Below, in pieces: positions 1-64,000 of a DNA stretch of 64,000 bases. Position 1 is the first letter of the stretch. Each line of letters begins with the position of its first letter. Both the position numbers and the translations under genes were made by a program. The notes under the pieces are model-generated. The model was given only the letters and a program-made list of their open reading frames with translations. It ran no database searches and was not told the DNA's origin. Origin of the DNA: Aeromicrobium sp. Sec7.5 (GTDB lineage Bacteria; Actinomycetota; Actinomycetes; Propionibacteriales; Nocardioidaceae); the NCBI RefSeq assembly GCF_036867135.1, contig NZ_JBAJIJ010000001.1, positions 558,001 through 622,000 of the forward strand, given 5' to 3'.

Positions 1-1
1 C

Positions 2-295
2 TTCGCGGTGCTGCGTGCTGCCTTTGGAGACGCGCACTTCGCGACGCTCGACGACTACGAGCAGCTCGCTGCGTCGAACGGGTTGGTGGTCGACCGGCGC
101 GAGGACCTCACGGCCGCGACGCTGCCGACCTTCGACCGGTGGCGGGCCAACGCCGACCGGAACCACGACGCCGTGGTCGACCTGATCGGCGTCGACGGGC
201 ATTCGGCGTTCGTCCGCTCGTGCGACATCCTCGAGGCGTTCTGGCGCGACGGCACGTTCGGCTACGGCCTGGTCTCGGCGACCCGCCCCCACTGA
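2..295 (+). CDS. SAM-dependent methyltransferase, C-terminal part (cut by window edge)
   Basis: This is the 3' end of a gene that starts upstream of the window; the reading frame is open from base 2 to the TGA at 293-295. The visible 97 residues resemble the C-terminal third of small-molecule methyltransferases of the ubiquinone/sterol type: a 'FATLDDYEQLAASNGL' segment, typical of the helix before a late beta strand, then a Thr/Pro/Trp-containing 'LPTFDRW' motif. The SAM-binding Rossmann part lies outside the window, so substrate and fold are inferred. It is followed after 150 bp by an acyl carrier protein gene on the same strand and may belong to the same surface-polymer or acyl-modification cluster. 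Confidence 0.6.
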   Translation, partial: FAVLRAAFGDAHFATLDDYEQLAASNGLVVDRREDLTAATLPTFDRWRANADRNHDAVVDLIGVDGHSAFVRSCDILEAFWRDGTFGYGLVSATRPH

Positions 296-445
296 TCCGA
301 GGAAGCACCGCCCCGTGTGACCCACGTCCGCCCCCGCGCGGGCCAAACCCTCCTGCCGGTCCCGTCCGGCATGGCAGGATGAACCGACTCGTCGCCCCCG
401 TGGGTCCGCCGCGGACCACGACATCGCTAGGAGAACCCCCGGACC

Positions 446-685
446 ATGAGCACTGCGCCCGCTGACGTCCAGAAGACCGTCACCGAGTTCCTGACGTCGA
501 TCGACAAGCTGCCGGAGGGATTCGGCGCCGACACGCCGTTGTACGCCGACGGCGCGGAGCTCGACTCGCTCGAGACCGCGGAGCTCTCGGCCACGCTCGA
601 GGACGTCCACGGCAGCGACCCGTACTCGATCGGTGAGATGCCGCAGACGCTCGGCGAGATCCTCGCCTTCTACGCCGGCGCCTGA
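446..685 (+). CDS. Acyl carrier protein
   Basis: A 79-residue acidic protein with the four-helix acyl/peptidyl carrier layout. Ser41 in 'LDSLETAEL' sits at the start of helix II in the D-S-L context that receives 4'-phosphopantetheine. An AGGAGAA ribosome site at 429-435 precedes the ATG. The next gene, an AMP-forming ligase, begins 8 bp after the stop, and a FabG-type reductase follows, so this ACP probably carries an acyl group that is loaded by the ligase and reduced or transferred in trans. It is not the housekeeping fatty-acid ACP by context: no fab genes are near. The cargo cannot be told from sequence. Confidence 0.85.
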   Translation: MSTAPADVQKTVTEFLTSIDKLPEGFGADTPLYADGAELDSLETAELSATLEDVHGSDPYSIGEMPQTLGEILAFYAGA

Positions 686-692
686 TCGACCC

Positions 693-2063
693 TTGGACGA
701 GCTGCTCCGCCGGGTCGCCGCGGTCGACCCCGACCGGGTCGCCGTGGTCACCCACGACGACCGGCGCACCTACGCGCAGGTGGCCGACGATGCCCTTCGT
801 GTCGCCGCGGCGCTGACCGAGCGCGGCATCCGTCGGTTCGCGATCGCGGAGGTCGAGGCCGCCGCCGTGCTGCCGCTGCTGGCCGGCGCGTCGCTCGTGG
901 GGGCCGAGGCCTGCCAGTACCCGCCCGACTCGCCCGACGACCTGCGGTCCCTCGTCGAGCGCTTCGAGCACGAGGTGCTCGTGACCGATCGCGACGACCT
1001 GCAGGGCCTCGCGGCGCAGGTGCTTCCCACCCGGGCACTCCTCGACGGCGCGACGCCCGGGGCGGACGTGCAGGTCGACGCCACGCCGCCCGGCGGCGTG
1101 CGCCCCCACCTGGTCCTCACGACCGGCACCACGGGGGCCCCGCGCGGCGTCCGCCACGACTGGAACCGCCTCGTGCGGGGCACGGCCCGCGTGCGCCCGG
1201 CGCCCGACGAGCGCTGGCTGCTCGCGTTCGGCCTGCACCAGTTCGCCGGCCTGCAGGTGCTGCTCCACGTCGCCGCCGCGGGCTCGGTGCTCGTCGCCCC
1301 CGCGCCGCGCCGACCGATCGAGGGTCTCGAGGCCATGCGGGCGCTTGACGTCACCCACGCGAGCGCGACCCCCACCTACTGGCGCTTCCTCGTCGCGCAG
1401 CTGCGCTCCGACGGCGGACCGGTGCCCGGCCTGCGCCAGGTCACGCTCGGCGGCGAGGCGATCCCTGGCCCGCTGCTCGGCGAGCTGCGGGCGGCGTTTC
1501 CCGACGCCTCCGTGTCGCAGGTCTATGCGGCCTCGGAGTTCGGCTCGACCGGATCCATGCGCGACGGCCGGGCGGGCCTGTCGGTCGACGTGCTCGACCG
1601 GGGCGACGACGCCGACGTCGACATGCGCATCGTCGAAGGCGAGCTCTGGATCCGATCCCGCACCGGCATGCTCGGCTACCACGGCGAGCCCGCCGTCGAG
1701 GCCGACGGGTGGCGCGCCACCGGCGACCGCGTCGAGATCGTGGGCGACCGCGTCCACTTCCGCGGACGCACGTCCGAGATCATCAACGTCGGGGGCGTCA
1801 AGGTGCACCCGCTGCCGATCGAGGACCGGGTCGCCGCGGTCGACGGCGTCGTCATGGCACGGGTCTACGGACGTCCCAACGCCATGACGGGCGCGATCGT
1901 CGCGCTCGAGGTCGTCGCGGCCCCCGGCACCGACCAGGCCGAGCTCAAGGCGGCCCTCAAGGCCGCCTGCGCCGACCTCGCACCTGCGGCGCGACCGCGC
2001 AGCATCACCTTCGTCGACGACATCGCCACCAAGGGCAGCAAGATCCTCAGGAGAGAACCGTGA
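693..2063 (+). CDS. AMP-forming acyl-CoA/acyl-ACP ligase
   Basis: ANL-superfamily adenylating enzyme, 456 residues. It shows the P-loop-like A3 motif '[16 protein letters not shown]', the hinge region '[13 protein letters not shown]', and the C-terminal catalytic lysine in 'TKGSKILR'. It is short for a long-chain ligase but normal for small ANL enzymes that load a carrier protein. The open frame extends upstream into the ACP gene, but the TTG at 693, 8 bp after the ACP stop, gives a normal N-terminus ([17 protein letters not shown]), so this start was chosen. The gene overlaps the next by 4 bp (GTGA), indicating translational coupling. Likely role: activation of an acyl acid and transfer to the adjacent ACP (inference). 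Confidence 0.85.
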
Positions 2064-2824
2064 CCACGCACACCGAGAACGTCCAGACCCAGGCCCGCGA
2101 GCCGCGGGTCGTCATCGTGACCGGCGGCAGCCGCGGGCTCGGTGCCGGCATCGTCGAGTCCTATCTCGCCTCCGGCGACCGCGTCGCTGCGTGCGCACGC
2201 TCGGTCACGCCCGAGGTCGAGCGGTGGCGCACCGAGCACCCCGACCACTTCTTCTTCGCGACGGCCGACCTGTCGCGCTCCGAGGACGCGAAGTCGTTCG
2301 TCGACGCCGTGATCGAGACGTGGGACCACGTCGACGTCCTGATCAACAACGCCGGCGTCGCGCGTGACGGCATCCTCGGCCTGGCCTCGGACGAGGACAT
2401 CGACATCGTCGTCGACCTCAACATCAAGGGCACGCTCTACATGTCGCGCCTCGTGAGCCGTCGCATGCTGGCCCGCCGGTCCGGCTCGATCGTCAACATC
2501 TCCTCGATCGTCGGCCGGTCCGGCTACCGCGGGCTCGGCGTCTACAGCGCCACCAAGGCCGCGCTCGACGGCCTGACCCGCTCGATGGCGCGTGAGCTGG
2601 GCTCCCGCGGCATCACGGTCAACGGCATCGCCCCGGGCTACCTGCGCACCGAGATGAGCCACGGCCTCGACGAGGGCCAGATGGGCCAGATCGAGCGCCG
2701 CACACCGGCCGGTCGTCTCGGCGAGCCGGTCGACGTCGCGCGGGTGTGCCAGTTCCTGACCGACCCCGCCGGCAGCTACCTGACCGGCCAGGTCATCGTC
2801 GTCGACGGCGGCCTGACGAGCTAG
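2060..2824 (+). CDS. FabG-like 3-oxoacyl-ACP reductase (SDR)
   Basis: Classical short-chain dehydrogenase of 254 residues: cofactor motif '[10 protein letters not shown]', 'NNAG' at mid-protein, catalytic Ser in 'NISSIVG', and 'YSATK' with Tyr and Lys. The C-terminal '[12 protein letters not shown]' is typical of FabG. GTG start at 2060 with AGGAGA at 2048-2053, overlapping the ligase stop. It ends at TAG 2822-2824, immediately before an IS481-family insertion; the TAG is inside the IS target duplication and the gene is intact. With the ACP and ligase it could reduce a carrier-bound 3-oxoacyl group, or serve the polysaccharide locus. Confidence 0.88.
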
Positions 2825-2825
2825 T
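2820..2825. repeat. IS target-site duplication, left copy
   Basis: GCTAGT directly outside the left IS end; the same hexamer occurs at 3912-3917 outside the right end. Confidence 0.85.
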
Positions 2826-3911
2826 TGTACTCGGCTGACACGTTCATGACAGTCGGCTGATCGGGGGTCGTCCTCCGAGGGCTGAGTGGCGTCGTTGATT
2901 GTTGTAGTGCTCGAGCCAGGGTGCAAGGGCTTCGGTGCGGGCGGTGTTGCTGGTGAAGACCTGCCGGTAGGCCCACTCGACCTGCAGGGTGCGGTTGAAG
3001 CGCTCCACTTTCCCGTTCTGCCAGGGGCAGTGCGGTCGGATGGTGATGTGCTTGGCGCCGAGCTCCTCGATGGCGGCGGCGAAGTCGTTCGAGCGGGTGT
3101 AGTTCAGGGCGTTGTCGCTCATGACCTGACGAATCGTGATGCCGTGCGCGGCGAAGAACTCGCCGGCTCTGCGCAGGAAGTCTGCGCAGGTGGGTCCTTG
3201 TTCGTTGGGCAGGATCTCGGCATAGGCCAACCGGGAGTGGTCGTCGACGGCGGCGTGGACGTAGTCGAATCCGATGCGGGCCTTCTTGGCCGCGGAGGTC
3301 GATCCCATCTGGCGACCGTGCGCTCTCCAGCCGCCGCCGTCGGGGATCCGGCCGATCTTCTTGACGTCGATGTGGATCAGATCGCCCGGGAACTCGCGCT
3401 CATAACGCCGGGACGTGGTCTTCGAGGCGCGGATGACGTCTCCGGTCAGTGGGTCGCACTCGCGCAGCAGCGGGACCCGGTGACGGGCCAGGATCGCCCC
3501 GACCGTCCGGGCGGGGACACCCAGCTCGGGACCGAGAACGTCGGGGCCCTCACGATGAGTCCGGCGACGGGTCAACACCGCGGCCTCGATCACCGCTGGT
3601 GTTCGCCGCGGCTGGCGACGCGGACGCGACGACCGATCGCGAAGCCCGGCCTCGCCCTCGGTGCGGAACCGATTGACCCACCGGCTCGCGCACTGCCGTG
3701 AGACCCCCAGCTCTTTCGCGACATGGGCGACCGGCCGGCCGTCATCGATCACCCGCCTGGCGAGCAGACGACGACCATGAATGTTCAAACGGGCATTAGC
3801 GTGGGACACGAGGACCTCCTGGGCCTGTGGGCGACTTCGACATCTCCACTAAGCCCGGAGGTCCTCACCTTTCACAAGACCCCACCGTCACCAACGTCTC
3901 TGCTGAGTACA
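2826..3911. mobile_element. IS481-family insertion sequence, complete
   Basis: A 1086-bp element bounded by imperfect inverted repeats beginning TGTACTC. The left end (2826-2852) and the reverse complement of the right end (3885-3911) agree at about 21 of 27 positions, including TGTACTC, ACGTT and TGAC. It is flanked by a 6-bp direct duplication GCTAGT. It holds one transposase gene on the minus strand. TG...CA-type ends, size and single DDE transposase fit IS481. With one target copy and the element removed, the two flanking genes become convergent and overlapping. Confidence 0.9.
2844..3809 (-). CDS. IS481-family transposase
   Basis: 321 residues. An N-terminal helix-turn-helix ('HVAKELGVSRQCASRWVNRF') is followed by an RNase H-like DDE core: first Asp in 'LIHIDVKKIG', second in 'QVMSDNA', and Glu in 'QNGKVERFNRTL', with the C-terminal 'YNNQRRHSALGGRPP' motif of IS481/IS3-like integrase cores. 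GTG start at 3809 is preceded by GGAGG (minus strand, 3815-3819). The frame is intact from HTH to C-terminus, so the element looks potentially active. It moves the enclosing IS by cut-and-paste or copy-out chemistry of the DDE class. Confidence 0.93.
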   Translation of the reverse strand: MSHANARLNIHGRRLLARRVIDDGRPVAHVAKELGVSRQCASRWVNRFRTEGEAGLRDRSSRPRRQPRRTPAVIEAAVLTRRRTHREGPDVLGPELGVPARTVGAILARHRVPLLRECDPLTGDVIRASKTTSRRYEREFPGDLIHIDVKKIGRIPDGGGWRAHGRQMGSTSAAKKARIGFDYVHAAVDDHSRLAYAEILPNEQGPTCADFLRRAGEFFAAHGITIRQVMSDNALNYTRSNDFAAAIEELGAKHITIRPHCPWQNGKVERFNRTLQVEWAYRQVFTSNTARTEALAPWLEHYNNQRRHSALGGRPPISRLS

Positions 3912-5213
3912 GCTAGTCGCTCGCCCGCGGTGCCTTGCGGATGGCGCACGGAAGACTGCTCGGCCGAGGGCCAGGCAGCTCAGCAGCCCCACGGCCGCGA
4001 GGCTCATGCCGACCCCGTCGAGACTTTCACGCAGAGCCGAGAGTGCGATGCCGACGACCAGCACCGGTAGCAGGGCCAGCTCGACCCAGGAGGCGACGCC
4101 ACCGCGTCCCTGGCCCTGGAGTGCGGCGATCAGCACGCGCCGCAGAGCCAGGAGGCCGTCGGCCACGATCAGCCAACGCGCGACGCTGACGGCACCGACG
4201 AACTCCTCGCCGAACGCCAGCCGGATGACCGGCTCCACGAGGAGCTCGAGCACGGCGACGATCCCGCCCACCAGCACCAGCGAGATCGTGAACCAGCGGC
4301 GGACCACGGCGCGCTGCTGGGCGGGGTCGCCCTGGTGAGCGGCAACCCGCGGCAGGACGACGACGCTCACCGCGTTGCTGACGAGGCGGCAGAGGTTCGA
4401 GACGGCCAGGCCGGTGGCGAACAGACCGAGCGCCGTGGTCCCGAGCAGTCCACCGACAAGGATCCGCTCCAGGCCCAGACCGTCGAGGGGGCGCACGCCG
4501 CTGACGTAGTTGCCTCGGGCCTCGGACCAGAGCGATGCCTCGGGGACCCGTCGTTCGGCTCCGACGTCGTCACCACGTTCGGCAGGGAGCAGCGAGGCCA
4601 TGGCCACGAGCACGCTGAGCACACCGGTCGCGATGTAGGCCAGGAGGACGTCCGTCGCGCTCCAGCCCCAGTCGAGCGCCGCGACGACCGCCAGCGCGAT
4701 CGTGAACAGCCCCTGCGGGGTCAGTGCGACCCAGGCCATGCGCACGAGGCGTCCCTCGCCCTGCATCGCCCCGCCGATGATCGAGAAGAACAGTGTCTGC
4801 AGGGTCACGACGACCGCGATGACGGCAATCTCGAACCGTTGACCTGCTGCTCCGTCGTCGAGCAGCACCAGCATCAGGCCGCCGGCGACCAGGCACGGGA
4901 GGAGCAGCAGCCAGCCACGCCGGCGGAAGACGTGGCCGAGACCGTCGCGGGCGTTGGCCCCGCGTTCGGCGAGCAGCTTGGTGATGGCCGGGGGGAGGCA
5001 GCCGCCGAAGCTGAGCTGCGCGGCGAAGACGCTGACGGCCAGGACCAGGGCGATGACGCCTCGGCCCTCGACGCCCAGGAGCCGCGCCATGATGATGCCG
5101 GTCACGAGCGTGAGGAGCTGCAGGCCGAACGTGGCACTCACGATCAGCAGGAAGGTGAGGGCGTCACGGAGGGGCCGGACGGGGGAGGTCGTGTCGTTCG
5201 TCGCCTCCGTCAC
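3888..5213 (-). CDS. Wzx-like polysaccharide flippase (MATE/MVF-type), C-terminus altered by IS
   Basis: A 441-residue polytopic membrane protein with about 12-14 predicted hydrophobic segments and the N-terminal 'LLTLVTGIIMARLLGVEGRG' pattern typical of Wzx/polysaccharide transporters that flip lipid-linked repeat units. GTG at 5213 was chosen because it follows a TATGCT box by 6 nt and precedes a normal cytosolic N-terminus. The last 24 nt of coding sequence lie inside the right end of the IS481 element: without the insertion the frame would have run on into the SDR gene and ended in an Arg-rich tail, whereas now it ends SCTQQRRW. All membrane segments are intact, so function is probably retained. 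It works with the Wzy protein at 14779. Confidence 0.85.
   Translation of the reverse strand: MTEATNDTTSPVRPLRDALTFLLIVSATFGLQLLTLVTGIIMARLLGVEGRGVIALVLAVSVFAAQLSFGGCLPPAITKLLAERGANARDGLGHVFRRRGWLLLLPCLVAGGLMLVLLDDGAAGQRFEIAVIAVVVTLQTLFFSIIGGAMQGEGRLVRMAWVALTPQGLFTIALAVVAALDWGWSATDVLLAYIATGVLSVLVAMASLLPAERGDDVGAERRVPEASLWSEARGNYVSGVRPLDGLGLERILVGGLLGTTALGLFATGLAVSNLCRLVSNAVSVVVLPRVAAHQGDPAQQRAVVRRWFTISLVLVGGIVAVLELLVEPVIRLAFGEEFVGAVSVARWLIVADGLLALRRVLIAALQGQGRGGVASWVELALLPVLVVGIALSALRESLDGVGMSLAAVGLLSCLALGRAVFRAPSARHRGRATSCTQQRRW
3912..3917. repeat. IS target-site duplication, right copy
   Basis: GCTAGT just outside the right IS end, matching 2820-2825. Confidence 0.85.
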
Positions 5214-5219
5214 GCGTAG

Positions 5220-5225
5220 AGCATA
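5220..5225 (-). promoter_or_regulatory. -10 box of leaderless flippase transcript
   Basis: TATGCT on the minus strand, 6 nt before the GTG at 5213; no SD sequence fits between them. Confidence 0.5.
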
Positions 5226-5286
5226 CTGGCGCCTGCCGGTCGTGACCGGTGATCGTCGTTGCCGCTCGTCGATACGGAGAGACCCG

Positions 5287-6117
5287 ATGCCGCAGTCCCT
5301 TCCCCTGCCGATCCGGGTCCTCGTCAAGGGCGCGTCGACCGTGGGCTGGACGTCCTGGATGAACGGTCCGCGCCAGGACTTCATCGTGCCGCGCGTCATC
5401 GAGTCCGAGCTGCTGGCCGGGGGGCGACCGGTCGACCTCCGCACGTCCACGATGGCCTCGGAGAAGACCGACACGATCCTGGCCACCTGGCAGCAGGAGG
5501 TCGTCGGCTTCTCGCCCGACGCGATCGTGCTGGTCTACGGCCACTACGAGACGATCCACCTGATCCTGCCGCGGTGGCTCGAGATCCACGCCAACAGCCT
5601 GCGCGGGAAGCCGCGCCGGGCGGCGCTGCTCTACCGGCGCGCGGTGCTGCGCCCGGCCTGGAAGTTCCTCGCCCGGCTCCAGGCGGCCATCGACGCCCGC
5701 CTCGAGCCCACGCGGCTGCGTCCGAGGCGCCCCCGCAGGGTCGTCGCCGACCTGGAGACGTACATCGGCCACGTGCAGAAGGTCGCGAGCCCCATGGTGC
5801 TGCTGGTCGAGCTCCTGCCGCCGAGTCCCCGGGTGCGCTCCTGGTTCCCGGGGATGCCCCGTCGCATCGAGGTCATGAACGAGGCCGTGGCGGGCCTCGT
5901 CGACCGGCTCGACCTCCCGCACGTGCGGCACGTCGCGGTCCAGGACCTGGTCGACGAGCACTTCGACGGTGACCTCGACCGCGCCACGCCCGACGGATTC
6001 CACTACTCCCCGCAGCTGCACCGTCTCGTCGGCGAGCGCCTCGCCGGTCACATCTCGGCGTGGGCCGCGACCCAGTCCCACCTCGTGTCCGAAGACACCT
6101 CGCGGGAACGTCCGTGA
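5287..6117 (+). CDS. SGNH/GDSL-type hydrolase
   Basis: 276 residues with an SGNH-hydrolase pattern: an N-terminal strand and nucleophile loop 'VLVKGASTVGW' in place of the usual GDS, a central 'VLVYGHYE', and C-terminal 'DGFHYSP' with the Asp-x-x-His pair of the catalytic triad. A GGAGAG ribosome site lies 5 nt before the ATG at 5287. No signal peptide is evident, so a cytoplasmic or membrane-proximal enzyme is likely. In polysaccharide loci such proteins often add or remove O-acyl groups; here that would fit with the nearby ACP/ligase (inference). It is divergent from the flippase, with a 73-bp spacer. Confidence 0.7.
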   Translation: MPQSLPLPIRVLVKGASTVGWTSWMNGPRQDFIVPRVIESELLAGGRPVDLRTSTMASEKTDTILATWQQEVVGFSPDAIVLVYGHYETIHLILPRWLEIHANSLRGKPRRAALLYRRAVLRPAWKFLARLQAAIDARLEPTRLRPRRPRRVVADLETYIGHVQKVASPMVLLVELLPPSPRVRSWFPGMPRRIEVMNEAVAGLVDRLDLPHVRHVAVQDLVDEHFDGDLDRATPDGFHYSPQLHRLVGERLAGHISAWAATQSHLVSEDTSRERP

Positions 6118-6134
6118 GCGGCGCCGGACTTCCG

Positions 6135-6140
6135 TACGAT
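6135..6140 (+). promoter_or_regulatory. -10 box, leaderless start of methyltransferase
   Basis: TACGAT, 6 nt before the ATG at 6147. The box begins 17 bp after the stop codon of the preceding gene. Confidence 0.45.
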
Positions 6141-6146
6141 GCAGCC

Positions 6147-7160
6147 ATGTCGAGCCCCGTCCCCGTCGCCACGCCCGCCCGTCCGTCGGCGAAGCAGCGT
6201 GCCGCCCGTGTTCTTCCCTCCCCGGTCGTCGAGCGTCTGGACCGTGTCGTGTTCGGGGTCCGCAAGGGCCGCGTCCGCCTGACCCGGAAGGCTTTCGGGG
6301 CCCTGGGCTTCAACATCGTCAAGCGAGCCGACTACTACTCCACGCTCCCGGTGCTGGAGGAGATTGAGCAGACGCGCGAGCGCTGGGACAAGCCGAGCGA
6401 GCTCGTCGGCATCGACATCGACGTGCCCGCGCTGGTCGCGCGGCTCACGCAGCTCGCCGACGCCTGGGACGCCGAGTACCGCGAGACCACGGGTGACTTC
6501 CTCACGAACACGCGCCTCGGGTTCGGGCCCGGGTACCCGCACCTCGACTCGCGCACGCTCTACTTCATGCTCCGTGAGCACAAGCCGCGCCGCTACCTCG
6601 AGGTCGGCTCCGGACTGTCGACGTACTACGCCTCCCTCGCGGCGGCGCGCAACGCCGAGGAGGGGTCGCCGCTGGCCATCACGTGCATCGAGCCGTACCC
6701 CTTCGACGCGCTGCGCACGCTGCCGGACTTCTCCCTGGTCGAGGGATTCGTGCAGGACGTGCCTTTCGCGACCTTCGAGGAGCTCGAGGCCGGCGACGTG
6801 CTGTTCATCGACTCCTCGCACGCCCTCAAGATCGACAGCGATGTCGCGTACCTGTTCCTCGAGGTGCTGCCGCGGCTCAAGCCCGGCGTGCTGGTGCACA
6901 TCCACGACGTGCACTTCCCGTTCAACGGCCCCTACCCGGCCGACACCTGGCTGTTCGGCGAGCGCTGGCCCGTGTACTGGAACGAGGCGATGGTCGTGCA
7001 GACCTTCCTGACGTTCAACTCGGCCTACGAGGTCCTGCTCTCGGCGCCGATGATCCGGCACACCGACGAGTCGGTCCTGACCGGCCTGTTCGACGACTAC
7101 ACGCCGCTGAGCGAGGACGCGAACCCGCCGTCATCGCTCTGGCTGCGCCGGGTCGACTGA
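6147..7160 (+). CDS. Class I SAM-dependent methyltransferase (Methyltransf_24-like)
   Basis: 337 residues. After a basic N-terminal region of about 120 residues comes the SAM-binding motif I 'YLEVGSGLSTYYA', an acidic motif 'ITCIEPYP', and 'DVLFIDSSHALK', the Asp/Ser/His pattern of the Methyltransf_24 family common in surface-glycan clusters. 'LVHIHDVHFPF' may bind metal. The ATG at 6147 was chosen because of the TACGAT box 6 nt upstream; the frame is open further upstream but lacks a ribosome site. The gene is followed after 10 bp by the GDP-mannose dehydratase gene. The sugar or lipid methylated is unknown. Confidence 0.75.
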   Translation: MSSPVPVATPARPSAKQRAARVLPSPVVERLDRVVFGVRKGRVRLTRKAFGALGFNIVKRADYYSTLPVLEEIEQTRERWDKPSELVGIDIDVPALVARLTQLADAWDAEYRETTGDFLTNTRLGFGPGYPHLDSRTLYFMLREHKPRRYLEVGSGLSTYYASLAAARNAEEGSPLAITCIEPYPFDALRTLPDFSLVEGFVQDVPFATFEELEAGDVLFIDSSHALKIDSDVAYLFLEVLPRLKPGVLVHIHDVHFPFNGPYPADTWLFGERWPVYWNEAMVVQTFLTFNSAYEVLLSAPMIRHTDESVLTGLFDDYTPLSEDANPPSSLWLRRVD

Positions 7161-7170
7161 CTTCCGAGCC

Positions 7171-8202
7171 ATGACAGCCTCCGAGCCGGTGGCCCGGGTC
7201 GCCCTCGTCACCGGGGTCGCCGGCCAGGACGGCATGTACGTGTCGCGCCTGCTGATCGACCGCGGGTGGCACGTCGTCGGCACGACCCGACCAGGGTCGA
7301 GGAGCGTCGACCGGATGCGGCCGTACCTGGGCGGTGTCGAGGTCGTGGAGCACGATCAGCGCGACGTCGAGGGTTTCGCCGCGCTCCTGCGCCGGTACCG
7401 GCCCGAGGCGATCTACAACCTCGCCGGCTTCAGCGCGGTCCAGGCCAGCTGGAAGGCCGCCACCGAGGTCATGCTGACCAACAGCGTCGCCGTCGTCGAG
7501 ATGCTTGAGGCGGTCGTGCGCTTCCGCGACGATGCGGGGTTCGCGCCCCGCTTCATCCAGGCGTCCAGTGCCGAGATGTTCGGGCCGGAGACATCCGGGA
7601 TGCTGACCGAGGTCGTCGCCCACGACCCGCGCACGCCGTATGCGGTCTCCAAGAGCGCGGCCCACTACGCCGTCAACGCGTACCGCGACCGCCACGAGGT
7701 CTTCGGGTGCGGCTTCATCCTGTTCAACCACGAGAGCCCGTTCCGCGGCCGGCAGTTCATCGCCGGGCGGATCGCGCGGCTTGCGGCCGAGGTCTCGCTG
7801 GGGCGGCCCACACGTCTGACCCTCGGGGCCCTGGACGTCGAGCGCGACTGGGGCTCGGCCAGTGACGTCGCCGCGGCCCTCGTCGCCGCGGTCGACCACG
7901 ACTCCCCGGCCGACTACGTCGTGGCGACGGGGGAGAGCCACACCCTGCGCGACATGCTGCGGGTCGCCTTCGCGGCCGTCGGCCGCGACGACGCCCTCGA
8001 CCACGTCGACCTCCAGCCCGCGATGTGGAGCACGATCCAGGCCTCGAGCCTGCTCGGCGACTCCTCGCGGGCCCGCGAGCGCCTCGGGTGGCAGCCGCTC
8101 GTTGACTTCGAGACGCTGGTCGAAGGCATGGTGGAGACTGATCTTCGCCGTCTAGCGACGGGTGTGGAGGAGGCGGCCGACTACCTCGGAGCCCACCCGT
8201 GA
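7171..8202 (+). CDS. GDP-mannose 4,6-dehydratase family protein
   Basis: 343-residue extended SDR. The nucleotide motif is 'TGVAGQDGMYVSRLL', with the QDG variant that marks the GDP-mannose dehydratase group; further signatures are 'SSAEMFG', 'YAVSK' (Tyr/Lys of the catalytic site) and 'NHESPFRG'. The family converts GDP-D-mannose to GDP-4-dehydro-6-deoxy-D-mannose, a precursor of fucose, rhamnose, perosamine or 6-deoxytalose. No GDP-fucose synthase is in the window; the epimerase at 12203 might act on a related GDP sugar. It starts 10 bp after the previous gene, so it is likely cotranscribed. Confidence 0.85.
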   Translation: MTASEPVARVALVTGVAGQDGMYVSRLLIDRGWHVVGTTRPGSRSVDRMRPYLGGVEVVEHDQRDVEGFAALLRRYRPEAIYNLAGFSAVQASWKAATEVMLTNSVAVVEMLEAVVRFRDDAGFAPRFIQASSAEMFGPETSGMLTEVVAHDPRTPYAVSKSAAHYAVNAYRDRHEVFGCGFILFNHESPFRGRQFIAGRIARLAAEVSLGRPTRLTLGALDVERDWGSASDVAAALVAAVDHDSPADYVVATGESHTLRDMLRVAFAAVGRDDALDHVDLQPAMWSTIQASSLLGDSSRARERLGWQPLVDFETLVEGMVETDLRRLATGVEEAADYLGAHP

Positions 8203-8250
8203 CGATGGCCACGCGTTCCGCGAGTTGCGTCCGCTGGGCGTCCGGATCGA

Positions 8251-8256
8251 TATACT
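8251..8256 (+). promoter_or_regulatory. Candidate -10 element upstream of fkbM-type gene
   Basis: TATACT at 8251-8256 is AT-rich against the local background; a TTGCGT at 8225-8230 is a possible -35 but its 20-bp spacing is long. The downstream ATG at 8328 has its own SD, so this would be a leadered transcript. Confidence 0.4.
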
Positions 8257-8327
8257 CCTCGACGGCGACCGGGCCCGGTGGACGCCGACCGTGCGGCCTT
8301 GCGCCGCCCTACCTGTGAGGTGTCGAG

Positions 8328-9155
8328 ATGGCGAGAAGCACGCAGCTGGTCGCACGACGAGTGCGGCAGACCGTGGGGGGCTTCTCCAACGGCGTCGGGG
8401 TCCTCGGCGCGATCGCCCGCCATGCCGTAACCGGCAGCCCGGCCGAGATCGAGTACCACACCAGGGACGGCGTCAAGCTCGTCATCCCGAACGAGGCCGG
8501 TGCCCGCGTGCCGGTCTACGAGATCCTCGTCGAGGACGAGTACCGCTTGGACTGGCTGACGGCCGGCATCCGTGCTGACGCCAACGTCCTGGACATCGGC
8601 GCCCACGTGGGATGCTTCTCCGTCGCCGCGGCCGCCCGTCTGCCCCGAGCGCGGGTCGACTCGTACGAGGCTTCCCCCACGACCTCGGGGTACCTGACGC
8701 GCAACATCCAGCTCAACGGCCAAGACGGTCGCGTGCACGGCAACAACCTCGCGGTGCGCGCCGAGGCCGGCACGCTCGAGATCGCCGACTACGGCGCGGC
8801 CAGCGGCCACAACGGCGTGCTCCACCTCGACGAGGTCGACGTCCCGCGCGTCACCGTGCCGGCGGTGTCGATGCGCGAGGCGCTGATGGTCAGCGGCCGG
8901 TCAGCCGACATCGTGAAGATCGATACCGAGGGGGGCGAGTACGACATGGTGCTCGGCTCCGACCCGGCCGACTGGGCCGGCGTCAGCCGCGTCGTCATGG
9001 AGTACCACAACCTGCCCGGCCACTCGTGGGATGAGCTCGAGGAATTCTTCACGCGCGCGGGCCTGAAGGTCGTCGACCGCCGTCCGTACTCCGACGGTCT
9101 CGGCCTGGCCTGGCTGTCTCGCGACGACGAGTCCGGCCCGGCGCCCCGGTCGTAG
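8328..9155 (+). CDS. FkbM-family methyltransferase
   Basis: 275 residues. The SAM-binding motif 'NVLDIGAHVGCFSV' and 'VDSYEASPTTSGYLTRNI' (Glu binding ribose) are followed by 'ADIVKIDTEGGEYDMVLG', the hallmark Lys-Ile-Asp-x-Glu-Gly motif of FkbM methyltransferases, which O-methylate sugars and polyketides. An SD-like GAGGTG lies about 9 nt before the ATG at 8328. It sits between the GDP-mannose dehydratase and a GT61 glycosyltransferase, so an O-methylated deoxysugar in the surface polymer is a reasonable guess. Start choice is supported by the SD; the N-terminal 50 residues are not conserved family sequence. Confidence 0.87.
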   Translation: MARSTQLVARRVRQTVGGFSNGVGVLGAIARHAVTGSPAEIEYHTRDGVKLVIPNEAGARVPVYEILVEDEYRLDWLTAGIRADANVLDIGAHVGCFSVAAAARLPRARVDSYEASPTTSGYLTRNIQLNGQDGRVHGNNLAVRAEAGTLEIADYGAASGHNGVLHLDEVDVPRVTVPAVSMREALMVSGRSADIVKIDTEGGEYDMVLGSDPADWAGVSRVVMEYHNLPGHSWDELEEFFTRAGLKVVDRRPYSDGLGLAWLSRDDESGPAPRS

Positions 9156-9161
9156 GTCGCC

Positions 9162-10391
9162 GTGAGCAAGCTGCCGTCGCGGCTGCAGCCGCTCTGGCCG
9201 TACGCCAAGCGAGTTCATCGTCTGTTGACGTTCGCCGTCGGTCTCGTCGCGCGCCGGCTCGGTCCGTTCCTGGGTGAGCGTGCGGCGCCGCGCGGCGCCG
9301 TGACCTCGGTCGAGGGGTGGGTGTCGCACCCCGGCGCCGGCGTCGTGGTGCACGGCTTCCGTCCCGAGACGCCGCTGGTCCGTGAGGCGCCCGCCGGTGA
9401 GCCGGCCGGACACTGGGTGTTCGCACGGTCCGACCGCGCCGTCGTGCCGCCGTCGTTCTGCCTCGAGGTGCCGGGCGGCACGGTCGTGGGCGGCACCGGT
9501 GCGGTCATCAGCCGCACGGGCCTGCTCGACGCGGAGTCGAGTCCGTACTTCGGCACCCCTACGTGGCGCGAGCACCCGCTCTTCCTGAAGGGCCGCCTGC
9601 CCGCAGTGCAGCACGTCGAGGGCGACCTCCTCGTGCTCGCCACCCGGGGCAGTGCGAACTACTACCACTTCCTGACCGACGTGCTGCCCCGCCTGGGCGT
9701 GTACGCCGACGCCGTGCCCGACCCGGCCCCGGACCCGACGGTCCTGGTGCCGCAGGCGCGCGGCTGGCAGCGCACCCTCCTGGAGATCGCGGGTTACGGC
9801 CACCTGCCCGTCGTCGAGGACGCGCCCGACCTCGCCGTCCGGGCCGACCGTCTGTTCGTGCCCTCGATCCCCAATGTGCTCGAGATCGCTCCCGCGTCCA
9901 CGGTCGCCTGGGTCCGCGAGCACCTGCGGCCGCAGGCCGGATCCGATCCGCGCCCCCGTCGGCTCTACGTCACCCGGGGGACGCAGCCGAACAGTCGGCG
10001 CGTGGTGCGCGAGGACGAGCTCTGGGCGCTGCTCGAGGAGCGCGGCTTCGAGAAGGTCGAGCCGGGCGGGCTGTCACCGCAGGAGCAGATCGACGTCTTC
10101 TCGGCCGCCGAGATGGTCGTCGGCCCGCACGGCGCCGCGCTCACGAACCTGCTGTTCGCCCCCGCGGGCGTCACGGTCCTGGAGCTCTTCACGGCCGCCT
10201 ACGTCAACCAGTGCTACTGGTCGATCAGTCGGTCGATCCCGGACGCGCACTACGAGTACCTCGTCGACGGCGACGTCACCCGGTACGGACCGGGTTCACC
10301 GATGAACGCGATCCTCGCCGACATCGAGATCGACCCGGCCCGCGTCGCCGCGACGGTCGACCGGCTGATCGCCGAGCGCCACGGCGCCTGA
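9162..10391 (+). CDS. GT61 (DUF563) glycosyltransferase
   Basis: 409 residues with the DUF563/GT61 pattern: 'GSANYYHFLTDVLPRL' in the middle, then 'RRLYVTRG', 'RRVVREDELWALLEERGFE', 'LSPQEQIDVFSAAEMVVGPH' and the following GAALTNLLF. These residues form the GT-B-like C-terminal half that binds the nucleotide sugar. The GTG start at 9162 lies 6 bp after the fkbM stop, so the two are cotranscribed. The enzyme probably adds a pentose or other sugar to the lipid-linked repeat unit; donor and acceptor are not predictable. A palindromic repeat element follows the gene. Confidence 0.88.
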   Translation: MSKLPSRLQPLWPYAKRVHRLLTFAVGLVARRLGPFLGERAAPRGAVTSVEGWVSHPGAGVVVHGFRPETPLVREAPAGEPAGHWVFARSDRAVVPPSFCLEVPGGTVVGGTGAVISRTGLLDAESSPYFGTPTWREHPLFLKGRLPAVQHVEGDLLVLATRGSANYYHFLTDVLPRLGVYADAVPDPAPDPTVLVPQARGWQRTLLEIAGYGHLPVVEDAPDLAVRADRLFVPSIPNVLEIAPASTVAWVREHLRPQAGSDPRPRRLYVTRGTQPNSRRVVREDELWALLEERGFEKVEPGGLSPQEQIDVFSAAEMVVGPHGAALTNLLFAPAGVTVLELFTAAYVNQCYWSISRSIPDAHYEYLVDGDVTRYGPGSPMNAILADIEIDPARVAATVDRLIAERHGA

Positions 10392-10401
10392 CCCGGTGCC
10401 G

Positions 10402-10517
10402 GGGCGGTGAGTCAGCAACCATTCCCGGAGGCGTAGGGGTGCTCAGTCACCTGCGCCATGAAGGAGCGGTGAGCGGGCAACCTCATGGTCGGGTCAGAGA
10501 GTTGCTGGCCCACCGCC
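10402..10517. repeat. Palindromic intergenic repeat, copy A
   Basis: A 116-bp convergent intergenic stretch. The left arm 10403-10419 (GGCGGTGAGTCAGCAAC) and the reverse complement of 10501-10517 agree at 15 of 17 positions. A related block GCGGTGAGCGGGCAACC lies inside at about 10466-10482. It shares GGGCGGTGAGT with the elements at 29455 and 45034. It may act as a bidirectional terminator or be a small non-autonomous repeat. Confidence 0.55.
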
Positions 10518-10538
10518 GGTCCAGCAGCGAGTCGTCGC

Positions 10539-11261
10539 TCAGCGCAGGTCGAACAGCAGGGTCTCGGCCGGCGGCGTCGTGTCGGTGGGCTCGTCGACCT
10601 TGACGACCGTGGCGCGCAGGCACCGGGTCATGTGCCGCAGTCGCAGGTGACCGGTGTGCGCCGTGACCTCGCTGAAGGCCTCGCGCACGCGGGCCAGCGC
10701 GTTCTCGCCGACCGGCTGCGTGCCGATCTCGGAGGCGAACCTCAGCAGACCGGCCAGGTCGAGCGTCTGCCACTGCGCCAGGTCGGTGGACTCGAGATCC
10801 TCGAACAGTCCCGTCGCGCCGAGGGCGTCGACGACGGGCCGGTCCGACCGGCTGCGCTGGCCCACGATGTCGCGCAGGCGTCGGACCCACGGCAGGGACT
10901 CGTCGTGCGTGCGCTCGACAGTCGAGACGACGCCGCCGGGTCGCAGGACGCGGGCGATGTCGGCCAGCGCCGTGGGCGACTCGTGCAGGTGCGGGGCCAC
11001 GACGGCGTCGAAGGAGCTGGCCGCGAAGGGGAGCCGGTCGCCCGAGGCGCGGACGTACTGGACCTCGCGGTGGCGACTGCCCCGGACGTCGTCACCGGCG
11101 ACGACGACCTCGTGGCCCTGGTCGGCCAGGTGGTACGCGATGGTGCTGTCGCCCAGGTGCAGGACGCACGCCAGACGGTCGCCCGCCAGCCACTTGGCCA
11201 TGCGGGCCGACGCGTCGTCGTGGCCGACGGCGCTGTGACGGTTGACCGGTGCCTCACCCAC
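10539..11261 (-). CDS. Class I SAM-dependent methyltransferase (Methyltransf_11-like)
   Basis: 240 residues: 'ACVLHLGDSTIAYHLADQGH' is a diverged motif I, followed by 'DRLPFAASSFDAVVAPHLHE' (motif II/post II, the usual D-A-V-V pattern) and 'IARVLRPGGVVSTVE', the late strand of Methyltransf_11. The GTG at 11261 was chosen over longer starts because a TACCGT box sits 7 nt upstream, giving a leaderless layout, and it avoids overlap with the divergent gene at 11311. It faces the GT61 gene convergently across palindromic element A. The substrate is unknown. Confidence 0.72.
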   Translation of the reverse strand: MGEAPVNRHSAVGHDDASARMAKWLAGDRLACVLHLGDSTIAYHLADQGHEVVVAGDDVRGSRHREVQYVRASGDRLPFAASSFDAVVAPHLHESPTALADIARVLRPGGVVSTVERTHDESLPWVRRLRDIVGQRSRSDRPVVDALGATGLFEDLESTDLAQWQTLDLAGLLRFASEIGTQPVGENALARVREAFSEVTAHTGHLRLRHMTRCLRATVVKVDEPTDTTPPAETLLFDLR

Positions 11262-11268
11262 CCTCCGG

Positions 11269-11274
11269 ACGGTA
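11269..11274 (-). promoter_or_regulatory. -10 box, leaderless methyltransferase
   Basis: TACCGT on the minus strand, 7 nt before GTG 11261. It shares the short divergent region with the box at 11298. Confidence 0.4.
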
Positions 11275-11297
11275 CAGGCCGAGCCGACGTGCAGAGG

Positions 11298-11303
11298 TAC
11301 GCT
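11298..11303 (+). promoter_or_regulatory. -10 box, leaderless Fic-like gene
   Basis: TACGCT, 7 nt before GTG 11311. Confidence 0.5.
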
Positions 11304-11310
11304 GCGGGGC

Positions 11311-12048
11311 GTGTCAGGACCTGAGTCTTCGAGCGCCGACCCGTTCGGGTCCGCCGCCGCCCTCGAGGGACTGCCCTCGCTGTACGCCAGCACCCGTGAC
11401 GGGATCGACACGGTCCTGCGGGACCGCGGCCTGCGACGCACCACGCCGGAGGACACCGCCGGCTCGCTCCTGCTCGGCGCCGCGGCCAGCTCGACCCTCG
11501 AGGGTGCGCCGGTCACGGCCGACGCCCTGGCGGAGGGCGAGGGCGACGCCACGGCCCGCGGTGCGCTGCGGCTGTCGGGTGAGCTGCTCTCGCTGGTCCC
11601 CACCTGGTCCCGGTCGCCCGTGCAGGCCGTGGCGCGGATGCACTCGCTGGCCACGCTGGGCGCCGGCGACGCCGGTCGACCGGTCAACCCCGCGGGCGTC
11701 GCCCGGCTCGGCAACCTCGCGCAGGTCCTGGGACGCCCCACGACGGCTCCCGGCCTGGTGATCGCGGCCCTGGTGCACGCCGAGATCGTCACGGCCGGGG
11801 CGTTCGGCACGCACAACGGCGTCGTCGCCCGGGCGGCTGAGCGACTCGTGATGGTCGTCACCGGCGTCGACCCGGCGTCGGTCACCGTGCCCGAGGCCGG
11901 CCACGCCGCCGAGCCCGACGGCTACCGCAGCGCGCTCGAGGCCTACGGCTCCGCGACCGCGGCGGGCACCCAGCAGTGGCTGCAGTACGCGGCCCAGTCG
12001 TTCACCCGGGCCGTCGAGGCCTCGCCGGTGGCCCGCGGGCGGCGCTGA
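11311..12048 (+). CDS. Fic-like domain protein with degenerate catalytic motif
   Basis: 245 residues. Near residue 60 'SSTLEG' matches the (S/T)xxxE(G/N) inhibitory-helix motif of Fic AMP-transferases. Near residue 163 'GAFGTHNGVVAR' aligns with the Fic core HPFxDGNGRxxR but has Gly for the catalytic His, Thr for the acidic residue and Val for the first Arg; only Phe, Asn-Gly and the last Arg remain. The fold assignment is therefore inferred from two partial motifs and spacing, and AMP transfer is unlikely. The GTG at 11311 follows a TACGCT box by 7 nt. Whether it serves the polysaccharide locus or is only embedded there is not clear. Alternative: an unrelated all-helical protein. Confidence 0.5.
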   Translation: MSGPESSSADPFGSAAALEGLPSLYASTRDGIDTVLRDRGLRRTTPEDTAGSLLLGAAASSTLEGAPVTADALAEGEGDATARGALRLSGELLSLVPTWSRSPVQAVARMHSLATLGAGDAGRPVNPAGVARLGNLAQVLGRPTTAPGLVIAALVHAEIVTAGAFGTHNGVVARAAERLVMVVTGVDPASVTVPEAGHAAEPDGYRSALEAYGSATAAGTQQWLQYAAQSFTRAVEASPVARGRR

Positions 12049-12153
12049 GGGCGCTCGGTCGACCTCGGGACCGGCGCTGCGGCGAGTGGTCGCGTGTCGT
12101 TCACCACGGTCGGGCGGCCGGTCCGGGTCGAGGTGAGGACCGTGGAGACGGCC

Positions 12154-12185
12154 CGGCGCCCGCCCGGAGGTCCGGACGGGCGCCG
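12154..12185 (-). terminator. GC-rich hairpin terminator after epimerase gene
   Basis: Perfect 9-bp arms CGGCGCCCG (12154-12162) and CGGGCGCCG (12177-12185), with further CCGGA/TCCGG pairing inside. It lies in the convergent gap between 12048 and 12203. Confidence 0.6.
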
Positions 12186-12202
12186 TGGATGGTGCGGGTG
12201 CG

Positions 12203-13168
12203 TCAGACGCGTTCGGCGAGGATGTCGTGGATCCAGCCGTAGGTCTTCTCGAGGCCGTCGCGCAGCGTGATCGAGGGCTCCCAGCCGTAGATGCTGTGGA
12301 ACATCGTGTTGTCGCTGTTGCGGCCCCGCACGCCCTGGGGCGCGTCGAGCTTGTAGGTGCGCTCGAGCTTGATGCCCGCGATGTCCTCGAGGATGTCGAC
12401 CATCTGGTTGATCGTCACGAGCTCGGACGACCCCAGGTTGACCGGCTCGACGTTCTCGCCGGCGAGGATCTCCTGCGAGCCACGGACGCAGTCGTCGATG
12501 TACATGAAGCTGCGGCTCTGCTCGCCGTCGCCCCAGATGTCGATCGAGTGCTCGCCGGTGAGCTTGGCCCACGCCATCTTGCGCGACAGGGCGGCCGGCG
12601 CCTTCTCACGACCACCCTCGAACGTGCCCTCGGGGCCGTAGACGTTGTGGTAGCGCGCGACACGCGTCTCGAGCCCGAAGTCCTCGCGGAAGTGACGAGC
12701 CATGCGCTCGCTGAACAGCTTCTCCCAGCCGTAGCCGTCCTCGGGATCGCCCGGGTAGGCGTCCTCCTCCTTCAGGGCGGTGACGTTGGGGTCGGTCTGC
12801 TTGTCCCCGGCGTAGACGCAGGCGGAGCTGCTGTAGAAGAAGCGCTTGGTGCCGGCGGCGCGGGCGGCCACCAGCATGTTGGTGCTCGTGAGGACCGAGA
12901 GCATGCACTCGGCCTTGTTGTTCTCGATGAAGCCCATGCCGCCCATGTCGGCAGCGAGGTTGTAGATCTCCTCGCTCCCTTCGGCGAACGTGTGGGCCTG
13001 ACGGGCGTCGGAGCAGTCGCCCACGATGCTCTCGGCGGCCTCGTGGACCTGGTACCACTCGTCCTGGGGCTTGACGTCGACGGCGCGGACGCTCTTTCCC
13101 TGGGCGAGCAGGTCGGCGACGAGGTGGCCGCCGATGAATCCACCGGCTCCGGTGACGACGATGGTCAT
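12203..13168 (-). CDS. GDP-mannose 3,5-epimerase-like NAD-dependent epimerase
   Basis: 321-residue extended SDR. 'TGAGGFIGGHLV' binds NAD; 'YNLAADMGGMGFIENN' is close to the signature of GDP-D-mannose 3',5'-epimerase (known best from plants), followed by 'SSSACVY' with the family's catalytic Cys, 'YGWEK' (Tyr/Lys) and 'RYHNVYGPEGTF'. The family converts GDP-mannose to GDP-L-galactose and GDP-L-gulose. The protein ends 'TYGWIHDILAERV'. It is transcribed away from the tyrosine-kinase gene with a 125-bp shared upstream region. A different epimerised GDP sugar is possible, but the MGGMGF block favours GME. Confidence 0.8.
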   Translation of the reverse strand: MTIVVTGAGGFIGGHLVADLLAQGKSVRAVDVKPQDEWYQVHEAAESIVGDCSDARQAHTFAEGSEEIYNLAADMGGMGFIENNKAECMLSVLTSTNMLVAARAAGTKRFFYSSSACVYAGDKQTDPNVTALKEEDAYPGDPEDGYGWEKLFSERMARHFREDFGLETRVARYHNVYGPEGTFEGGREKAPAALSRKMAWAKLTGEHSIDIWGDGEQSRSFMYIDDCVRGSQEILAGENVEPVNLGSSELVTINQMVDILEDIAGIKLERTYKLDAPQGVRGRNSDNTMFHSIYGWEPSITLRDGLEKTYGWIHDILAERV

Positions 13169-13282
13169 GGGTGAAAAGGCCTTCCGGTGGGCTGCGGGGA
13201 ACAGCGCGAGTGTAGTCGGGGTGTCGCCGATCGTGGAGTGGTTCGACCGAGTCGTTGGTCCGGTGCTGACACGCCGTTCGCA

Positions 13283-13288
13283 TAGACT
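13283..13288 (+). promoter_or_regulatory. Candidate -10 box upstream of the tyrosine kinase gene
   Basis: TAGACT ending 5 nt before GTG 13294. If this is the promoter, translation may instead begin at GTG 13333, which has AAGGGTG upstream. Confidence 0.4.
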
Positions 13289-13293
13289 CGTCC

Positions 13294-14769
13294 GTGCCCG
13301 ACCGACTCGGCGGCACGACGAAGGGTGTTCTGGTGGATCTGCGGCAGTTTCTCACCGCACTGCGGACGCGGTGGCGCTTCAGCCTGGTGACCTTCGTCGC
13401 CGGCACGATCGCCACGTTCGCGATCGTCCTGACGATGACGCCGCAGTACGGGTCCAACGTCAAGCTCTTCGTCTCGACCCCCACGGGCGGCCAGGCCGAG
13501 TACGCCGCCTCGTTCCTCGTGACCCAGCGGGTCGCCTCGTACGCCGACCTCGCCAAGGACCCCACGATCCTGCAGGACGTCATCGACGAGCTGGACCTCG
13601 ACATGACCTTCGAGGAGCTCAGCGGCATGATCTCCGCCGAGGTCGTGACGTCGACCCAGACGATCGACATCAGCGTCCGGGCCGACACCCCCGAGCTCGC
13701 CCAGCAGATCGCCGAGGAGGAGGCGGCGCAGCTCGTCGACCTCGTCGAGCGCCTCGAGCAGCCCGCCTCGGGAATCGAGGCGGCCGCCATCACGGCGCGG
13801 GTCGCGACCGATCCGAGCTTCAGCGACGAGCCGGTCGCCCCCAACGTCACCCTGAGCATCGCGCTCGGCGTGCTCGTCAGCCTGTTCCTCGCGATCGCGG
13901 GGGCCCTGCTGCGCCACCTGCTGGACCGCACCGTGAAGTCGCGCGACGACATCGAGCGGATCACCGGCACCCCGGCGCTCGCCACGCTGCCGTTCGAGCC
14001 GAACGTCAAGAAGAACCCCATGGCGAGCGACTCCGACGTGTCGCTCGCGGAGGCGTTCCGCGTGCTGCGGACCAACCTGCAGTTCGCCAGCCTCGACGAG
14101 TCCGTCCGATCGATCCTGGTCTCGAGCGCCGTCCCGAACGAGGGCAAGACGCTGGTCGCCACGAACCTCGCGCTGTCCATGGTGCAGGTCGGCAAGTCGG
14201 TTCTGCTGATCGACGCCGACATGCGCAATCCCAATGTCGCCACGCGGCTCGGCTTGGAGAACTCGGTCGGTGTCGTGTCGGTCCTGCTCGGTCGCACGTC
14301 GCTCGCGGGCGCCATCCAACCGCACGCCAATGGCATCAGCTTCCTCGGCACGGGTCCGCGACCTCCGAACCCCGCCGAGCTCCTCGGCACGCACGCGATG
14401 CGTCAGCTGATCCGTGACGCCACGGCGATGTTCGACCTCGTCATCATCGACGCCCCGCCCATGCTCCCCGTCGCGGACGCGTCGATCCTCGTCACCGAGG
14501 TCGACGGAGCGCTGCTGCTCACGCGCTACGGCAGCACCTCACGCGAGCAGCTCCGGCTGGCGATCACCCGCCTGCAGGGCGTCGGCGGCCGCTTGATCGG
14601 CACTGTCCTGAACCGCACGCCGCGCCGGTCGGGCGACACGTACGGGTACGGATACGGGTACGGGTACGGGTACGGAGCGACCGAGGATGCCAAGAACGAC
14701 CGGAAGGCGGCGCGAGCCATGGCGAAGGAGAACAAGCGCGAGGGCACGGGGCGCCGTGCCTCACGCTGA
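13294..14769 (+). CDS. Polysaccharide co-polymerase / bacterial tyrosine autokinase (Wzc/CpsCD-like)
   Basis: 491 residues combining a Wzz-type chain-length domain (residues about 15-210, transmembrane helices near 30-50 and 190-210) with a cytoplasmic BY-kinase domain. The kinase shows Walker A 'SSAVPNEGKTLVATNLA', Walker A' 'VLLIDADMRNP' and Walker B 'LVIIDAPP'. Near the C-terminus there are six Tyr-Gly pairs encoded by a hexanucleotide repeat, the expected autophosphorylated tyrosine cluster. The annotated GTG could be replaced by GTG 13333, giving a 478-residue protein starting at VDLRQFLTAL. It should control chain length together with the Wzy protein that follows after 9 bp. Confidence 0.9.
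   Translation: MPDRLGGTTKGVLVDLRQFLTALRTRWRFSLVTFVAGTIATFAIVLTMTPQYGSNVKLFVSTPTGGQAEYAASFLVTQRVASYADLAKDPTILQDVIDELDLDMTFEELSGMISAEVVTSTQTIDISVRADTPELAQQIAEEEAAQLVDLVERLEQPASGIEAAAITARVATDPSFSDEPVAPNVTLSIALGVLVSLFLAIAGALLRHLLDRTVKSRDDIERITGTPALATLPFEPNVKKNPMASDSDVSLAEAFRVLRTNLQFASLDESVRSILVSSAVPNEGKTLVATNLALSMVQVGKSVLLIDADMRNPNVATRLGLENSVGVVSVLLGRTSLAGAIQPHANGISFLGTGPRPPNPAELLGTHAMRQLIRDATAMFDLVIIDAPPMLPVADASILVTEVDGALLLTRYGSTSREQLRLAITRLQGVGGRLIGTVLNRTPRRSGDTYGYGYGYGYGYGATEDAKNDRKAARAMAKENKREGTGRRASR
14641..14676 (+). repeat. In-frame hexanucleotide microsatellite encoding Tyr-Gly pairs
   Basis: Six units of TACGGG/TACGGA in a row encode the tyrosine cluster of the BY-kinase. Unit gain or loss keeps the frame and changes only the number of tyrosines. 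Confidence 0.9.
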
Positions 14770-14778
14770 GGTCCTTCC

Positions 14779-16149
14779 ATGATCGGTGCCGTCGGTGAGA
14801 GCAGGCGCGAGTCCCTGCTGCGGTGGGGCACCTGGCTCCTGCCGGTCGGGGTCATGGCCGCCTGCCTCCTGGCGCTGGTGCCCCTGGCGACCAGCTCGAC
14901 CATCGGAGGCATCGCCGCTATCGGCCTGATCATCGGTGTCACCTCGATCGGCGTCGTGGGTTTCGAGGGTACGGCGATCGGTGCGCTCGTCCTCGGCATC
15001 GCGCTCTCGCCGATGGACAACTTGCGCCCCGTCGCGGCCCTGTCGTTCGTCTCCCTGTCCGACGTCTTCCTGCTCGTGGGCATCGGGTGCCTGCTTCCGG
15101 TCGTGCTCGGGCGACGCTGGAGCCTCGACCCTTGGTTCCTCGGTGCCGTGGGTGGTCTCACCGGCACGGCCCTGCTCTCCTCGGTGCTGTCCGACGACAC
15201 GGGGGGCAGTCTGAACAGCGTGCTGCGGCTCGTCGTCGGAGCGATGCTCCTCCCGATTGCTTTCATGGTCTGGCGACCGGGCGAGAAGATGGCGATCATC
15301 TTCGCCTGGGCCTTCGTGCTCGGCAACGCCGCGAATTTCTTCGCCTCGTTCACTCAGGGTGTCGGGGACTTCGGCCGGCGGATCGGATTCTCGACCCACC
15401 CCAACATCATGGGGCTGTGCGCGATGCTGGCGATCGGCGTGGCCATCGTCCTGTGGGAGGTGCTGCCTCGCTTCTGGGGTGTCATGGCCCTCTTGGCGGC
15501 ACTGCCGTGCCTGGGCGCAGTGTGGGTGAGTGGCAGCCGCGCGGCGCTGCTCGCCACGGCCGCGGTGATCGCCCTCTATCCCGTCATCAGCCGGTCGATC
15601 GTGTCCGCCGTGCTGCTGTTCGGGGCTTCTCTGCCGGTGATCTATGTCGCGGCGCAGGCGATCCTGGCGGGTGAGAGCTCGTCCGACAACGCATTCGGAC
15701 GGCTCCTCGGTGGCGGCTCGGCACAATACTCGGACCTGGACCGGGAGATGCTGGCCGACGTGGCCACGTCCCAGTTCCAGTCTCACCCTGTCGTGGGCTC
15801 CGGATTGGCTGACATCTACGCGGCGCACAACATCTATCTTCAGATCGCCGCAGCCGTCGGAGTGGTGGGCCTGGCCTTCTTCATGGCGATGCTCGGCGCT
15901 GTCCTGCTGCGGTGCTTCACGATCGACCGCCGGTTCCTCCTGCTCGTCCTGCCGTGCTCCGGGTACGTCATGATCGGCGTGATCACGACGATCATCTGGG
16001 ACCGCTACGTCTGGTGCGTGCTCGCACTCCCGTTCCTGCTGCCGCTGCGGCACGAGCTCTCGCAGGACGAGGATGAGGGCGAGGAAAGGGTTCTCGTGGA
16101 GGCCGGGGCGCGGGCAGAGAAGGACGGCGCCACCGCTCGGAAGCAGTGA
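14779..16149 (+). CDS. O-antigen ligase/polymerase family membrane protein (Wzy-like)
   Basis: 456 residues with about 12 hydrophobic segments. The periplasmic-loop region contains 'FSTHPNIMGL' and 'VSGSRAALL', and a later 'HNIYLQIAAAVGVVGLAFF', all typical of the Wzy_C (O-antigen ligase/polymerase) family. The basic/acidic C-terminal tail of about 40 residues is cytoplasmic. It starts 9 bp after the tyrosine-kinase gene and is therefore in its operon. Likely role: polymerisation of lipid-linked oligosaccharide outside the membrane, with chain length set by the kinase protein. Ligase and polymerase cannot be separated from sequence alone. Confidence 0.85.
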   Translation: MIGAVGESRRESLLRWGTWLLPVGVMAACLLALVPLATSSTIGGIAAIGLIIGVTSIGVVGFEGTAIGALVLGIALSPMDNLRPVAALSFVSLSDVFLLVGIGCLLPVVLGRRWSLDPWFLGAVGGLTGTALLSSVLSDDTGGSLNSVLRLVVGAMLLPIAFMVWRPGEKMAIIFAWAFVLGNAANFFASFTQGVGDFGRRIGFSTHPNIMGLCAMLAIGVAIVLWEVLPRFWGVMALLAALPCLGAVWVSGSRAALLATAAVIALYPVISRSIVSAVLLFGASLPVIYVAAQAILAGESSSDNAFGRLLGGGSAQYSDLDREMLADVATSQFQSHPVVGSGLADIYAAHNIYLQIAAAVGVVGLAFFMAMLGAVLLRCFTIDRRFLLLVLPCSGYVMIGVITTIIWDRYVWCVLALPFLLPLRHELSQDEDEGEERVLVEAGARAEKDGATARKQ

Positions 16150-16331
16150 CGCCGTCGGGGTCCAGCTTGACTGGTTACCAAGCGTGCTGTCGCGTCAAGG
16201 TCGTCCCGGTCCACGACCGTGAGGTCCGCAGATCATCCGGGAGCGACTGCCCTGTGAGACGGGTGATCGCCGCGTGGGTACCGAGTTTTGCTGGGCCGGC
16301 TGTGAAGTTCTCGTGCCTCCACCATGCCTCA

Positions 16332-16347
16332 TGTGACCTGAATCACA
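16332..16347. promoter_or_regulatory. Crp/GlxR-type palindromic operator
   Basis: TGTGACCTGAATCACA is a full TGTGA-N6-TCACA palindrome, the consensus of Crp/GlxR regulators. It lies in a 235-bp gap (16150-16384) between two convergent genes, where no gene start is apparent. Apart from this site I see no convincing ORF, promoter or terminator in the gap. Confidence 0.55.
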
Positions 16348-16384
16348 CAACCCCCTCGGCGCGGTTCTTTTCGCCCGCCACCCG

Positions 16385-17203
16385 CTACGACGAGGTGCGC
16401 GAGCGCCGACCCGAGACGAACACAGCGGCGACCACCGCGCCGGCGACGGCACCCACGCCTGCCGCCGTGACGAGGATCTTGCCGACCGGGGTGTCGAGGC
16501 GCAGCGGGGAGGTGAGCGCCACAGGTCGACGGAACTCCAGCACGGGCCAGCCGTTCTCACCGGCGGCTCGGCGCAGGGCCTTGTCGGGGTTGACGGCGAA
16601 GGCGTGCCCGACCGCCTCCAGCATCGGCACGTCGGTGACCGAGTCGGAGTAGGCGTAGCTCGATCCCAGGTCGTAGCCACGCTCGACGGCAAGCTCACGC
16701 ATCGCCACGGCCTTGTGCGGACCGTACGCGTACCGGTCGATCTCGCCGGTGTAGCGACCGTCCTCCACGACGAGCGTGGTGGCCACCACGACGTCGGCGC
16801 CGAGGAGGGCCCCGATCGGCTCGACGACCTCCGAGCCCGAGGCGGAGACGATGACGATGTCGCGACCGGCAGCACGGTGCTCGGCGATGAGCGCGACGGC
16901 CTCGTCGTACACGAGTGGCTCGATGATCGAGTGCAACGTCTCGGCCACAGCCTGACGCACCGTGGCGACCTCCCAGCCGGTCACCATCTGGGTGAGGTAG
17001 GCCCGCATCTTCTCGAGCTGGTCGTGGTCGGCGCCACTGACCGCGAACATGAACTGCGCGTAGGCGCTGCGTAGGACCACCCGGCGGCTGAGCAGACCCT
17101 CCGCGAGGAACGGACGGCTGAACGCCAGCGTGCTCGACTTCGCGATGATCGTCTTGTCGAGGTCGAAGAACGCGGCCCCTCGCCCGTCGGGCGGCTGTTC
17201 CAT
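16385..17203 (-). CDS. HAD-IB family phosphatase
   Basis: 272 residues of the phosphoserine-phosphatase-like HAD class: motif I 'AAFFDLDKTIIAKSS' (Asp-x-Asp-x-Thr), motif II 'IVIVSASGSE', and motif IV 'AYSDSVTDVPML'. A hydrophobic segment near the C-terminus ('KILVTAAGVGAVAGAVVAAV') may anchor it in the membrane. The ATG at 17203 follows a TATGCT box by 6 nt. A HAD-IB gene next to ssd/tadA is a recurrent arrangement in actinobacteria. It is divergent from ssd across 116 bp. The substrate is unknown; phosphoserine or a lysophospholipid are family options. Confidence 0.87.
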   Translation of the reverse strand: MEQPPDGRGAAFFDLDKTIIAKSSTLAFSRPFLAEGLLSRRVVLRSAYAQFMFAVSGADHDQLEKMRAYLTQMVTGWEVATVRQAVAETLHSIIEPLVYDEAVALIAEHRAAGRDIVIVSASGSEVVEPIGALLGADVVVATTLVVEDGRYTGEIDRYAYGPHKAVAMRELAVERGYDLGSSYAYSDSVTDVPMLEAVGHAFAVNPDKALRRAAGENGWPVLEFRRPVALTSPLRLDTPVGKILVTAAGVGAVAGAVVAAVFVSGRRSRTSS

Positions 17204-17209
17204 GACCTC

Positions 17210-17215
17210 AGCATA
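17210..17215 (-). promoter_or_regulatory. -10 box, leaderless HAD phosphatase
   Basis: TATGCT on the minus strand, 6 nt before ATG 17203. Confidence 0.5.
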
Positions 17216-17319
17216 GGGGCCCGACGGACGCTCGTCCCCAGGTCGCGCGGCGATGCTGGCCGTCCACAGGCCACGAGCGGCCCGTCGCACGGGCCAGGCG
17301 GGCCGGTCAGGGTCGGAGC

Positions 17320-18357
17320 ATGGATGCAGTCGTCGTCGTCGCGGCCACCGACGCCGCCACCCGTGAGGCCGCCGCCCGGTGGGCGGCCGCTCTGGGGGCC
17401 GTCGCCGAGCCGGCCGTGAGTGTCGCCGAGGCCCGACGTCACTGGGCCGAGGCCGCGGCCGTCGTCGTCGACGCGCCGATGGCGCGAGCGCTCGTCGAGG
17501 CCGAGGTCGCCCGCCGGCCCCATGTCGTGCTCGTCGACCCGGCGGTCGGCGACCACGACGAGGTCTGGCGCACGGCGGTCCGCCTCGGGGCGGCGCTCGT
17601 CTGCCGTCCGGATGCGGACGCCCAGCGGGAGGTGCTCGAGCTGCTCGGGGCGGCACTCGAGGGCCGTGCCGAGGCCTGCGTGCTCGCGGTCGTCGGAGCC
17701 GTCGGGGGAGCCGGTGCCTCCACGGTCGCCGCCGGTGTCGCGCTGGCGTCCGCGCAGCGCTCCTGGCGCACCGTGCTGTGCGACCTCGACCCGTGCGGCG
17801 GCCTCGACCTCGTGCTGGGCGCCGAGGCCGAGGACGGCGCCCGGTGGGACACGCTCGACCTGGGCGGCGGCCGCCTGCCGGCGGGCGCGCTCGTCGACGT
17901 CCTGCCCCACCACCGCGACGTGGCGTTCCTGACCCGCTCGCGCGACGGCGCTGCGGCGGAGCCGGAGGCGCGCACCGTCGTGTCGGCCGCACGCAGGGCG
18001 GCCGACCTCGTCGTACTCGACGTCCCCCGCCACCCGACCGCGCTCTCGGTCCTCGGGGCCGCAGAGCTGACCCTCGTCGTGGTGCCCGAGTCCGTCCACG
18101 GCATCGCAGCGGCGCGCCACCTGCTCACGGCCGTGCGCGCGAGTGCGGGCACGGTCGTCGCGGTGGGTCGTGGCCTGCCCGGCGGGTTGGGGCGCGGAGC
18201 GCTCAGCGACCACCTCCCGGTCCCGGTCGTCGCACGCACGGCTCACCGGCGCGCCGTGTCCCGGTCGATCGCGTCGGGCCGTGGCCCCGCCCGGTCGCGG
18301 TCGCTCGACGCCCTCGCCGTGACCGTGCTGGGCCTGCTCGGGATGGGGCCCCGGTGA
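17320..18357 (+). CDS. ssd: Septum-site-determining protein Ssd (CpaE/TadZ-like)
   Basis: 345 residues: an N-terminal receiver-like region (residues about 1-115) and a MinD/CpaE-type ATPase with deviant Walker A 'VVGAVGGAGASTVAAGVALA' and 'TVLCDLDPCGGLDLVLG'. It is the first gene of the tad operon and overlaps tadA by 4 bp, matching the Rv3660c-Rv3659c order in mycobacteria. In that family it is linked both to septum placement and to localisation of the Tad pilus machine. The GTG/ATG choice: ATG 17320 gives a sensible N-terminus. Codon use is strongly GC-biased, like its neighbours. Confidence 0.88.
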   Translation: MDAVVVVAATDAATREAAARWAAALGAVAEPAVSVAEARRHWAEAAAVVVDAPMARALVEAEVARRPHVVLVDPAVGDHDEVWRTAVRLGAALVCRPDADAQREVLELLGAALEGRAEACVLAVVGAVGGAGASTVAAGVALASAQRSWRTVLCDLDPCGGLDLVLGAEAEDGARWDTLDLGGGRLPAGALVDVLPHHRDVAFLTRSRDGAAAEPEARTVVSAARRAADLVVLDVPRHPTALSVLGAAELTLVVVPESVHGIAAARHLLTAVRASAGTVVAVGRGLPGGLGRGALSDHLPVPVVARTAHRRAVSRSIASGRGPARSRSLDALAVTVLGLLGMGPR

Positions 18358-19517
18358 CCGCCGTGACGGAGGCCCTCGTCGAGCGGGTCCGGCGCCGGCT
18401 GGCGGCTGACGCGGTGGCGCCGTCGCCCGAGAACGTCGCGCGGGCGCTCCGGGCCGAGCCGGGGGTGCTCGGCCCCGACACCGTCCTGGCCATCGTCGAC
18501 CGGGTGCGTCGCGACACCGGGGGTGCCGGGGCCCTGGAGCCGTTGCTGGCACTTCCGGGTGTCACCGATGTCCTCGTCAACGGGCCGGATGCCGTGCACG
18601 TCGACCGCGGCCACGGCCTCGAGCCCGCCGACGTGCGCTTTCTGGACGAGGCCGAGGTGCGGCGGCTCGCCCAGAGGCTCGCGGCCCTGGCGGGTCGGCG
18701 GCTCGACGACGCCAGCCCGTGGGTCGACGCGCGGCTGCCCGACGGCACCCGCCTGCACGCGGTCCTGGCCCCCATCGCGCAGCCCGGCACGGTCCTGAGC
18801 CTGCGGGTCCCGTCCCGCCTGAGCCTCGGCCTCGACGACCTCGTGGCCGCCGGCTCGCTCACGGCCGCCGGGGCCGACGTGCTCCGGGGGGTCGTGGCCT
18901 CGCGGGCGGCCTTCATGGTCTCGGGCGGCACGGGCTCGGGCAAGACGACGCTGCTGGCCGCGCTGCTCGCCGAGGTGCCGGCGCAGGAGCGACTGGTCGT
19001 GGTGGAGGACGCCGCCGAGCTCCGGCCCCGCCACCCGCACGTCGTCGCGCTGGAGGCGCGGCCGCCCAACGTCGAGGGACGTGGGGCCGTCGACCTGCGC
19101 GACCTCGTCCGACAGGCCCTGCGCATGCGTCCGGACCGGCTCGTCGTCGGCGAGGTGCGCGGCGCCGAGGTCGTCGACCTCCTGGCAGCGCTCAACACCG
19201 GGCACGAAGGCGGGTGCGGCACGATCCACGCCAACTCCGCGTCCGACGTCCCGGCACGGTTCGAGGCTCTGGCGCTCACGGCCGGTCTGCCGCGCGAGGC
19301 CCTCCACGCCCAGCTTGCCGCCGGGCTGGACCTCGTGGTCCACGTGCGGCGCGACCACGAGGGGCGTCGGTCGGTCGACCACGTCGGGGTCGTGCGGTCC
19401 GGGCCCGATCGCCTCGTCGACTGCGTCCCGGCGCTCCTGCTCGGTCCGGGCGGGCTCCGGGAGGGGCCGGGGCACGACGAGCTCAGGGCCGTGCTCGGAC
19501 GAGGCGGCGTGCGGTGA
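18354..19517 (+). CDS. tadA: TadA-family secretion ATPase
   Basis: 387 residues, GspE/CpaF type. It contains the N-terminal binding motif 'VTDVLVNGPDAVHVDRG', Walker A 'VSGGTGSGKTTLLAALL', the Asp box 'VVVEDAAEL' and the Walker B/His box 'DRLVVGEVRGAEVVDLL' and 'GHEGGCGTIHANSA'. It powers Flp pilus assembly at the inner face of the membrane. The GTG at 18354 overlaps the ssd stop (GTGA). A second GTG at 18363 is possible. It is shorter than Gram-negative CpaF, as usual for actinobacteria. Confidence 0.93.
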   Translation: MTAVTEALVERVRRRLAADAVAPSPENVARALRAEPGVLGPDTVLAIVDRVRRDTGGAGALEPLLALPGVTDVLVNGPDAVHVDRGHGLEPADVRFLDEAEVRRLAQRLAALAGRRLDDASPWVDARLPDGTRLHAVLAPIAQPGTVLSLRVPSRLSLGLDDLVAAGSLTAAGADVLRGVVASRAAFMVSGGTGSGKTTLLAALLAEVPAQERLVVVEDAAELRPRHPHVVALEARPPNVEGRGAVDLRDLVRQALRMRPDRLVVGEVRGAEVVDLLAALNTGHEGGCGTIHANSASDVPARFEALALTAGLPREALHAQLAAGLDLVVHVRRDHEGRRSVDHVGVVRSGPDRLVDCVPALLLGPGGLREGPGHDELRAVLGRGGVR

Positions 19518-20320
19518 GCGCCGTCCCGTTTGCCGCGTGGGCAGCGGTCGCCGCGGGGTGCGCGCTTCTCCTCGCGCGTCCTGACCCGCGCTGGGTCGCC
19601 TCGCACCGGCTGCCGGACTCGGCCCTCGCGCGATGGCCTCCACGACTCTTCCTCGTCGTGCTGGTCCCCGGGGTCGCCGGCCTCCTGCCGCTGCTCGACG
19701 GCGTCGCGGTGCTCCTCGTGCTCGTCACGGCGCTGGGCGTGGCCGTGTTCGCGAGTCGTGAGCTGCGCCGTGGCCGACACCGCCAGGAGGTGCGCGTTGC
19801 CGTGCAGGAGGTCACCGAGCTCGTCGACGCGCTGGCGGCCGAGATGCGCGCCGGAGTGCTGCCCCACCGCGCGCTCGCGACCGTCGCGGTCGACCACCCG
19901 CTCCTGGCGCCGGCGGCCCAGGTCGCCGAGCTCGGTGGCGACACCGCCGACGCGCTGCGCGTCGCGGCCGACGTCCCCGGGCGGTCCGGGCTCGACGCCC
20001 TGGCCGGTGCGTGGCACGTGAGCGAGGCCTGCGGTGCGCCCCTGGCCGAGGTCCTGGACCGGGTGGCGCGGGGGCTCCGGTTCGAGACCGAGCTGGCCGA
20101 CGACGTCCGGTCCACGGTCGAGCCGGCCCGGGCGACGGGACGCCTGCTCGCGGCACTGCCGCTCCTCGGCCTCTTCCTCGGCGCGGGGCTGGGGGCCGAC
20201 CCCGTGGAGGTGATCACCTCGACGCTCCCCGGAGCCGCCAGCGTGGCCGCGGGCACGGCACTGGCCTGCGCGGGCGTCCGCTGGATCGACGCCACGGCCG
20301 ACCGCGCCGAGCGCGGATGA
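19514..20320 (+). CDS. tadB: TadB-like type II secretion F-domain membrane protein
   Basis: 268 residues with two N-terminal and two C-terminal membrane helices surrounding a cytoplasmic T2SSF domain ('LVDALAAEMRAGVLPHRAL', 'VSEACGAPLAEVLDRVARGL'). It forms the platform on which TadA acts. The GTG at 19514 overlaps the tadA stop. It is followed after 10 bp by tadC. Confidence 0.88.
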   Translation: MSAVPFAAWAAVAAGCALLLARPDPRWVASHRLPDSALARWPPRLFLVVLVPGVAGLLPLLDGVAVLLVLVTALGVAVFASRELRRGRHRQEVRVAVQEVTELVDALAAEMRAGVLPHRALATVAVDHPLLAPAAQVAELGGDTADALRVAADVPGRSGLDALAGAWHVSEACGAPLAEVLDRVARGLRFETELADDVRSTVEPARATGRLLAALPLLGLFLGAGLGADPVEVITSTLPGAASVAAGTALACAGVRWIDATADRAERG

Positions 20321-20330
20321 GGCGCGGCGC

Positions 20331-21020
20331 ATGACGCTGCTCGCCGCAGTGCTCACGGGCGCGTCCGTGCTGCTGCTGGGCGGGCCCTCGCCGCACCGCC
20401 GGGCGCGGCGGGTCCTGGGCGTCGCGGCGCCTCCCCGGGAGGTCGATCGCGGGATCCTGGTGGCCGCGGCGGTCGTGCTGGCAGGCACCCTGGTCGTCGG
20501 ATGGCCCTGGGGAACCCTGGCCGGCGGCGTGGCCGCCCCGTTCGTGCGCGAGCGGGTGGCTCGGGCCCGTCGTCCATCCCCGATCGTCCCCGCTGCGGTG
20601 CCGCTGACGCTCGACCTCGTGGCTGCCGCGCTCGACGCGGGCCGACCACCGGGGGCCGCGGTGGCCGCGGCCGCCCGGGCGATGCGGGGCGAGGTCGGTG
20701 CGGAGCTCGCGGACCTGGCCTCCCGACTCGTCACGGTGGCCGACCCGGCGCGGGTCTGGCGCGATGCGACCCGCCACCCGAACCTGGCCCCGCTGGCCCG
20801 TGCCCTGGTGCGCGCGGAACGGTCGGGCGCGGCGCCCGCGCTGGTGGTCACGCACGCGGCGGACGACCTGCGGCGCCGGCGCCAGGCCGAGATGACGCGG
20901 CGCACCCGGGCAGGCGGCGTCGCCACCGCGCTGCCGCTCGGGCTGTGCTTCCTGCCGGCGTTCTTCCTGGTCGGCATCGTGCCGACGATCCTGGGTCTCG
21001 TCGGCTCGGTCCTCGGATGA
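20331..21020 (+). CDS. tadC: TadC-like type II secretion F-domain membrane protein
   Basis: 229 residues, the second inner-membrane platform protein. N-terminal helices at about 1-18 and 45-70, a cytoplasmic T2SSF core with 'LDLVAAALDAGRPPGAAVAA' and 'VRAERSGAAPALVVTHAADD', and a terminal helix pair near 'LPLGLCFLPAFFLVGIVPTI'. Position between tadB and the pilin genes supports the assignment. Confidence 0.88.
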   Translation: MTLLAAVLTGASVLLLGGPSPHRRARRVLGVAAPPREVDRGILVAAAVVLAGTLVVGWPWGTLAGGVAAPFVRERVARARRPSPIVPAAVPLTLDLVAAALDAGRPPGAAVAAAARAMRGEVGAELADLASRLVTVADPARVWRDATRHPNLAPLARALVRAERSGAAPALVVTHAADDLRRRRQAEMTRRTRAGGVATALPLGLCFLPAFFLVGIVPTILGLVGSVLG

Positions 21021-21123
21021 CCGTCCCCAGGCGCCGCGGGTCCACAGGCGGTCGATCGGTCCGCAGCCGGGCCTCGCCGCCGCCCATCTTCTCGGTGTCC
21101 AACCATCGATGAAAGGACTCCTC

Positions 21124-21312
21124 ATGAGTCGACTCCCCATCCGTGACCACGCTCGCCGGGACGAGCGCGGCATGACCACCTCGGAGTACGCGGTCGGCAC
21201 CGTCGGTGCCTGCACGGTCGGCGGCGTGCTCGTGCAGATCGCCCAGAGCGACTGGTTCAACGGCATGCTCAAGGGCCTCTTCGACAAGATCCCGTCGCTC
21301 GGGCTGTTCTGA
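21124..21312 (+). CDS. Flp-like pilin, DUF4244 family (first copy)
   Basis: 62 residues. A basic leader ends in 'DERG' and is followed by MTTSEYAVGTVGA, i.e. a prepilin-peptidase site after Gly and the Glu at mature position 5 needed for pilin assembly, then a hydrophobic helix. ATG 21124 has AAGGACTCC upstream; an in-frame ATG at 21109 would add five residues and is less likely. It lies 104 bp after tadC and is followed by a strong hairpin at 21321-21347, which could favour high pilin mRNA. Predicted to be the major pilus subunit. Confidence 0.85.
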   Translation: MSRLPIRDHARRDERGMTTSEYAVGTVGACTVGGVLVQIAQSDWFNGMLKGLFDKIPSLGLF

Positions 21313-21320
21313 CCCCCGGA

Positions 21321-21347
21321 GGCCGGGGCGCCGCGAGCGCCCCGGCC
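21321..21347 (+). terminator. Perfect GC hairpin between the two pilin genes
   Basis: GGCCGGGGCGC (21321-21331) and GCGCCCCGGCC (21337-21347) form an 11-bp stem with a 5-nt loop, followed by TTG. It may be a partial terminator or an mRNA stabiliser that uncouples first-pilin level from the genes below. Confidence 0.65.
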
Positions 21348-21375
21348 TTGCCCGTTCGATCGAGGAGCACCATCG

Positions 21376-21630
21376 ATGACCCTTCACCCCTTCTCGCGGC
21401 CGACCTCACCCTGCTGCGACGACTCGGGCCGCGACGACTCGGGCGTCACCACCGCCGAGTACGCCGTCGGCACGGTGGGCGCGTCCGCCATGGCCGCCGT
21501 GCTCGTGCGCCTGGCCGGCGACGGCACGCTGCTCGAGCTCGTGCGGCCCTGGCTCGAGCTCGGCCTCCGTGATCTTCCCTGGGCCGACGGGTGGCCGTTC
21601 CTGCGTCCGTTCCGCGGGATCCTGCGGTGA
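21376..21630 (+). CDS. Second Flp/DUF4244-like pilin
   Basis: 84 residues, paralogous to the preceding pilin. 'DDSG' is followed by VTTAEYAVGTVGAS, giving the same Gly cleavage site and Glu5, then a hydrophobic helix and a longer, Trp- and Pro-rich C-terminus ('LPWADGWPFLRPFRGILR'). A GAGGAG site lies 9 nt before the ATG. It overlaps the next gene by 4 bp. The longer tail suggests a minor or tip pilin rather than the main subunit. Confidence 0.75.
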   Translation: MTLHPFSRPTSPCCDDSGRDDSGVTTAEYAVGTVGASAMAAVLVRLAGDGTLLELVRPWLELGLRDLPWADGWPFLRPFRGILR

Positions 21631-21995
21631 CCCGGCGATCGTCCGCCGACGGGGAGCGGGGCATGGCCACGGCCGAGCTCGCCGTCATCACGCCCCTGGC
21701 CGTGGTCGTGGGCGTGCTGCTGCTCTGGACGGGCTCGCTCGGCTACACGCAGGTGCGGCTCACCGACGCCGCCCGTGAGGCGGCCCGCATGGTGGCACGG
21801 GGCGATGCCGTCGCGGAGGCCGAGCAGGTCGCCCGTGACCAGGCGCCCGAGGGCTCGGAGGTCGTCATCACCGAGCGCGACGGCGTCGTCGAGGTCGTCG
21901 TCTCGGTGCGGTCGACGTTGCCCGGCACGTGGTTCGACGACCCGGTCGGCCGAGACCTCTCCTCGACGGCGGTCGCGGCCCTGGAGTCCTCGTGA
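21627..21995 (+). CDS. TadE-family pseudopilin
   Basis: 122 residues: 'GERGMATAELAVITPLAVVV' combines a prepilin-type Gly cleavage site with the TadE-like hydrophobic helix, then a small extracellular domain. GTG start at 21627 overlaps the second pilin's TGA. TadE-like proteins are minor components processed by the prepilin peptidase and needed for Tad pilus assembly. Confidence 0.83.
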   Translation: MTRRSSADGERGMATAELAVITPLAVVVGVLLLWTGSLGYTQVRLTDAAREAARMVARGDAVAEAEQVARDQAPEGSEVVITERDGVVEVVVSVRSTLPGTWFDDPVGRDLSSTAVAALESS

Positions 21996-22369
21996 CGCGA
22001 GCACGGCGGCCGCGCGGGCGCGAGGTCGGCGCCGTGTCGGCCGCCGCGGTCGGCGTCGCCGTTCTCCTGCTGGTCGTCGCCGGGAGCGTGCTCGAGCTCG
22101 GGTCGGCCGTCCGCGCGAAGCACGCCGCGGCGGCAGCGGCCGACCTGTCGGCGCTCGCGGCCTCCCGCGCGGTCGAGGCCGGGCGCGACGGCTGCGCGGC
22201 GGCCCGCGACGTCGCACGCCAGAACGGTGCCGAGATCGTGACGTGCCGGCTCGACGCCGCGGTCGCCACGATCACCACCGAAGTACGGACACCTCGGTGG
22301 TGGGGGCGGGGCTGGTCGTCGCGACAGACCTCGCGCGCCGCGCCGGCCAGCTATCTCGACGGGTCGTGA
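21992..22369 (+). CDS. TadE/TadG-like pilus protein, Rv3654c family
   Basis: 125 residues. An N-terminal 'REVGAVSAAAVGVAVLLLVV' helix and 'KHAAAAAADLSALAASRA' (a TadG-like signature) are followed by a short domain with two Cys. The GTG at 21992 overlaps the preceding stop. It is the last gene of the tad operon, as in the mycobacterial Rv3660c-Rv3654c set, and its 3' end overlaps the convergent helicase gene by 19 bp. Confidence 0.75.
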   Translation: MTRARRPRGREVGAVSAAAVGVAVLLLVVAGSVLELGSAVRAKHAAAAAADLSALAASRAVEAGRDGCAAARDVARQNGAEIVTCRLDAAVATITTEVRTPRWWGRGWSSRQTSRAAPASYLDGS

Positions 22370-24651
22370 GCGTCACGCAGCACGGCGTCCAGCAGGCGCA
22401 CCGCCCCGGCCTTGTCCAGCGGGTCGTTGCCGTTGCCGCACTTCGGCGACTGCACGCAGGCCGGGCACCCGGTGGGGCAGGGGCAGGCGGCGATCGTGTC
22501 GCGGGTGAACCGCAGCCACGTGGCTGCGGTGTCGTAGCCACGCTCCGCGAACCCCGCGCCCCCGGGATGGCCGTCGTGCACGAACACCGTCAGCCGACCC
22601 GTGTCGGGGTGCAGGGCCGTCGAGAGTCCGCCGAGGTCCCACCGGTCGCACGTCGCGAGCAGGGGCAGCAGCCCGATCGAGGCGTGCTCGGCCGCATGTG
22701 CCGCCCCCGGCACGTCGATCGCCTCGAGGCAGGCCGCGACCTGCTCCGGCTCGAGGGTCCACCACACGGCGGAGGTGCGCAGGCTCCGTTCGGGCAGGTC
22801 CAGCAGCTCCTCGCCGAGCGTGCCACCGCCGCTCGAGGACCGACGCAGGTACGAGGTCACCTGCGTCGTCACGTCCACGGTGCCGGTCGCGATCGTGGCG
22901 TGGCCCCAGTCGGTCGTGTGCGCGGTGTCGACGACGTCGACACGGGTCGACGACCGCGCCTGCGTCGTCCAGCCGGGGTCGTCGCGCCGCACGACCGCCG
23001 CGCCGTCCTCGGGGGAGTACTCCTCCACGACGTACGTGTCGCCCTGGTGCACGTACACGGCTCCCTCGTGCACGGTCCCGTCGGCGGTGCCGGCATCGAC
23101 CGTGCCCACGAGGCGCCCGGTCGCGGCGTCCACGATCTGCACGGGCCGTCCGCTCCCGCCGCGCAGGTCGGCCAGGTCGCTCGCGCGCTCGCGCCGCGTC
23201 CAGAACCACCCGGCGCTCCGGTGACGCAACCAGCCGGCGTCCGTCAGGGCGTCGACGCCTTCGCGAGCGCGCGGCCCGAAGCGGTCGAGCTCCCGCTCGC
23301 TCAGCGGCAGCTCGTGGGCCGCCGCGGCCAGGTGGGGGCCGAGCACGTGCGGGTTGTCGATGTCGAACACCGTGGCCTCGAGCGGGGCCGCGAAGATCGT
23401 CTCGGGGTGGTGGACGAGGTAGGTGTCGATCGGGTCGGGCCGCGCGATCAGCACGCCCAGCGACTCCTGGCCACCGCGACCCGCCCGCCCCCACTGCTGG
23501 AACAGCGAGGCCCGGGTGCCTGGAAAGCCGACCGTGACCACGGCGTCGAGGCCCGAGACGTCGATGCCGAGCTCGAGCGCCGACGTCGAGGTGAGGCCGA
23601 GCAGATCGCCCGACCTCAGACGCTCCTCGAGCAGCCGACGCTCCTCCGGGAGGTAGCCGCCGCGGTAGGTGGCCACGCGTTCCGGGAGTGACGGGTCGAC
23701 ATCGGCCAGCAGGTCGCGGGCGCGCGAGGTCACGTGCTCCGCGCCCCGGCGGGACCGCACGAAGCACACGCTCTGCACCTCGGCCGACGTGAGGTCGGCC
23801 AGGAGGTCGGCGGCCTCGTGCGACGCCGGCCGCCGGGCTCCCGAGGCGACGTCGTCGGCGTCGAGCAGCGGCGGCTCCCAGAGCGCGATGGTGCGTGCGC
23901 CGTGCGGCGACGCGTCCTCGGTCACCGCGGTCGCGTCGAGACCGGTCAGCCGCCTCGCGAACGCCTCGGGATAGGCCACGGTCGCCGACGAGCACACCAC
24001 GACGGGGGTCGCCCCCGCGTGCTCGCACAGCCGCAGCAACCGGCGGAGCACGAGGGCCACGTGGGCACCGAAGACACCCCGGTAGTGGTGGCACTCGTCG
24101 ACGACGATGACCCGCAGCCCGCGCAGCAACCTGGTCCAGCGCTGGTGGCCCGGCAGGATCACGTGGTGCAGCGTGTCGGGATTGGTCAGCACCCATGCCG
24201 CGTGGTCCCGGGCCCACTGGCGCTCCTCACGGCTGTTGTCGCCGTCCACCGTCGCGGCACGCACCTGCGGGTCGAGCTCGCGCAGGCGCCGCAGCTGGTC
24301 GGCGGCCAAGGCCTTGGTGGGGGCGAGGTAGAGCACGGAGGGCAAGCGTGAGCCGTGGAGCGCCTCGCCCTCCCGGCCGCCCGTGAGCGCGGTGAGCGCC
24401 GGGACCTGGAAGGTCAGTGACTTGCCCGACGCGGTGCCGGTCGTCACGACGACGTTCCGACCCGCGCGGACGTGGTCGATCGCCTCGCGCTGGTGCGCCC
24501 AGAGATGGGTCACGCCTTGGCGGGCGTAGGCCGCGCGCACCGATCCCGGCACCCACTCGGGCCAGGGCTCCACGACCGCCTCGCGCGCCGGCTGCAGCTC
24601 GACGTGCGTGACGCGCTCTCCGTGGCGCGCGACGAGATCGGCCGGTCGCAC
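22351..24651 (-). CDS. DEAD/DEAH-box helicase with C-terminal DUF1998 (MrfA/Rv3649-like)
   Basis: 766 residues. Superfamily 2 motifs: Q-region '[10 protein letters not shown]', motif I '[13 protein letters not shown]', motif II 'VIVDECHHY', motif III 'SSATVAYP', motif VI '[11 protein letters not shown]'. The C-terminal part has the DUF1998 four-cysteine cluster in '[18 protein letters not shown]', probably metal binding as in MrfA, a DNA repair helicase for mitomycin adducts. The GTG at 24651 was preferred because GGGAG lies 9 nt upstream and the open frame otherwise runs into the divergent STAS gene. Its place between tad genes and topA matches mycobacteria. Confidence 0.9.
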
Positions 24652-24762
24652 GACCCGAGTCTCCCAGACGCCCGGTCGCCCCCGACCGGCCGAGCGAGCG
24701 CCTTCGACGGTCGCTTCCGGGCGAGGCGTGCCAGAATGACGCGAACCTGGAGGGGAGATCAG

Positions 24763-25104
24763 ATGGAGCTCACGGTGGAGACGCGTGCGGTACCGCCGTT
24801 CGAGGTGCTCGAGATCGGTGGAGAGATCGACGTGTACACGGCACCGCGGCTGCGCGAGGCCGTGGTGGAGGCGATCGAGAGCGGCAAGCTGCGGTTGATC
24901 GTCGACGTCCAGCGGGTCGACTTCCTGGACTCGACCGGACTCGGCGTCCTGGTGGGAGCCCTCAAGCGGGTCCGTGCCGACGACGGCACGCTCGACATCG
25001 TCTGCACGCACGAGCGGCTGCTCAAGATCTTCCAGATCACGGGTCTGGACAAGGTGTTCGGCCTGCACGACAGCGTCGAGGCCGCCGTCGCCGCCCACGC
25101 GTGA
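24763..25104 (+). CDS. STAS-domain anti-sigma factor antagonist
   Basis: 113 residues forming one STAS domain: '[14 protein letters not shown]', then '[19 protein letters not shown]' with the Ser normally phosphorylated by an anti-sigma kinase, then '[20 protein letters not shown]'. A strong GGAGGGGAG ribosome site precedes the ATG. It overlaps the methyltransferase gene by 4 bp. It should release an alternative sigma factor of the SigB/SigF type when dephosphorylated; no kinase is encoded nearby, so its partners are elsewhere. Confidence 0.9.
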
Positions 25105-26594
25105 GCCGGCTCTCGCTCCCGCACGACGTCACCGACCGGCTCGCGGACGCGCTCCGCGGCGCCACGTTCACGGCCGACGGCGTGCACGCCCTCCTGGGCA
25201 CCAGCGCCCACGCGGCACTCGGACGCAACGAGTCGACCCCGGCCGTCCGCGCGGCGTCGGACGGCTCGCCGCTCGCGGTGCTCGTGCGCCTGTTCACCCT
25301 GCAGCGCCCCGTCGAGCGTGGGGCGGCCGACCGGGCGCTCCCGGGCCTCGTCGAGCCGCTGGCCGCCGCGGGGCTCCTCGCAGTCTCCGGCGACGAGGTG
25401 CGGGCCCGGGTCGACGTGCGGCCCTACGGCGACGAGGACCACGACTGGTGGGTCGTCTGCGACCTCACGCCTGGGATCGACGCCTCACCGGTCGAGGTGG
25501 GCCCCGAGCACGTGCTGGGCATCAGTGAGGCGTCCTCCTCCCTGGCCCGACTCGTGGCGCGTCGTCCCGTCGACCGCGCGCTCGACCTCGGCACCGGCTG
25601 CGGCGTGCAGGCCCTGCACCTCGCGCAGCATGCCCGGCACGTCGTCGCCACCGACGTCAACCCGCGGGCGCTCGACATGGCGCGCCTCACCGCCCAGATC
25701 AATGCGGCACAGCTCAACGGGGTCGATCTCGACGTCCGCGACGGCAGCCTGTACGAGCCCGTCGCGGGGGAGCGCTTCGACCTGATCGCCTCGAACCCAC
25801 CGTTCGTCGTGTCGCCGCCCGACGGCGACCGCCTGGTCTACCGCGAGACCGGCTTCGAGGGCGACGACGTCGTGCGTCGGCTGGTCGCCGGCGCCGCCGA
25901 CCACCTCACGGACGACGGCATGTGCCACCTGCTGGCGTCCTGGGTGCATCCCGCCGACGGCTCGTGGCAGGACCGCCTCGCAGGCTGGATCGAGCACACC
26001 GGTCTCGACGCCTGGGTGCTCGAGCGCGAGGAGGTGGACCTCGAGGCCTACACCGAGATGTGGCTCGCCGACTCCGGACACCGTGGCCGCCCCGGGTACA
26101 CCGCCGCCTACGACCGCTGGCTCGGCTGGTTCGCCGAGCAGGGGATCGGCGCCATGGGATTCGGCTGGATCACGCTGCGCCGCGCGGGGCGCACCACGCC
26201 CTCGGTGCGTATCGAGTCGTGGGACGGACAGGTCGCCGGCCCGGTCGGCCCCACCGTCCTGCAGTGGGCCGAGGCCCACGACGTGACGGGCGAGGTGCTC
26301 GACCACACGTGGACGACCGCCCCCGACCTCGTCCAGCACACGTGGGGCGAGCCGGGCGCGGAGGACCCCGCCGTCATCACGGTGCGCCTCCAGGAAGGCC
26401 TGCGCCGCGAGCGCCGTGTCGACACCGTGACCGCCGGACTGCTGTCCGCCAGTGACGGCGACCTCACCTCGGGGCAGGTCCTGGGGGCCATCGCGACGCT
26501 GCTCGACCTCGACCCGGAGACGCTGAAGGACGAGCGTCGCGCGGAGGTCGCTGACCTCGTGGCCGAGGGGTTCCTGGTCGCGTCTCGGGCCTAG
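25101..26594 (+). CDS. Methyltransferase with NPPF motif (DUF7059-type N-terminus)
   Basis: 497 residues: an N-terminal helical region (about 1-120), a Rossmann core with '[16 protein letters not shown]' and the NPPY-type motif '[11 protein letters not shown]' near residue 232, and a C-terminal region of 150 residues. NPPF marks enzymes that methylate amino nitrogens of protein Gln or of nucleic-acid bases (release-factor, 16S or 23S rRNA methyltransferases). The architecture matches an uncharacterised actinobacterial family. GTG start at 25101 overlaps the STAS stop. Target unknown. Confidence 0.78.
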
Positions 26595-26698
26595 TCACGC
26601 CACGCCCGCTCCGGGCGAGGGATGCAGACTTGTTGCGGGAGCACGCTACGGTGTGCCCGCCGGTTGCCGTCGTTCCCGGCCCTAGAGAGGATTCCCCC

Positions 26699-29434
26699 GT
26701 GACCAGCCTCGTGATCGTCGAGTCGCCGAACAAGGTCCGCAGCATTGCGGGCTACCTCGGCGACGGCTACGTCGTGGACGCCTCGGTGGGTCACATCCGT
26801 GACCTGCCCCAGGGCGCCGACGAGGTCCCGGCCAAGTACAAGGGGCTGCCCTGGGCACGCCTCGGGGTCGACATCGACAACGACTTCGAGCCGGTCTACG
26901 TCGTCTCGGCCGGCAAGAAGTCGCAGATCACCAAGCTCAAGAAGCTCCTCAAGGACGCCGACGAGCTCGTGCTGGCGACGGATGAGGACCGCGAGGGCGA
27001 GGCCATCGCGTGGCACCTGCTCGACGAGCTCAAGCCCAACGTCCCGGTCAAGCGCATCGTCTTCAACGAGATCACCAAGGAGGCGATCCAGCGCGCGATC
27101 GCCAACCCCCGTGACGTCGACATGGACCTGGTCGACGCGCAGGAGACCCGCCGCATCCTCGATCGTCTCTACGGCTACGAGGTCAGCCCGGTCCTGTGGA
27201 AGAAGGTCATGAGCGGCCTGTCGGCCGGTCGCGTGCAGTCCGTCGCGACCCGCCTGGTGGTCGAGCGCGAGCGCGAGCGCATCGCGTTCCGGTCCGCGTC
27301 CTACTGGGACCTCGACGCCACGTTCGACGCGAACGAGAAGCACGATCCGCAGTTCTTCCCCGCCCGACTCATGACGGTCGAGGGCAAGCGCATCGCCACC
27401 GGGTCGGCGTTCGGTGCCGACGGCCAGCTCAAGAACCCCGAGGTCGTGCAGCTCGACGAGGCCTCGGTCACGACGTTGGCCGAGGGCCTGCGCGGTCGCC
27501 CCCTCACGGTGGCCTCGGTCGAGGCCAAGCCGTACTCGCGCAAGCCGTACGCCCCGTTCCGCACCACGACGATGCAGCAGGAGGCCTCCCGCAAGTTCGG
27601 CTGGGGCGCCGCTCGCACGATGCAGGTCGCGCAGCGCCTCTACGAGGGCGGCTACATCACCTACATGCGGACCGACTCCTCGACGCTGAGCCAGACCGCC
27701 CTCAACGCGGCCCGCGCCCAGGTCGGCGAGCTGTACGGCGCGGCCTACCTGCCCGACAAGCCGCGCGTCTACGCCGGTACCTCGAAGAACGCGCAGGAGG
27801 CCCACGAGGCCATCCGCCCCGCCGGCGAGCGGTTCCGCACGCCGCAGAAGGCCGGCCTCTCCGGCGACGAGGCGAAGCTCTACGAGCTGATCTGGAAGCG
27901 CACGATCGCCTCGCAGATGAAGGACGCCCAGGGCGAGCAGCTCTCGATCAAGCTCGCCGGCGACGCCACCGACGGCCGCGCGGTCGAGTTCACCGCGTCG
28001 GGCCGGACGATCACGTTCCACGGCTTCCTCAAGGCGTACGTCGAGACGCACGAGGACCCGACGGCCCAGGGCGACGACCAGCAGACCAAGCTGCCCAACC
28101 TCGCCCAGGGCGACACGGTCCTGGCGCACGAGCTGGTGCCCAGCGGCCACGAGACGAAGCCGCCGGCGCGCTACACCGAGGCCAGCCTGATCAAGGAGCT
28201 CGAGGAGCGCGAGATCGGTCGCCCCTCCACCTACGCCTCGATCATCAACACGATCCAGAACCGCGGCTACGTCTACAAGAAGGGCACCGCGCTGGTCCCG
28301 GCGTGGATCGCCTTCAGTGTCGTGCGGCTGATGGAGCAGCACTTCAGCCGGCTGGTCGACTACTCCTTCACGGCGCAGCTCGAGGGCGTGCTCGACGAGG
28401 TCGCGCACGGTCGCGAGGACCGCCTTCGCGTGCTGCAGGGCTTCTGGTCCGGCGACAACGAGGGCGACACCGGCCTCAAGAAGCTCGTCGAGAACCTCCC
28501 CGACATCGACGCCCGTGGCCTGGCCACGTTCGACCTCGGCGAGGGCGTCGCGGTGCGCGTCGGCCGCTACGGCCCGTACGTCGAGGGCCCGCCGATGGTG
28601 CCCGGCGACGGTGGCACCGAGGTGCCCACCCGCGCCAACGTGCCCGAGGACCTCCCGCCCGACGAGCTCACGCTCGACGCGGCCCGTGAGCTGCTGCAGA
28701 ACCCGGCCGGCCAGGAGAAGCACCTCGGCACCCACCCGGAGTCGGGTCTGGACGTCGTGGCCCGCAACGGCCGCTACGGTCCCTACGTCGTGGAGTCGCT
28801 GCCCGACGGCTCGCCCAAGTCGGCCAAGCCGCGCACGTCCAGCCTGTTCAAGACGATGGACCTCGACTCGCTCTCGCTCGACGACGCGGTCAAGCTGCTC
28901 ACGCTGCCTCGCGTCGTCGGCACGGGCGAGGACGGCGAGGAGATCACGGCGCTGAACGGCCGCTACGGTCCGTACCTCAAGAAGGGCACCGACTCGCGGT
29001 CGATCGAGACCGAGGAGCAGCTGCTCACCCTGACCGAGGCCGAGGCCCGCGTCATCTACTCGCAGCCGAAGACGTATGGCCGGCGTGCCGCCGCGGCCCC
29101 GTTGAAGGAGCTCGGCGTCGACCCGGTCAGCGAGAAGCCGATCGTCGTCAAGGACGGCCGCTTCGGGCCCTACGTCACCGACGGCGACCACAACGCGAGC
29201 CTGCGCAAGGACGACGACGTCGACACGATCACGCCGGAGCGCGCGCACGAGCTGCTTGCGGAGCGCCGGGCCAAGGCCCCCGCGAAGAAGGGCGCCAAGA
29301 AGGCGGCCAAGAAGTCGCCGGCCAAGAAGACGGCGGCGAAGAAGACGGCCGCGAAGAAGACCGCCGCGAAGAAGACGCCGGCCAAGAAGACCGCCGCCAA
29401 GAAGACGGGCACCTCGGCGAAGAAGGCGGAGTAG
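26699..29434 (+). CDS. topA: DNA topoisomerase I
   Basis: 911 residues. TOPRIM domain at the N-terminus ('LVIVESPNKV' with Glu, 'LATDEDREGEA' with the Asp-x-Asp-x-Glu metal site), the catalytic 'GGYITYMRTDSSTL' with Tyr322, then repeated 'GRYGPYV' topoisomerase C-terminal modules in place of zinc fingers, and a lysine-rich tail of PAKKT/AAKKT repeats (about residues 860-911), as in other actinobacteria. GTG 26699 has AGGA at 26688-26691. It relaxes negative supercoils through a 5'-phosphotyrosine intermediate; the basic tail increases DNA binding. Confidence 0.97.
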   Translation: MTSLVIVESPNKVRSIAGYLGDGYVVDASVGHIRDLPQGADEVPAKYKGLPWARLGVDIDNDFEPVYVVSAGKKSQITKLKKLLKDADELVLATDEDREGEAIAWHLLDELKPNVPVKRIVFNEITKEAIQRAIANPRDVDMDLVDAQETRRILDRLYGYEVSPVLWKKVMSGLSAGRVQSVATRLVVERERERIAFRSASYWDLDATFDANEKHDPQFFPARLMTVEGKRIATGSAFGADGQLKNPEVVQLDEASVTTLAEGLRGRPLTVASVEAKPYSRKPYAPFRTTTMQQEASRKFGWGAARTMQVAQRLYEGGYITYMRTDSSTLSQTALNAARAQVGELYGAAYLPDKPRVYAGTSKNAQEAHEAIRPAGERFRTPQKAGLSGDEAKLYELIWKRTIASQMKDAQGEQLSIKLAGDATDGRAVEFTASGRTITFHGFLKAYVETHEDPTAQGDDQQTKLPNLAQGDTVLAHELVPSGHETKPPARYTEASLIKELEEREIGRPSTYASIINTIQNRGYVYKKGTALVPAWIAFSVVRLMEQHFSRLVDYSFTAQLEGVLDEVAHGREDRLRVLQGFWSGDNEGDTGLKKLVENLPDIDARGLATFDLGEGVAVRVGRYGPYVEGPPMVPGDGGTEVPTRANVPEDLPPDELTLDAARELLQNPAGQEKHLGTHPESGLDVVARNGRYGPYVVESLPDGSPKSAKPRTSSLFKTMDLDSLSLDDAVKLLTLPRVVGTGEDGEEITALNGRYGPYLKKGTDSRSIETEEQLLTLTEAEARVIYSQPKTYGRRAAAAPLKELGVDPVSEKPIVVKDGRFGPYVTDGDHNASLRKDDDVDTITPERAHELLAERRAKAPAKKGAKKAAKKSPAKKTAAKKTAAKKTAAKKTPAKKTAAKKTGTSAKKAE

Positions 29435-29454
29435 GGCCTGTGCTTGGTGCCAGC

Positions 29455-29508
29455 GGGCGGTGAGTGTTCCACCGCCCGAGCGCCCAGGTGGTGGAACACT
29501 CACCGCCC
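29455..29508. repeat. Palindromic intergenic repeat, copy B (possible topA terminator)
   Basis: Perfect 19-bp arms: GGGCGGTGAGTGTTCCACC at 29455-29473 and its reverse complement at 29490-29508, separated by 16 nt. It lies 20 bp after topA and shares GGGCGGTGAGT with the elements at 10402 and 45034. Confidence 0.8.
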
Positions 29509-29523
29509 ACCCCGGGCTCCGGG

Positions 29524-29529
29524 CATACT
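29524..29529 (+). promoter_or_regulatory. -10 box, leaderless hydrolase
   Basis: CATACT, 6 nt before ATG 29536. Confidence 0.4.
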
Positions 29530-29535
29530 CGCGGC

Positions 29536-30384
29536 ATGACTGCCCCTCTCGCGCGCATCTCGAGCTACACGAATGACGGGCTGACGTTCGACGTCGTCGA
29601 CTCCGGACCGATCGACGGCGACGTCGTGCTGCTGCTGCACGGGTTCCCGGAGCGGGCATCGTCGTGGGACGAGGTCTCGGCGCGTCTTCACGCGGAGGGC
29701 TACCGCACGCTCGCGCCTGACCAGCGCGGCTACTCGCCCGGCGCGCGCCCCCGCGGTCGTCGCAGCTACCGGGTCGACCTCCTCGTCGGTGACGTCGCGG
29801 CCCTCGTCGAGCGCGCCGGCGGCCGGGCCCACGTCGTCGGTCACGACTGGGGCGCGATGGTCGCCTGGTCGCTGGCGATCGCCCGTCCCGACCTGGTGCG
29901 CAGCCTCACGGCGCTGTCGGTGCCGCACCCGGCGGCCTTCGTGCACGCGCTCACGCGGTCGGTCCAAGGCCTGAAGTCCTGGTACATGCTCGCGTTCCAG
30001 ATCCCGTTCCTGCCCGAGCTCGTGCTGAGCCGGCGCTGGCGGATCCACCGACGGATCATGCGCGGCACCGGCATGAGCGACGCCGACGTCGACCGCTTCC
30101 GGTCCGGGATCCTCGACCACGGCGCGCTGCGCGGCGGGCTCGGCTGGTACCGCGCACTACCGTTTCTGGACCGCCGGGCACCGACCCGGGTGTCCGTCCC
30201 CACGACGATGGTCTGGAGCGACCGCGACCTGTTCATCGGGCGGGCGTCGGCCGAGGCCAGTGAGCAGCACGTCGACGCGCCGTACGAGCTCGTCGTGCTC
30301 CTCGGCGTGAGCCACTGGATCCCCACGGAGGTCCCGGACGCCGCGGCCGACGCGATCCTCGCCCGCACGTCGTCGGTCGACTGA
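29536..30384 (+). CDS. Alpha/beta hydrolase, epoxide-hydrolase-like
   Basis: 282 residues. 'LLLHGFPERASSWDEV' is the oxyanion HGFP motif; 'VVGHDWGAMVAW' places Asp as nucleophile as in epoxide hydrolases and haloalkane dehalogenases; 'TMVWSDRDLFIG' carries the acid and 'GVSHWIPTEVPD' the His. The Asp nucleophile with HGFP favours epoxide hydrolase over esterase. ATG 29536 follows a CATACT box by 6 nt. The gene stands alone between topA and the riboswitch-controlled deaminase gene. Confidence 0.83.
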   Translation: MTAPLARISSYTNDGLTFDVVDSGPIDGDVVLLLHGFPERASSWDEVSARLHAEGYRTLAPDQRGYSPGARPRGRRSYRVDLLVGDVAALVERAGGRAHVVGHDWGAMVAWSLAIARPDLVRSLTALSVPHPAAFVHALTRSVQGLKSWYMLAFQIPFLPELVLSRRWRIHRRIMRGTGMSDADVDRFRSGILDHGALRGGLGWYRALPFLDRRAPTRVSVPTTMVWSDRDLFIGRASAEASEQHVDAPYELVVLLGVSHWIPTEVPDAAADAILARTSSVD

Positions 30385-30401
30385 CCGCTCCCGGACGCCC
30401 C

Positions 30402-30430
30402 TCGACGCCCGCCGGCGGCATTGCTAGCGT
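30402..30430 (+). promoter_or_regulatory. Promoter of the riboswitch leader
   Basis: TCGACG at 30402-30407 and TAGCGT at 30425-30430 with 17-bp spacing resemble -35 and -10 elements; transcription would start just before the SAH aptamer. Confidence 0.45.
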
Positions 30431-30443
30431 GACCATCGCGGTC

Positions 30444-30522
30444 GACGAGAGGCGCTGCGACGGGCTGGGCCCGCCACGCTCGTCAGGCCCGCAGGACGGA
30501 AGGGCGCCTCCCACCCAGGAGG
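30444..30522 (+). ncRNA. Probable S-adenosylhomocysteine (SAH) riboswitch
   Basis: The leader follows the SAH aptamer layout: P1 GACGAG (30444-30449) with CTCGTC (30479-30484); the conserved GCGCTGCGAC after it (30453-30462); a P2 hairpin CGGGC/GCCCG (30461-30465, 30469-30473); GCCACGCTCG close to the consensus GCCAGGCUCG; and P4 pseudoknot GAGGCGC (30449-30455) with GCGCCTC (30504-30510). CCTCC (30507-30511) can instead pair with the ribosome site GGAGG (30518-30522). Ligand-stabilised P4 would free the SD, an ON switch, as is known for this class. Identification is by eye, not by covariance model. Confidence 0.75.
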
Positions 30523-30527
30523 TCGCC

Positions 30528-31580
30528 ATGGCGCCCACTGACCCCGCCCTCACCGACCCCGCCCTCACCGAGCTGATCGCCGCCCTGCCGAAGGCCGAGC
30601 TGCACGTGCACCACGTCGGCTCCGCGAGCCCGGCCACGGTGGCTCGCCTGGCGGCCCGCCACGAGGGCTCGAGCCCCGTCCCGACCGATCCCGAGCTCTT
30701 GGCCGAGTACTTCACGTTCACCGACTTCGCCCACTTCATCGAGGTCTACCTGTCGGTCGTCGACCTGATCCGCACGCCAGACGACGTCGCGACCCTGACG
30801 TACGACGTCGGCGCCGACCTCGCCCGGCAGAACGTCCGGTACGCCGAGCTCACCGTGACGCCCTACACGTCCGTCGTCCGAGGCATCGCTCCCGACGCGT
30901 TCTGCGAGGCCATCGAGGACGCCCGGCAGCGGGTGGCTCGCGATCACGGGACGCAGCTGCGGTGGATCTTCGACATCCCGGGGGAGTCGGGTCTCCCGGC
31001 GGCCGACGCCACGTTGGCGATCGCCCTCGGGCAGCAGCCGGACGGCTTGGTCGGGTTCGGGCTCGGCGGGCCCGAGGTCGGCGTGCCTCGACCGCAGTTC
31101 GCCCCCCACTTCGCGGCCGCCCGTGCCGCGGGGCTGCGGAGCGTGCCGCACGCGGGTGAGACCACGGGTCCGCAGACCGTCTGGGACGCGCTGGAGCACC
31201 TCGGCGCCGAGCGCATCGGCCACGGCATCGCGGCTGCGCAGGACGAGGCGCTGATGGCGCACCTCGCCGAGCACCAGATCGCCCTGGAGGTCTGCCCGAC
31301 GTCCAACGTCTGCACGGGGGCGGTCGCGAGCCTGGCCGAGCACCCGCTGCCGCAGCTCGTCGCCGCCGGCGTGCCGGTCACGATCGCGTCGGACGACCCG
31401 CCGATGTTCTCGACCACGCTCCTGCGCGAGTACGAGGTGGCGGCCGAGCTCCTGCAGCTCGACGCTGCGGGCGTCACCGAGCTGGTGCGGCAGTCGGTGC
31501 GGTTCTCGTTCCAGAGCGACGCCGAGAAGGCGGCCCTGCTCGCCGAGATCGACGCGATGGGGAGTCGTCCCCGGGGATGA
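30528..31580 (+). CDS. Adenosine deaminase family amidohydrolase, SAH-riboswitch controlled
   Basis: 350 residues of the metallo-dependent deaminase fold: 'KAELHVHHVGS' (HxH zinc ligands), 'VPHAGETTGP' (zinc His plus catalytic Glu), 'ERIGHGI', and 'VTIASDDPPMF' with the final Asp. HHVGS differs from the HLDG/HLEG of classical adenosine deaminases and resembles a subgroup in actinobacteria with altered substrates (some members act on aminodeoxyfutalosine). ATG 30528 is preceded by AGGAGG at 30517-30522, which forms part of the riboswitch. SAH control suggests the enzyme handles SAH itself or the adenosine released from it. Confidence 0.85.
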   Translation: MAPTDPALTDPALTELIAALPKAELHVHHVGSASPATVARLAARHEGSSPVPTDPELLAEYFTFTDFAHFIEVYLSVVDLIRTPDDVATLTYDVGADLARQNVRYAELTVTPYTSVVRGIAPDAFCEAIEDARQRVARDHGTQLRWIFDIPGESGLPAADATLAIALGQQPDGLVGFGLGGPEVGVPRPQFAPHFAAARAAGLRSVPHAGETTGPQTVWDALEHLGAERIGHGIAAAQDEALMAHLAEHQIALEVCPTSNVCTGAVASLAEHPLPQLVAAGVPVTIASDDPPMFSTTLLREYEVAAELLQLDAAGVTELVRQSVRFSFQSDAEKAALLAEIDAMGSRPRG

Positions 31581-31596
31581 GCCGCCCGACCTCGCC

Positions 31597-31602
31597 TAGG
31601 GT
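31597..31602 (+). promoter_or_regulatory. -10 box, leaderless lipoprotein
   Basis: TAGGGT, 7 nt before ATG 31610. Confidence 0.5.
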
Positions 31603-31609
31603 CGGGTGC

Positions 31610-32479
31610 ATGCGGCGGACGGCGACGGGACTCATGGTGGTGCTGGTCGTCACCGTGCTCGCGGGCTGCGGCGACGTCAACAAGGGCTCGGCGTTCGCGG
31701 CCGAGTTCCAGGTGTTCCTCGACGGACGCGACGACCTCGAGGTCGCCGAGGCCGGTGGCACGAACCCGCTGCCGTGGTCCGGGACGGGCGACGTGTCGGT
31801 GGAGGTCGTGGCCGGCCTGAGTGACGACGAGGTCGTCGACGCGGTCTGGGAGATCACCGCGCACGAGGTCGAGAACCAGGTCTCTTACGACCTCGAGGTG
31901 AGGTTCCCGACGCAGACCGACACGGGCGACCCGGCACTCGCTGCGTTCCACCTGGGCGTGCCGGGGCCGGCTCCCGAGGGGGACGAGGCCGAGCTCCGCC
32001 GCGAGATCGAGCGTCGCCTCGGCATCGCCCGCACCCTGGTCGGGTTCGGCATCGGGGAGACCGAGGCCTCCGCCGGGCCCGACGACTTCCGGATGCGGTC
32101 GACGGGCGACGCCCTGGCCGTCGCCACGGCCCTGTGCGACGACACCGGTCTCGAGCGGGTCGTCGACTACTTCTTCGTCGAAGGGCCCGCGCCCGACGGC
32201 ACCCTCCCCGGGGGCACGGTCGAGGACGACCTCTCGACCGGCACGCCCGGGAGCCGCGTCACGCTCGTCGACGCGGGCGACTGCTCGTGGCTCTCCGGCA
32301 TGACCGAGATCCTGGCGCTCATGGCCGTTCCGGGAGCGGTCACGTCCTACTCCGCCGAGCACTCGGAGTTCGACGACCGGCCGTCGCTGCGGGTCACGCT
32401 GGCCCCCACCGTCCCGGTCGACGTGGCCCCCGCCCAGGCGCGAGCCGCCGAGCTCGGCGTGGACGTCTACTTTGCGTAG
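31610..32479 (+). CDS. Lipoprotein of unknown function (first of a tandem pair)
   Basis: 289 residues. The signal peptide ends in the lipobox 'LAGC', so the mature protein is lipid-anchored outside the membrane at the Cys near residue 20. The mature part repeats features of its neighbour: 'FLDGRDDLE', 'WEITAHEVENQVSYDLEVRF', 'DCSWL', and a C-terminus 'AAELGVDVYFA'. I do not recognise a described family. ATG 31610 follows a TAGGGT box by 7 nt. It overlaps no gene, and the paralogue starts 17 bp downstream. Confidence 0.8.
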   Translation: MRRTATGLMVVLVVTVLAGCGDVNKGSAFAAEFQVFLDGRDDLEVAEAGGTNPLPWSGTGDVSVEVVAGLSDDEVVDAVWEITAHEVENQVSYDLEVRFPTQTDTGDPALAAFHLGVPGPAPEGDEAELRREIERRLGIARTLVGFGIGETEASAGPDDFRMRSTGDALAVATALCDDTGLERVVDYFFVEGPAPDGTLPGGTVEDDLSTGTPGSRVTLVDAGDCSWLSGMTEILALMAVPGAVTSYSAEHSEFDDRPSLRVTLAPTVPVDVAPAQARAAELGVDVYFA

Positions 32480-32495
32480 GCCTGGGGTCCACGAC

Positions 32496-33335
32496 ATGCG
32501 ACGCGCGGCGATGGCGTCCGGAGTGGCGCTGGTCGTCATCGGACTTGCGGGCTGCGGCGCGGTCGACCGGGGAGCGGCCTTCGCGGACCAGTTCCGGCCG
32601 TTCCTCGACGGTCGCGACGCCGTCGAGGAGTCGTCGATCTCCGTGGGAGGTGGCGCGCTGCCGTTCACGGGGTCGGCCGACGTGACGGTGACGCTCGTGG
32701 ACGACCTGAGCGACGTCGAGATCGTGCGGGAGGCGTGGGAGATCACGGCCCACGAGGTCGACGACCAGGTCGGCTACGGGCTGGAGGTCCGGTTCGCGGC
32801 GGAGAACCGTGAGGGAGAGTGCACCATCACGGCGTTCTCGCTCCAGGTGCTCGAGGCCGCTCCGGACGACGACGAGCTGCGCGACGACATCGCCGACCGC
32901 GTCGACCACGCCCGCGCATTCGCGGCCCTCGGCACCGGACCGAGCGAGGTCGAGGCCGATGGGTCGGCGAACACGCTGACGACGCGTGCCGATGCGCTCG
33001 CGGTGGCCGCCGCGGCCTGCGAGGACGAGGACCTCGTGGAGTCGCTGGAGTCACTGACCGTGGCGGGCACGCTCCCGACCGGCGCGGGCAGCGGCAGCGA
33101 CACGACGAGCGAGGCGACCATCCGTGGCTTCGGCGACTGCTCCTGGGTGCCCGACGCGACGGCCGTCCTGCAGGCGATCGGCGACCTCGGCCCGGTCGGG
33201 ACGTACTCGGTCGCGTTCAACGGGTACCTGGAGCGGCCGCAGCTCTCGGTGTCGCTCGTCCCCGGAACCGTCATCGACCCCGCGGCACCGCTGGCGATCG
33301 CGGCCGACCTCGGGGTGGAGCTCCTCTTCTCGTAG
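32496..33335 (+). CDS. Lipoprotein of unknown function (second of a tandem pair)
   Basis: 279 residues, a paralogue of the preceding gene: the same order of lipobox 'LAGC', 'FLDGRDAVEE', 'WEITAHEVDDQVGYGLEVRF', a Cys in 'DCSWV' and end 'AADLGVELLFS'. ATG 32496 gives a standard signal peptide; a TTG at 32472 overlapping the previous stop would add eight residues. Tandem duplication is evident from aligned motifs; divergence is considerable, so the event is not recent. Function unknown. Confidence 0.8.
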   Translation: MRRAAMASGVALVVIGLAGCGAVDRGAAFADQFRPFLDGRDAVEESSISVGGGALPFTGSADVTVTLVDDLSDVEIVREAWEITAHEVDDQVGYGLEVRFAAENREGECTITAFSLQVLEAAPDDDELRDDIADRVDHARAFAALGTGPSEVEADGSANTLTTRADALAVAAAACEDEDLVESLESLTVAGTLPTGAGSGSDTTSEATIRGFGDCSWVPDATAVLQAIGDLGPVGTYSVAFNGYLERPQLSVSLVPGTVIDPAAPLAIAADLGVELLFS

Positions 33336-33346
33336 GCGCGAGCCAC

Positions 33347-33352
33347 TAGGCT
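33347..33352 (+). promoter_or_regulatory. -10 box, leaderless tmk
   Basis: TAGGCT, 6 nt before ATG 33359. Confidence 0.5.
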
Positions 33353-33358
33353 CCCGGC

Positions 33359-34012
33359 ATGGCATCTGACTCCGGCGCCGGGTTCTTCCTCGTGCTCGAG
33401 GGCGGCGAGGGCGGTGGCAAGTCCACCCAGGCCGATCTCGTGGTGCAGTGGCTGCGTCAGCAGGGACGCACGGTCCTGCAGACGCGCCAGCCGGGAGGCA
33501 CCCCCGTCGGGTCCCGCCTGCGCGAGATCCTGCTCGATCCCGCCACCGGCGCCCTCGACCCCCGCACGGAGTCGCTCGTGTACGCCGCCGACAAGGCCGA
33601 GCACGTCGCCACGGTCATCGCGCCCGCGCTCGCCCGCGGCGAGGTCGTGGTGTGCGACCGCTATGTCGACTCCACGCTGGCCTACCAGGGCGCGGGCCGC
33701 GCGATCGACGCCACCGAGCTCGCCCGGGTCGCGGCCTGGGCCACGGGCGACCTCCGTCCGCACCTCACGGTCGTCCTCGACGTCGACCCGGAGGTCGGCC
33801 TGGTGCGCGCCGGACGTGCCGGCGACGGCCACGACCGCATCGAGGCCGAGCCCCTGGAGTTCCACCGGCGAGTCCGACGGCACTTCCTCGACCTCGCGGC
33901 CAAGCGTCCGGACGAGTACCTCGTGGTCGACGCCGACCGCGAGCCGGGCAGCGTGCACGCCGACATCCGCGCGGCTCTCGAGTCGCGGCTGTTGACCGAG
34001 GTGCGGCCATGA
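33359..34012 (+). CDS. tmk: Thymidylate kinase (dTMP kinase)
   Basis: 217 residues. P-loop 'LEGGEGGGKSTQADLV', the 'TRQPGGTPVGSRLREILL' substrate loop, 'VVCDRYVDSTLAYQGAGR' (DRY/DRH motif and TYQG) and the LID region 'RAGRAGDGHDRIE'. Converts dTMP to dTDP. Overlaps holB by 4 bp (ATGA), a common pairing tying nucleotide supply to the replisome clamp loader. Confidence 0.96.
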   Translation: MASDSGAGFFLVLEGGEGGGKSTQADLVVQWLRQQGRTVLQTRQPGGTPVGSRLREILLDPATGALDPRTESLVYAADKAEHVATVIAPALARGEVVVCDRYVDSTLAYQGAGRAIDATELARVAAWATGDLRPHLTVVLDVDPEVGLVRAGRAGDGHDRIEAEPLEFHRRVRRHFLDLAAKRPDEYLVVDADREPGSVHADIRAALESRLLTEVRP

Positions 34013-35157
34013 CGGTGTGGACCGAGCTCGTCGGGCAGGAGCCCGTCGTCGACACGCTGCAGGGCGTCGTCGCCGATCCGCGGGGGGCCACCCACGCCTG
34101 GCTCTTCACCGGACCACCCGGGTCAGGCCGCTCCACCGCCGCGCTCGCGTTCGCCGCGGCGATGCAGTGCGACACGGGCGGCTGCGGATCCTGCGAGTCC
34201 TGCCGCATGGCGGCGGCCGGCTCCCACCCCGACATCCGCACGATCCGCACCGATGGCCTCTCGATCGGCGTCGACCTCGCGCGCGACGCGGTGCGCCGCG
34301 CGGCCCTGCACCCCGCGGTCGGCCGCTGGCAGGTGCTCGTGGTCGAGGACGCCGACCGGCTCACCGACCAGGCCGCCAACGCCCTGCTGAAGTCGCTCGA
34401 GGAGCCTTCGCCGCAGACGGTGTGGATGTTGTGCGCCCCGGCGGCCGAGGACGTCATCGTCACGATCCGCTCGCGCTGCCGATCGGTCGTGCTGCGCACC
34501 CCGCCGGCCACCGCGATCGCCGAGCTCCTCGTCCGGCGCGACGGCATCGAGCCCGCTCTCGCGGCAGCCGTCGCAGCCGCCTCGCAGGGTCACATCGGTC
34601 GCGCCCGTGGCCTGGCCCGCGATCCCGAGGCGCGCGAGCGCCGCCGCCAGATCCTGTCGATCCCGCAGCGCGTCGCCCACCTCGGCGACGCACTCGTCGC
34701 GGCGCAGCAGGTCGACACCGAGGCCACGGCCCGGGCCGCCGCGTTCAGCGACGTCGCCGACGCTCGCGAGCAGGGCGACATCAAGGCCAGCTGGGGCGTC
34801 GAGGACCGCGGCAAGCGGCCGGCGGGCTACGCCGGTGCACTCTCGAGCCTCACGAAGGAGCAGGAGCGTCGGCGCAAGCGGCTCGCCCGCGATGCGATCG
34901 ACGGGGTGCTGCTCGACCTGCTCGCATTCTGCCGCGACGTCGCCGCCCTGCAGCTCGGGGCGGCGTCCGCCACCCACGGCCTGGTCAACGCCGACGTCGC
35001 CGACGCCGCCGTGGGGCAGGCCGAGGTGTGGACGGTCGAGGAGACGATGGCGGCGATCGATGCCATCGTGGAGTGCCGGCTGGCGCTGGAGGCCAACGCC
35101 GCACCGCTGCTGGCGCTCGAACGCCTCATGTCGACGTTCGTGCCCAGCCGGGCCTGA
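34009..35157 (+). CDS. holB: DNA polymerase III subunit delta'
   Basis: 382 residues. AAA+ clamp-loader fold: 'AWLFTGPPGSGRSTAALAFA' is a Walker A in which the catalytic Lys is Arg, usual for non-hydrolysing delta'; the zinc-binding cysteines are in 'QCDTGGCGSCESC'; 'VVEDADRLTDQAANALLKSL' contains the sensor region and 'TIRSRCRSV' the SRC motif. ATG 34009 overlaps the tmk stop. It is part of the complex that loads the beta clamp. Confidence 0.93.
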   Translation: MTVWTELVGQEPVVDTLQGVVADPRGATHAWLFTGPPGSGRSTAALAFAAAMQCDTGGCGSCESCRMAAAGSHPDIRTIRTDGLSIGVDLARDAVRRAALHPAVGRWQVLVVEDADRLTDQAANALLKSLEEPSPQTVWMLCAPAAEDVIVTIRSRCRSVVLRTPPATAIAELLVRRDGIEPALAAAVAAASQGHIGRARGLARDPEARERRRQILSIPQRVAHLGDALVAAQQVDTEATARAAAFSDVADAREQGDIKASWGVEDRGKRPAGYAGALSSLTKEQERRRKRLARDAIDGVLLDLLAFCRDVAALQLGAASATHGLVNADVADAAVGQAEVWTVEETMAAIDAIVECRLALEANAAPLLALERLMSTFVPSRA

Positions 35158-35228
35158 CCCACCGCACGACCCGCCAGAACCTGCCTCACGCCAGACCGCA
35201 CGCCGCCAACCAGTCACGGGGGACCACG

Positions 35229-36758
35229 ATGTCGAAGAAGCTCTGGATCATCGGAGGGCTGGTGCTCGCGCTGATCGTGGCGGGCTCGGTCACGGCCGTG
35301 CTGCTGCTCGCCGGCGGCGACGACGACGTGCGCACGGATCCTGATCCGAGCAAGAACGTCAGCTACCCCGAGGGGCTCGAGGAGTACTACACGCAGGACC
35401 TCGACTGGGAGGACTGCGGCACCGACCGGTGCGCCGACATCACGGTCCCGATCGACTACGCCGAGCCCGACGGCGACACCACCGAGCTGCGCATGCGGGT
35501 GGTCGGCGACGAGGACGCCGAGCAGCACCTGTTCGTCAATCCCGGCGGTCCGGGCGGTTCCGCCGTCGACTACGCCACCACGATGGCGTTCCAGCTCGGC
35601 GACGACGTGACCGACGCCTACGCGATCGTGGGGGTCGACCCGCGCGGGGTGGGGGTCAGCTCCCCGCTGGAGTGCTACGACGACGAGCAGTTCGACGCGT
35701 ACGTCGACACCGACCCGACCCCCGACGACCCGGCCGAGGTGCAGGCCTCGATCGACCAGCTGACTGGCATGGCCGAGGCGTGCGAGGAGAACTCCGGCGA
35801 CCTGGCCGGCCACGTCTCCACCGTCGAGGTCGCGCGCGACATGGACATCGCCCGCGCGCTCGTGGGCGACGCCAAGCTCAACTGGTTCGGCGCCTCGTAC
35901 GGCACGTACCTGGGCGCCACGTACGCCTCGCTGTTCCCCGACAAGGTCGGCCGCATGGTGCTCGACGGTGCGATCAACCCCGAGCTCGGCCCGGTCGACT
36001 CCGCACTGGGCCAGGCCACGGGCTTCCAGCGCGCCCTCGAGGCCTACATCGCCGACTGCGTCACCGAGGCCGACTGCCCGCTCGGCACCGACGAGGCGGC
36101 GGCGGAGCAGCAGCTCGCGGCCCTGCTGGCCCAGCTCGACGCGCAGCCGATGCCCACCGACGACCCGGACCGCCCGCTCACCGAGGGCCAGGCGTTCTTC
36201 GGCATCGCCCTGCCGCTGTACAGCGAGACGCTGTGGGGCGAGCTCACGAAGGCCCTGACCCTGGCGATCGGCGAGGGTGACGGCGCCGGCCTGCAGTTCC
36301 TGTCGGACGCCTACTTCGAGCGCAGCGAGGACGGCTCGTACGGCTCCAACATCGGTCAGGTCATCACGGCGGTCAACTGCCTCGACGCGACCGAGCGTCC
36401 CACCTTCGGGGAGCTCGAGGCCGACGTCGCCGAGTTCGAGGCCGTCTCACCGGTCTTCGGGCGAGCGCTGGGCCTGGGCGCCGGCGGTTGCTCGGCCTGG
36501 CCGTTCGAGTCCGAGGCCGACCCGGTCGACTTCTCGGCCACGGGTGCGCCGCCGATCCTGGTGCTCGGCACGACCCGCGACCCCGCCACGCCCTACGAGC
36601 AGGCCGTCGAGCTGGCCGACATCCTCGACTCCGGCGTGCTGATCTCGCGTGACGGCGACGGCCACACCGCCTACCAGTCCGGCAACCGCTGCGTCACCGA
36701 CGCGGTCGACGCCTACCTGGTCGACGGCACGGTCCCCGACGACGACCCGGAGTGCTAG
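35229..36758 (+). CDS. Membrane-anchored or secreted alpha/beta hydrolase, tripeptidyl-aminopeptidase-like
   Basis: 509 residues. One N-terminal hydrophobic helix ('LWIIGGLVLALIVAGSVTAV') without lipobox, then an alpha/beta hydrolase with oxyanion region 'LFVNPGGPGGSA', nucleophile elbow 'NWFGASYGTYLGATYA' (G-x-S-x-G), and a C-terminal TAP-like domain with 'ILVLGTTRDPATPYEQA' (Asp) and 'SRDGDGHTAYQS' (His). These are features of the Streptomyces SlpD/SlpE/Tap peptidases that release tri- or dipeptides outside the cell. A GGGGGA site precedes ATG 35229. Confidence 0.88.
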   Translation: MSKKLWIIGGLVLALIVAGSVTAVLLLAGGDDDVRTDPDPSKNVSYPEGLEEYYTQDLDWEDCGTDRCADITVPIDYAEPDGDTTELRMRVVGDEDAEQHLFVNPGGPGGSAVDYATTMAFQLGDDVTDAYAIVGVDPRGVGVSSPLECYDDEQFDAYVDTDPTPDDPAEVQASIDQLTGMAEACEENSGDLAGHVSTVEVARDMDIARALVGDAKLNWFGASYGTYLGATYASLFPDKVGRMVLDGAINPELGPVDSALGQATGFQRALEAYIADCVTEADCPLGTDEAAAEQQLAALLAQLDAQPMPTDDPDRPLTEGQAFFGIALPLYSETLWGELTKALTLAIGEGDGAGLQFLSDAYFERSEDGSYGSNIGQVITAVNCLDATERPTFGELEADVAEFEAVSPVFGRALGLGAGGCSAWPFESEADPVDFSATGAPPILVLGTTRDPATPYEQAVELADILDSGVLISRDGDGHTAYQSGNRCVTDAVDAYLVDGTVPDDDPEC

Positions 36759-36764
36759 TCGACC

Positions 36765-36788
36765 ACTGACGCGCGGCCTCGTGGTGCC
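36765..36788. repeat. Direct repeat of the chorismate mutase 3' end
   Basis: These 24 bp match 36949-36972, the last codons of the chorismate mutase gene, at about 22 positions (the last 16 are identical). The 188-bp gap 36759-36946 otherwise holds GC-rich sequence without a credible ORF. Confidence 0.6.
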
Positions 36789-36946
36789 GGGACGCGCTCC
36801 TTCGTCGCGCTCACTCCCGACACTCGCTAGCGCGGGTCCTGAGGTGCGAGGAGCCCTGGCGACGAGCCTCGAAGGGCGCGTCGGGTCCGTCAGCCTCGCT
36901 CCGCTCGGCCCTGCCCCTGACCTAGGTCGCGCGCTGGTGCCCGTTG

Positions 36947-37237
36947 TTACTGGCGGGCGGCCTCGTGGTGCCTGATGACCTCGTCGATGACGAACGTCAG
37001 GAACTTCTCGGCGAAGGTCGGATCGAGATCGGCCTCGATCGCCAGACCACGGAGTCGCTCGATCTGGCGAGCCTCACGAGCCGGGTCGGACGGCGGCATG
37101 TCATGGGTCGCCTTGAGGCGTCCGACGCGCTGGGTGTGCTTGAACCGCTCGGCGAGCAGGTGCACCAACGCCGCATCGATGTTGTCGATGCTCGCGCGGA
37201 TCCGGGTCAGCTCGTCGGTCACGTCGTCGTTGCTCAC
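36947..37237 (-). CDS. Chorismate mutase (AroQ type)
   Basis: 96 residues, all-helical AroQ fold: 'ELTRIRASIDNIDAALVHLL' with the N-terminal active-site Arg, 'KHTQRVGRLKATHDMPPSDP' with Arg and Lys of the substrate pocket, and 'FVIDEVIRHHEAARQ'. It converts chorismate to prephenate for Phe/Tyr. GTG start at 37237 after a TAGGAT box 6 nt upstream. It is divergent from the tRNA-Thr locus. Confidence 0.93.
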   Translation of the reverse strand: MSNDDVTDELTRIRASIDNIDAALVHLLAERFKHTQRVGRLKATHDMPPSDPAREARQIERLRGLAIEADLDPTFAEKFLTFVIDEVIRHHEAARQ

Positions 37238-37243
37238 GTCGCG

Positions 37244-37249
37244 ATCCTA
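37244..37249 (-). promoter_or_regulatory. -10 box, leaderless chorismate mutase
   Basis: TAGGAT on the minus strand, 6 nt before GTG 37237. Confidence 0.5.
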
Positions 37250-37267
37250 GGCGTCGGCCGACCCGGA

Positions 37268-37297
37268 TTCGCCTCCCCGTCCCGGGGTGGGTAAAGT
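37268..37297 (+). promoter_or_regulatory. Candidate tRNA-Thr promoter
   Basis: TTCGCC (37268-37273) and TAAAGT (37292-37297) with 18-bp spacing, about 37 bp before the mature tRNA 5' end. Confidence 0.4.
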
Positions 37298-37334
37298 CGG
37301 GCTTCGGTCCGACGGGCGATCCTCGGCGGACTCC

Positions 37335-37410
37335 GCCGCCTTAGCTCAGTCGGCAGAGCGTCTCACTCGTAATGAGAAGGTCGTCGGTTCGATTCCGACA
37401 GGCGGCTCCA
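37335..37410 (+). tRNA. tRNA-Thr (anticodon CGT)
   Basis: A complete 76-nt cloverleaf with encoded CCA. Acceptor GCCGCCT pairs with AGGCGGC; D stem GCTC/GAGC; anticodon stem TCTCA/TGAGA around loop CTCGTAA, anticodon CGT at 37368-37370 with A37; T arm GTCGG-TTCGATT-CCGAC. Reads the ACG codon. It is followed at once by a hairpin terminator and by six tandem copies of its 3' portion. Confidence 0.95.
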
Positions 37411-38241
37411 CGCCAGAACCCCAGCCACGTGCTGGGGTTCTGTCGTTGGTGGGTGCGGGAGGGCCTCAGCTCGACCCGGCAGGGCGTCTCACTCGTCATG
37501 AGAAGGTCGTCGGTTCGATTCCGACAGGCGGCTCCACGCCAGAACCCCAGCCACGTGCTGGGGTTCTGTCGTTGGTGGGTGCGGGAGGGCCTCAGCTCGA
37601 CCCGGCAGGGCGTCTCACTCGTCATGAGAAGGTCGTCGGTTCGATTCCGACAGGCGGCTCCACGCCAGAACCCCAGCCACGTGCTGGGGTTCTGTCGTTG
37701 GTGGGTGCGGGAGGGCCTCAGCTCGACCCGGCAGGGCGTCTCACTCGTCATGAGAAGGTCGTCGGTTCGATTCCGACAGGCGGCTCCACGCCAGAACCCC
37801 AGCCACGTGCTGGGGTTCTGTCGTTGGTGGGTGCGGGAGGGCCTCAGCTCGACCCGGCAGGGCGTCTCACTCGTCATGAGAAGGTCGTCGGTTCGATTCC
37901 GACAGGCGGCTCCACGCCAGAACCCCAGCCACGTGCTGGGGTTCTGTCGTTGGTGGGTGCGGGAGGGCCTCAGCTCGACCCGGCAGGGCGTCTCACTCGT
38001 CATGAGAAGGTCGTCGGTTCGATTCCGACAGGCGGCTCCACGCCAGAACCCCAGCCACGTGCTGGGGTTCTGTCGTTGGTGGGTGCGGGAGGGCCTCAGC
38101 TCGACCCGGCAGGGCGTCTCACTCGTCATGAGAAGGTCGTCGGTTCGATTCCGACAGGCGGCTCCACGCCAGAACCCCAGCCACGTGCTGGGGTTCTGTC
38201 GTTGGTGGGTGCGGGAGGGCCTCAGCTCGACCCGGCAGGGC
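37411..38241 (+). repeat. 126-bp tandem repeat array built from tRNA-Thr and its terminator
   Basis: Six identical full units (37411-38166) and a truncated seventh (38167-38241). Each full unit carries the terminator hairpin, a spacer, and a 77-nt tRNA-like body ending CCA at 37460-37536, 37586-37662, 37712-37788, 37838-37914, 37964-38040 and 38090-38166. The bodies keep the anticodon arm with CGT, the T arm and 3' acceptor strand, but have C instead of A at position 37 and a 5' acceptor strand AGGGCCT that pairs only at its inner four positions. The D stem GCTC/GGGC is still possible. As 126 is a multiple of three, three long repeat ORFs result; they are not genes. Confidence 0.9.
37415..37441 (+). 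terminator. tRNA-Thr terminator hairpin
   Basis: AGAACCCCAGC and GCTGGGGTTCT form a perfect 11-bp stem with CACGT loop, 4 bp after the CCA. The same hairpin recurs every 126 bp, the last at 38171-38197. Confidence 0.75.
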
Positions 38242-38260
38242 TGGGGCGCCCCGAACGCAG

Positions 38261-38289
38261 CAGGACCCCGGCCACCGGCCAGGGTCCTG
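38261..38289. terminator. Hairpin between repeat array and KdpF-like gene
   Basis: CAGGACCC (38261-38268) and GGGTCCTG (38282-38289) enclose a GGCC/GGCC inner stem. It could end transcription from either side. Confidence 0.55.
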
Positions 38290-38308
38290 ATCGTTCGCGC
38301 GAGGTGGT

Positions 38309-38422
38309 TCAGCCGTGCTGGCCGGATCCGCGCTCGAACAGCACGGGGTAGATCACCACGGCGAGCAAGTAAGCCTCCAGGAGCACAAGAGTTGCCACGA
38401 TGAGTCCGAGCCACTCGTCCAC
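38309..38422 (-). CDS. KdpF-like single-helix micropeptide
   Basis: A 37-residue ORF from GTG 38422, which has GGAGG 4 nt upstream; an ATG at 38452 would give 47 residues. One membrane helix, 'LGLIVATLVLLEAYLLAVVI' followed by YPVLFERG, resembles KdpF, the small stabilising subunit of the Kdp K+ ATPase (YL..A...P..F pattern). No kdpA, kdpB or kdpC is nearby. It lies 60 bp downstream of the aminotransferase gene on the same strand. Coding status is supported by the start site and hydrophobic profile; the KdpF link is a resemblance only. Confidence 0.45.
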   Translation of the reverse strand: MDEWLGLIVATLVLLEAYLLAVVIYPVLFERGSGQHG

Positions 38423-38481
38423 GATGCCTCCGGTCGTCTGGGGTCCTGCCATATTCAACGACCGTCGGCCCGTGGCGTTAC

Positions 38482-39642
38482 TCAACGTGACGAGAGTCGC
38501 CCCAGTCGGATGATCGCCTCATCGATGACCTCCGGCTTCTTGCAGAAGGCCCACCGCACGAACGGCCGGCCGGGCTCGGGGTCGAGGTGGAGCACCTGGT
38601 GGGGCACCGCCACGACACCGGCGAGCTCGGGCAGGCGCCGGCAGAAGTCGAGACCGTCGTCGAAGCCGAGCGGCCGGATGTCGGTCGTGGCGAAGTACGT
38701 GGCAGCGGGGCGGATCACGTCGAATCCGACGGCCTCGAGTCCGTCGCACAGCAGGTCGCGCTGCGTCTGCAGGTCGCGGGCGAGCCCGGCCACGAAGTCG
38801 TCGGCGTGGTCGAGAGCCCAGGCCACGGCGCCCTGGAACGGTGTGCCGGAGGTGTAGGTCAGCCACTGCTTCGCGGCCATGACCGCATCCACGAGCCCGG
38901 CCGGACCCGTGGCCCACCCCACCTTCCAGCCCGTGACCGAGAACGACTTGCCGGCGCTCGAGATCGTCACGGTCCGATCGGCCAGGCCGGGCACGGTCGC
39001 GAGCGGGCGGTGGCGGACGCCGTCGAAGGTCAGGTGCTCATAGACCTCGTCGCTGATGACGACGAGGTCGTGCTCCTGCGCGATGGCAGCGAGCGCGACC
39101 AGCTCGTCGCCACCCAGCACGGCACCCGTCGGGTTGTGCGGGGTGTTGACGATGATGGCGCGGGTGCGGGGGCCGGCCGCCGCGCGGATCTCGTCGACCG
39201 GCAGGCGGAACTCCGGCGCGCGGAGCGTGACGGGCACGGGCACCCCGCCGGCCATCTGCACCATCGCCACGTAGGAGTCGTAGAAGGGTTCCAGCACCAG
39301 GACCTCGTCGCCGGGATCGATCAGCCCGAGGACCGCTGCGGCGATGGCCTCGGTGGCGCCCGTCGTGACGATGACCTCACGATCGGGGTCGAGGACGAGG
39401 CCGTGGTGGCGCTCCTGGTGTCGGGCGATGGCGGCGCGCAGCTCGGGGGTGCCACGGCCAGGTGCGTACTGGTTGTCACCGGCCGCGATGGCGTCTCGGG
39501 CACGGTCGAGCAGCCCGGCGGGTCCGCTCGTGTCGGGGAATCCCTGCCCGAGGTTGACGGCACCGGTGCGGGCGGCGAGGGCACTCATCTCGGCGAAGAT
39601 CGTGGTGCCGAGGCTGGCGACGCGGGAGCTGGGACCGACCAT
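38482..39642 (-). CDS. PLP-dependent class I/II aminotransferase
   Basis: 386 residues, fold type I. 'AVNLGQGFPDTSGP' and 'NQYAPGRGTPELRAAIA' are N-terminal landmarks of the YbdL/kynurenine aminotransferase-DapC group; 'VTTGATEAIAAAVLGL', 'NTPHNPTGAVL', 'VISDEVYEHL', and the PLP lysine in 'ISSAGKSFSVTGWKVGW' follow. 'VRWAFCKK' holds the substrate-carboxylate Arg. Substrate could be methionine/kynurenine analogues or N-succinyl-LL-diaminopimelate; sequence does not decide. ATG 39642 follows a TAGGCT box by 7 nt. Confidence 0.88.
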   Translation of the reverse strand: MVGPSSRVASLGTTIFAEMSALAARTGAVNLGQGFPDTSGPAGLLDRARDAIAAGDNQYAPGRGTPELRAAIARHQERHHGLVLDPDREVIVTTGATEAIAAAVLGLIDPGDEVLVLEPFYDSYVAMVQMAGGVPVPVTLRAPEFRLPVDEIRAAAGPRTRAIIVNTPHNPTGAVLGGDELVALAAIAQEHDLVVISDEVYEHLTFDGVRHRPLATVPGLADRTVTISSAGKSFSVTGWKVGWATGPAGLVDAVMAAKQWLTYTSGTPFQGAVAWALDHADDFVAGLARDLQTQRDLLCDGLEAVGFDVIRPAATYFATTDIRPLGFDDGLDFCRRLPELAGVVAVPHQVLHLDPEPGRPFVRWAFCKKPEVIDEAIIRLGRLSSR

Positions 39643-39649
39643 GTCGGCG

Positions 39650-39655
39650 AGCCTA
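39650..39655 (-). promoter_or_regulatory. -10 box, leaderless aminotransferase
   Basis: TAGGCT on the minus strand, 7 nt before ATG 39642. Confidence 0.5.
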
Positions 39656-39705
39656 GACGCCGGTCGGGCCGCGTGGGCCACGACGGCCGTCCGGGCATGA
39701 AAGGG

Positions 39706-39737
39706 CCCCGCCGTTCTCGGGGGGTGAAACGGCGGGG
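39706..39737. terminator. Stem-loop in the aminotransferase-sortase divergent region
   Basis: CCCCGCCGTT (39706-39715) and AACGGCGGGG (39728-39737), 10 bp, 12-nt loop. It lies upstream of both divergent genes, so it may be a regulatory hairpin rather than a terminator. Confidence 0.4.
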
Positions 39738-39855
39738 CTGATCCCAGTGTACGCACACCGGTGGTGCAGTCGTCAATGAACGGACGCCTTCCCGACACCG
39801 GACGGTGAATGTTTCGATACCCGTGTTCGGACTGGTGTGGGAGGATTTGGACATC

Positions 39856-40578
39856 ATGGCCGTCATCGAGGCTCCTCAGCAGCCGTCCTCACCCCCGCCG
39901 CGCCGGCGCAAGCCGCGTCGCCGCAGCCGACTCCTGACGATCCTCGGCCTGGCCCTCGTGCTGACCGGCGTCGGCTTCATCGGGTACGTCGGGTGGGAGC
40001 TCTACGGCACCAACATCGTCTCGGCGCAGAAGCAGGAAGCGGTCAAGGAGCAGATCTCCGAGGACTGGGCCAACAACATCGACTCCAACGCGATCGGCCT
40101 CCTGCGGGTCGAGCGCTGGGGCAGCGACTACGAGATGCCGATCATCCCCGGCAGCGACCTGCTCGACTCCAAGGGCCGCTCGGCCCTGGCGAGCGGCGTG
40201 GGCTGGTACGAGAAGGGTGTCGGGCCGGGAGAGGTCGGCAACTTCGTGATCGCGGGCCACCGCAGCGGCCGCGGCGCCGTCTTCAAGCGGCTGCCCGACC
40301 TCCGGGCCGGAGACATCGTCGAGATCGAGACCCGCACGCAGCTCTACACGTACCAGCTGCGCATGAACGGTGACGAGATCAAGGTCGACTACACGACCGC
40401 CTGGCCCCTCTTCCCGGTGCCCGACCCCAACGCGCGCGGCGCCACGCCGACCGACGAGCTCCTCACGATGATCACGTGCGCCGAGATGTTCAGCACCGAC
40501 AACCGCCGCGTCGTGATCGGTGACCTCGTCGAGGTCGTCGACAAGCCCGCGGTGCAGGCCGCTCCCGCTGCCCAGTGA
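39856..40578 (+). CDS. Class E-like sortase
   Basis: 240 residues. A proline- and arginine-rich cytoplasmic N-terminus, one membrane helix ('LLTILGLALVLTGVGFIGYV'), then the sortase beta-barrel: 'LLRVERWGSDYEMPI', catalytic His in 'NFVIAGHRSGRG', catalytic Cys in 'LLTMITCAEMF', and Arg in 'NRRVVIGDLV'. ATG 39856 or TTG 39847 are both possible after GGGAGGA. It transpeptidates proteins with a C-terminal sorting signal; no such substrate gene is in the window. The ITC instead of TTC/TLTTC motif sets it apart from typical class E enzymes. Confidence 0.88.
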   Translation: MAVIEAPQQPSSPPPRRRKPRRRSRLLTILGLALVLTGVGFIGYVGWELYGTNIVSAQKQEAVKEQISEDWANNIDSNAIGLLRVERWGSDYEMPIIPGSDLLDSKGRSALASGVGWYEKGVGPGEVGNFVIAGHRSGRGAVFKRLPDLRAGDIVEIETRTQLYTYQLRMNGDEIKVDYTTAWPLFPVPDPNARGATPTDELLTMITCAEMFSTDNRRVVIGDLVEVVDKPAVQAAPAAQ

Positions 40579-40602
40579 GTCGGGCACAGTGAGTCGGGCC
40601 GC

Positions 40603-41253
40603 GTGACCGAGATCCGCGACTACCAGCGTGAGTTCGTCGAGTTCGCGCTCGACCTGGGCGTTCTCTCCTTCGGTGAGTTCACCCTCAAGTCGGGACGCAC
40701 CTCGCCCTACTTCTTCAACGCCGGGGGCTTTCGCACGGGCGCCGCGCTGGCGGGCCTGGGCCGTTTCTACGCCGACGCCATCGTGGCGGCGGGCCGCGAG
40801 TTCGACGTGCTGATGGGTCCGGCCTACAAGGGCATCCCGATCGCCGCGGCTACGGCGGTCCAGCTGTCCGAGCGGCACGGCCGTGACGTCCCCTGGTGCT
40901 TCAACCGCAAGGAGGCCAAGGACCACGGTGAGGGCGGCACGATCGTCGGCACACCGCTCGAGGGTCGGGTCCTGGTCATCGACGACGTCATCACGGCCGG
41001 CACCGCCATCCGCGAGGTCGCCGGCATCGTCGCGTCGGCAGGGGCCGAGCTCGTCGGGGTCGCCGTCGCGGTCGACCGGCAGGAGCGGGGACAGGGTGAT
41101 CTCTCGGCCATCGGCGAGGTCGAGCGCGACCTCGACATCGGGGTCGACGCCATCGTCAACCTCGACCAGCTGATCGCCTACCTCGCCGAGACCGGTCGCC
41201 ACGGCGAGCACCTCGACGCCGTGCGGGAGTACCGCAGCACCTACGGGGCATGA
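40603..41253 (+). CDS. pyrE: Orotate phosphoribosyltransferase
   Basis: 216 residues. '[16 protein letters not shown]' is the orotate-binding loop, '[16 protein letters not shown]' and '[14 protein letters not shown]' the catalytic flexible loop, and '[17 protein letters not shown]' the PRPP-binding motif with two Asp. Makes OMP from orotate and PRPP. GTG start at 40603. It overlaps the TrmH-family gene by 4 bp. Confidence 0.96.
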
Positions 41254-41909
41254 CCCCGGAACCGTCACCTCCCGAGGCCGAGCCTGAGCCCGAGCCTGAC
41301 CGGAGCGAGGTCGGCGTCGGGCCCTGGGACGGGCCGCTGCCGACCGGCGACCACTGGGATCCGGAGCTGCTGGCCGAGGGTGATCGCCGCAACGTCGTCG
41401 ACCACTACCGCTACTGGCGCCTCGACGCGATCGTGGCCGACCTCGACACGCGGCGGCACGGGTTCCACGTCGCGATCGAGAACTGGCAGCACGACTTCAA
41501 CATCGGCTCGATCGTCCGCACGGCCAACGCGTTCCTCGCGGCGGAGGTGCACGTCGTGGGGCGACGTCGGTGGAACCGGCGCGGCGCGATGGTCACCGAC
41601 CGGTACCAGCACGTCCGCCACCACGAGACCGTCGCCGACCTGGTCGCGTGGGCGACCGAGCACGACCTGCCGCTGCTCGGCATCGACAACGTGGCGGGCT
41701 CGGAGGCGATCGAGTCGGCCGCGCTCCCGGTGCGGTGTGTCCTGGTCTTCGGCCAGGAGGGCCCAGGGCTGAGCGAGGAGGCGCGAGCGGCCTGCTCGGG
41801 CCTGTTGTCGATCGCGCAGTTCGGCTCGACCCGGTCGATCAACGCCGGCGCGGCTGCCGCCGTGGCGATGCACACCTGGATCCGCCAGCACGCCGGCCCG
41901 CCTGACTAG
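41250..41909 (+). CDS. SPOUT (TrmH)-family RNA 2'-O-methyltransferase
   Basis: 219 residues with the SpoU motifs: 1 '[15 protein letters not shown]', 2 '[15 protein letters not shown]', 3 '[15 protein letters not shown]', forming the knotted SAM site. The N-terminal 50 residues are Pro/Glu-rich, then basic. It is a tRNA or rRNA ribose methyltransferase; the exact position is not predictable. The ATG overlaps the pyrE stop. Confidence 0.88.
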
Positions 41910-41912
41910 CAT
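41907..41912 (+). promoter_or_regulatory. -10 box, leaderless GNAT gene
   Basis: TAGCAT, 7 nt before ATG 41920; it overlaps the stop codon of the preceding gene. Confidence 0.45.
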
Positions 41913-41919
41913 CGGCGCC

Positions 41920-42384
41920 ATGGCGGACGTGGTGGTCGGGGTCGTGGAGCCGGGGTCCCCGGGAGCCCGCGCGGCGGTCACCGCGTACCTGCGCGAGCTG
42001 GACGAGATCTTCGCGACCGGGTTCGACCCTGAGCAGGCCGCGCGCGACGAGGTCGAGTTCACGGGTGATCGCGGACGGTTCCTCGTGGCCTCGGTCGACG
42101 GCGAGGTCGTCGGTTGTGGGGCACTGCGCTGGCTCGATGAGGGAACTGCCGAGGTCAAGCGGATGTGGGTGCACCCCCAGCGGCGTGGGCTCGGGGTGGC
42201 TCGGCTCCTTCTCGGGCACCTGGAGTCGACGGCGGTCGAGCACGGGCGGCCCGTCGTGCGCCTCGACACCCACGCCGACCTGACCGCGGCGATCGCGATG
42301 TACCGGCGATCCGGCTACGACGAGGTGCCGCGCTACAACGACAACCCGTACGCCCAGCACTGGTTCGAGAAGCGGATCGGCTGA
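41920..42384 (+). CDS. GNAT-family N-acetyltransferase
   Basis: 154 residues. 'EVKRMWVHPQRRGLGVARLL' is the acetyl-CoA pyrophosphate loop (R/Q-x-x-G-x-G/A), and 'IAMYRRSGYDEVPRYNDNPY' the late strand typical of small-molecule or protein N-acetyltransferases. The N-terminal part includes an acidic helix. ATG 41920 follows a TAGCAT box by 7 nt. Substrate unknown. Confidence 0.88.
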   Translation: MADVVVGVVEPGSPGARAAVTAYLRELDEIFATGFDPEQAARDEVEFTGDRGRFLVASVDGEVVGCGALRWLDEGTAEVKRMWVHPQRRGLGVARLLLGHLESTAVEHGRPVVRLDTHADLTAAIAMYRRSGYDEVPRYNDNPYAQHWFEKRIG

Positions 42385-42418
42385 CCGTCGCCGCTCAGCG
42401 AGCCGCGGGGTGTGCACC

Positions 42419-42424
42419 TAGGCT
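42419..42424 (+). promoter_or_regulatory. -10 box, leaderless oxidoreductase
   Basis: TAGGCT, 7 nt before ATG 42432. Confidence 0.5.
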
Positions 42425-42431
42425 CGGCGGC

Positions 42432-43808
42432 ATGGCCAACGTCCTCGTGATCGGTGGTGACGCCGCCGGCATGAGTGCCGCGGCGGCGCTGCGCCGTCGT
42501 CTTCCCGATGCGTACGAGGTCGTGGTGCTCGAGCGCGACGAGTGGACCTCGTACTCCGCGTGCGGGATCCCGTACTGGATCGCCGGCGACGTCGACTCGG
42601 CCGACGACCTGGTCGCGCGCTCGCCGCAGGAGCACCGGGCCAACGGCATCGACCTGCGCACGGGAACCGAGGCCGTCGAGATCGACGTCGAGGCGCGCGA
42701 GGTCGAGGCGCGGCACCTCGAGTCGGGCTCCGTCGAGCGGATCCCCTTCGAGGTGCTGATCATCGCCACCGGAGCCGAGCCAGTGCGGCCCGACCTCCCG
42801 GGCATCGACGGTGACGGCATCCTCGGCGTGCAGTCGCTGGGCGACGGCCAAGCGGTCATCGGTGCCCTCGAGCGCGATCCCGAGCACGTCGTGGTCGTCG
42901 GCAGCGGCTACATCGGTCTGGAGATGGCGGAGGCGTTCGTCGTCCGCGGCATCCGCACGACGGTCGTCGAGCGGGCGCCCACGCCGCTGTCGATGATCGA
43001 GCCGAGCCTGGGTCAGAAGGTCGCCGCGGCGATGCGCGGTCGTGGCATCGAGCTCCGCACCGGGGCAGCGGTGGAGGGCTTCGTGCTCGACGACGACGGT
43101 CGTGTGACCGGTGTCGAGATCGACGGCGAGATGCTGCCGGCCGACCTCGTCGTGCTCGGGCTGGGTGTCACCGCCCGGTCGGGGCTGGCCGCCGACGCGG
43201 GGCTCCCCACGGGCGTCAAGGGCGGCATCGTCACCGACGCCCGCCAGCGGGTTGCCGGAGCCGATCGCATCTGGGCGGCCGGCGACTGCGTCGAGACCCG
43301 CGACCGCACGACCGACCTGCCGATCCACCTTCCGCTCGGCACGCACGCGAACAAGCAGGGCATGGTCGTGGCCGACGACGTCGCTGCGACGCTCCTCGAG
43401 GAGCCGAACCGGTTGACGTTCCCCGGCGTCGTCCAGACCGCCATCACCAAGTTCTGTGCGCTGGAGATCTCGCGGACGGGGCTCGGTGAGCAGCAGGCCA
43501 GGGATGCGGCGTTCGACCCGGTCGTGGTCTCGATCGAGACGAGCGCTCGCGCGGGCTACATGCCCGAGGCGGGGGAGATGACCGTGCTGCTCGTGGCCGA
43601 CCGCGGATCGCGCAGGTTGTTGGGGGTCCAGGTCATCGGCACCGAGAACGCGGGCCTTCGGGTCGACGCCGCCGCCACCGCGCTCACGGCCGGCATGACG
43701 GTCGATGACGTCGTGATGCTCGACCTCGCCTACGCGCCGCCGTTCGCGTCGGTGTGGAGCCCCGTCCAGGTCGCGGCCCGCGCGGCGGTCAAGGCCCTGG
43801 ACGCCTGA
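42432..43808 (+). CDS. CoA-disulfide-reductase-like FAD/NAD(P) oxidoreductase
   Basis: 458 residues with two dinucleotide sites: FAD motif 'VLVIGGDAAGMSAAAAL' and NAD(P) motif 'VVVVGSGYIGLEMAEAF'. 'SYSACGIPYWIAG' contains the single redox Cys that forms a mixed disulfide with CoA in this family. 'IWAAGDCVETRD' is the second FAD motif and 'LAYAPPFASVWSPVQVAARA' the C-terminal dimer motif. It reduces CoA disulfides or persulfides with NAD(P)H. ATG 42432 follows a TAGGCT box by 7 nt. Confidence 0.88.
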   Translation: MANVLVIGGDAAGMSAAAALRRRLPDAYEVVVLERDEWTSYSACGIPYWIAGDVDSADDLVARSPQEHRANGIDLRTGTEAVEIDVEAREVEARHLESGSVERIPFEVLIIATGAEPVRPDLPGIDGDGILGVQSLGDGQAVIGALERDPEHVVVVGSGYIGLEMAEAFVVRGIRTTVVERAPTPLSMIEPSLGQKVAAAMRGRGIELRTGAAVEGFVLDDDGRVTGVEIDGEMLPADLVVLGLGVTARSGLAADAGLPTGVKGGIVTDARQRVAGADRIWAAGDCVETRDRTTDLPIHLPLGTHANKQGMVVADDVAATLLEEPNRLTFPGVVQTAITKFCALEISRTGLGEQQARDAAFDPVVVSIETSARAGYMPEAGEMTVLLVADRGSRRLLGVQVIGTENAGLRVDAAATALTAGMTVDDVVMLDLAYAPPFASVWSPVQVAARAAVKALDA

Positions 43809-43823
43809 GACCGCCGAGGCTGG

Positions 43824-43829
43824 AATACT
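43824..43829 (+). promoter_or_regulatory. Candidate -10 box for fba
   Basis: AATACT preceded by TGG, about 58 bp before the ATG of the aldolase gene. Confidence 0.35.
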
Positions 43830-43886
43830 GGCCGTGGACGTCCTCGCGACTCCTCCCCATGAACCCGCCGTGACCCAGGAGCCTCC

Positions 43887-44915
43887 ATGCCCGTCGCCAC
43901 TCCCGAGATCTACGCCGAGATGCTCGACAAGGCCAAGCGCGAGTCGTTCGCGTACCCCGCCATCAACGTCTCGAGCTCGCAGACCCTGAACGCGGCCCTC
44001 GCCGGGTTCGCCGAGGCCGAGAGCGACGGCATCATCCAGATCTCGACCGGCGGCGCCGAGTACCTCTCCGGCCCGACCGTCAAGAACATGGTGTCGGGCT
44101 CGCTGGCCTTCGCCGCGTTCGCGCACGAGGTGGCCAAGAAGTACCCGGTCAACGTCGCGCTGCACACCGACCACTGCCCCAAGGACAAGCTCGACGGCTT
44201 CGTCCGCCCGCTGATCGCGGCCTCGCAGGAGCGCGTCGACGGTGGTGGACTGCCGTACTTCCAGTCGCACATGTGGGACGGCTCGGCCGTGCCGCTGGAG
44301 GAGAACCTCGAGATCGCGAAGGACCTCCTCGCGCGCGCGTCGGCCGCCAAGATCATCCTCGAGGTCGAGATCGGCATCGTCGGTGGCGAGGAGGACGGCG
44401 TCGAGGGTGGCATGGGCGAGCACCTCTACACGACCCCCGAGGACGCGCTCGCCACGGCGGCCGCGCTCGGGCTCGGTGAGCAGGGGCGCTACCTGACCGC
44501 GCTGACGTTCGGCAACGTGCACGGCGTCTACAAGCCGGGCAACGTCACGCTGCGTCCGGAGATCCTCAAGGCCGCGCAGGAGGCCGTCGCCGCGCAGCAC
44601 GGCCCGGATGCCGATGCGCGTCCCTTCGACCTGGTCTTCCACGGCGGCTCGGGCTCGCTGCCCGAGGAGATCTCGGCCGCGGTCGACTACGGCGTCGTCA
44701 AGATGAACGTCGACACCGACACCCAGTACGCGTTCACCCGTCCGGTCGCCGGTCACATGCTGGCGAACTACGACGGCGTCCTGAAGGTCGACGGCGAGGT
44801 CGGCAACAAGAAGCAGTACGACCCGCGCGCCTGGGGCAAGGCCGCCGAGGCCGGCATGGCCGCCCGCATCGTGCAGGCCTGCACCGAGCTGCGGAGCACC
44901 GGCACCAAGCTCTGA
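43887..44915 (+). CDS. fba: Class II fructose-bisphosphate aldolase
   Basis: 342 residues. 'FAYPAINVSSSQTLNAAL' at the N-terminus, zinc ligands in 'NVALHTDHCPKDKLDGFV' and 'LVFHGGSGSLPEEI', 'LEVEIGIVGGEEDGVEG' and 'TFGNVHGVYKPGNV'. It is the type A (long) class II enzyme of glycolysis and gluconeogenesis. CAGGAG at 43877-43882 precedes ATG 43887. It ends in a strong terminator at 44931. Confidence 0.96.
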   Translation: MPVATPEIYAEMLDKAKRESFAYPAINVSSSQTLNAALAGFAEAESDGIIQISTGGAEYLSGPTVKNMVSGSLAFAAFAHEVAKKYPVNVALHTDHCPKDKLDGFVRPLIAASQERVDGGGLPYFQSHMWDGSAVPLEENLEIAKDLLARASAAKIILEVEIGIVGGEEDGVEGGMGEHLYTTPEDALATAAALGLGEQGRYLTALTFGNVHGVYKPGNVTLRPEILKAAQEAVAAQHGPDADARPFDLVFHGGSGSLPEEISAAVDYGVVKMNVDTDTQYAFTRPVAGHMLANYDGVLKVDGEVGNKKQYDPRAWGKAAEAGMAARIVQACTELRSTGTKL

Positions 44916-44930
44916 GCGACGCCGATCGCG

Positions 44931-44968
44931 CGAAGCCCCTCCCGGACCTCGGTCCGGGAGGGGCTTCG
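44931..44968 (+). terminator. fba terminator
   Basis: CGAAGCCCCTCCCGGAC and its reverse complement form a perfect 17-bp stem with loop CTCG, 15 bp after the fba stop. Confidence 0.85.
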
Positions 44969-45033
44969 TCGGTCCGGGAGGGTGCGGTGACGGTGGATGG
45001 TGGATCGGCTCGACGACAGCTGAGCGACAAGCG

Positions 45034-45187
45034 GCCACGGACCACCAGCCCGGCGGGCGGTGAGTGAGCGCCCATGCTCCCGCGGCAGCGGTGAGACAGC
45101 GTCCGATTCGCAGTGCGGATCGGACGCTGAGTCACCCCCAAGCGAACGGTTCGGACGCCAACTCACCGCCCGCTCGTGGTCCGTGGC
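45034..45187. repeat. Palindromic intergenic repeat, copy C (nested)
   Basis: Three nested perfect inverted repeats: GCCACGGACCAC (45034-45045) with 45176-45187; GCGGGCGGTGAGT (45053-45065) with 45161-45173; CAGCGTCCGAT (45097-45107) with 45119-45129. It fills most of the 315-bp convergent gap between fba and the TetR gene (44916-45230). It shares GGGCGGTGAGT with the elements at 10402 and 29455. Confidence 0.75.
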
Positions 45188-45230
45188 TGCGTGTCCGGCA
45201 TGACGGTGATCCGTCAGGTGTCGGCAGGGG

Positions 45231-45857
45231 TCAGGCCAGGTAGGCCCGCGCGAGCCGCTTCCAGACCTCGAGGTTGGGGTCGAGGCGGTGGTCGCGCGGC
45301 TCGAACGTGTAGGTCAGGGCCACGCCCCGCATGCTCGTGAGGAGGAGCGACGTGAGGTCGGCGAACCGCTCGTGGGCGGCGAGGTCCGGTCCGAACATGT
45401 CGGCGATCGCGGCGCGGATGACCCGGCCGAGGTCGTGCTCGGGAGGTGCGAGGGCCGCGGCGAGGGCCGGGCTGTTCTTGGCGGCCACCCACAGCTCGAG
45501 CGTCGCGGCGAACAACGGACCGTGGAGCGTCTCCCACAGCGCTTCGATCGAGGCGTCGACGTCACCCACGGTGCGCTCGGGCTGGCCGTCGAGGTCAGCG
45601 GTGCGCGCGGTGGCGAGGTGCTGCACGGCGGCGATCAGCAGGTCGTCGCGCGACGGGAACTGGTGCAGGATGCTGCCCCGCGAGACGCCGGAGCGACCCT
45701 GTACCCGGGAGATGGTGGCCGCGGCGTATCCCTCCTCCGCGAGGCACGCGACGGCCGCCTCGAGGATGAGCAGACGGGTGTCCCAGGCGCGTTGCTGCAC
45801 CGGAAGGGTGGCCGTGGGCGGCTGGGTCACCTCGGCAGGATATCGCAGTCTGAGCAT
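45231..45857 (-). CDS. TetR-family transcriptional regulator
   Basis: 208 residues. N-terminal HTH 'AATISRVQGRSGVSRGSILH' followed by QFPSRDDLL, matching the TetR DNA-binding domain (position of FPSRDDLL instead of YFxsKexL). The ligand domain is divergent, as usual. ATG 45857 starts 75 bp from the divergent acyl-CoA operon, which it very likely represses until an acyl-CoA or related inducer binds. The TGTGGT-N4-ACCACA palindrome in between is a candidate operator. Confidence 0.9.
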   Translation of the reverse strand: MLRLRYPAEVTQPPTATLPVQQRAWDTRLLILEAAVACLAEEGYAAATISRVQGRSGVSRGSILHQFPSRDDLLIAAVQHLATARTADLDGQPERTVGDVDASIEALWETLHGPLFAATLELWVAAKNSPALAAALAPPEHDLGRVIRAAIADMFGPDLAAHERFADLTSLLLTSMRGVALTYTFEPRDHRLDPNLEVWKRLARAYLA

Positions 45858-45902
45858 TCGCGACTAGTACGGCTTGACTAATTGACGGGTGGAGTGCCAC
45901 GG

Positions 45903-45918
45903 TGTGGTCCTCACCACA
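45903..45918. promoter_or_regulatory. Candidate TetR operator
   Basis: TGTGGTCCTCACCACA is a perfect 6-4-6 palindrome, 14 bp before the thiolase ATG. TTGACT/TTGACG at 45874-45887 may be -35 elements of the operon. Confidence 0.45.
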
Positions 45919-45932
45919 TCGAGGAGTCCGCC

Positions 45933-47117
45933 ATGAGCTCGTCCGTCGTCGTTGCCGGGGTCGGCATGGTTCCGTTCACCAAGCCGAGTGCGGGCTCGCG
46001 CTACGAGCAGATGGGCGCGAGTGCCGCCCGGGCCGCGCTCGACGACGCGGGCGTCCCGTACGCCACGGTCCAGCAGGCCTACGTGGGCTGGGTCTACGGC
46101 GACTCCACCTCGGGCCAGGCCGCGCTGTACGACGTGGGCCTCTCGGGGATCCCCATCGTCAACGTCAACAACAACTGCTCGACCGGCTCCTCGGCGCTCT
46201 TCCTGGCGCGCCAGGCGGTCGAGTCCGGCGCCGTCGAGTGCGCGCTCGCGCTCGGCTTCGAGCAGATGGCCAACGGGGCGCTGACGATGGGGTTCACCGA
46301 TCGGACCTCGCCCTTCGCGCGGTTCGACGACGCGATGGAGCCCCTGATCGACCGCACCGAGGCGCCGTTCGCGGCGCAGATGTTCGGTGGTGCGGGCCGG
46401 GCCCACATGGACCTGTACGGCACGAGCGCCGAGACGTTCGCGCGGATCTCGGTCAAGGCCCGCCAGCACGCCGCGAACAACCCGTACGCGGTGTTCCGCG
46501 ACCAGGTCACGGTCGAGCAGGTCATGGCCGCGCCGGCGATCTCGGACCCCTTGACCCGACTGATGTGCTGCCCGCCGACCTGCGGGGCCGCGGCCGTCGT
46601 CGTCTGCACGCCGGAGTTCGCGCGCAAGCACGGCCTCGACGCCTCGGTCGTGATCCGGGCGCAGGCCATGACGACCGACGGCCCGAGCACCTTCGACTCC
46701 CGCGACATGCGCCGGATCGTCGGCTACGACATGTCGGCCGCTGCCGCGGGCCAGGTCTACGAGGACGCGGGCGTCGGCCCCGAGGACCTCGCGGTCGTCG
46801 AGCTGCACGACTGCTTCAGCACCAACGAGCTGCTGTCGTACGAGGCGCTCGGCCTGACGCCCGAGGGCACGGGTGAGAAGTTCGTGATGGACGCCGACAA
46901 CACGTATGGCGGCCGGGTCGTGACGAACCCCTCGGGCGGGCTGCTCTCGAAGGGACACCCCCTCGGTGCGACGGGTCTCGCCCAAGCCACCGAGCTCGTG
47001 TGGCAGCTGCGCGGCACCGCCGGCCCGCGCCAGGTCGAGGGCGCACGGCTGGCGCTGGCCCACAACATCGGGCTCGGCGGCGCTGCCGTCGTCACCCTGT
47101 TCGAGAAGGCGGCCTGA
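45933..47117 (+). CDS. Thiolase-fold lipid-transfer protein / SCP2-type thiolase
   Basis: 394 residues. 'NVNNNCSTGSSALFLARQAV' holds the nucleophilic Cys; 'VVELHDCFSTNELLSYEAL' the His region; and 'GGLLSKGHPLGATGLAQ' the second active-site loop. This NNNCSTG/HDCFS type is the SCP-x/Ltp group used in beta-oxidation of branched or steroid side chains, acting as thiolase or retro-aldolase. GAGGAG precedes ATG 45933. It leads a six-gene operon with closely spaced stops and starts. Confidence 0.88.
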   Translation: MSSSVVVAGVGMVPFTKPSAGSRYEQMGASAARAALDDAGVPYATVQQAYVGWVYGDSTSGQAALYDVGLSGIPIVNVNNNCSTGSSALFLARQAVESGAVECALALGFEQMANGALTMGFTDRTSPFARFDDAMEPLIDRTEAPFAAQMFGGAGRAHMDLYGTSAETFARISVKARQHAANNPYAVFRDQVTVEQVMAAPAISDPLTRLMCCPPTCGAAAVVVCTPEFARKHGLDASVVIRAQAMTTDGPSTFDSRDMRRIVGYDMSAAAAGQVYEDAGVGPEDLAVVELHDCFSTNELLSYEALGLTPEGTGEKFVMDADNTYGGRVVTNPSGGLLSKGHPLGATGLAQATELVWQLRGTAGPRQVEGARLALAHNIGLGGAAVVTLFEKAA

Positions 47118-47118
47118 C

Positions 47119-47568
47119 GTGGTGCTCGACCACCGCGCGGCGCTCGACGTCGTGATCCCCGACCTCGACGTCACGCTGGAGCGCGGTCGGCTGCGCAGCT
47201 TCGCCGCTGCCGTGGGCGACGCCGACCCGATCCACCTCGACGTCGAGGCGGCCCGGGCCGCCGGCCATCCGGACGTGCTCGCGATGCCGACCTTCCTGTT
47301 CTCGCTCGAGCTCGAGCACCCGGAGCCGTTCGGGTACCTCGACGCCCTCGGCGTCGACCTGCGCGGGGTCCTGCACGGGGAGCAGTCGTTCACGTTCCAC
47401 GCCGCCCTCCATGCGGGTGACACCGTGACGGTGCGCTCCCGTATCACCGAGGCGTACGCCAAGAACCCCCAGATGGACTTCGTGGTGAAGCACACCGACG
47501 TCCTCCGCGGCGACGAGCTCGTCGGCGAGTCGGACTCGCTGATCGTGGTCCGGCAGGTCGCCGCGTGA
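47119..47568 (+). CDS. MaoC-like hydratase, FAS1-like N-terminal hotdog
   Basis: 149 residues of hotdog fold: 'RGRLRSFAAAVGDADPIHLD' and 'AMPTFLFSLELEH' are signatures of the MaoC_dehydrat_N family. It lacks the full catalytic pair and usually forms a heteromer with a partner MaoC, such as the next gene. The GTG at 47119 (or the adjacent GTG at 47122) begins 1 bp after the thiolase stop. The arrangement recalls the ChsH1/ChsH2 and Ltp set of steroid side-chain degradation, without a DUF35 domain. Confidence 0.82.
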   Translation: MVLDHRAALDVVIPDLDVTLERGRLRSFAAAVGDADPIHLDVEAARAAGHPDVLAMPTFLFSLELEHPEPFGYLDALGVDLRGVLHGEQSFTFHAALHAGDTVTVRSRITEAYAKNPQMDFVVKHTDVLRGDELVGESDSLIVVRQVAA

Positions 47569-47990
47569 GCGCCCTGCAGGCGTCCGGCCTCGACCTGGCT
47601 CCCGGCGCCGAGCTGCCGCCGCTCGAGGTCGGGTCCATCAGCCGCACCACGCTGGCGCTGTTCGCCGGCGCCTCGGGCGACCACAACCCGATCCACGTCG
47701 ACCTCGACGTCGCCCGGTCGGCCGGGCTCGACGACGTGTTCGCGCACGGGATGCTCTCGATGGCCTACCTCGGCCGTCTCCTGACCGGCTGGGTCCCGCA
47801 GCACCGCATCCGTACCTTCGGCGTGCGATTCGTCGCCATCACCCCCGTCCTGGCGCGCCCCGTCTGCCACGGCACGGTCCGCGACGTCACCGACGGCCTC
47901 GCGACGATCGACCTGGCCGTCCGGCTCGCGGACGGCACCACCACGTTGACCGGCTCCGCCGTCGTCGACCTCACCGAAGGAGCCGCATGA
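47565..47990 (+). CDS. MaoC-family (R)-enoyl-CoA hydratase
   Basis: 141 residues. The hotdog active-site sequence 'LFAGASGDHNPIHVDLDVAR' has the Asp-x-x-x-x-His hydratase pair, followed by 'FAHGMLSMAYLGRLL'. It adds water to trans-2-enoyl-CoA, probably together with the preceding half-hydratase. GTG start overlaps the preceding stop by 4 bp, and its own stop overlaps the SDR start. Confidence 0.87.
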   Translation: MSALQASGLDLAPGAELPPLEVGSISRTTLALFAGASGDHNPIHVDLDVARSAGLDDVFAHGMLSMAYLGRLLTGWVPQHRIRTFGVRFVAITPVLARPVCHGTVRDVTDGLATIDLAVRLADGTTTLTGSAVVDLTEGAA

Positions 47991-48814
47991 CCACGCTGCA
48001 CGGCAGGACCGCGATCGTCTCGGGATCGGGCCGCGGCATCGGACGCGAGATCGCGCTGACGCTCGCGTCGCGCGGGGCCGCCGTCGTGGTCAACGACCTC
48101 GACGCCGAGCCCGCCCGGGAGACCGTCGCCGCGATCGAGGCCGCCGGCGGGCGTGCGGTGGCGCACGTCGGCAGCGTCGTCGAGGAGGGCTTCGCCGAGG
48201 GTTTCGTCGCCGCGGCGACCGACACCTTCGGTGGGCTCGACATCGTCGTCAACAATGCCGGCTACACGTGGGACAGCGTGATCCAGAAGATGGGCGACGA
48301 GCAGTTCGACGCGATCCTCGACGTCCACCTCAAGGCGCCGTTCCGGATCCTGCGGGCGGCACAGCCGGTCATCTCTGCGGCCGTGAAGGCCGAGCGCGCC
48401 GCGGGCTCGTCGCGGGTGACCCGCAAGGTCGTCAACATCTCCTCGATCGCCGGCACCGCCGGCAACACCGGCCAGGTCAACTACTCGGCCGCGAAGGCCG
48501 GCATCATCGGCGTCACGAAGACGCTCGCCAAGGAGTGGGGGCGCTACGACGTCACGGTTAACTGCGTCGCGTTCGGGCTGATCCGCACCCGCCTGACGGA
48601 GGCGCCGGCCGGGGGTGGCTCGACGATCGACGTCGACGGGCGCGAGCTCGCGGTCGGCGTGAATCCCGAGCTGCTCGCCCAGCTGGAGCGGGGCATCCCG
48701 CTCGGGCGCGCCGGCACCCCGGCCGAGGCGGCGGGCGCCGTGGCGATGTTCTGCTCACCCGACTCCGACTACGTGAGCGGGCAGACGCTGGTCTGCGGAG
48801 GCGGGTTCGAGTGA
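47987..48814 (+). CDS. SDR oxidoreductase, 3-hydroxyacyl-CoA dehydrogenase-like
   Basis: 275 residues. 'SGSGRGIGREIAL' for NAD(P), 'DIVVNNAGYTWDS', Ser in 'VNISSIAGTAGNTGQ', 'NYSAAKAGIIGV' with Tyr/Lys, and 'SGQTLVCGGGFE'. In an operon with hydratases and a thiolase it probably oxidises the 3-hydroxyacyl-CoA. ATGA overlap upstream and GTGA overlap downstream show coupling. Confidence 0.88.
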   Translation: MTTLHGRTAIVSGSGRGIGREIALTLASRGAAVVVNDLDAEPARETVAAIEAAGGRAVAHVGSVVEEGFAEGFVAAATDTFGGLDIVVNNAGYTWDSVIQKMGDEQFDAILDVHLKAPFRILRAAQPVISAAVKAERAAGSSRVTRKVVNISSIAGTAGNTGQVNYSAAKAGIIGVTKTLAKEWGRYDVTVNCVAFGLIRTRLTEAPAGGGSTIDVDGRELAVGVNPELLAQLERGIPLGRAGTPAEAAGAVAMFCSPDSDYVSGQTLVCGGGFE

Positions 48815-49581
48815 CCGTGCGTGTGGCGGCGTCGGGGCCCGTCACCACGGTGACCCTGGACCGTCCCGGCACGCTGAACGCGGTCACGCACACCCTCGTG
48901 GCCGACCTGCGCGACGCGCTCACCACGATCGGCGACGACCCCGGCTGCCGGGCCGTCGTGCTCACCGGCGCGGGTCGCGGCTTCTGCTCCGGCATGGACC
49001 TGCGGCTGGGACTCGGCGCCGACCGTGACGAGGCCACGCTGATGATGCGCACCGCCGTCGCCGCGATCGCACTGATGCGGAGCATCCCGCAGCCCGTCGT
49101 CGCGGCGGTCGGCGGACCGGCCGTCGGCGCCGGCTTCGCCCTGGCCTCGGCCTCCGACCTGCGGATCGCCGGGCCGGAGGCGGCGTTCAGCGCACCATTC
49201 GTCCGGCTCGGGATGAGCGCGGGCGACCTCAGCCTGTCGTGGTTCCTGCCCCGCCAGATCGGTGCGGCCCGGGCGAGCCAGCTGTTCCTGACCGCAGGCT
49301 CCCTCGACGCGACGGAGGCGCTCGAGCTCGGCTACGTGAGCGAGGTGACGCCCGATCCGGTCGCGCGGGCCGTGGAGCTCGCTCAGCAGATCGCCGAGCA
49401 GCCCGTCGCCGGCGTGCGCGAGACCAAGCGGCTCCTGAACCGCAGCATCACGGGTGACGGATTCGAGGAGCACCTCGAGCGCGAGCTCCAGACCCAGGTC
49501 GACCTCGCCTTCGCCGGCGACCTCGACCAGGCCCGGGCGGACTTCGTCCACGCCCGCCGTACTGCCACCACACCCCACTGA
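48811..49581 (+). CDS. Enoyl-CoA hydratase/isomerase (crotonase) family protein
   Basis: 256 residues. 'VVLTGAGRGFCSGMDLRLGL' is the first oxyanion loop; 'IPQPVVAAVGGPAVGAGFAL' the second. Position of the second catalytic Glu is taken by Gly-Met-Ser in 'FVRLGMSAGDLSLSWFLPR', where Asp is close by, so isomerase, hydratase or lyase activity cannot be told apart. GTG start overlaps the SDR stop. Confidence 0.85.
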   Translation: MTVRVAASGPVTTVTLDRPGTLNAVTHTLVADLRDALTTIGDDPGCRAVVLTGAGRGFCSGMDLRLGLGADRDEATLMMRTAVAAIALMRSIPQPVVAAVGGPAVGAGFALASASDLRIAGPEAAFSAPFVRLGMSAGDLSLSWFLPRQIGAARASQLFLTAGSLDATEALELGYVSEVTPDPVARAVELAQQIAEQPVAGVRETKRLLNRSITGDGFEEHLERELQTQVDLAFAGDLDQARADFVHARRTATTPH

Positions 49582-49602
49582 CCGACCGGGAGGCCGACCA
49601 CC

Positions 49603-51144
49603 ATGCGACTCACGACTGCCCTGCACCGGGCCCTGCAGCAGGACCCCGACCGCCAGCTGACGATCTACGGCGAGCGCGTGCGCACCGTGGCCGAGAGCGC
49701 CGACCAGGTGGCCCGGCTCGCCGCGACCCTGGGTGGTCTCGGTGTCACCCCGGGCGAGCGGTTCGCGATCCTGTCGCTCAACTCCGACCGGTACCACGAG
49801 GCGCTGCTGGCGGCGGCCTGGAGCGGCACGGTCGTGGTGCCGCTCAACATCCGCTGGGCGCTGCTCGAGAACTCGTTCGCGCTGCGGGACGCGGGAGCGC
49901 GCGTCCTGCTGGTCGACGACGCCTTCGCCTCGATGGCACCGCGGCTGCGCGACGAGTGCGAGGCGTTGACCGCCGTCGTCCACATCGGCGACGGCCCCAC
50001 GCCCGAGGGCTGCCTCGCGCTGGAGGATCTCCTGGCGGATCAGGAGCCGGCCCCTGATGCGGGTGCCGGTGACCAGGACCTGTTCGGCATCTTCTACACC
50101 GGTGGCACGACCGGGGCGCCGAAGGGCGTCATGCTCAGCCACGACAACGTGATGGTCAACGGCCTGGCCACGCTCACGACCCACCGGGTGATCGGGCGCG
50201 GACGCCTGCTGCACGCCGCACCGATGTTCCACCTCGCCGACGTCGCGGCGTGGAACTTCGGTCAGCTCGTGGGCGCGACCCACGTCATCGTGCCGATGTT
50301 CGAGCCCGTCTCGGTGTGCCGGGCGATCGAGCAGCACGACGTCACCGACGCCCTCCTCGTGCCCACCATGATCCAGATGCTCGCCGATCATCCCGAGACC
50401 GCCGACCACGACCTGAGCGGGGTCCGTCGCGTCATGTACGGCGCCTCGCCGATGTCGGAGGCCGTGCTCGAGCGCGCGATGAAGGTGTTCACGGGTGCCG
50501 ACTTCACCCAGGCCTACGGCATGACCGAGCTGTCGCCCGTCGCCACGCTCCTGCTGCCCGAGGACCACCACGACCCCGTGCTCCGCCGCTCCGCCGGGCG
50601 CGCGATCGCCGAGCTGGAGGTCCGCATCGTCGACGCGTTCGACGTCGAGGTCCCGCGGGGCCAGGTCGGTGAGGTCGCGGTACGCGGCGACAGCGTCATG
50701 CTCGGGTACTGGAACCGCGACGACGAGACCGCGGCGGCACTGCGCGGTGGATGGATGCACACCGGCGACGGCGCCTACATGGACGAGCGTGGCTACGTGT
50801 TCATCGTCGACCGGGTCAAGGACATGATCGTGACCGGCGGGGAGAACGTGTACTCGGTCGAGGTCGAGAACGTCGTCGCGCAGCACCCGTCGGTCGCGGC
50901 CTGTGCGGTGATCGGTGTGCCCGACGACGCCTTCGGCGAGCGCGTCCACGCCGTCGTCGTGCTCCAGCCCGGTGCGTCGCTCACGGGCGAGGAGCTCACC
51001 GACTTCTGTCGCCCGCACATCGCCAATTACAAGCTGCCCCGCACGACCGAGGTCGTCGACGCGCTCCCGATGTCCGGCGCGGGCAAGATCCTCAAGCGCG
51101 AGCTGCGCAGCCAGCACTGGTCGGGGGAGCGCGGCGTGCACTGA
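49603..51144 (+). CDS. Fatty-acid/CoA ligase (AMP-forming)
   Basis: 513 residues, ANL fold. A3 motif 'IFYTGGTTGAPKGVMLSHDN', A5 'QAYGMTELSPVATLL', A8 'YVFIVDRVKDMIVTGGENVY', and the C-terminal catalytic Lys in 'MSGAGKILKREL'. Full-length for a FadD-type ligase. It would activate the acid consumed by the operon. It starts 21 bp after the hydratase gene with a purine-rich site. Confidence 0.9.
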   Translation: MRLTTALHRALQQDPDRQLTIYGERVRTVAESADQVARLAATLGGLGVTPGERFAILSLNSDRYHEALLAAAWSGTVVVPLNIRWALLENSFALRDAGARVLLVDDAFASMAPRLRDECEALTAVVHIGDGPTPEGCLALEDLLADQEPAPDAGAGDQDLFGIFYTGGTTGAPKGVMLSHDNVMVNGLATLTTHRVIGRGRLLHAAPMFHLADVAAWNFGQLVGATHVIVPMFEPVSVCRAIEQHDVTDALLVPTMIQMLADHPETADHDLSGVRRVMYGASPMSEAVLERAMKVFTGADFTQAYGMTELSPVATLLLPEDHHDPVLRRSAGRAIAELEVRIVDAFDVEVPRGQVGEVAVRGDSVMLGYWNRDDETAAALRGGWMHTGDGAYMDERGYVFIVDRVKDMIVTGGENVYSVEVENVVAQHPSVAACAVIGVPDDAFGERVHAVVVLQPGASLTGEELTDFCRPHIANYKLPRTTEVVDALPMSGAGKILKRELRSQHWSGERGVH

Positions 51145-51170
51145 CGCCGAGCCGCAGTCGACGCCGTGTC

Positions 51171-51201
51171 GACACGAAACGTCACTGACACGCGAACTCA
51201 C
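51171..51201 (+). promoter_or_regulatory. Imperfect direct repeats upstream of the Nit1C operon
   Basis: GACACGAAACGTCAC (51171-51185) and GACACGCGAACTCAC (51187-51201), 11 of 15 identical and 16 bp apart, directly upstream of the putative promoter; a GTGTCGACAC palindrome overlaps the first. A regulator site is plausible; a GlnR-type site is one guess. Confidence 0.35.
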
Positions 51202-51207
51202 ACGGTC

Positions 51208-51236
51208 TTGTTCCGAGTGGAACCAGTCGGCAACAT
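51208..51236 (+). promoter_or_regulatory. Putative promoter of the extended Nit1C operon
   Basis: TTGTTC (51208-51213) and CAACAT (51231-51236) with 17-bp spacing. A GTTCC-GAGT-GGAAC palindrome overlaps the -35 and spacer. Confidence 0.45.
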
Positions 51237-51256
51237 CTGAGCCGTGGACTTGGTCC

Positions 51257-52084
51257 ATGACCACGCGCCACCTGGATTCCCACCGCCATATCGGGCGGCT
51301 GCCGGAGTTCGCGTTCTACGGCGGCCCGCCGGTCCAGGCCGACGTGACCGCGAAGGCGACCGTGGCCGAGTTCCTTGCGACCCTCGACGACGAGCGTACC
51401 GAGCGGGCGCTCGTGCTGCCGAACTACGGCGTGCCGATCCCCGACGCCGCGTTCGACCTCAACCCGCTCGCGATCGAGGCCGCGCAGAAGGACGACCGCG
51501 TCGCCTGCGGCCTCTGGGTCTCGCCGAAGGCGTCCGACGCGGAGCGCAACGACGGCGCCCTCGCGCTGGCGACCGAGCACGGGGTCAAGGCGCTCAAGAC
51601 CAGCTTCCTCCTGGGCGGCTCGCCCACCGATCCCGACTGCGCCGAGCAGATCGACCGCATCTTCACCACCGCCGCCGAGCACGACCTCGTGGTGCACGTG
51701 CACACCTCGCCGGGCGCCGCGAGCGACATCGACCAGGTCGGCCACCTCGTCGAGCGGTACGGCGACGACACCAAGATCCACCTCGTCCACCTGGGCGGCG
51801 GGATGAGCGGGCACATGAAGCTCATCGGCGGCCGGCTCTTCGACTGGATCGAGGCCGGCAAGCAGGTCTACACCGACACGAGCTGGACGATCGGGTTCGC
51901 CCCGCTGTGGCTCGTGAGCGAGATTGAGAAGCGCGGCATCGGCCACGACCGGATCCTGTTCGCGACCGACGCGCCCTGGGGCGACTTCGCGGGCGAGCAC
52001 GCGCGCCTGGCGGCCGCCGCCGGCGACGGCGAGCTCGCCGACCACTTCTTCCACCGCAACTTCGAGGCGCTGTACGGCACCTGA
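51257..52084 (+). CDS. Amidohydrolase_2-family metal hydrolase
   Basis: 275 residues of TIM-barrel metal hydrolase type: 'HLDSHRHIGRLPEFAF' (His-x-His), 'DLVVHVHTSPGAASD' and 'IHLVHLGGGMSGH' (metal His), and 'ILFATDAPWGDFAGEH' with the catalytic Asp. Such proteins hydrolyse or decarboxylate C-N or C-C bonds in small molecules. It is the first gene after the promoter at 51208 and precedes the NitB gene by 83 bp; it is not part of the classical Nit1C set as I know it. Substrate unknown. Confidence 0.78.
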   Translation: MTTRHLDSHRHIGRLPEFAFYGGPPVQADVTAKATVAEFLATLDDERTERALVLPNYGVPIPDAAFDLNPLAIEAAQKDDRVACGLWVSPKASDAERNDGALALATEHGVKALKTSFLLGGSPTDPDCAEQIDRIFTTAAEHDLVVHVHTSPGAASDIDQVGHLVERYGDDTKIHLVHLGGGMSGHMKLIGGRLFDWIEAGKQVYTDTSWTIGFAPLWLVSEIEKRGIGHDRILFATDAPWGDFAGEHARLAAAAGDGELADHFFHRNFEALYGT

Positions 52085-52167
52085 CCTCGACCACCAGCCC
52101 TGGCCCGCAACGGCGCGACGCCAGTACCGCACGACACCTCACCCCACCGCAGCACACAGGAGAACCC

Positions 52168-52692
52168 ATGACCGACGTCGACGCCCAGCTCGCCGCCAAC
52201 ATCGAGGCCTCGCTCGCCGAGATCGCCCACCCGTCGCTGCCCAAGGGCACGAACCTCTACGGCTCCACCAAGCTGTTCCCGGACTACCAGGCCGAGGAGG
52301 GGCAGTCGTACTTCACGCTCATCCACGGCATCCCGCACGAGTCCTCGGTCAGCTTCGTCGCGATCCTGCAGGCCACCCGCGCGCTGCGGAAGGGCTTCGA
52401 GACGGCGATCTACTTCTACGGCCCCGGCACCCTGGCGTGCTCGGCCAACCGCGGGTTCCCGACGACCGGTGACGCCGGCTTCCCGGGCGAGCTCAACATG
52501 AACGCGTCGCTCGAGACCTACATCGCCGAGGGCGGCACGGTCTACTGCTGCCGCTTCGGCCTGGCGCTGCACGGCATCCGCGAGGAGGACCTGATCGAGG
52601 GCGTCATCCCGGCGCACCCGCTCGACGTGCAGGACGCGATCATCCACTACGCCCGCAAGGGCGCGATCATCAACTCCGTCTACAACCTGTGA
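52168..52692 (+). CDS. nitB: NitB: MSMEG_0572/Sll0783-family nitrogen starvation response protein
   Basis: 174 residues. 'NLYGSTKLFPDYQAEEGQSY', 'IYFYGPGTLACSANRGFP' and 'AEGGTVYCCRFGLALHG' are characteristic of the MSMEG_0572/Sll0783 family, a DsrE-like fold protein whose genes are induced by nitrogen starvation and lie in Nit1C clusters. AGGAGA precedes the ATG. Adjacent Cys residues in YCC may be functional. Biochemical role unknown; the cluster is linked to cyanide or nitrile assimilation. Confidence 0.88.
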   Translation: MTDVDAQLAANIEASLAEIAHPSLPKGTNLYGSTKLFPDYQAEEGQSYFTLIHGIPHESSVSFVAILQATRALRKGFETAIYFYGPGTLACSANRGFPTTGDAGFPGELNMNASLETYIAEGGTVYCCRFGLALHGIREEDLIEGVIPAHPLDVQDAIIHYARKGAIINSVYNL

Positions 52693-52730
52693 TCCCAGCG
52701 GCCCACACCACCAGGGACTGAGGAGACCAC

Positions 52731-53819
52731 ATGAACGCGCCCAGCAGCGGAGCCACGGCCACCCGCACCAGCACTCGAGTCGACGTCGCCATCCAGGGCA
52801 TCCGACTGCTCGATGCGCCGGTCAGCCGGCAGTCGGGCGCGGGACCGAGCGACGACGGTCACGTGCTGCTCGGGGGGATCGGGACCGCGATCCCGATCAA
52901 CCCCGACAGCCCGTTCACGATCAACCGGGGGCGCCTGCTCCTCGACGGGGCCGACACCGGTCTCGGCGTGGAGCCGGTGCGCCGCCCGCAGTTCTACGAC
53001 CTCGAGACCGCCGACGGCATCTCGTACGAGAAGATCGCGCGCCTGCACTCGGCCAACGTCCTCGCGACGACCGTGGTGCAGACGTGCGTCAGGTACGACG
53101 AGGCCGAGCGGTGCCGCTTCTGCGCGATCGAGAAGTCGCTCGAGGCGGGCTCGACGATCGCGGTCAAGACCCCCGCGCAGATCGCGGAGGTCGCCAAGGC
53201 GGCCCAGGACCTCGACGGCATCACGCAGATGGTCATGACGACCGGCACGTCGAACGGTCGTGACCGCGGCGCCACCCACCTGGCACGGTGCGTGCGCGCT
53301 GTCCGCGAGGTGCTGCCCGATCTCGCGATCCAGGTGCAGTGCGAGCCGCCGGCCGACCTGCGGACCATCACCGACCTGTACGAGGCCGGCGCCCGCTCGA
53401 TCGGCATCCACGTCGAGTCGATGGACGACGACGTCCGCCGGAGGTGGATGCCGGGCAAGTCCTCGGTGCCGCTCGACGAGTACCGGGCCGCGTGGCGCGA
53501 GGCCGTGCGGGTCTTCGGCCACAACCAGGTCTCGACCTACCTGCTGGTGGGGCTCGGCGAGGACCCCGATGAGATGGTCGAGGCCGCGCAGGAGCTCGTC
53601 GACATGGGCGTCTACCCGTTCGTCGTCCCGTTCCGGCCGCTGGCCGGCACGCTCGCGACCGACGTCGACCAGGTGCCGCCGCCCCCGGCGGAGATCCTGC
53701 AGGACGTCACCCGGCGCGTCGCGCACGCGCTGATGGAGGCCGGCATGCACGGCTCCGACCAGGCCGCGGGATGCGCGGCCTGTGGTGCCTGCAGCGTCCT
53801 GCAGTCCGAGGGGGCCTGA
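52731..53819 (+). CDS. nitD: NitD: MSMEG_0568-family radical SAM protein
   Basis: 362 residues. The radical-SAM cluster motif is CX8CX2C in 'QTCVRYDEAERCRFCAIEKS' (Cys119, 128, 131) instead of the usual CX3CX2C. 'MVMTTGTSNGRDRG' and 'QVQCEPPADL' follow the biotin-synthase-like core. The C-terminus has 'GCAACGACSV', a second Cys cluster that may bind another iron-sulfur centre. GAGGAGA precedes ATG 52731. Genes of this family occur only in Nit1C-type clusters as far as I know. Reaction unknown. Confidence 0.88.
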   Translation: MNAPSSGATATRTSTRVDVAIQGIRLLDAPVSRQSGAGPSDDGHVLLGGIGTAIPINPDSPFTINRGRLLLDGADTGLGVEPVRRPQFYDLETADGISYEKIARLHSANVLATTVVQTCVRYDEAERCRFCAIEKSLEAGSTIAVKTPAQIAEVAKAAQDLDGITQMVMTTGTSNGRDRGATHLARCVRAVREVLPDLAIQVQCEPPADLRTITDLYEAGARSIGIHVESMDDDVRRRWMPGKSSVPLDEYRAAWREAVRVFGHNQVSTYLLVGLGEDPDEMVEAAQELVDMGVYPFVVPFRPLAGTLATDVDQVPPPPAEILQDVTRRVAHALMEAGMHGSDQAAGCAACGACSVLQSEGA

Positions 53820-53824
53820 GCGCC

Positions 53825-55285
53825 ATGACCACGACCCCGGCCCACGGACGCGTCGACCTCGACCGCGGCATCCTCACCGGTGTCCGGCCGCTGCCCGGAC
53901 CGACCTTCCTGGTCGAGCAGGCACAGACCCAGGGACAGCTCGACGCCTACCGGGCCCTGCGGCGCGAGGTCTTCGTGGCGGAGCAGGAACTCTTCGCCTC
54001 CGACGACGCCGACCGCGTCGACGACGACCCGCGCGCGATCGTCCTGCTGGCGCGGACCGCCGACGGCACGCTGCTCGGCGGGGTCCGGATCGCGCCGGCG
54101 GTCGAGGGTCGTGACATCGGCTGGTGGTCGGGCAGCCGCCTGGCGGTCAGCGCGGTGGCCCGCGCCCACGCCGGGATCGGTGGGGCCCTCGTGCGCGCCG
54201 CGTGCGCCCGGGCCGAGGCCGAGGGGGCCCTGCGCTTCGACGCGACGGTGCAGGCCCAGAACGAGCCGCTCTTCGTGCGGCTCGGCTGGACCACGATCGG
54301 GTCCCTCGACGTCCACGGTCGTGCGCACGTGCACATGCTCTGGCCGATCGACCGCGTCGAGCGACTCGCCCGCGCCACCAAGGCGGCGCTCGGCACGCTG
54401 CTCGACGGACTCGGGCTGGACGGACTCGGGGCTCCGGCGGGTTTCGTCGGCGACGACGCCGCCCCGGTGCCCGGCTCCGACCTGCTCGCCGCCTGCGACG
54501 CGATCCTGCCGTCGATGGTCGAGCGTGACCCGGAGTGGGCGGGCTGGTGCGCCGTCCTGGTCAACCTCAACGACATCTCCGCGATGGGCGCCTCTCCCGT
54601 CGGCCTGCTCGACGCCGTGGGCGCTCGCGACGCCTCGTTCGCCCGACGGATCCTCCGGGGCCTGCGCGCCGCCTCCGAGGCGTGGGGCGTGCCGGTGCTC
54701 GGCGGGCACACCCAGCTCGGCGTGCCGGCCTCGCTCAGCGTCACGGCCCTCGGCCGCGCCGACCGTCCGGTCCCCGGTGGCGGGGGCCACCCGGGTGAGT
54801 CCCTGCGGCTCACGGCCGATCTCGGTGGGGAGTGGCGCCCTGGCTACACCGGCTCGCAGTGGGACTCCTCGTCGCACCGCCGGTCCGACGAGCTCCGCGC
54901 CCTCGCGGGCGTCGTCCCGGCGTTGCGGCCCACGGCCGCCAAGGACGTCAGCATGACCGGCGTGATCGGCACGACCGGGATGCTCGCCGAGGCCAGCGGC
55001 TGCAAGGCCGTGCTCGACGTCGCCGACATCCCGACGCCGGCCCGGGCGACGGCGGGCGACTGGCTCACGTGCTTCCCGGGATTCGCGATGGTCTCGGCCG
55101 AGCGCACCCCGTCACGGGAGGTGCTGTCCGGCCACGGGCTCCCTCCGCACGTCGACACCGCCGTCTGCGGACGGCTGACCGTGGGCCACGGCGTCGACCT
55201 GCGCTGGCCCGACGGGCTCGTGACCTCGGCGATCGCCGACACCGTCACAGGACTCGGAACTTCCGACTCGAGGAGAATCGCATGA
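53825..55285 (+). CDS. NitE-NitF fusion: GNAT plus AIR-synthase-related protein (MSMEG_0567/sll0787 family)
   Basis: 486 residues. The N-terminal 180 residues are GNAT-like ('RLAVSAVARAHAGIGGALVR' with the CoA loop). Residues about 200-480 are PurM/SelD-like ('VNLNDISAMGASPVGLLDAV', 'GVPVLGGHTQLGVPA', 'KDVSMTGVIGTTGMLAEAS'), an ATP-binding fold. The two domains are separate proteins in some Nit1C clusters and fused here. The pair suggests ATP-dependent activation and acyl transfer on a nitrogen compound; actual substrate unknown. It starts 5 bp after the radical SAM gene. Confidence 0.88.
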   Translation: MTTTPAHGRVDLDRGILTGVRPLPGPTFLVEQAQTQGQLDAYRALRREVFVAEQELFASDDADRVDDDPRAIVLLARTADGTLLGGVRIAPAVEGRDIGWWSGSRLAVSAVARAHAGIGGALVRAACARAEAEGALRFDATVQAQNEPLFVRLGWTTIGSLDVHGRAHVHMLWPIDRVERLARATKAALGTLLDGLGLDGLGAPAGFVGDDAAPVPGSDLLAACDAILPSMVERDPEWAGWCAVLVNLNDISAMGASPVGLLDAVGARDASFARRILRGLRAASEAWGVPVLGGHTQLGVPASLSVTALGRADRPVPGGGGHPGESLRLTADLGGEWRPGYTGSQWDSSSHRRSDELRALAGVVPALRPTAAKDVSMTGVIGTTGMLAEASGCKAVLDVADIPTPARATAGDWLTCFPGFAMVSAERTPSREVLSGHGLPPHVDTAVCGRLTVGHGVDLRWPDGLVTSAIADTVTGLGTSDSRRIA

Positions 55286-56133
55286 CGATCACCACCCTGG
55301 CCGCCGCGTCGGCCAACTTCGGACGCGACCTCGACGAGGCCTACGCCCTGATCGGCCGGCTGGTCGCCGAGGCGCGCAGCCGCGACGTCGGACTCCTGGC
55401 GCTGCCGGAGGCGGCGCTGGGCGGATACCTCTCGACGCTGCACACCGACGGTGACGGGCCCGACTCGTTGCCGCCGATCATCGACCTCGACGGCCCCGAG
55501 CTGCGCCGGGTCGCCGAGATCGCGGGCGACATGACGCTCGTCCTCGGCTTCTGCGAGGCCGACGGCGCGACGCGCTACAACTCCGCCGCGGCCCTGACGG
55601 GTGACGGCGTGATCGGCGTGCACCGCAAGGTGCACCAGCCCCTCGGTGAGAACCTCTACTACGAGGCGGGCGACGTCTACGAGACCTTCGCGACGCCGGT
55701 CGGTCGCGTCGGGATGCTGATCTGCTACGACAAGGCTTTCCCCGAGGCGGCTCGTGCGCTGGCCCTCGACGGGGCCGAGGTCGTGGCCTGCATCTCGGCC
55801 TGGCCGTCGTCACGCACGGCCGGCGCGGGCGACATCGCGGACGACCGCTGGACCAAGCGGTTCAACCTGTTCGACCAGGCGCGGGCGCTCGAGAACCAGA
55901 TCGTGTGGGTCGCCGCCAACCAGGTCGGGACGTTCGGCTCGATGCGGTTCGTCGCGAACGCCAAGATCGTCGGTCCGGGCGGCGACGTGCTCGCCACCAC
56001 CGGCAGCGAGGCGGGCCTGGCGATCGCCGGGGTCGACCTCGACGAGGCCCTCGGGACGGCACGCCGGTCGATGTTCCACCTGCGCGACCGCCGGCCCGAC
56101 ACCTACGTGACGGAGGCGCCGGTCCATGCCTGA
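55282..56133 (+). CDS. nitC: NitC: carbon-nitrogen hydrolase (Nit1 nitrilase), triad intact
   Basis: 283 residues. Nitrilase-superfamily triad: Glu43 in 'LALPEAALGGYL', Lys116 in 'GVHRKVHQPLGE', Cys148 in 'VGMLICYDKAFPEAA'. Length and motifs fit the Nit1 branch that hydrolyses nitriles and, in Nit1C bacteria, is tied to growth on cyanide. ATG overlaps the preceding stop and its own 3' end overlaps the MSMEG_0570-type gene by 8 bp. Confidence 0.92.
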   Translation: MTITTLAAASANFGRDLDEAYALIGRLVAEARSRDVGLLALPEAALGGYLSTLHTDGDGPDSLPPIIDLDGPELRRVAEIAGDMTLVLGFCEADGATRYNSAAALTGDGVIGVHRKVHQPLGENLYYEAGDVYETFATPVGRVGMLICYDKAFPEAARALALDGAEVVACISAWPSSRTAGAGDIADDRWTKRFNLFDQARALENQIVWVAANQVGTFGSMRFVANAKIVGPGGDVLATTGSEAGLAIAGVDLDEALGTARRSMFHLRDRRPDTYVTEAPVHA

Positions 56134-56449
56134 GATGACCGTGACGGTGCGCTGGCCCGACGGCCACGTCGCCGACTGCTACTCGCCGTCGCTCGTGATG
56201 CACGACCACCTGGCGCCCGGCTCGACCTACCGGGTCGACGAGTTCGCCCGGCGTTCCGCCACCGCGCTGGCGGAGGCGAGCGAGCGGGTGCGCGCGAGGT
56301 ACGGCTTCGCCTGCACCGCGTCCGCCGCCTCGCTGGAGCGGATCCAGGCCACCGCTGCGGGATTCGCTCCCGCCGACCTCGTCGAGGTCCTCGACATGCA
56401 GCCGCCCCTCCCCGAGACGTCACCGTCCACCGCCCAGGAGTCGTCATGA
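56126..56449 (+). CDS. nitG: NitG: MSMEG_0570-family nitrogen starvation response protein
   Basis: 107 residues. 'MTVTVRWPDGHVADCYSPSL' and 'LAPGSTYRVDEFARRSATAL' match the small MSMEG_0570 protein of Nit1C clusters. The Cys in DCYSP is conserved in the family as I recall it. It overlaps both neighbours. Its last 15 residues are low-complexity. Function unknown. Confidence 0.83.
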   Translation: MPEMTVTVRWPDGHVADCYSPSLVMHDHLAPGSTYRVDEFARRSATALAEASERVRARYGFACTASAASLERIQATAAGFAPADLVEVLDMQPPLPETSPSTAQESS

Positions 56450-57699
56450 CCATCCCCGTCGCGATCGTGGGCGCCGGCCAGGCCGGCCTCTCGATCAGCT
56501 GGTTCCTGACCCGCGAGGGGGTCGACCACGTGCTGCTCGAGGCGTCGACGCCGGCCCACGAGTGGACCGACCGCCGCTGGGACAACTTCACCCTCGTGAC
56601 GCCGAACTGGCACTGCCGCCTCCCCGGCTACGCCTACGAGGGCGACGATCCCGACGGCTTCATGAACCGCGAGGAGGTGGCCGCGTGGCTCGCGGGCTAC
56701 GCCGCGTCGTTCGACCCGCCGGTGCGCGAGCACACTGCGGTCACCCTGCTGACCCAGCGCGAGGGGGGCGGCTTCGTGCTCACCCTGCGCGGGCCGGACG
56801 GTGAGGAGTTGCTGGAGGCCGAGCACGTCGTGCTGGCGACCGGCGGCTACCACCTGCCGATCGTGCCGCCCTTCGCCGCGGGCATCGATCCGTCGATCAC
56901 GCAGGTGCACTCGGCCGACTACCGCAACGCGGCGCAGCTGCCCGAGGGCGACGTGCTGGTCGTCGGCTCGGGCCAGTCCGGCGCGCAGATCGCGGAGGAC
57001 CTCCACCTCGAGGGCCGGAAGGTCCACCTCGCCCTCGGTGACGCGCCTCGCGTCGCCCGGTTCTACCGCGGCCGCGACTGCATGACCTGGTTGTCCGACA
57101 TGGGCCTCTACGACACCCCGGTGCAGCAGTACCCCGGTGGTCGCGCCGCCCGCGAGAAGACCAATCACTACGTGACCGGCCGTGAGGGCGGGCGCGACAT
57201 CGACCTGCGCCAGTTCGCCGCCGAGGGCATGCGTCTCTACGGCCTGATGTCCGGCGCCGAGGGCACGAGGCTCTCGTTCGAGCCGACCATGACGGCCGCA
57301 CTGGACGCGGCCGATGCCGTCTACAACTCGATCTGCCGCGACATCGACGCCCACATCGAACGGGAGGGCATCGACGCGCCTCCGGGCGGACAGTACGAGC
57401 CCGTGTGGGCGCCTGACCACGAGCCGAGGATGCTCGACCTCGCCGAGGCCGGCATCACCTCGATCGTGTGGGGCATCGGCTACCGACCCGACTACCGCTG
57501 GGTCAAGGTCGGGGTCTTCGACGGCGCCGCGGCGCCGACCCAGACCCGCGGCGTCACCTCGGTCCCGGGCCTGTACTTCCTCGGGCTGCCGTGGATGCAC
57601 ACGTGGGGATCGGGCCGGTTCGCCGGGATCGCGCGCGACGCCGAGCACGTCTTCCACGCCATCGTGGGGGCCCGACGTCCCGCCGTGGCCGAGCACTAG
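56446..57699 (+). CDS. nitH: NitH: MSMEG_0569-family flavin-dependent oxidoreductase
   Basis: 417 residues. Flavin monooxygenase-like: FAD motif 'VAIVGAGQAGLSISWFL', second dinucleotide motif 'VLVVGSGQSGAQIAEDL', 'VVLATGGYHLPIVP', and C-terminal 'LYFLGLPWMHTWGSGRFAGI'. In Nit1C clusters it is proposed to oxidise an N-containing intermediate. ATG overlaps nitG. It is followed after 3 bp by the second nitrilase-fold gene. Confidence 0.9.
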   Translation: MTIPVAIVGAGQAGLSISWFLTREGVDHVLLEASTPAHEWTDRRWDNFTLVTPNWHCRLPGYAYEGDDPDGFMNREEVAAWLAGYAASFDPPVREHTAVTLLTQREGGGFVLTLRGPDGEELLEAEHVVLATGGYHLPIVPPFAAGIDPSITQVHSADYRNAAQLPEGDVLVVGSGQSGAQIAEDLHLEGRKVHLALGDAPRVARFYRGRDCMTWLSDMGLYDTPVQQYPGGRAAREKTNHYVTGREGGRDIDLRQFAAEGMRLYGLMSGAEGTRLSFEPTMTAALDAADAVYNSICRDIDAHIEREGIDAPPGGQYEPVWAPDHEPRMLDLAEAGITSIVWGIGYRPDYRWVKVGVFDGAAAPTQTRGVTSVPGLYFLGLPWMHTWGSGRFAGIARDAEHVFHAIVGARRPAVAEH

Positions 57700-57702
57700 A
57701 CC

Positions 57703-58545
57703 GTGCGCCTCGCCGCCGTCGCCGCGCACTTCGGCCGGGACGTCCCGCGCGCCCTCGACAAGATGGCCGGCATCGTGGCCGACGCCCGGGAGGCGGGGGT
57801 GGACCTCCTGGTCTTCCCCGACGCGACCCTGGGCGGCTACCTGGCCGACCTGCGCAGCCCGGACCCGAACGCGCTGCCCCCGGCGTTCGCCGAGGACTCC
57901 ACCGAGGTCGGGCGGGTCGTCGCGATGGCCGGCGCCATGGTGGTCTGCTTCGGCTACACCGAGGAGACGCTGGTCGACGGCGAGCTCCGGCACCACAACG
58001 CGGCGCTGTGCGTGACCGGCGACGGGATCCTGGGGCGCCACCGCAAGGTGCACCAGCCGGCGGGGGAGTCGCTCGTGTACGCGGCCGGCGACGCGTTCGA
58101 GGCCTTCGACACCCCGGTCGGCCGGATGGGGATGCTGATCGACTACGACAAGACCTTCCCGGAGTCCGCCCGCACGCTCGCGCTCGACGGCGCCCAGGTG
58201 CTGGCGTGCCTCTCGGCGTGGCCGGCCAGCGTGACCGATCGCGCCTCGCGGCTGCCGCAGGACCGCCAGTCGCGCCTGTTCGACCTCTACGACAGCGCCC
58301 GGGCCGCCGAGAACCAGGTCGTCTGGGTCTCGTCGAACCAGACCGGTGTCATGGGTGGCCTGCGGTTCCTCGGACAGGCCAAGGTCGTCGGTCCCGGTGG
58401 GGACGTGCTCGCGCGGACGTGGTCGAAGGGGGCCCTGGCGGTCGCGGAGGTCGACGTCGCGCTCGAGATCGCGCGGTCGCGTCGGATCCTGCACCACCTC
58501 CAGGAGCTCACGCCCGGCAGCTACCGGAGCGGCGGGACGCCATGA
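57703..58545 (+). CDS. Nitrilase-fold paralogue with both acidic and nucleophile residues changed (probable pseudoenzyme)
   Basis: 280 residues, clearly paralogous to NitC along its whole length: the same 'HRKVHQP', 'LALDGAQVLACLSAWPAS' and 'AKVVGPGGDVLA' blocks. The triad is not kept: Glu43 is Asp40 in 'FPDATLGGYL', the nucleophile Cys148 is Asp147 in 'GMLIDYDKTFPES'; Lys115 remains. Without a thiol, ordinary nitrilase or amidase chemistry should not occur. The reading frame is full length with no decay, so it is selected for something, perhaps as a partner in a NitC oligomer or a binding protein. GTG start 3 bp after nitH. Confidence 0.9.
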   Translation: MRLAAVAAHFGRDVPRALDKMAGIVADAREAGVDLLVFPDATLGGYLADLRSPDPNALPPAFAEDSTEVGRVVAMAGAMVVCFGYTEETLVDGELRHHNAALCVTGDGILGRHRKVHQPAGESLVYAAGDAFEAFDTPVGRMGMLIDYDKTFPESARTLALDGAQVLACLSAWPASVTDRASRLPQDRQSRLFDLYDSARAAENQVVWVSSNQTGVMGGLRFLGQAKVVGPGGDVLARTWSKGALAVAEVDVALEIARSRRILHHLQELTPGSYRSGGTP

Positions 58546-59663
58546 CGGCCCTGCGACTCGCGCTGCTGACGTACTCGTCGAAGCCTCGCGGCGGTGTCGT
58601 CCACACGCTCGCACTGGCCGAGGCGCTCGCGGCACTGGGCCACGACGTCCACGTGTGGACCCTGGCGCGGGGCGGTGACGCGAGCTTCTTCCGCCCGGTC
58701 GATCGTGCCGTGACGGTCCACGTCGTGCCCTTCCCGTCGGTCGACGGGGAGGAGGTCGGCGAGCGGATCCAGCGGTCCATCGCCACGCTCGGTGAGGCGT
58801 TCGCCCGGGATCGATCGGGCTACGACGTCGTGCACGCCCAGGACTGCATCACGGCCAACGCGGCCATGTCCGCGGGCGTGCCGTGCGTCAGGACGATCCA
58901 CCACCTCGACACCTTCACGACCCCCGAGCTCGCGGCCTGCCACGAACGGGCGGTGGTCGACCCGGCAGCTCGCATCTGCGTGTCCGAGGCCGTGGCAGCC
59001 GAGGTGCGTCAGGGGTGGGGCCTGGCACCGACCGTGATCCCGAACGGGGTCGACGCGGCGTGGTTCGAGGCGGGCGCCGAGGACCAGGTCGGCCGCGCGC
59101 GGTGGGCCGACAAGCTCGGCCCGTACGTCCTGGCGCTGGGCGGCATCGAGCCGCGCAAGGGCAGCATCGACCTGCTGGAGGCCTACGCGATGCTGCGGCG
59201 CCGGGTGCCGGAGCTGCGCCTGGTGTTCGCCGGTGGGGAGACCCTGTTCGACTACCGCGACTACCGGCGGGAGTTCGAGCGGCGGGCCGGCCAGCTGGCG
59301 GTCGACCACGAGGTGCTCGGCGTCGTCGACCACGCCGACCTGCCGTCGCTCGTGGCGCAGGCGCAGGCGCTGGCGTTCGTGTCGACCAAGGAGGGCTTCG
59401 GGCTCGCCGCGATGGAGGCGCTGGCGGCAGGCGTGCCGGTCGTGGCGCGCGACCTGCCGGTGCTGCGCGAGGTGTTCGGCTCCGCCGTCGCCTACGCCGG
59501 CTCGCCGCTGGGGATCGCGGCGGCCCTCGCGACCGCCGTGACGTCGCCGGCCGCGCCGGAGGCCGGTCGTGAGCTCGCGCGCAGCTACACGTGGGAGCGA
59601 GCCGCGCGGTCGCACGCCGCGTTCTACGAGGCCCACCTCGCCGGACGCCTCCCGCCGCGATGA
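58542..59663 (+). CDS. MSMEG_0565-family glycosyltransferase (GT4)
   Basis: 373 residues. GT-B fold: 'LLTYSSKPRGGVVHTLALAE' at the acceptor side, 'VVHAQDCITANAAMSAGVPC', 'RTIHHLDTFTTPELAACHER', 'VIPNGVDAAWF' and the donor-binding E-x7-E region 'STKEGFGLAAMEALAAGVPV'. The family accompanies Nit1C genes, suggesting glycosylation of the pathway product. ATG overlaps the preceding stop. Confidence 0.9.
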   Translation: MTALRLALLTYSSKPRGGVVHTLALAEALAALGHDVHVWTLARGGDASFFRPVDRAVTVHVVPFPSVDGEEVGERIQRSIATLGEAFARDRSGYDVVHAQDCITANAAMSAGVPCVRTIHHLDTFTTPELAACHERAVVDPAARICVSEAVAAEVRQGWGLAPTVIPNGVDAAWFEAGAEDQVGRARWADKLGPYVLALGGIEPRKGSIDLLEAYAMLRRRVPELRLVFAGGETLFDYRDYRREFERRAGQLAVDHEVLGVVDHADLPSLVAQAQALAFVSTKEGFGLAAMEALAAGVPVVARDLPVLREVFGSAVAYAGSPLGIAAALATAVTSPAAPEAGRELARSYTWERAARSHAAFYEAHLAGRLPPR

Positions 59664-60997
59664 CGAGCGTGCCGATCGGGCGGGCGTTCACGGTCCTGGC
59701 CGAGCGGGAGCCGGACCGTCCGGCGGTCACGGTCGGCGACCGGGTGGTCACGCGGGCCGAGCTGGAGTCGCTCGCCAACCGTCTCGCCCGCACCTGGGCC
59801 GGCGACGGGGTGGGGGTCGACGACCTGGTGACGGTGAGCCTGCCGAACGGTCTGGACTTCGTCCTCGCCTGCGTCGCGGCATGGAAGCTCGGCGCGACGC
59901 CGCAGCCGCTGTCGCCCCGGCTGCCGGAGCCCGAGCGGTCCCGGGTGCTCGAGCTCGTGGCGCCCCGGCTCGTCGTCGACGGGCCGGTGCGGCTCGGCAC
60001 GACCGATGACGCGGCGCTGCCCGACGCGGTGGCCGCGTCGTGGAAGGCGCCGACCTCCAGCGGCAGCACGGGCGTGCCGAAGCTGCTGCGCGACCCGAAC
60101 CCGTCGACCGTCGACCCGGACGGCGTGGTCGCGCCGTTCGTGCCTCGGGAGGTCGTGCAGCTCGTGTCGGGACCGCTGTTCCACGCAGCGCCGTTCGTCT
60201 ACGCGATGCGTGGGCTCATGACGGGCCACGAGCTCGTGGTGCTGCCGCGGTTCGACGCCGGAGCGGTGCTCGCGGCGATCCAGCGGCACCGCGTGGGGTG
60301 GGCGATGCTCGTGCCGACCACGATGGCCCGTATCTGGGAGCACCCCTCCCGACCGTCGACCGACGTGTCGTCGCTGCACTCCGTGATGCACATGGCGGCG
60401 CGGTGCCCCGAACCCCTCAAGCGCGCGTTCCTCGCCTGGCTCGGCGCGGAGCGGGTCGTCGAGGTCTACGCCGGCACCGAGGCGCAGGGGCTCACGATGA
60501 TCCGCGGCGACGAGTGGCTCGAGCACCCGGGCTCGGTCGGGCGGCCGATGCCCGGCTCCCGCTTCCGCGCCGTGCGGCCGGACGGTTCCCCGTGCGCTCC
60601 CGACGAGATGGGCGAGCTGCTCATGCAGCGCGACGGCGGCCTGCCCGGGTGGCACGGACTCCGGGACGCGGGGTGGATCGACGACGACGGATACGTGTTC
60701 GTGGCCGACCGGCTCGACGACGCGATCACCACGGGCGGGGTCACGGTGCACCCGGCCGACGTGGAGGCCGTCGTCGACGCCCACCCGGCGGTGCGGTCGT
60801 CGGTCGCGGTCGGGCGACCCGACCCGGCCCGGGGGGAGGCGGTCCACGTCGTCGCGGAGTCCGAGGTGGACGCGGACGTGCTGCTCGCCTGGGTGCGCGA
60901 CCGTCTGGACCCCGAGAGGCGACCCCGCACCCTCGAGGTCACCTCCGAATCTCTCCGTGACGACACCGGCAAGGTCCGTCGCTCCCGCCACCGCTGA
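59660..60997 (+). CDS. AMP-forming acid-CoA ligase in the Nit1C operon
   Basis: 445 residues, ANL superfamily, short form. The A3 motif is 'SWKAPTSSGSTGVPKLLRDP', A5 is 'EVYAGTEAQGLTMI', A8 region 'YVFVADRLDDAITTGGVTVH', and the C-terminal Lys lies in 'LRDDTGKVRRSRH'. ATGA overlap with the glycosyltransferase places it in the same operon. It could activate the carboxylic acid left by nitrile hydrolysis (inference). Not a standard Nit1C gene as I know the set. Confidence 0.85.
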   Translation: MTSVPIGRAFTVLAEREPDRPAVTVGDRVVTRAELESLANRLARTWAGDGVGVDDLVTVSLPNGLDFVLACVAAWKLGATPQPLSPRLPEPERSRVLELVAPRLVVDGPVRLGTTDDAALPDAVAASWKAPTSSGSTGVPKLLRDPNPSTVDPDGVVAPFVPREVVQLVSGPLFHAAPFVYAMRGLMTGHELVVLPRFDAGAVLAAIQRHRVGWAMLVPTTMARIWEHPSRPSTDVSSLHSVMHMAARCPEPLKRAFLAWLGAERVVEVYAGTEAQGLTMIRGDEWLEHPGSVGRPMPGSRFRAVRPDGSPCAPDEMGELLMQRDGGLPGWHGLRDAGWIDDDGYVFVADRLDDAITTGGVTVHPADVEAVVDAHPAVRSSVAVGRPDPARGEAVHVVAESEVDADVLLAWVRDRLDPERRPRTLEVTSESLRDDTGKVRRSRHR

Positions 60998-61085
60998 CCC
61001 GGGTCGTCGAAGTCTGCCGTGCGGTTCCGGCCGTCCCGCGGGAGGGTGGAACCCCCCACGTCGAACCCTGCAGGAGGAATGACCC

Positions 61086-61754
61086 ATGCCGACCCTCGCG
61101 ATCATCGGTGCCGGATCCAATCTCGGAGCCGCCGTGGCCCGACGGTTTGCGCAGGAGGGCTTCTCGGTCGGGCTGGTCTCGCGCAACGTGTCCCGCACCC
61201 GCCAGCTGGCGGAGGCGCTGCAGGCCGAGGGCATCGAGGCCCGGGCGTACAGCGCCGACGTGCGCCGCCCCGCCTCCCTCCGCGACGCGCTCGACGCCGT
61301 CTCGGCCGACCTCGGGCCGGTCGACGTGCTGCAGTACAGCCCGCTGCCGGCCAAGGAGTACTTGCGCCCGGTGCTCGAGACCACGGTGGAGGACCTCCAG
61401 CCCGCGCTCGAGTTCTCGATCCTCGGCCCGCTCGCCGCGATCCACCACGTGACCCAGCACATGCGATTCCTCGGCCGCGGCACGGTGCTGCTGGTCAACG
61501 GCGGAAGTGCCGTGCGGCCGGTCGCCAAGTTCGCCGGCACCTCGGTCGCGTTCGCCGGTGAGTCGGCCCTCGGTCAGATGCTGCACGAGGCGCTGGCCCC
61601 GGACGACATCCACGTCGGGCAGCTCATCATCCCGGGGTCGATCGAGCCCGGCCACCCGCGCAAGGACCCCGAGGTCCTGGCCGAGCTCCTCTGGACGATG
61701 CACCGCGACCACGGCGACTTCCGCGTCTTCGCGCAGGACCTCGACGCCGAGTGA
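61086..61754 (+). CDS. Atypical SDR-fold protein without the Tyr-Lys pair
   Basis: 222 residues. 'IIGAGSNLGAAVARRFAQEG' is a TGxxxGxG-like nucleotide site with GAGSNLG, and 'YSADVRRPAS' the acidic loop. In place of NNAG it has 'VLQYSPLPA', and in place of YxxxK 'VAFAGESALGQMLHEAL', so catalytic Tyr and Lys are absent. It may bind NAD(P) as a sensor or act in a different chemistry. AGGAGG at 61072-61077 precedes ATG 61086; a GGTTCC/GGAACC inverted repeat lies upstream at about 61023-61053. It ends the Nit1C region. Confidence 0.75.
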   Translation: MPTLAIIGAGSNLGAAVARRFAQEGFSVGLVSRNVSRTRQLAEALQAEGIEARAYSADVRRPASLRDALDAVSADLGPVDVLQYSPLPAKEYLRPVLETTVEDLQPALEFSILGPLAAIHHVTQHMRFLGRGTVLLVNGGSAVRPVAKFAGTSVAFAGESALGQMLHEALAPDDIHVGQLIIPGSIEPGHPRKDPEVLAELLWTMHRDHGDFRVFAQDLDAE

Positions 61755-61785
61755 CCGGGGCGGGCGGTGGCCCCCGACCCCCGGC

Positions 61786-61791
61786 TAGGGT
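61786..61791 (+). promoter_or_regulatory. -10 box, leaderless DUF3151 gene
   Basis: TAGGGT, 7 nt before ATG 61799. Confidence 0.5.
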
Positions 61792-61798
61792 CGGGGGC

Positions 61799-62203
61799 AT
61801 GAACAACCTGCTGGGCGAACCGCCGGAGACCCTGCTGCCCGAGGACCCCGGTGCCGCTCGGATCGCGGCCGGCGAGCCCGCGCGCGACGTCGCCGCGACG
61901 GTGCCCGAGTCGACCCTGGCGTGGGCCCTGCTCGCCGCCGAGGCGCTGGCCGGAGGAGGCGACGTCGAGGGCTACGCCTTCGCCCGCACGTCGTACCACC
62001 GCTCGCTCGACCTGCTGCGTCGCAACGGCTGGAAGGGCTTCGGCCCGGTGCCGTGGGCGCACGAGCCCAACCGCGGCTTCCTGCGGGCGCTGGCGGTCCT
62101 GGCCGACGGCTCGGAGCGACTCGGCGACGCCGACGAGGCCCATCGCTGCCGCGAGTTCCTGCGGGAGTCGAGCCCGGAGGCGTACGCGATCCTGGTGGGC
62201 TGA
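61799..62203 (+). CDS. DUF3151 family protein
   Basis: 134 residues, acidic, largely helical. 'NLLGEPPETLLPEDPGA', 'WALLAAEALAGG', 'FARTSYHRSLDLLRRNGWKG' followed by FGPVPWAHEPNRGFLRAL are family features of this actinobacterial protein of unknown function. ATG 61799 has a TAGGGT box 7 nt upstream. Its stop faces that of the MATE gene, with a tiny TGAGG/CCTCA hairpin (62201-62215) overlapping both stops. Confidence 0.85.
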   Translation: MNNLLGEPPETLLPEDPGAARIAAGEPARDVAATVPESTLAWALLAAEALAGGGDVEGYAFARTSYHRSLDLLRRNGWKGFGPVPWAHEPNRGFLRALAVLADGSERLGDADEAHRCREFLRESSPEAYAILVG

Positions 62204-62212
62204 GGCCTTACC

Positions 62213-63538
62213 TCAGGACCCGGCGGCGCCCAGCACCATCCATCGCTCGCTGCGGCGACGCAGCTCGAGCGTGATCCAGCGCGCGCCGATGAAGCCGGCG
62301 TACGCGATCCACACCCAGGTCAACCCGGCGCCGGCCGCGCCCACCAGCAGCACCAGCGGCGCGTACGCGATCAGCACGACCACTCCGGCGGCCGCGAGGT
62401 AGCGACCGTCGCCCGCGCCGATCAGCACGCCGTCGAGCACGAAGACCGCCCCGGACAGGGGCTGGACGAGTGCGGCGGCGACGAGTGCCGGCACGAGTGC
62501 GGCGGCGACGTCCGGGTCCGAGGTGAACGCGCCCGGGATCCAGGGCGCTGCGATCGCGAGGACCACGGCGATCGCGGCGCCGACGCCCCATCCCCAGCGC
62601 ACCATCTGGTCGGTGAGGTCGCGGGTCAGCTCGGCGTCCCCGGAGCCGAGGGCCCGGCCGGTCAAGGTCTGCCCGGCGATCGCGAGCGCGTCGAGGGCGA
62701 ACGCGCACAGCGTCACGACCGTCGCCGTCACCTGATGGGCGGCCAGCGAGGCGTCCCCGAACGTGGCGGCAACGGCCGTGGCCAGCAGGATCGCGATGCG
62801 CAGCGTGCCGGTCCGCACGAGCAGGGGGATGCCGGCGCGGGCCGCGTCGAGCACCGGGCCCAGACGCGGCCCACCCGCCATTCCATCGGTGCGCAGGCGA
62901 CGGGTGACCGCGGCGGTGAGCCACGCGGCCGCGCCCCACTGCACGACGACCGTGCCGAGGGCCGCGCCGGCCACGCCCCAGCCCAGGCCGTAGATCAACA
63001 CGGCGTTCAGCGCGACGTTGGCGCCGCCGGCCGACACCGTGACGACGAGGGGTGTCCTGAGGTCGAGCACGCCGCGGAGCGCGCCCGTGGCGGCCAGCAT
63101 CAGCAGCACGGCGGGCACCCCGGCTGCGCTGATGCGCAGGTACGTCGCCGCGTGTCCCGCGACCTCCGGTGAGCTGGCGAGCGCGGTCGTGACCGGGCCT
63201 GCCGTCGTGGCCGTCAGCAGTGCGAGCACGACACCGAGCGACGCCGCGAGCCAGAGGCCACCGAAGGCCTGGGCGCCCGCCTCGGCCTCGCGGCCGGCCC
63301 CGTGGCTGCGCGCGACGGCCGAGGTCGTGCCGTAGGCGAGGAACACGCACAGCCCCACCACGGTCGTCAGGACGACTGAGGCCACCGCGAGTCCGGCGAG
63401 CTCAGGTGTGCCGAGGTGGCCGATCATCGCGGTGTCAGCCAGGAGCATGACCGGCTCGGCCACGAGCGCGGCAAACGCCGGGAGGGCGACCGCGAGGATC
63501 TGGCGCGACGTCCCGGATCGGGCCCCGGCCCGGCTCAC
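62213..63538 (-). CDS. MATE-family efflux transporter (DinF-like)
   Basis: 441 residues with about 12 membrane segments. 'ILAVALPAFAALVAEPVMLL' and 'ADTAMIGHLGTPELAGLAVA' are typical MATE N-terminal repeats; the second half starts near 'LRIAILLATAVAATFGDASL'. DinF-type transporters export cationic drugs or metabolites against Na+ or H+. The GTG at 63538 overlaps the stop of the lipid kinase gene by 4 bp, so they form an operon. Confidence 0.9.
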   Translation of the reverse strand: MSRAGARSGTSRQILAVALPAFAALVAEPVMLLADTAMIGHLGTPELAGLAVASVVLTTVVGLCVFLAYGTTSAVARSHGAGREAEAGAQAFGGLWLAASLGVVLALLTATTAGPVTTALASSPEVAGHAATYLRISAAGVPAVLLMLAATGALRGVLDLRTPLVVTVSAGGANVALNAVLIYGLGWGVAGAALGTVVVQWGAAAWLTAAVTRRLRTDGMAGGPRLGPVLDAARAGIPLLVRTGTLRIAILLATAVAATFGDASLAAHQVTATVVTLCAFALDALAIAGQTLTGRALGSGDAELTRDLTDQMVRWGWGVGAAIAVVLAIAAPWIPGAFTSDPDVAAALVPALVAAALVQPLSGAVFVLDGVLIGAGDGRYLAAAGVVVLIAYAPLVLLVGAAGAGLTWVWIAYAGFIGARWITLELRRRSERWMVLGAAGS

Positions 63539-64000
63539 GTGGCGGTGGGCACCAGCAGACGCCAGGCGCCGGGCTCGAGGGTCCACGAGTGGGTCGTCGT
63601 CGGGTCGGTCAGCTCGCCGTCGCTGTTGCCCGGGATCCCCTCGCGCAGGGCGGACCCCCTGACGAGGACCGACAGGCTCGTGCCCCGCAGCGGCTCGGTG
63701 TCGTCACCCTCGACGTGCCGTCCGCTGCGCAGCTTCCAGGCGTACTTCAGACGGCGCATCGGCTTGTCGGCCCAGGACACGACGACGTCGAGCTGGCCGT
63801 CGAACGGGTCGGCGTTGGGCAGCAGCGGTGTGCCGCCGCCGATGAATCCCCCGTTGCCGACCGCGACCTGCAGGAGCCGGCCGCGGACCGGCACGGCCTT
63901 GCCGTCGACGTGCACCTCGCCGCGGAAGCCCTCGGCCGAGAAGCCCGAGGAGATCGCCCCGACCGCGTAGCCGACGATGCCGAAGCGCTCCTTCCACGGC
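63535..64000 (-). CDS. Diacylglycerol/lipid kinase family protein, C-terminal part (cut by window edge)
   Basis: The last 154 residues, frame open to the window end. 'GYAVGAISSGFSAEGFRGEV', 'LLQVAVGNGGFIGGGTPLLP' followed by NADPFDGQLDVVV, are the conserved C-terminal block of DAGK/YegS lipid kinases; the GGDGT ATP site is beyond the window. It phosphorylates diacylglycerol or a related lipid. It is cotranscribed with the MATE gene. Confidence 0.88.
   Translation of the reverse strand, partial: PWKERFGIVGYAVGAISSGFSAEGFRGEVHVDGKAVPVRGRLLQVAVGNGGFIGGGTPLLPNADPFDGQLDVVVSWADKPMRRLKYAWKLRSGRHVEGDDTEPLRGTSLSVLVRGSALREGIPGNSDGELTDPTTTHSWTLEPGAWRLLVPTAT

Follow-up and report, generated by a model that had tools for sequence, protein, structure and literature searches.

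The closest known case to the array described here is that of the tyrT/tyrV repeats of Escherichia coli (rttR RNA; Rfam family RtT, RF00391), in which a tandem repeat lies directly 3' of a tRNA gene and its units repeat the 3' end of that tRNA. In the tyrV region a 178-bp array of 3.1 copies follows the tRNA, 19 of the last 24 nucleotides of the tRNA-Tyr are matched again at +178, +356, and +534, and both rttR and tpr are annotated. A second point of comparison is provided by the attR fragments of tyrosine integrases of the anticodon-loop type, which are displaced tRNA 3' halves, and a third by tRNA-Other of Bacillus cereus, a single gene that lies at an island-prone tRNA site, has mapped transcripts, and is reported to encode a tRNA-like body judged non-translational (PMC3399842). 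Literature searches on pseudo-tRNA arrays gave, among the matches listed, no bacterial chromosomal array of the present kind, those on rtT/tyrT gave nothing on tyrT repeats among the matches listed, and no paper matched Aeromicrobium together with tRNA-Thr.

The window, that is, the whole 64-kb stretch of Aeromicrobium sp. Sec7.5 DNA that was analyzed (G000 in the locus comparisons), contained one tRNA found by ARAGORN, a tRNA-Thr(CGT) with A37 at positions 37335-37410 on the plus strand, on which all array features given below also lie. TAAAGT at 37292-37297 is the likely -10 element of its promoter, judging from the sequence. Tandem Repeats Finder detected a 126-bp period spanning 37351-38241 in about 7.1 copies. 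The first, the parent copy (37351-37476), comprises the tRNA 3' part, a hairpin, a spacer, and a pseudo-tRNA 5' half. It is followed at 37477-38232 by six units (37477-37602, 37603-37728, 37729-37854, 37855-37980, 37981-38106, and 38107-38232), among which direct comparison found 0 differences. The pseudo-tRNA bodies of these units, all with C37, occupy about 37463-37536, 37589-37662, 37715-37788, 37841-37914, 37967-38040, and 38093-38166. Parent copy and units differ at 2 of 126 positions, through a change from A to G at tRNA position 23 and one from A to C at position 37, and tRNA positions 38-76 are the same in the parent and all six units. A seventh pseudo-tRNA 5' half, without a 3' half, closes the array at 38219-38241. 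ARAGORN, the repeat finder, and direct comparison confirmed the tandem array downstream of tRNA-Thr(CGT) as an earlier, sequence-only reading of this DNA had described it, with six mutually identical 126-bp units that carry C for A at position 37; the copy number of six is based on one assembly.

A perfect 12-bp hairpin with a 5-nt loop lies 3' of the tRNA at 37414-37442 and recurs identically in every unit. It is terminator-like with no T-run (U-run in the RNA), and a consensus scan called no terminator, so that a termination role is putative. The sequence-only reading had assigned each unit an 11-bp terminator, of which the hairpin in each unit stands, with a stem of 12 bp rather than 11, and the terminator is presumptive. 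Frames of 343-357 aa are open through the array (37287-38414), two on the plus and one on the minus strand. They stay open because 126 is divisible by three in GC-rich DNA, which explains them well enough that a protein-coding repeat was rejected. Annotators should beware that such frames could be called as false repetitive proteins.

Against the Rfam tRNA model the unit bodies scored 30.3 bits over positions 4-67 (gathering score, 29) and the parent 72.3 bits, which supplies the per-copy scores that had been proposed as a check; ARAGORN called the parent only and none of the units. The Rfam alignment agrees with the earlier statement that the unit acceptor pairs at four of seven positions (GCCT with AGGC) and that the D stem still pairs. 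U8 and A14 are near universal in tRNAs, as is A37 in tRNAs for ANN codons. The unit has C8, G14, and C37 instead and received no tRNA-finder call with all stems, and the changes at positions 8 and 14 have probably broken the tRNA core. The argument that C37 should bar the t6A modification is sound in principle. In this window the unit cloverleaf with its four-pair acceptor folds at -19.9 versus an optimum of -26.5. Additionally, the unit contains no TA dinucleotide, which precludes a TAnnnT -10 box on both strands, whereas in the genus loci inspected by eye the tRNA is preceded, at about the place of TAAAGT, by a TAnnnT box with a GGGCGATCC-like leader. A promoter scan found no site in the unit, which is weak evidence, since the parent tRNA also scores none. 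A role of the units in translation is unlikely; most likely they have neither a promoter nor a function in translation, and the array probably has no function of its own.

Being a tandem repeat directly 3' of a tRNA, with units that repeat the tRNA 3' end, the array shares both features of the E. coli tyrT/tyrV repeats, and we file it with the tRNA-tail repeats. Unlike in the E. coli repeats, each unit here contains a complete pseudo-tRNA whose 5' half has decayed, the six copies are identical and have a hairpin each, and a different tRNA in a different phylum is involved. Its RNA family is not RtT: Rfam RtT had no match in this genome, the E. coli control being positive, and homology to RtT was rejected accordingly. 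It is thus filed apart from RtT and adds to E. coli tyrT a second case of such arrays, one that is more striking and comes from a phylogenetically remote host. With attR fragments it has in common the displaced tRNA 3' half and the use of the same tRNA by elements within the genus; unlike them, it is a tandem array whose 5' half is tRNA-like, and no tyrosine integrase was found near it. The tRNA-like body judged non-translational and the island-prone tRNA site recall B. cereus tRNA-Other (PMC3399842), which is a single gene with mapped transcripts, unlike the tandem array here, known from sequence.

To place the array among its relatives, 60 loci from the genus and family, around the tRNA or other matches, were scanned for extra 3' halves. 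The tRNA was placed in 46 genus loci, the window among them (G003, G013, and G015 left out). Units directly follow it in seven of these, and the other 39 have no unit in the DNA seen. The downstream DNA ends early in three of the 46, after 74 bp in G022, 291 bp in G031, and 255 bp in G046. Besides the six units of the window, there is one complete unit in G004 (locus L034), two in G010, one plus an internally deleted copy, recognized by eye, in G037, one truncated in the T arm in G031 (L059; seen by eye and confirmed by a looser scan), one with N runs in G011, and at least 3, with a period of 86 and a contig break, in G046. The looser scan of the 46 loci recovered partial copies in the same seven and a distal copy in G019, and no partial copy in the DNA seen at the other 38. 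In G052, which belongs to a different genus, a distal copy lies 5.4 kb away. Counting units in related genomes, another check suggested beforehand, therefore revealed patchy presence and varying number, with relatives at several stages: a tRNA-like single unit, two units, decayed ones, and six identical ones.

The G004 unit was called a tRNA-Thr(CGT) by ARAGORN, scored 43.2 bits across the whole tRNA model, and has a cloverleaf at -27.1, near the optimum of -28.8; it is a less decayed stage. In the units of G010 and G037 (group B) the anticodon stem is lost, as judged by eye. In a tree of the 345 bp preceding the tRNA, many forks of which are weak, G000, G004, G031, and G002 form one clade, to which G010/G037, G011, and G046 do not belong; G002 thus has no unit despite its position inside the G000 clade. 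This placement implies either that gain and loss both occur or that units had more than one origin. The sequence-only reading had also noted that the unit boundary fits recombination between CGGCAGAGC and CGGCAGGGC. That junction is present, and the single complete unit of G004 and the truncated one of G031 suggest that the pseudo-tRNA is older than the amplification. The birth and decay of pseudo-tRNA arrays can be traced at one locus.

Units are followed by a hairpin in G000, G004, G010, and G037 and, so far as its sequence can be read, in G011, but not in G046 or after the truncated unit of G031. Parent and unit hairpins agree at 1.00 within G000 and 0.97 within G004; across the two genomes the agreement is 0.46. 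Two hairpin types are swapped between parent and units in G010 and G037. Both the agreement within genomes and the swapped types are predicted by exchange within the array. Assemblies break or contain N runs at like repeats (L074/L075 of G046 and L041/L091 of G011), and arrays are probably undercounted in draft genomes for that reason.

We chose 27 stretches that precede extra 3' halves and compared each with the tRNA 5' half, using 1000 dinucleotide shuffles; the set omits other-arm copies (G008, G014, and one each of G009 and G026) and several A37 copies from outside the genus. Groups A and B supplied six of the stretches (G000, G004, G031, two of G010, and G037), and these were tRNA-like, with p from 0.001 to 0.009. 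The other 21 gave p of 0.089 or more, among them those of G011 and G046 and the chosen distal copies. The resemblance of the spacer to an old tRNA 5' half, previously noticed by inspection, was upheld in this comparison (p=0.001), and it indicates that the units of this strain stem from a whole tRNA copy. The unit type of G011 and G046 looks like a 3'-half scar.

We consider it the best explanation, with a probability of roughly 0.6, that the units are a decayed duplicate of the tRNA and its hairpin, with the 3' part kept by exchange, recently amplified to six and without function. A copy of tRNA-Thr(CGT) and its downstream hairpin would have arisen beside the gene, either through plain tandem duplication or as what an integrated element left behind, after which the 5' half of the duplicate would have decayed and position 37 turned to C. 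The 3' half, hairpin, and spacer would then form a direct repeat of about 100 bp that permits unequal crossing-over or slippage, and such exchange may add and remove units while keeping parent and units alike. The unit 3' half and hairpin would remain parent-like because exchange keeps copying them. A recent round of exchange may have lifted the copy number to six in this strain, as the identity of the six units suggests; the recent expansion entertained in the sequence-only reading gains support from that identity, from the patchy presence and number of units in the genus, and from the decayed copies. The array, the identity of its units, the decayed 5' half, and the varied numbers and truncated and deleted units of relatives are there to be seen, and from them we infer the mechanism of exchange, the age, and the lack of function. 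Three observations count against this explanation: the recurrence of C37, which plain decay does not predict; the hairpin after most units, which selection could keep; and the units of G011 and G046, whose lack of a tRNA-like 5' half weakens a single origin for all arrays.

The recurrence of C37 was examined by scanning 341 family genomes with the pattern CGTxATGNNNNGGTCNNNGGTTCGANYCC. A C copy was found in 12 of the 341, a G copy in 1, and a T copy in none; A37 copies fall outside this count, since the pattern cannot tell them from tRNA genes. Grouped by lineage, there were ten C lineages versus one other, and at least 10 C among 11 at equal odds has a probability of 1.3e-4, a value that assumes independence of lineages that we grouped ourselves and that may not be independent. 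A class sample of 394 genomes had 8 with a match, of which the three outside the family comprised two G copies and a single C, so that the C excess is seen only inside the family. C37 is found both in units with dissimilar 5' halves (groups A, B, and G011/G046) and in 3'-half copies from further genera. In genome_contigs the C37 core had named matches in 6 stretches of 5 genomes, all Aeromicrobium, and in viral_contigs it had no exact match; C37 was consequently ruled out as a phage hallmark.

C37 copies also occur away from the tRNA. In G340 and G059 they are accompanied by hairpins and lie about 2.5 kb away, and in G298 one lies at about 7 kb, with no PF00589 match near in any of the three. 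Loci L127 and L128, from two genomes of other Nocardioidaceae genera, show this arrangement, a C37 3' half and a hairpin some 2.5 kb past the tRNA and away from any PF00589 match. The C37 copy of G361 has an integrase domain about 350 bp away, and that of G013 has an arm like the arm of A37 elements; both fit an attachment core. It seems quite unlikely that C37 is other than chance in the sense that non-translating mimics of tRNA-Thr(CGT) were kept or arose in about ten Nocardioidaceae lineages, either through an attachment core or as a useful RNA without t6A, for instance a decoy, and were amplified sixfold here. Selection for C37, if it exists, would indicate a use of tRNA mimics or a common attachment core.

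tRNA-Thr(CGT) is an integration hot spot in Aeromicrobium. An integrase lies beside the tRNA in 6 of the 46 genus loci (five intact frames and a short match in G041), in a scan that used the five same-locus integrases as queries and can miss unlike ones. In G018, G021, G025, G027, and G035, the stop-free frame of the integrase starts within about 100 bp of the tRNA end, and the distal 3' halves of these five all have A37. Microbacterium phage vB_MoxS-R1 starts with an A37 3' half, followed by a hairpin and, about 120 bp on, an integrase. For Arthrobacter phage Hestia, tRNA-Thr-CGT is listed as attB, with a 52-bp core and reconstruction of the tRNA (PMC10865867). The units could accordingly be attachment-site scars: an element would bring a 3' half and hairpin, the displaced host half would become attR, the element would be lost, and the remainder would be amplified, with C37 as the base of one attP core lineage. 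The elements at this tRNA in the genus and in these phages favor such an origin, as do the C37 copy of G361 and a similar left arm common to the distal 3' halves of G021, G027, G035, G003, and G013, of which that of G013 has C37. The other four of these five copies have A37, however, and the exact C37 core is absent from viral_contigs.

At the array itself, a displaced tRNA 3' half lies downstream of the tRNA, as in an attR scar, but searches for tyrosine integrases found no integrase or element genes between or beside the tRNA and the copy. A whole-genome PF00589 search gave no match near the array, the nearest match being about 160 kb off, and tblastn of the 2.6 kb downstream of the tRNA detected no integrase; a live integrative element at the array was rejected on the distance of that PF00589 match. 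Among the seven unit loci none has an integrase in the DNA examined (which is short in G031 and G046), compared with 6 of the other 39, a difference that is not significant. An element-derived, non-tRNA-like 5' side, another feature of attR scars, is likewise missing in groups A and B, the only tRNA-like stretches of the 27; the arms at the other attR-like sites in the set and the 5' sides of the G011/G046 units are not tRNA-like. As these two features are lacking, we do not class the array as an att scar, and we regard an origin of the units as attachment scars as rather unlikely. Thus, of the att-site accretion put forward in the sequence-only reading, the use of the same tRNA by elements in other Aeromicrobium holds true, while the missing tyrosine integrase and the tRNA-derived 5' half speak against it here; the search for an integrase at the same tRNA, which that reading had recommended, turned up no tyrosine integrase near the array.

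Compared with decay and exchange, a functional product is very doubtful. The units would yield a tRNA-like RNA that acts as a regulator, as a decoy for tRNA-cutting enzymes, or as a source of 3' tRNA halves, and C37 would be selected to block t6A or recognition. This would account for the recurrent C37 and agrees with a unit score barely above the Rfam gathering score, and precedents exist in the rttR annotated in E. coli and tRNA-Other of B. cereus (PMC3399842). In T6 phage, tRNA genes are reported to be amplified against a tRNA-cutting defense (PMC13096335). The decoy or regulatory RNA suggested earlier nevertheless fares poorly, as the unit has neither a promoter-like site nor a TA, positions 8 and 14 are changed in a core that is likely disrupted, group B units have lost the anticodon stem, and 39 of the 46 genus loci lack a unit in the DNA seen, with truncated or deleted copies in two more.

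That the copy number is an assembly artefact is highly improbable: 756 bp of identical repeats are hard for short reads, and similar repeats coincide with a break in G046 and with N runs in G011, but the assembly of the window has 4 contigs and is given as 100% complete, and units are also carried by the separate assemblies of relatives.

Two minor observations were made elsewhere. A near-identical stretch with a tRNA-Thr 3' half preceded by CGACGTGATT occurs at some distance from the tRNA in three Aeromicrobium genomes (L149, L151, and L154, from G008, G014, and G009) and also on a Tsukamurella plasmid (L171, 2420-2560). Matches of 32 nt on one Rhodococcus, one Pseudonocardia, and the same Tsukamurella plasmid all adjoin genes for an antibiotic biosynthesis monooxygenase and for an ISL3-type transposase (ISPfr2). 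The CGACGTGATT stretch looks like a travelling module. Within the window, positions 29297-29408 hold a tandem repeat of 15/30/45 bp with the consensus AAGACGGCCGCCAAG, one frame of which would give a lysine-alanine-rich tail, probably the end of a DNA-binding protein.
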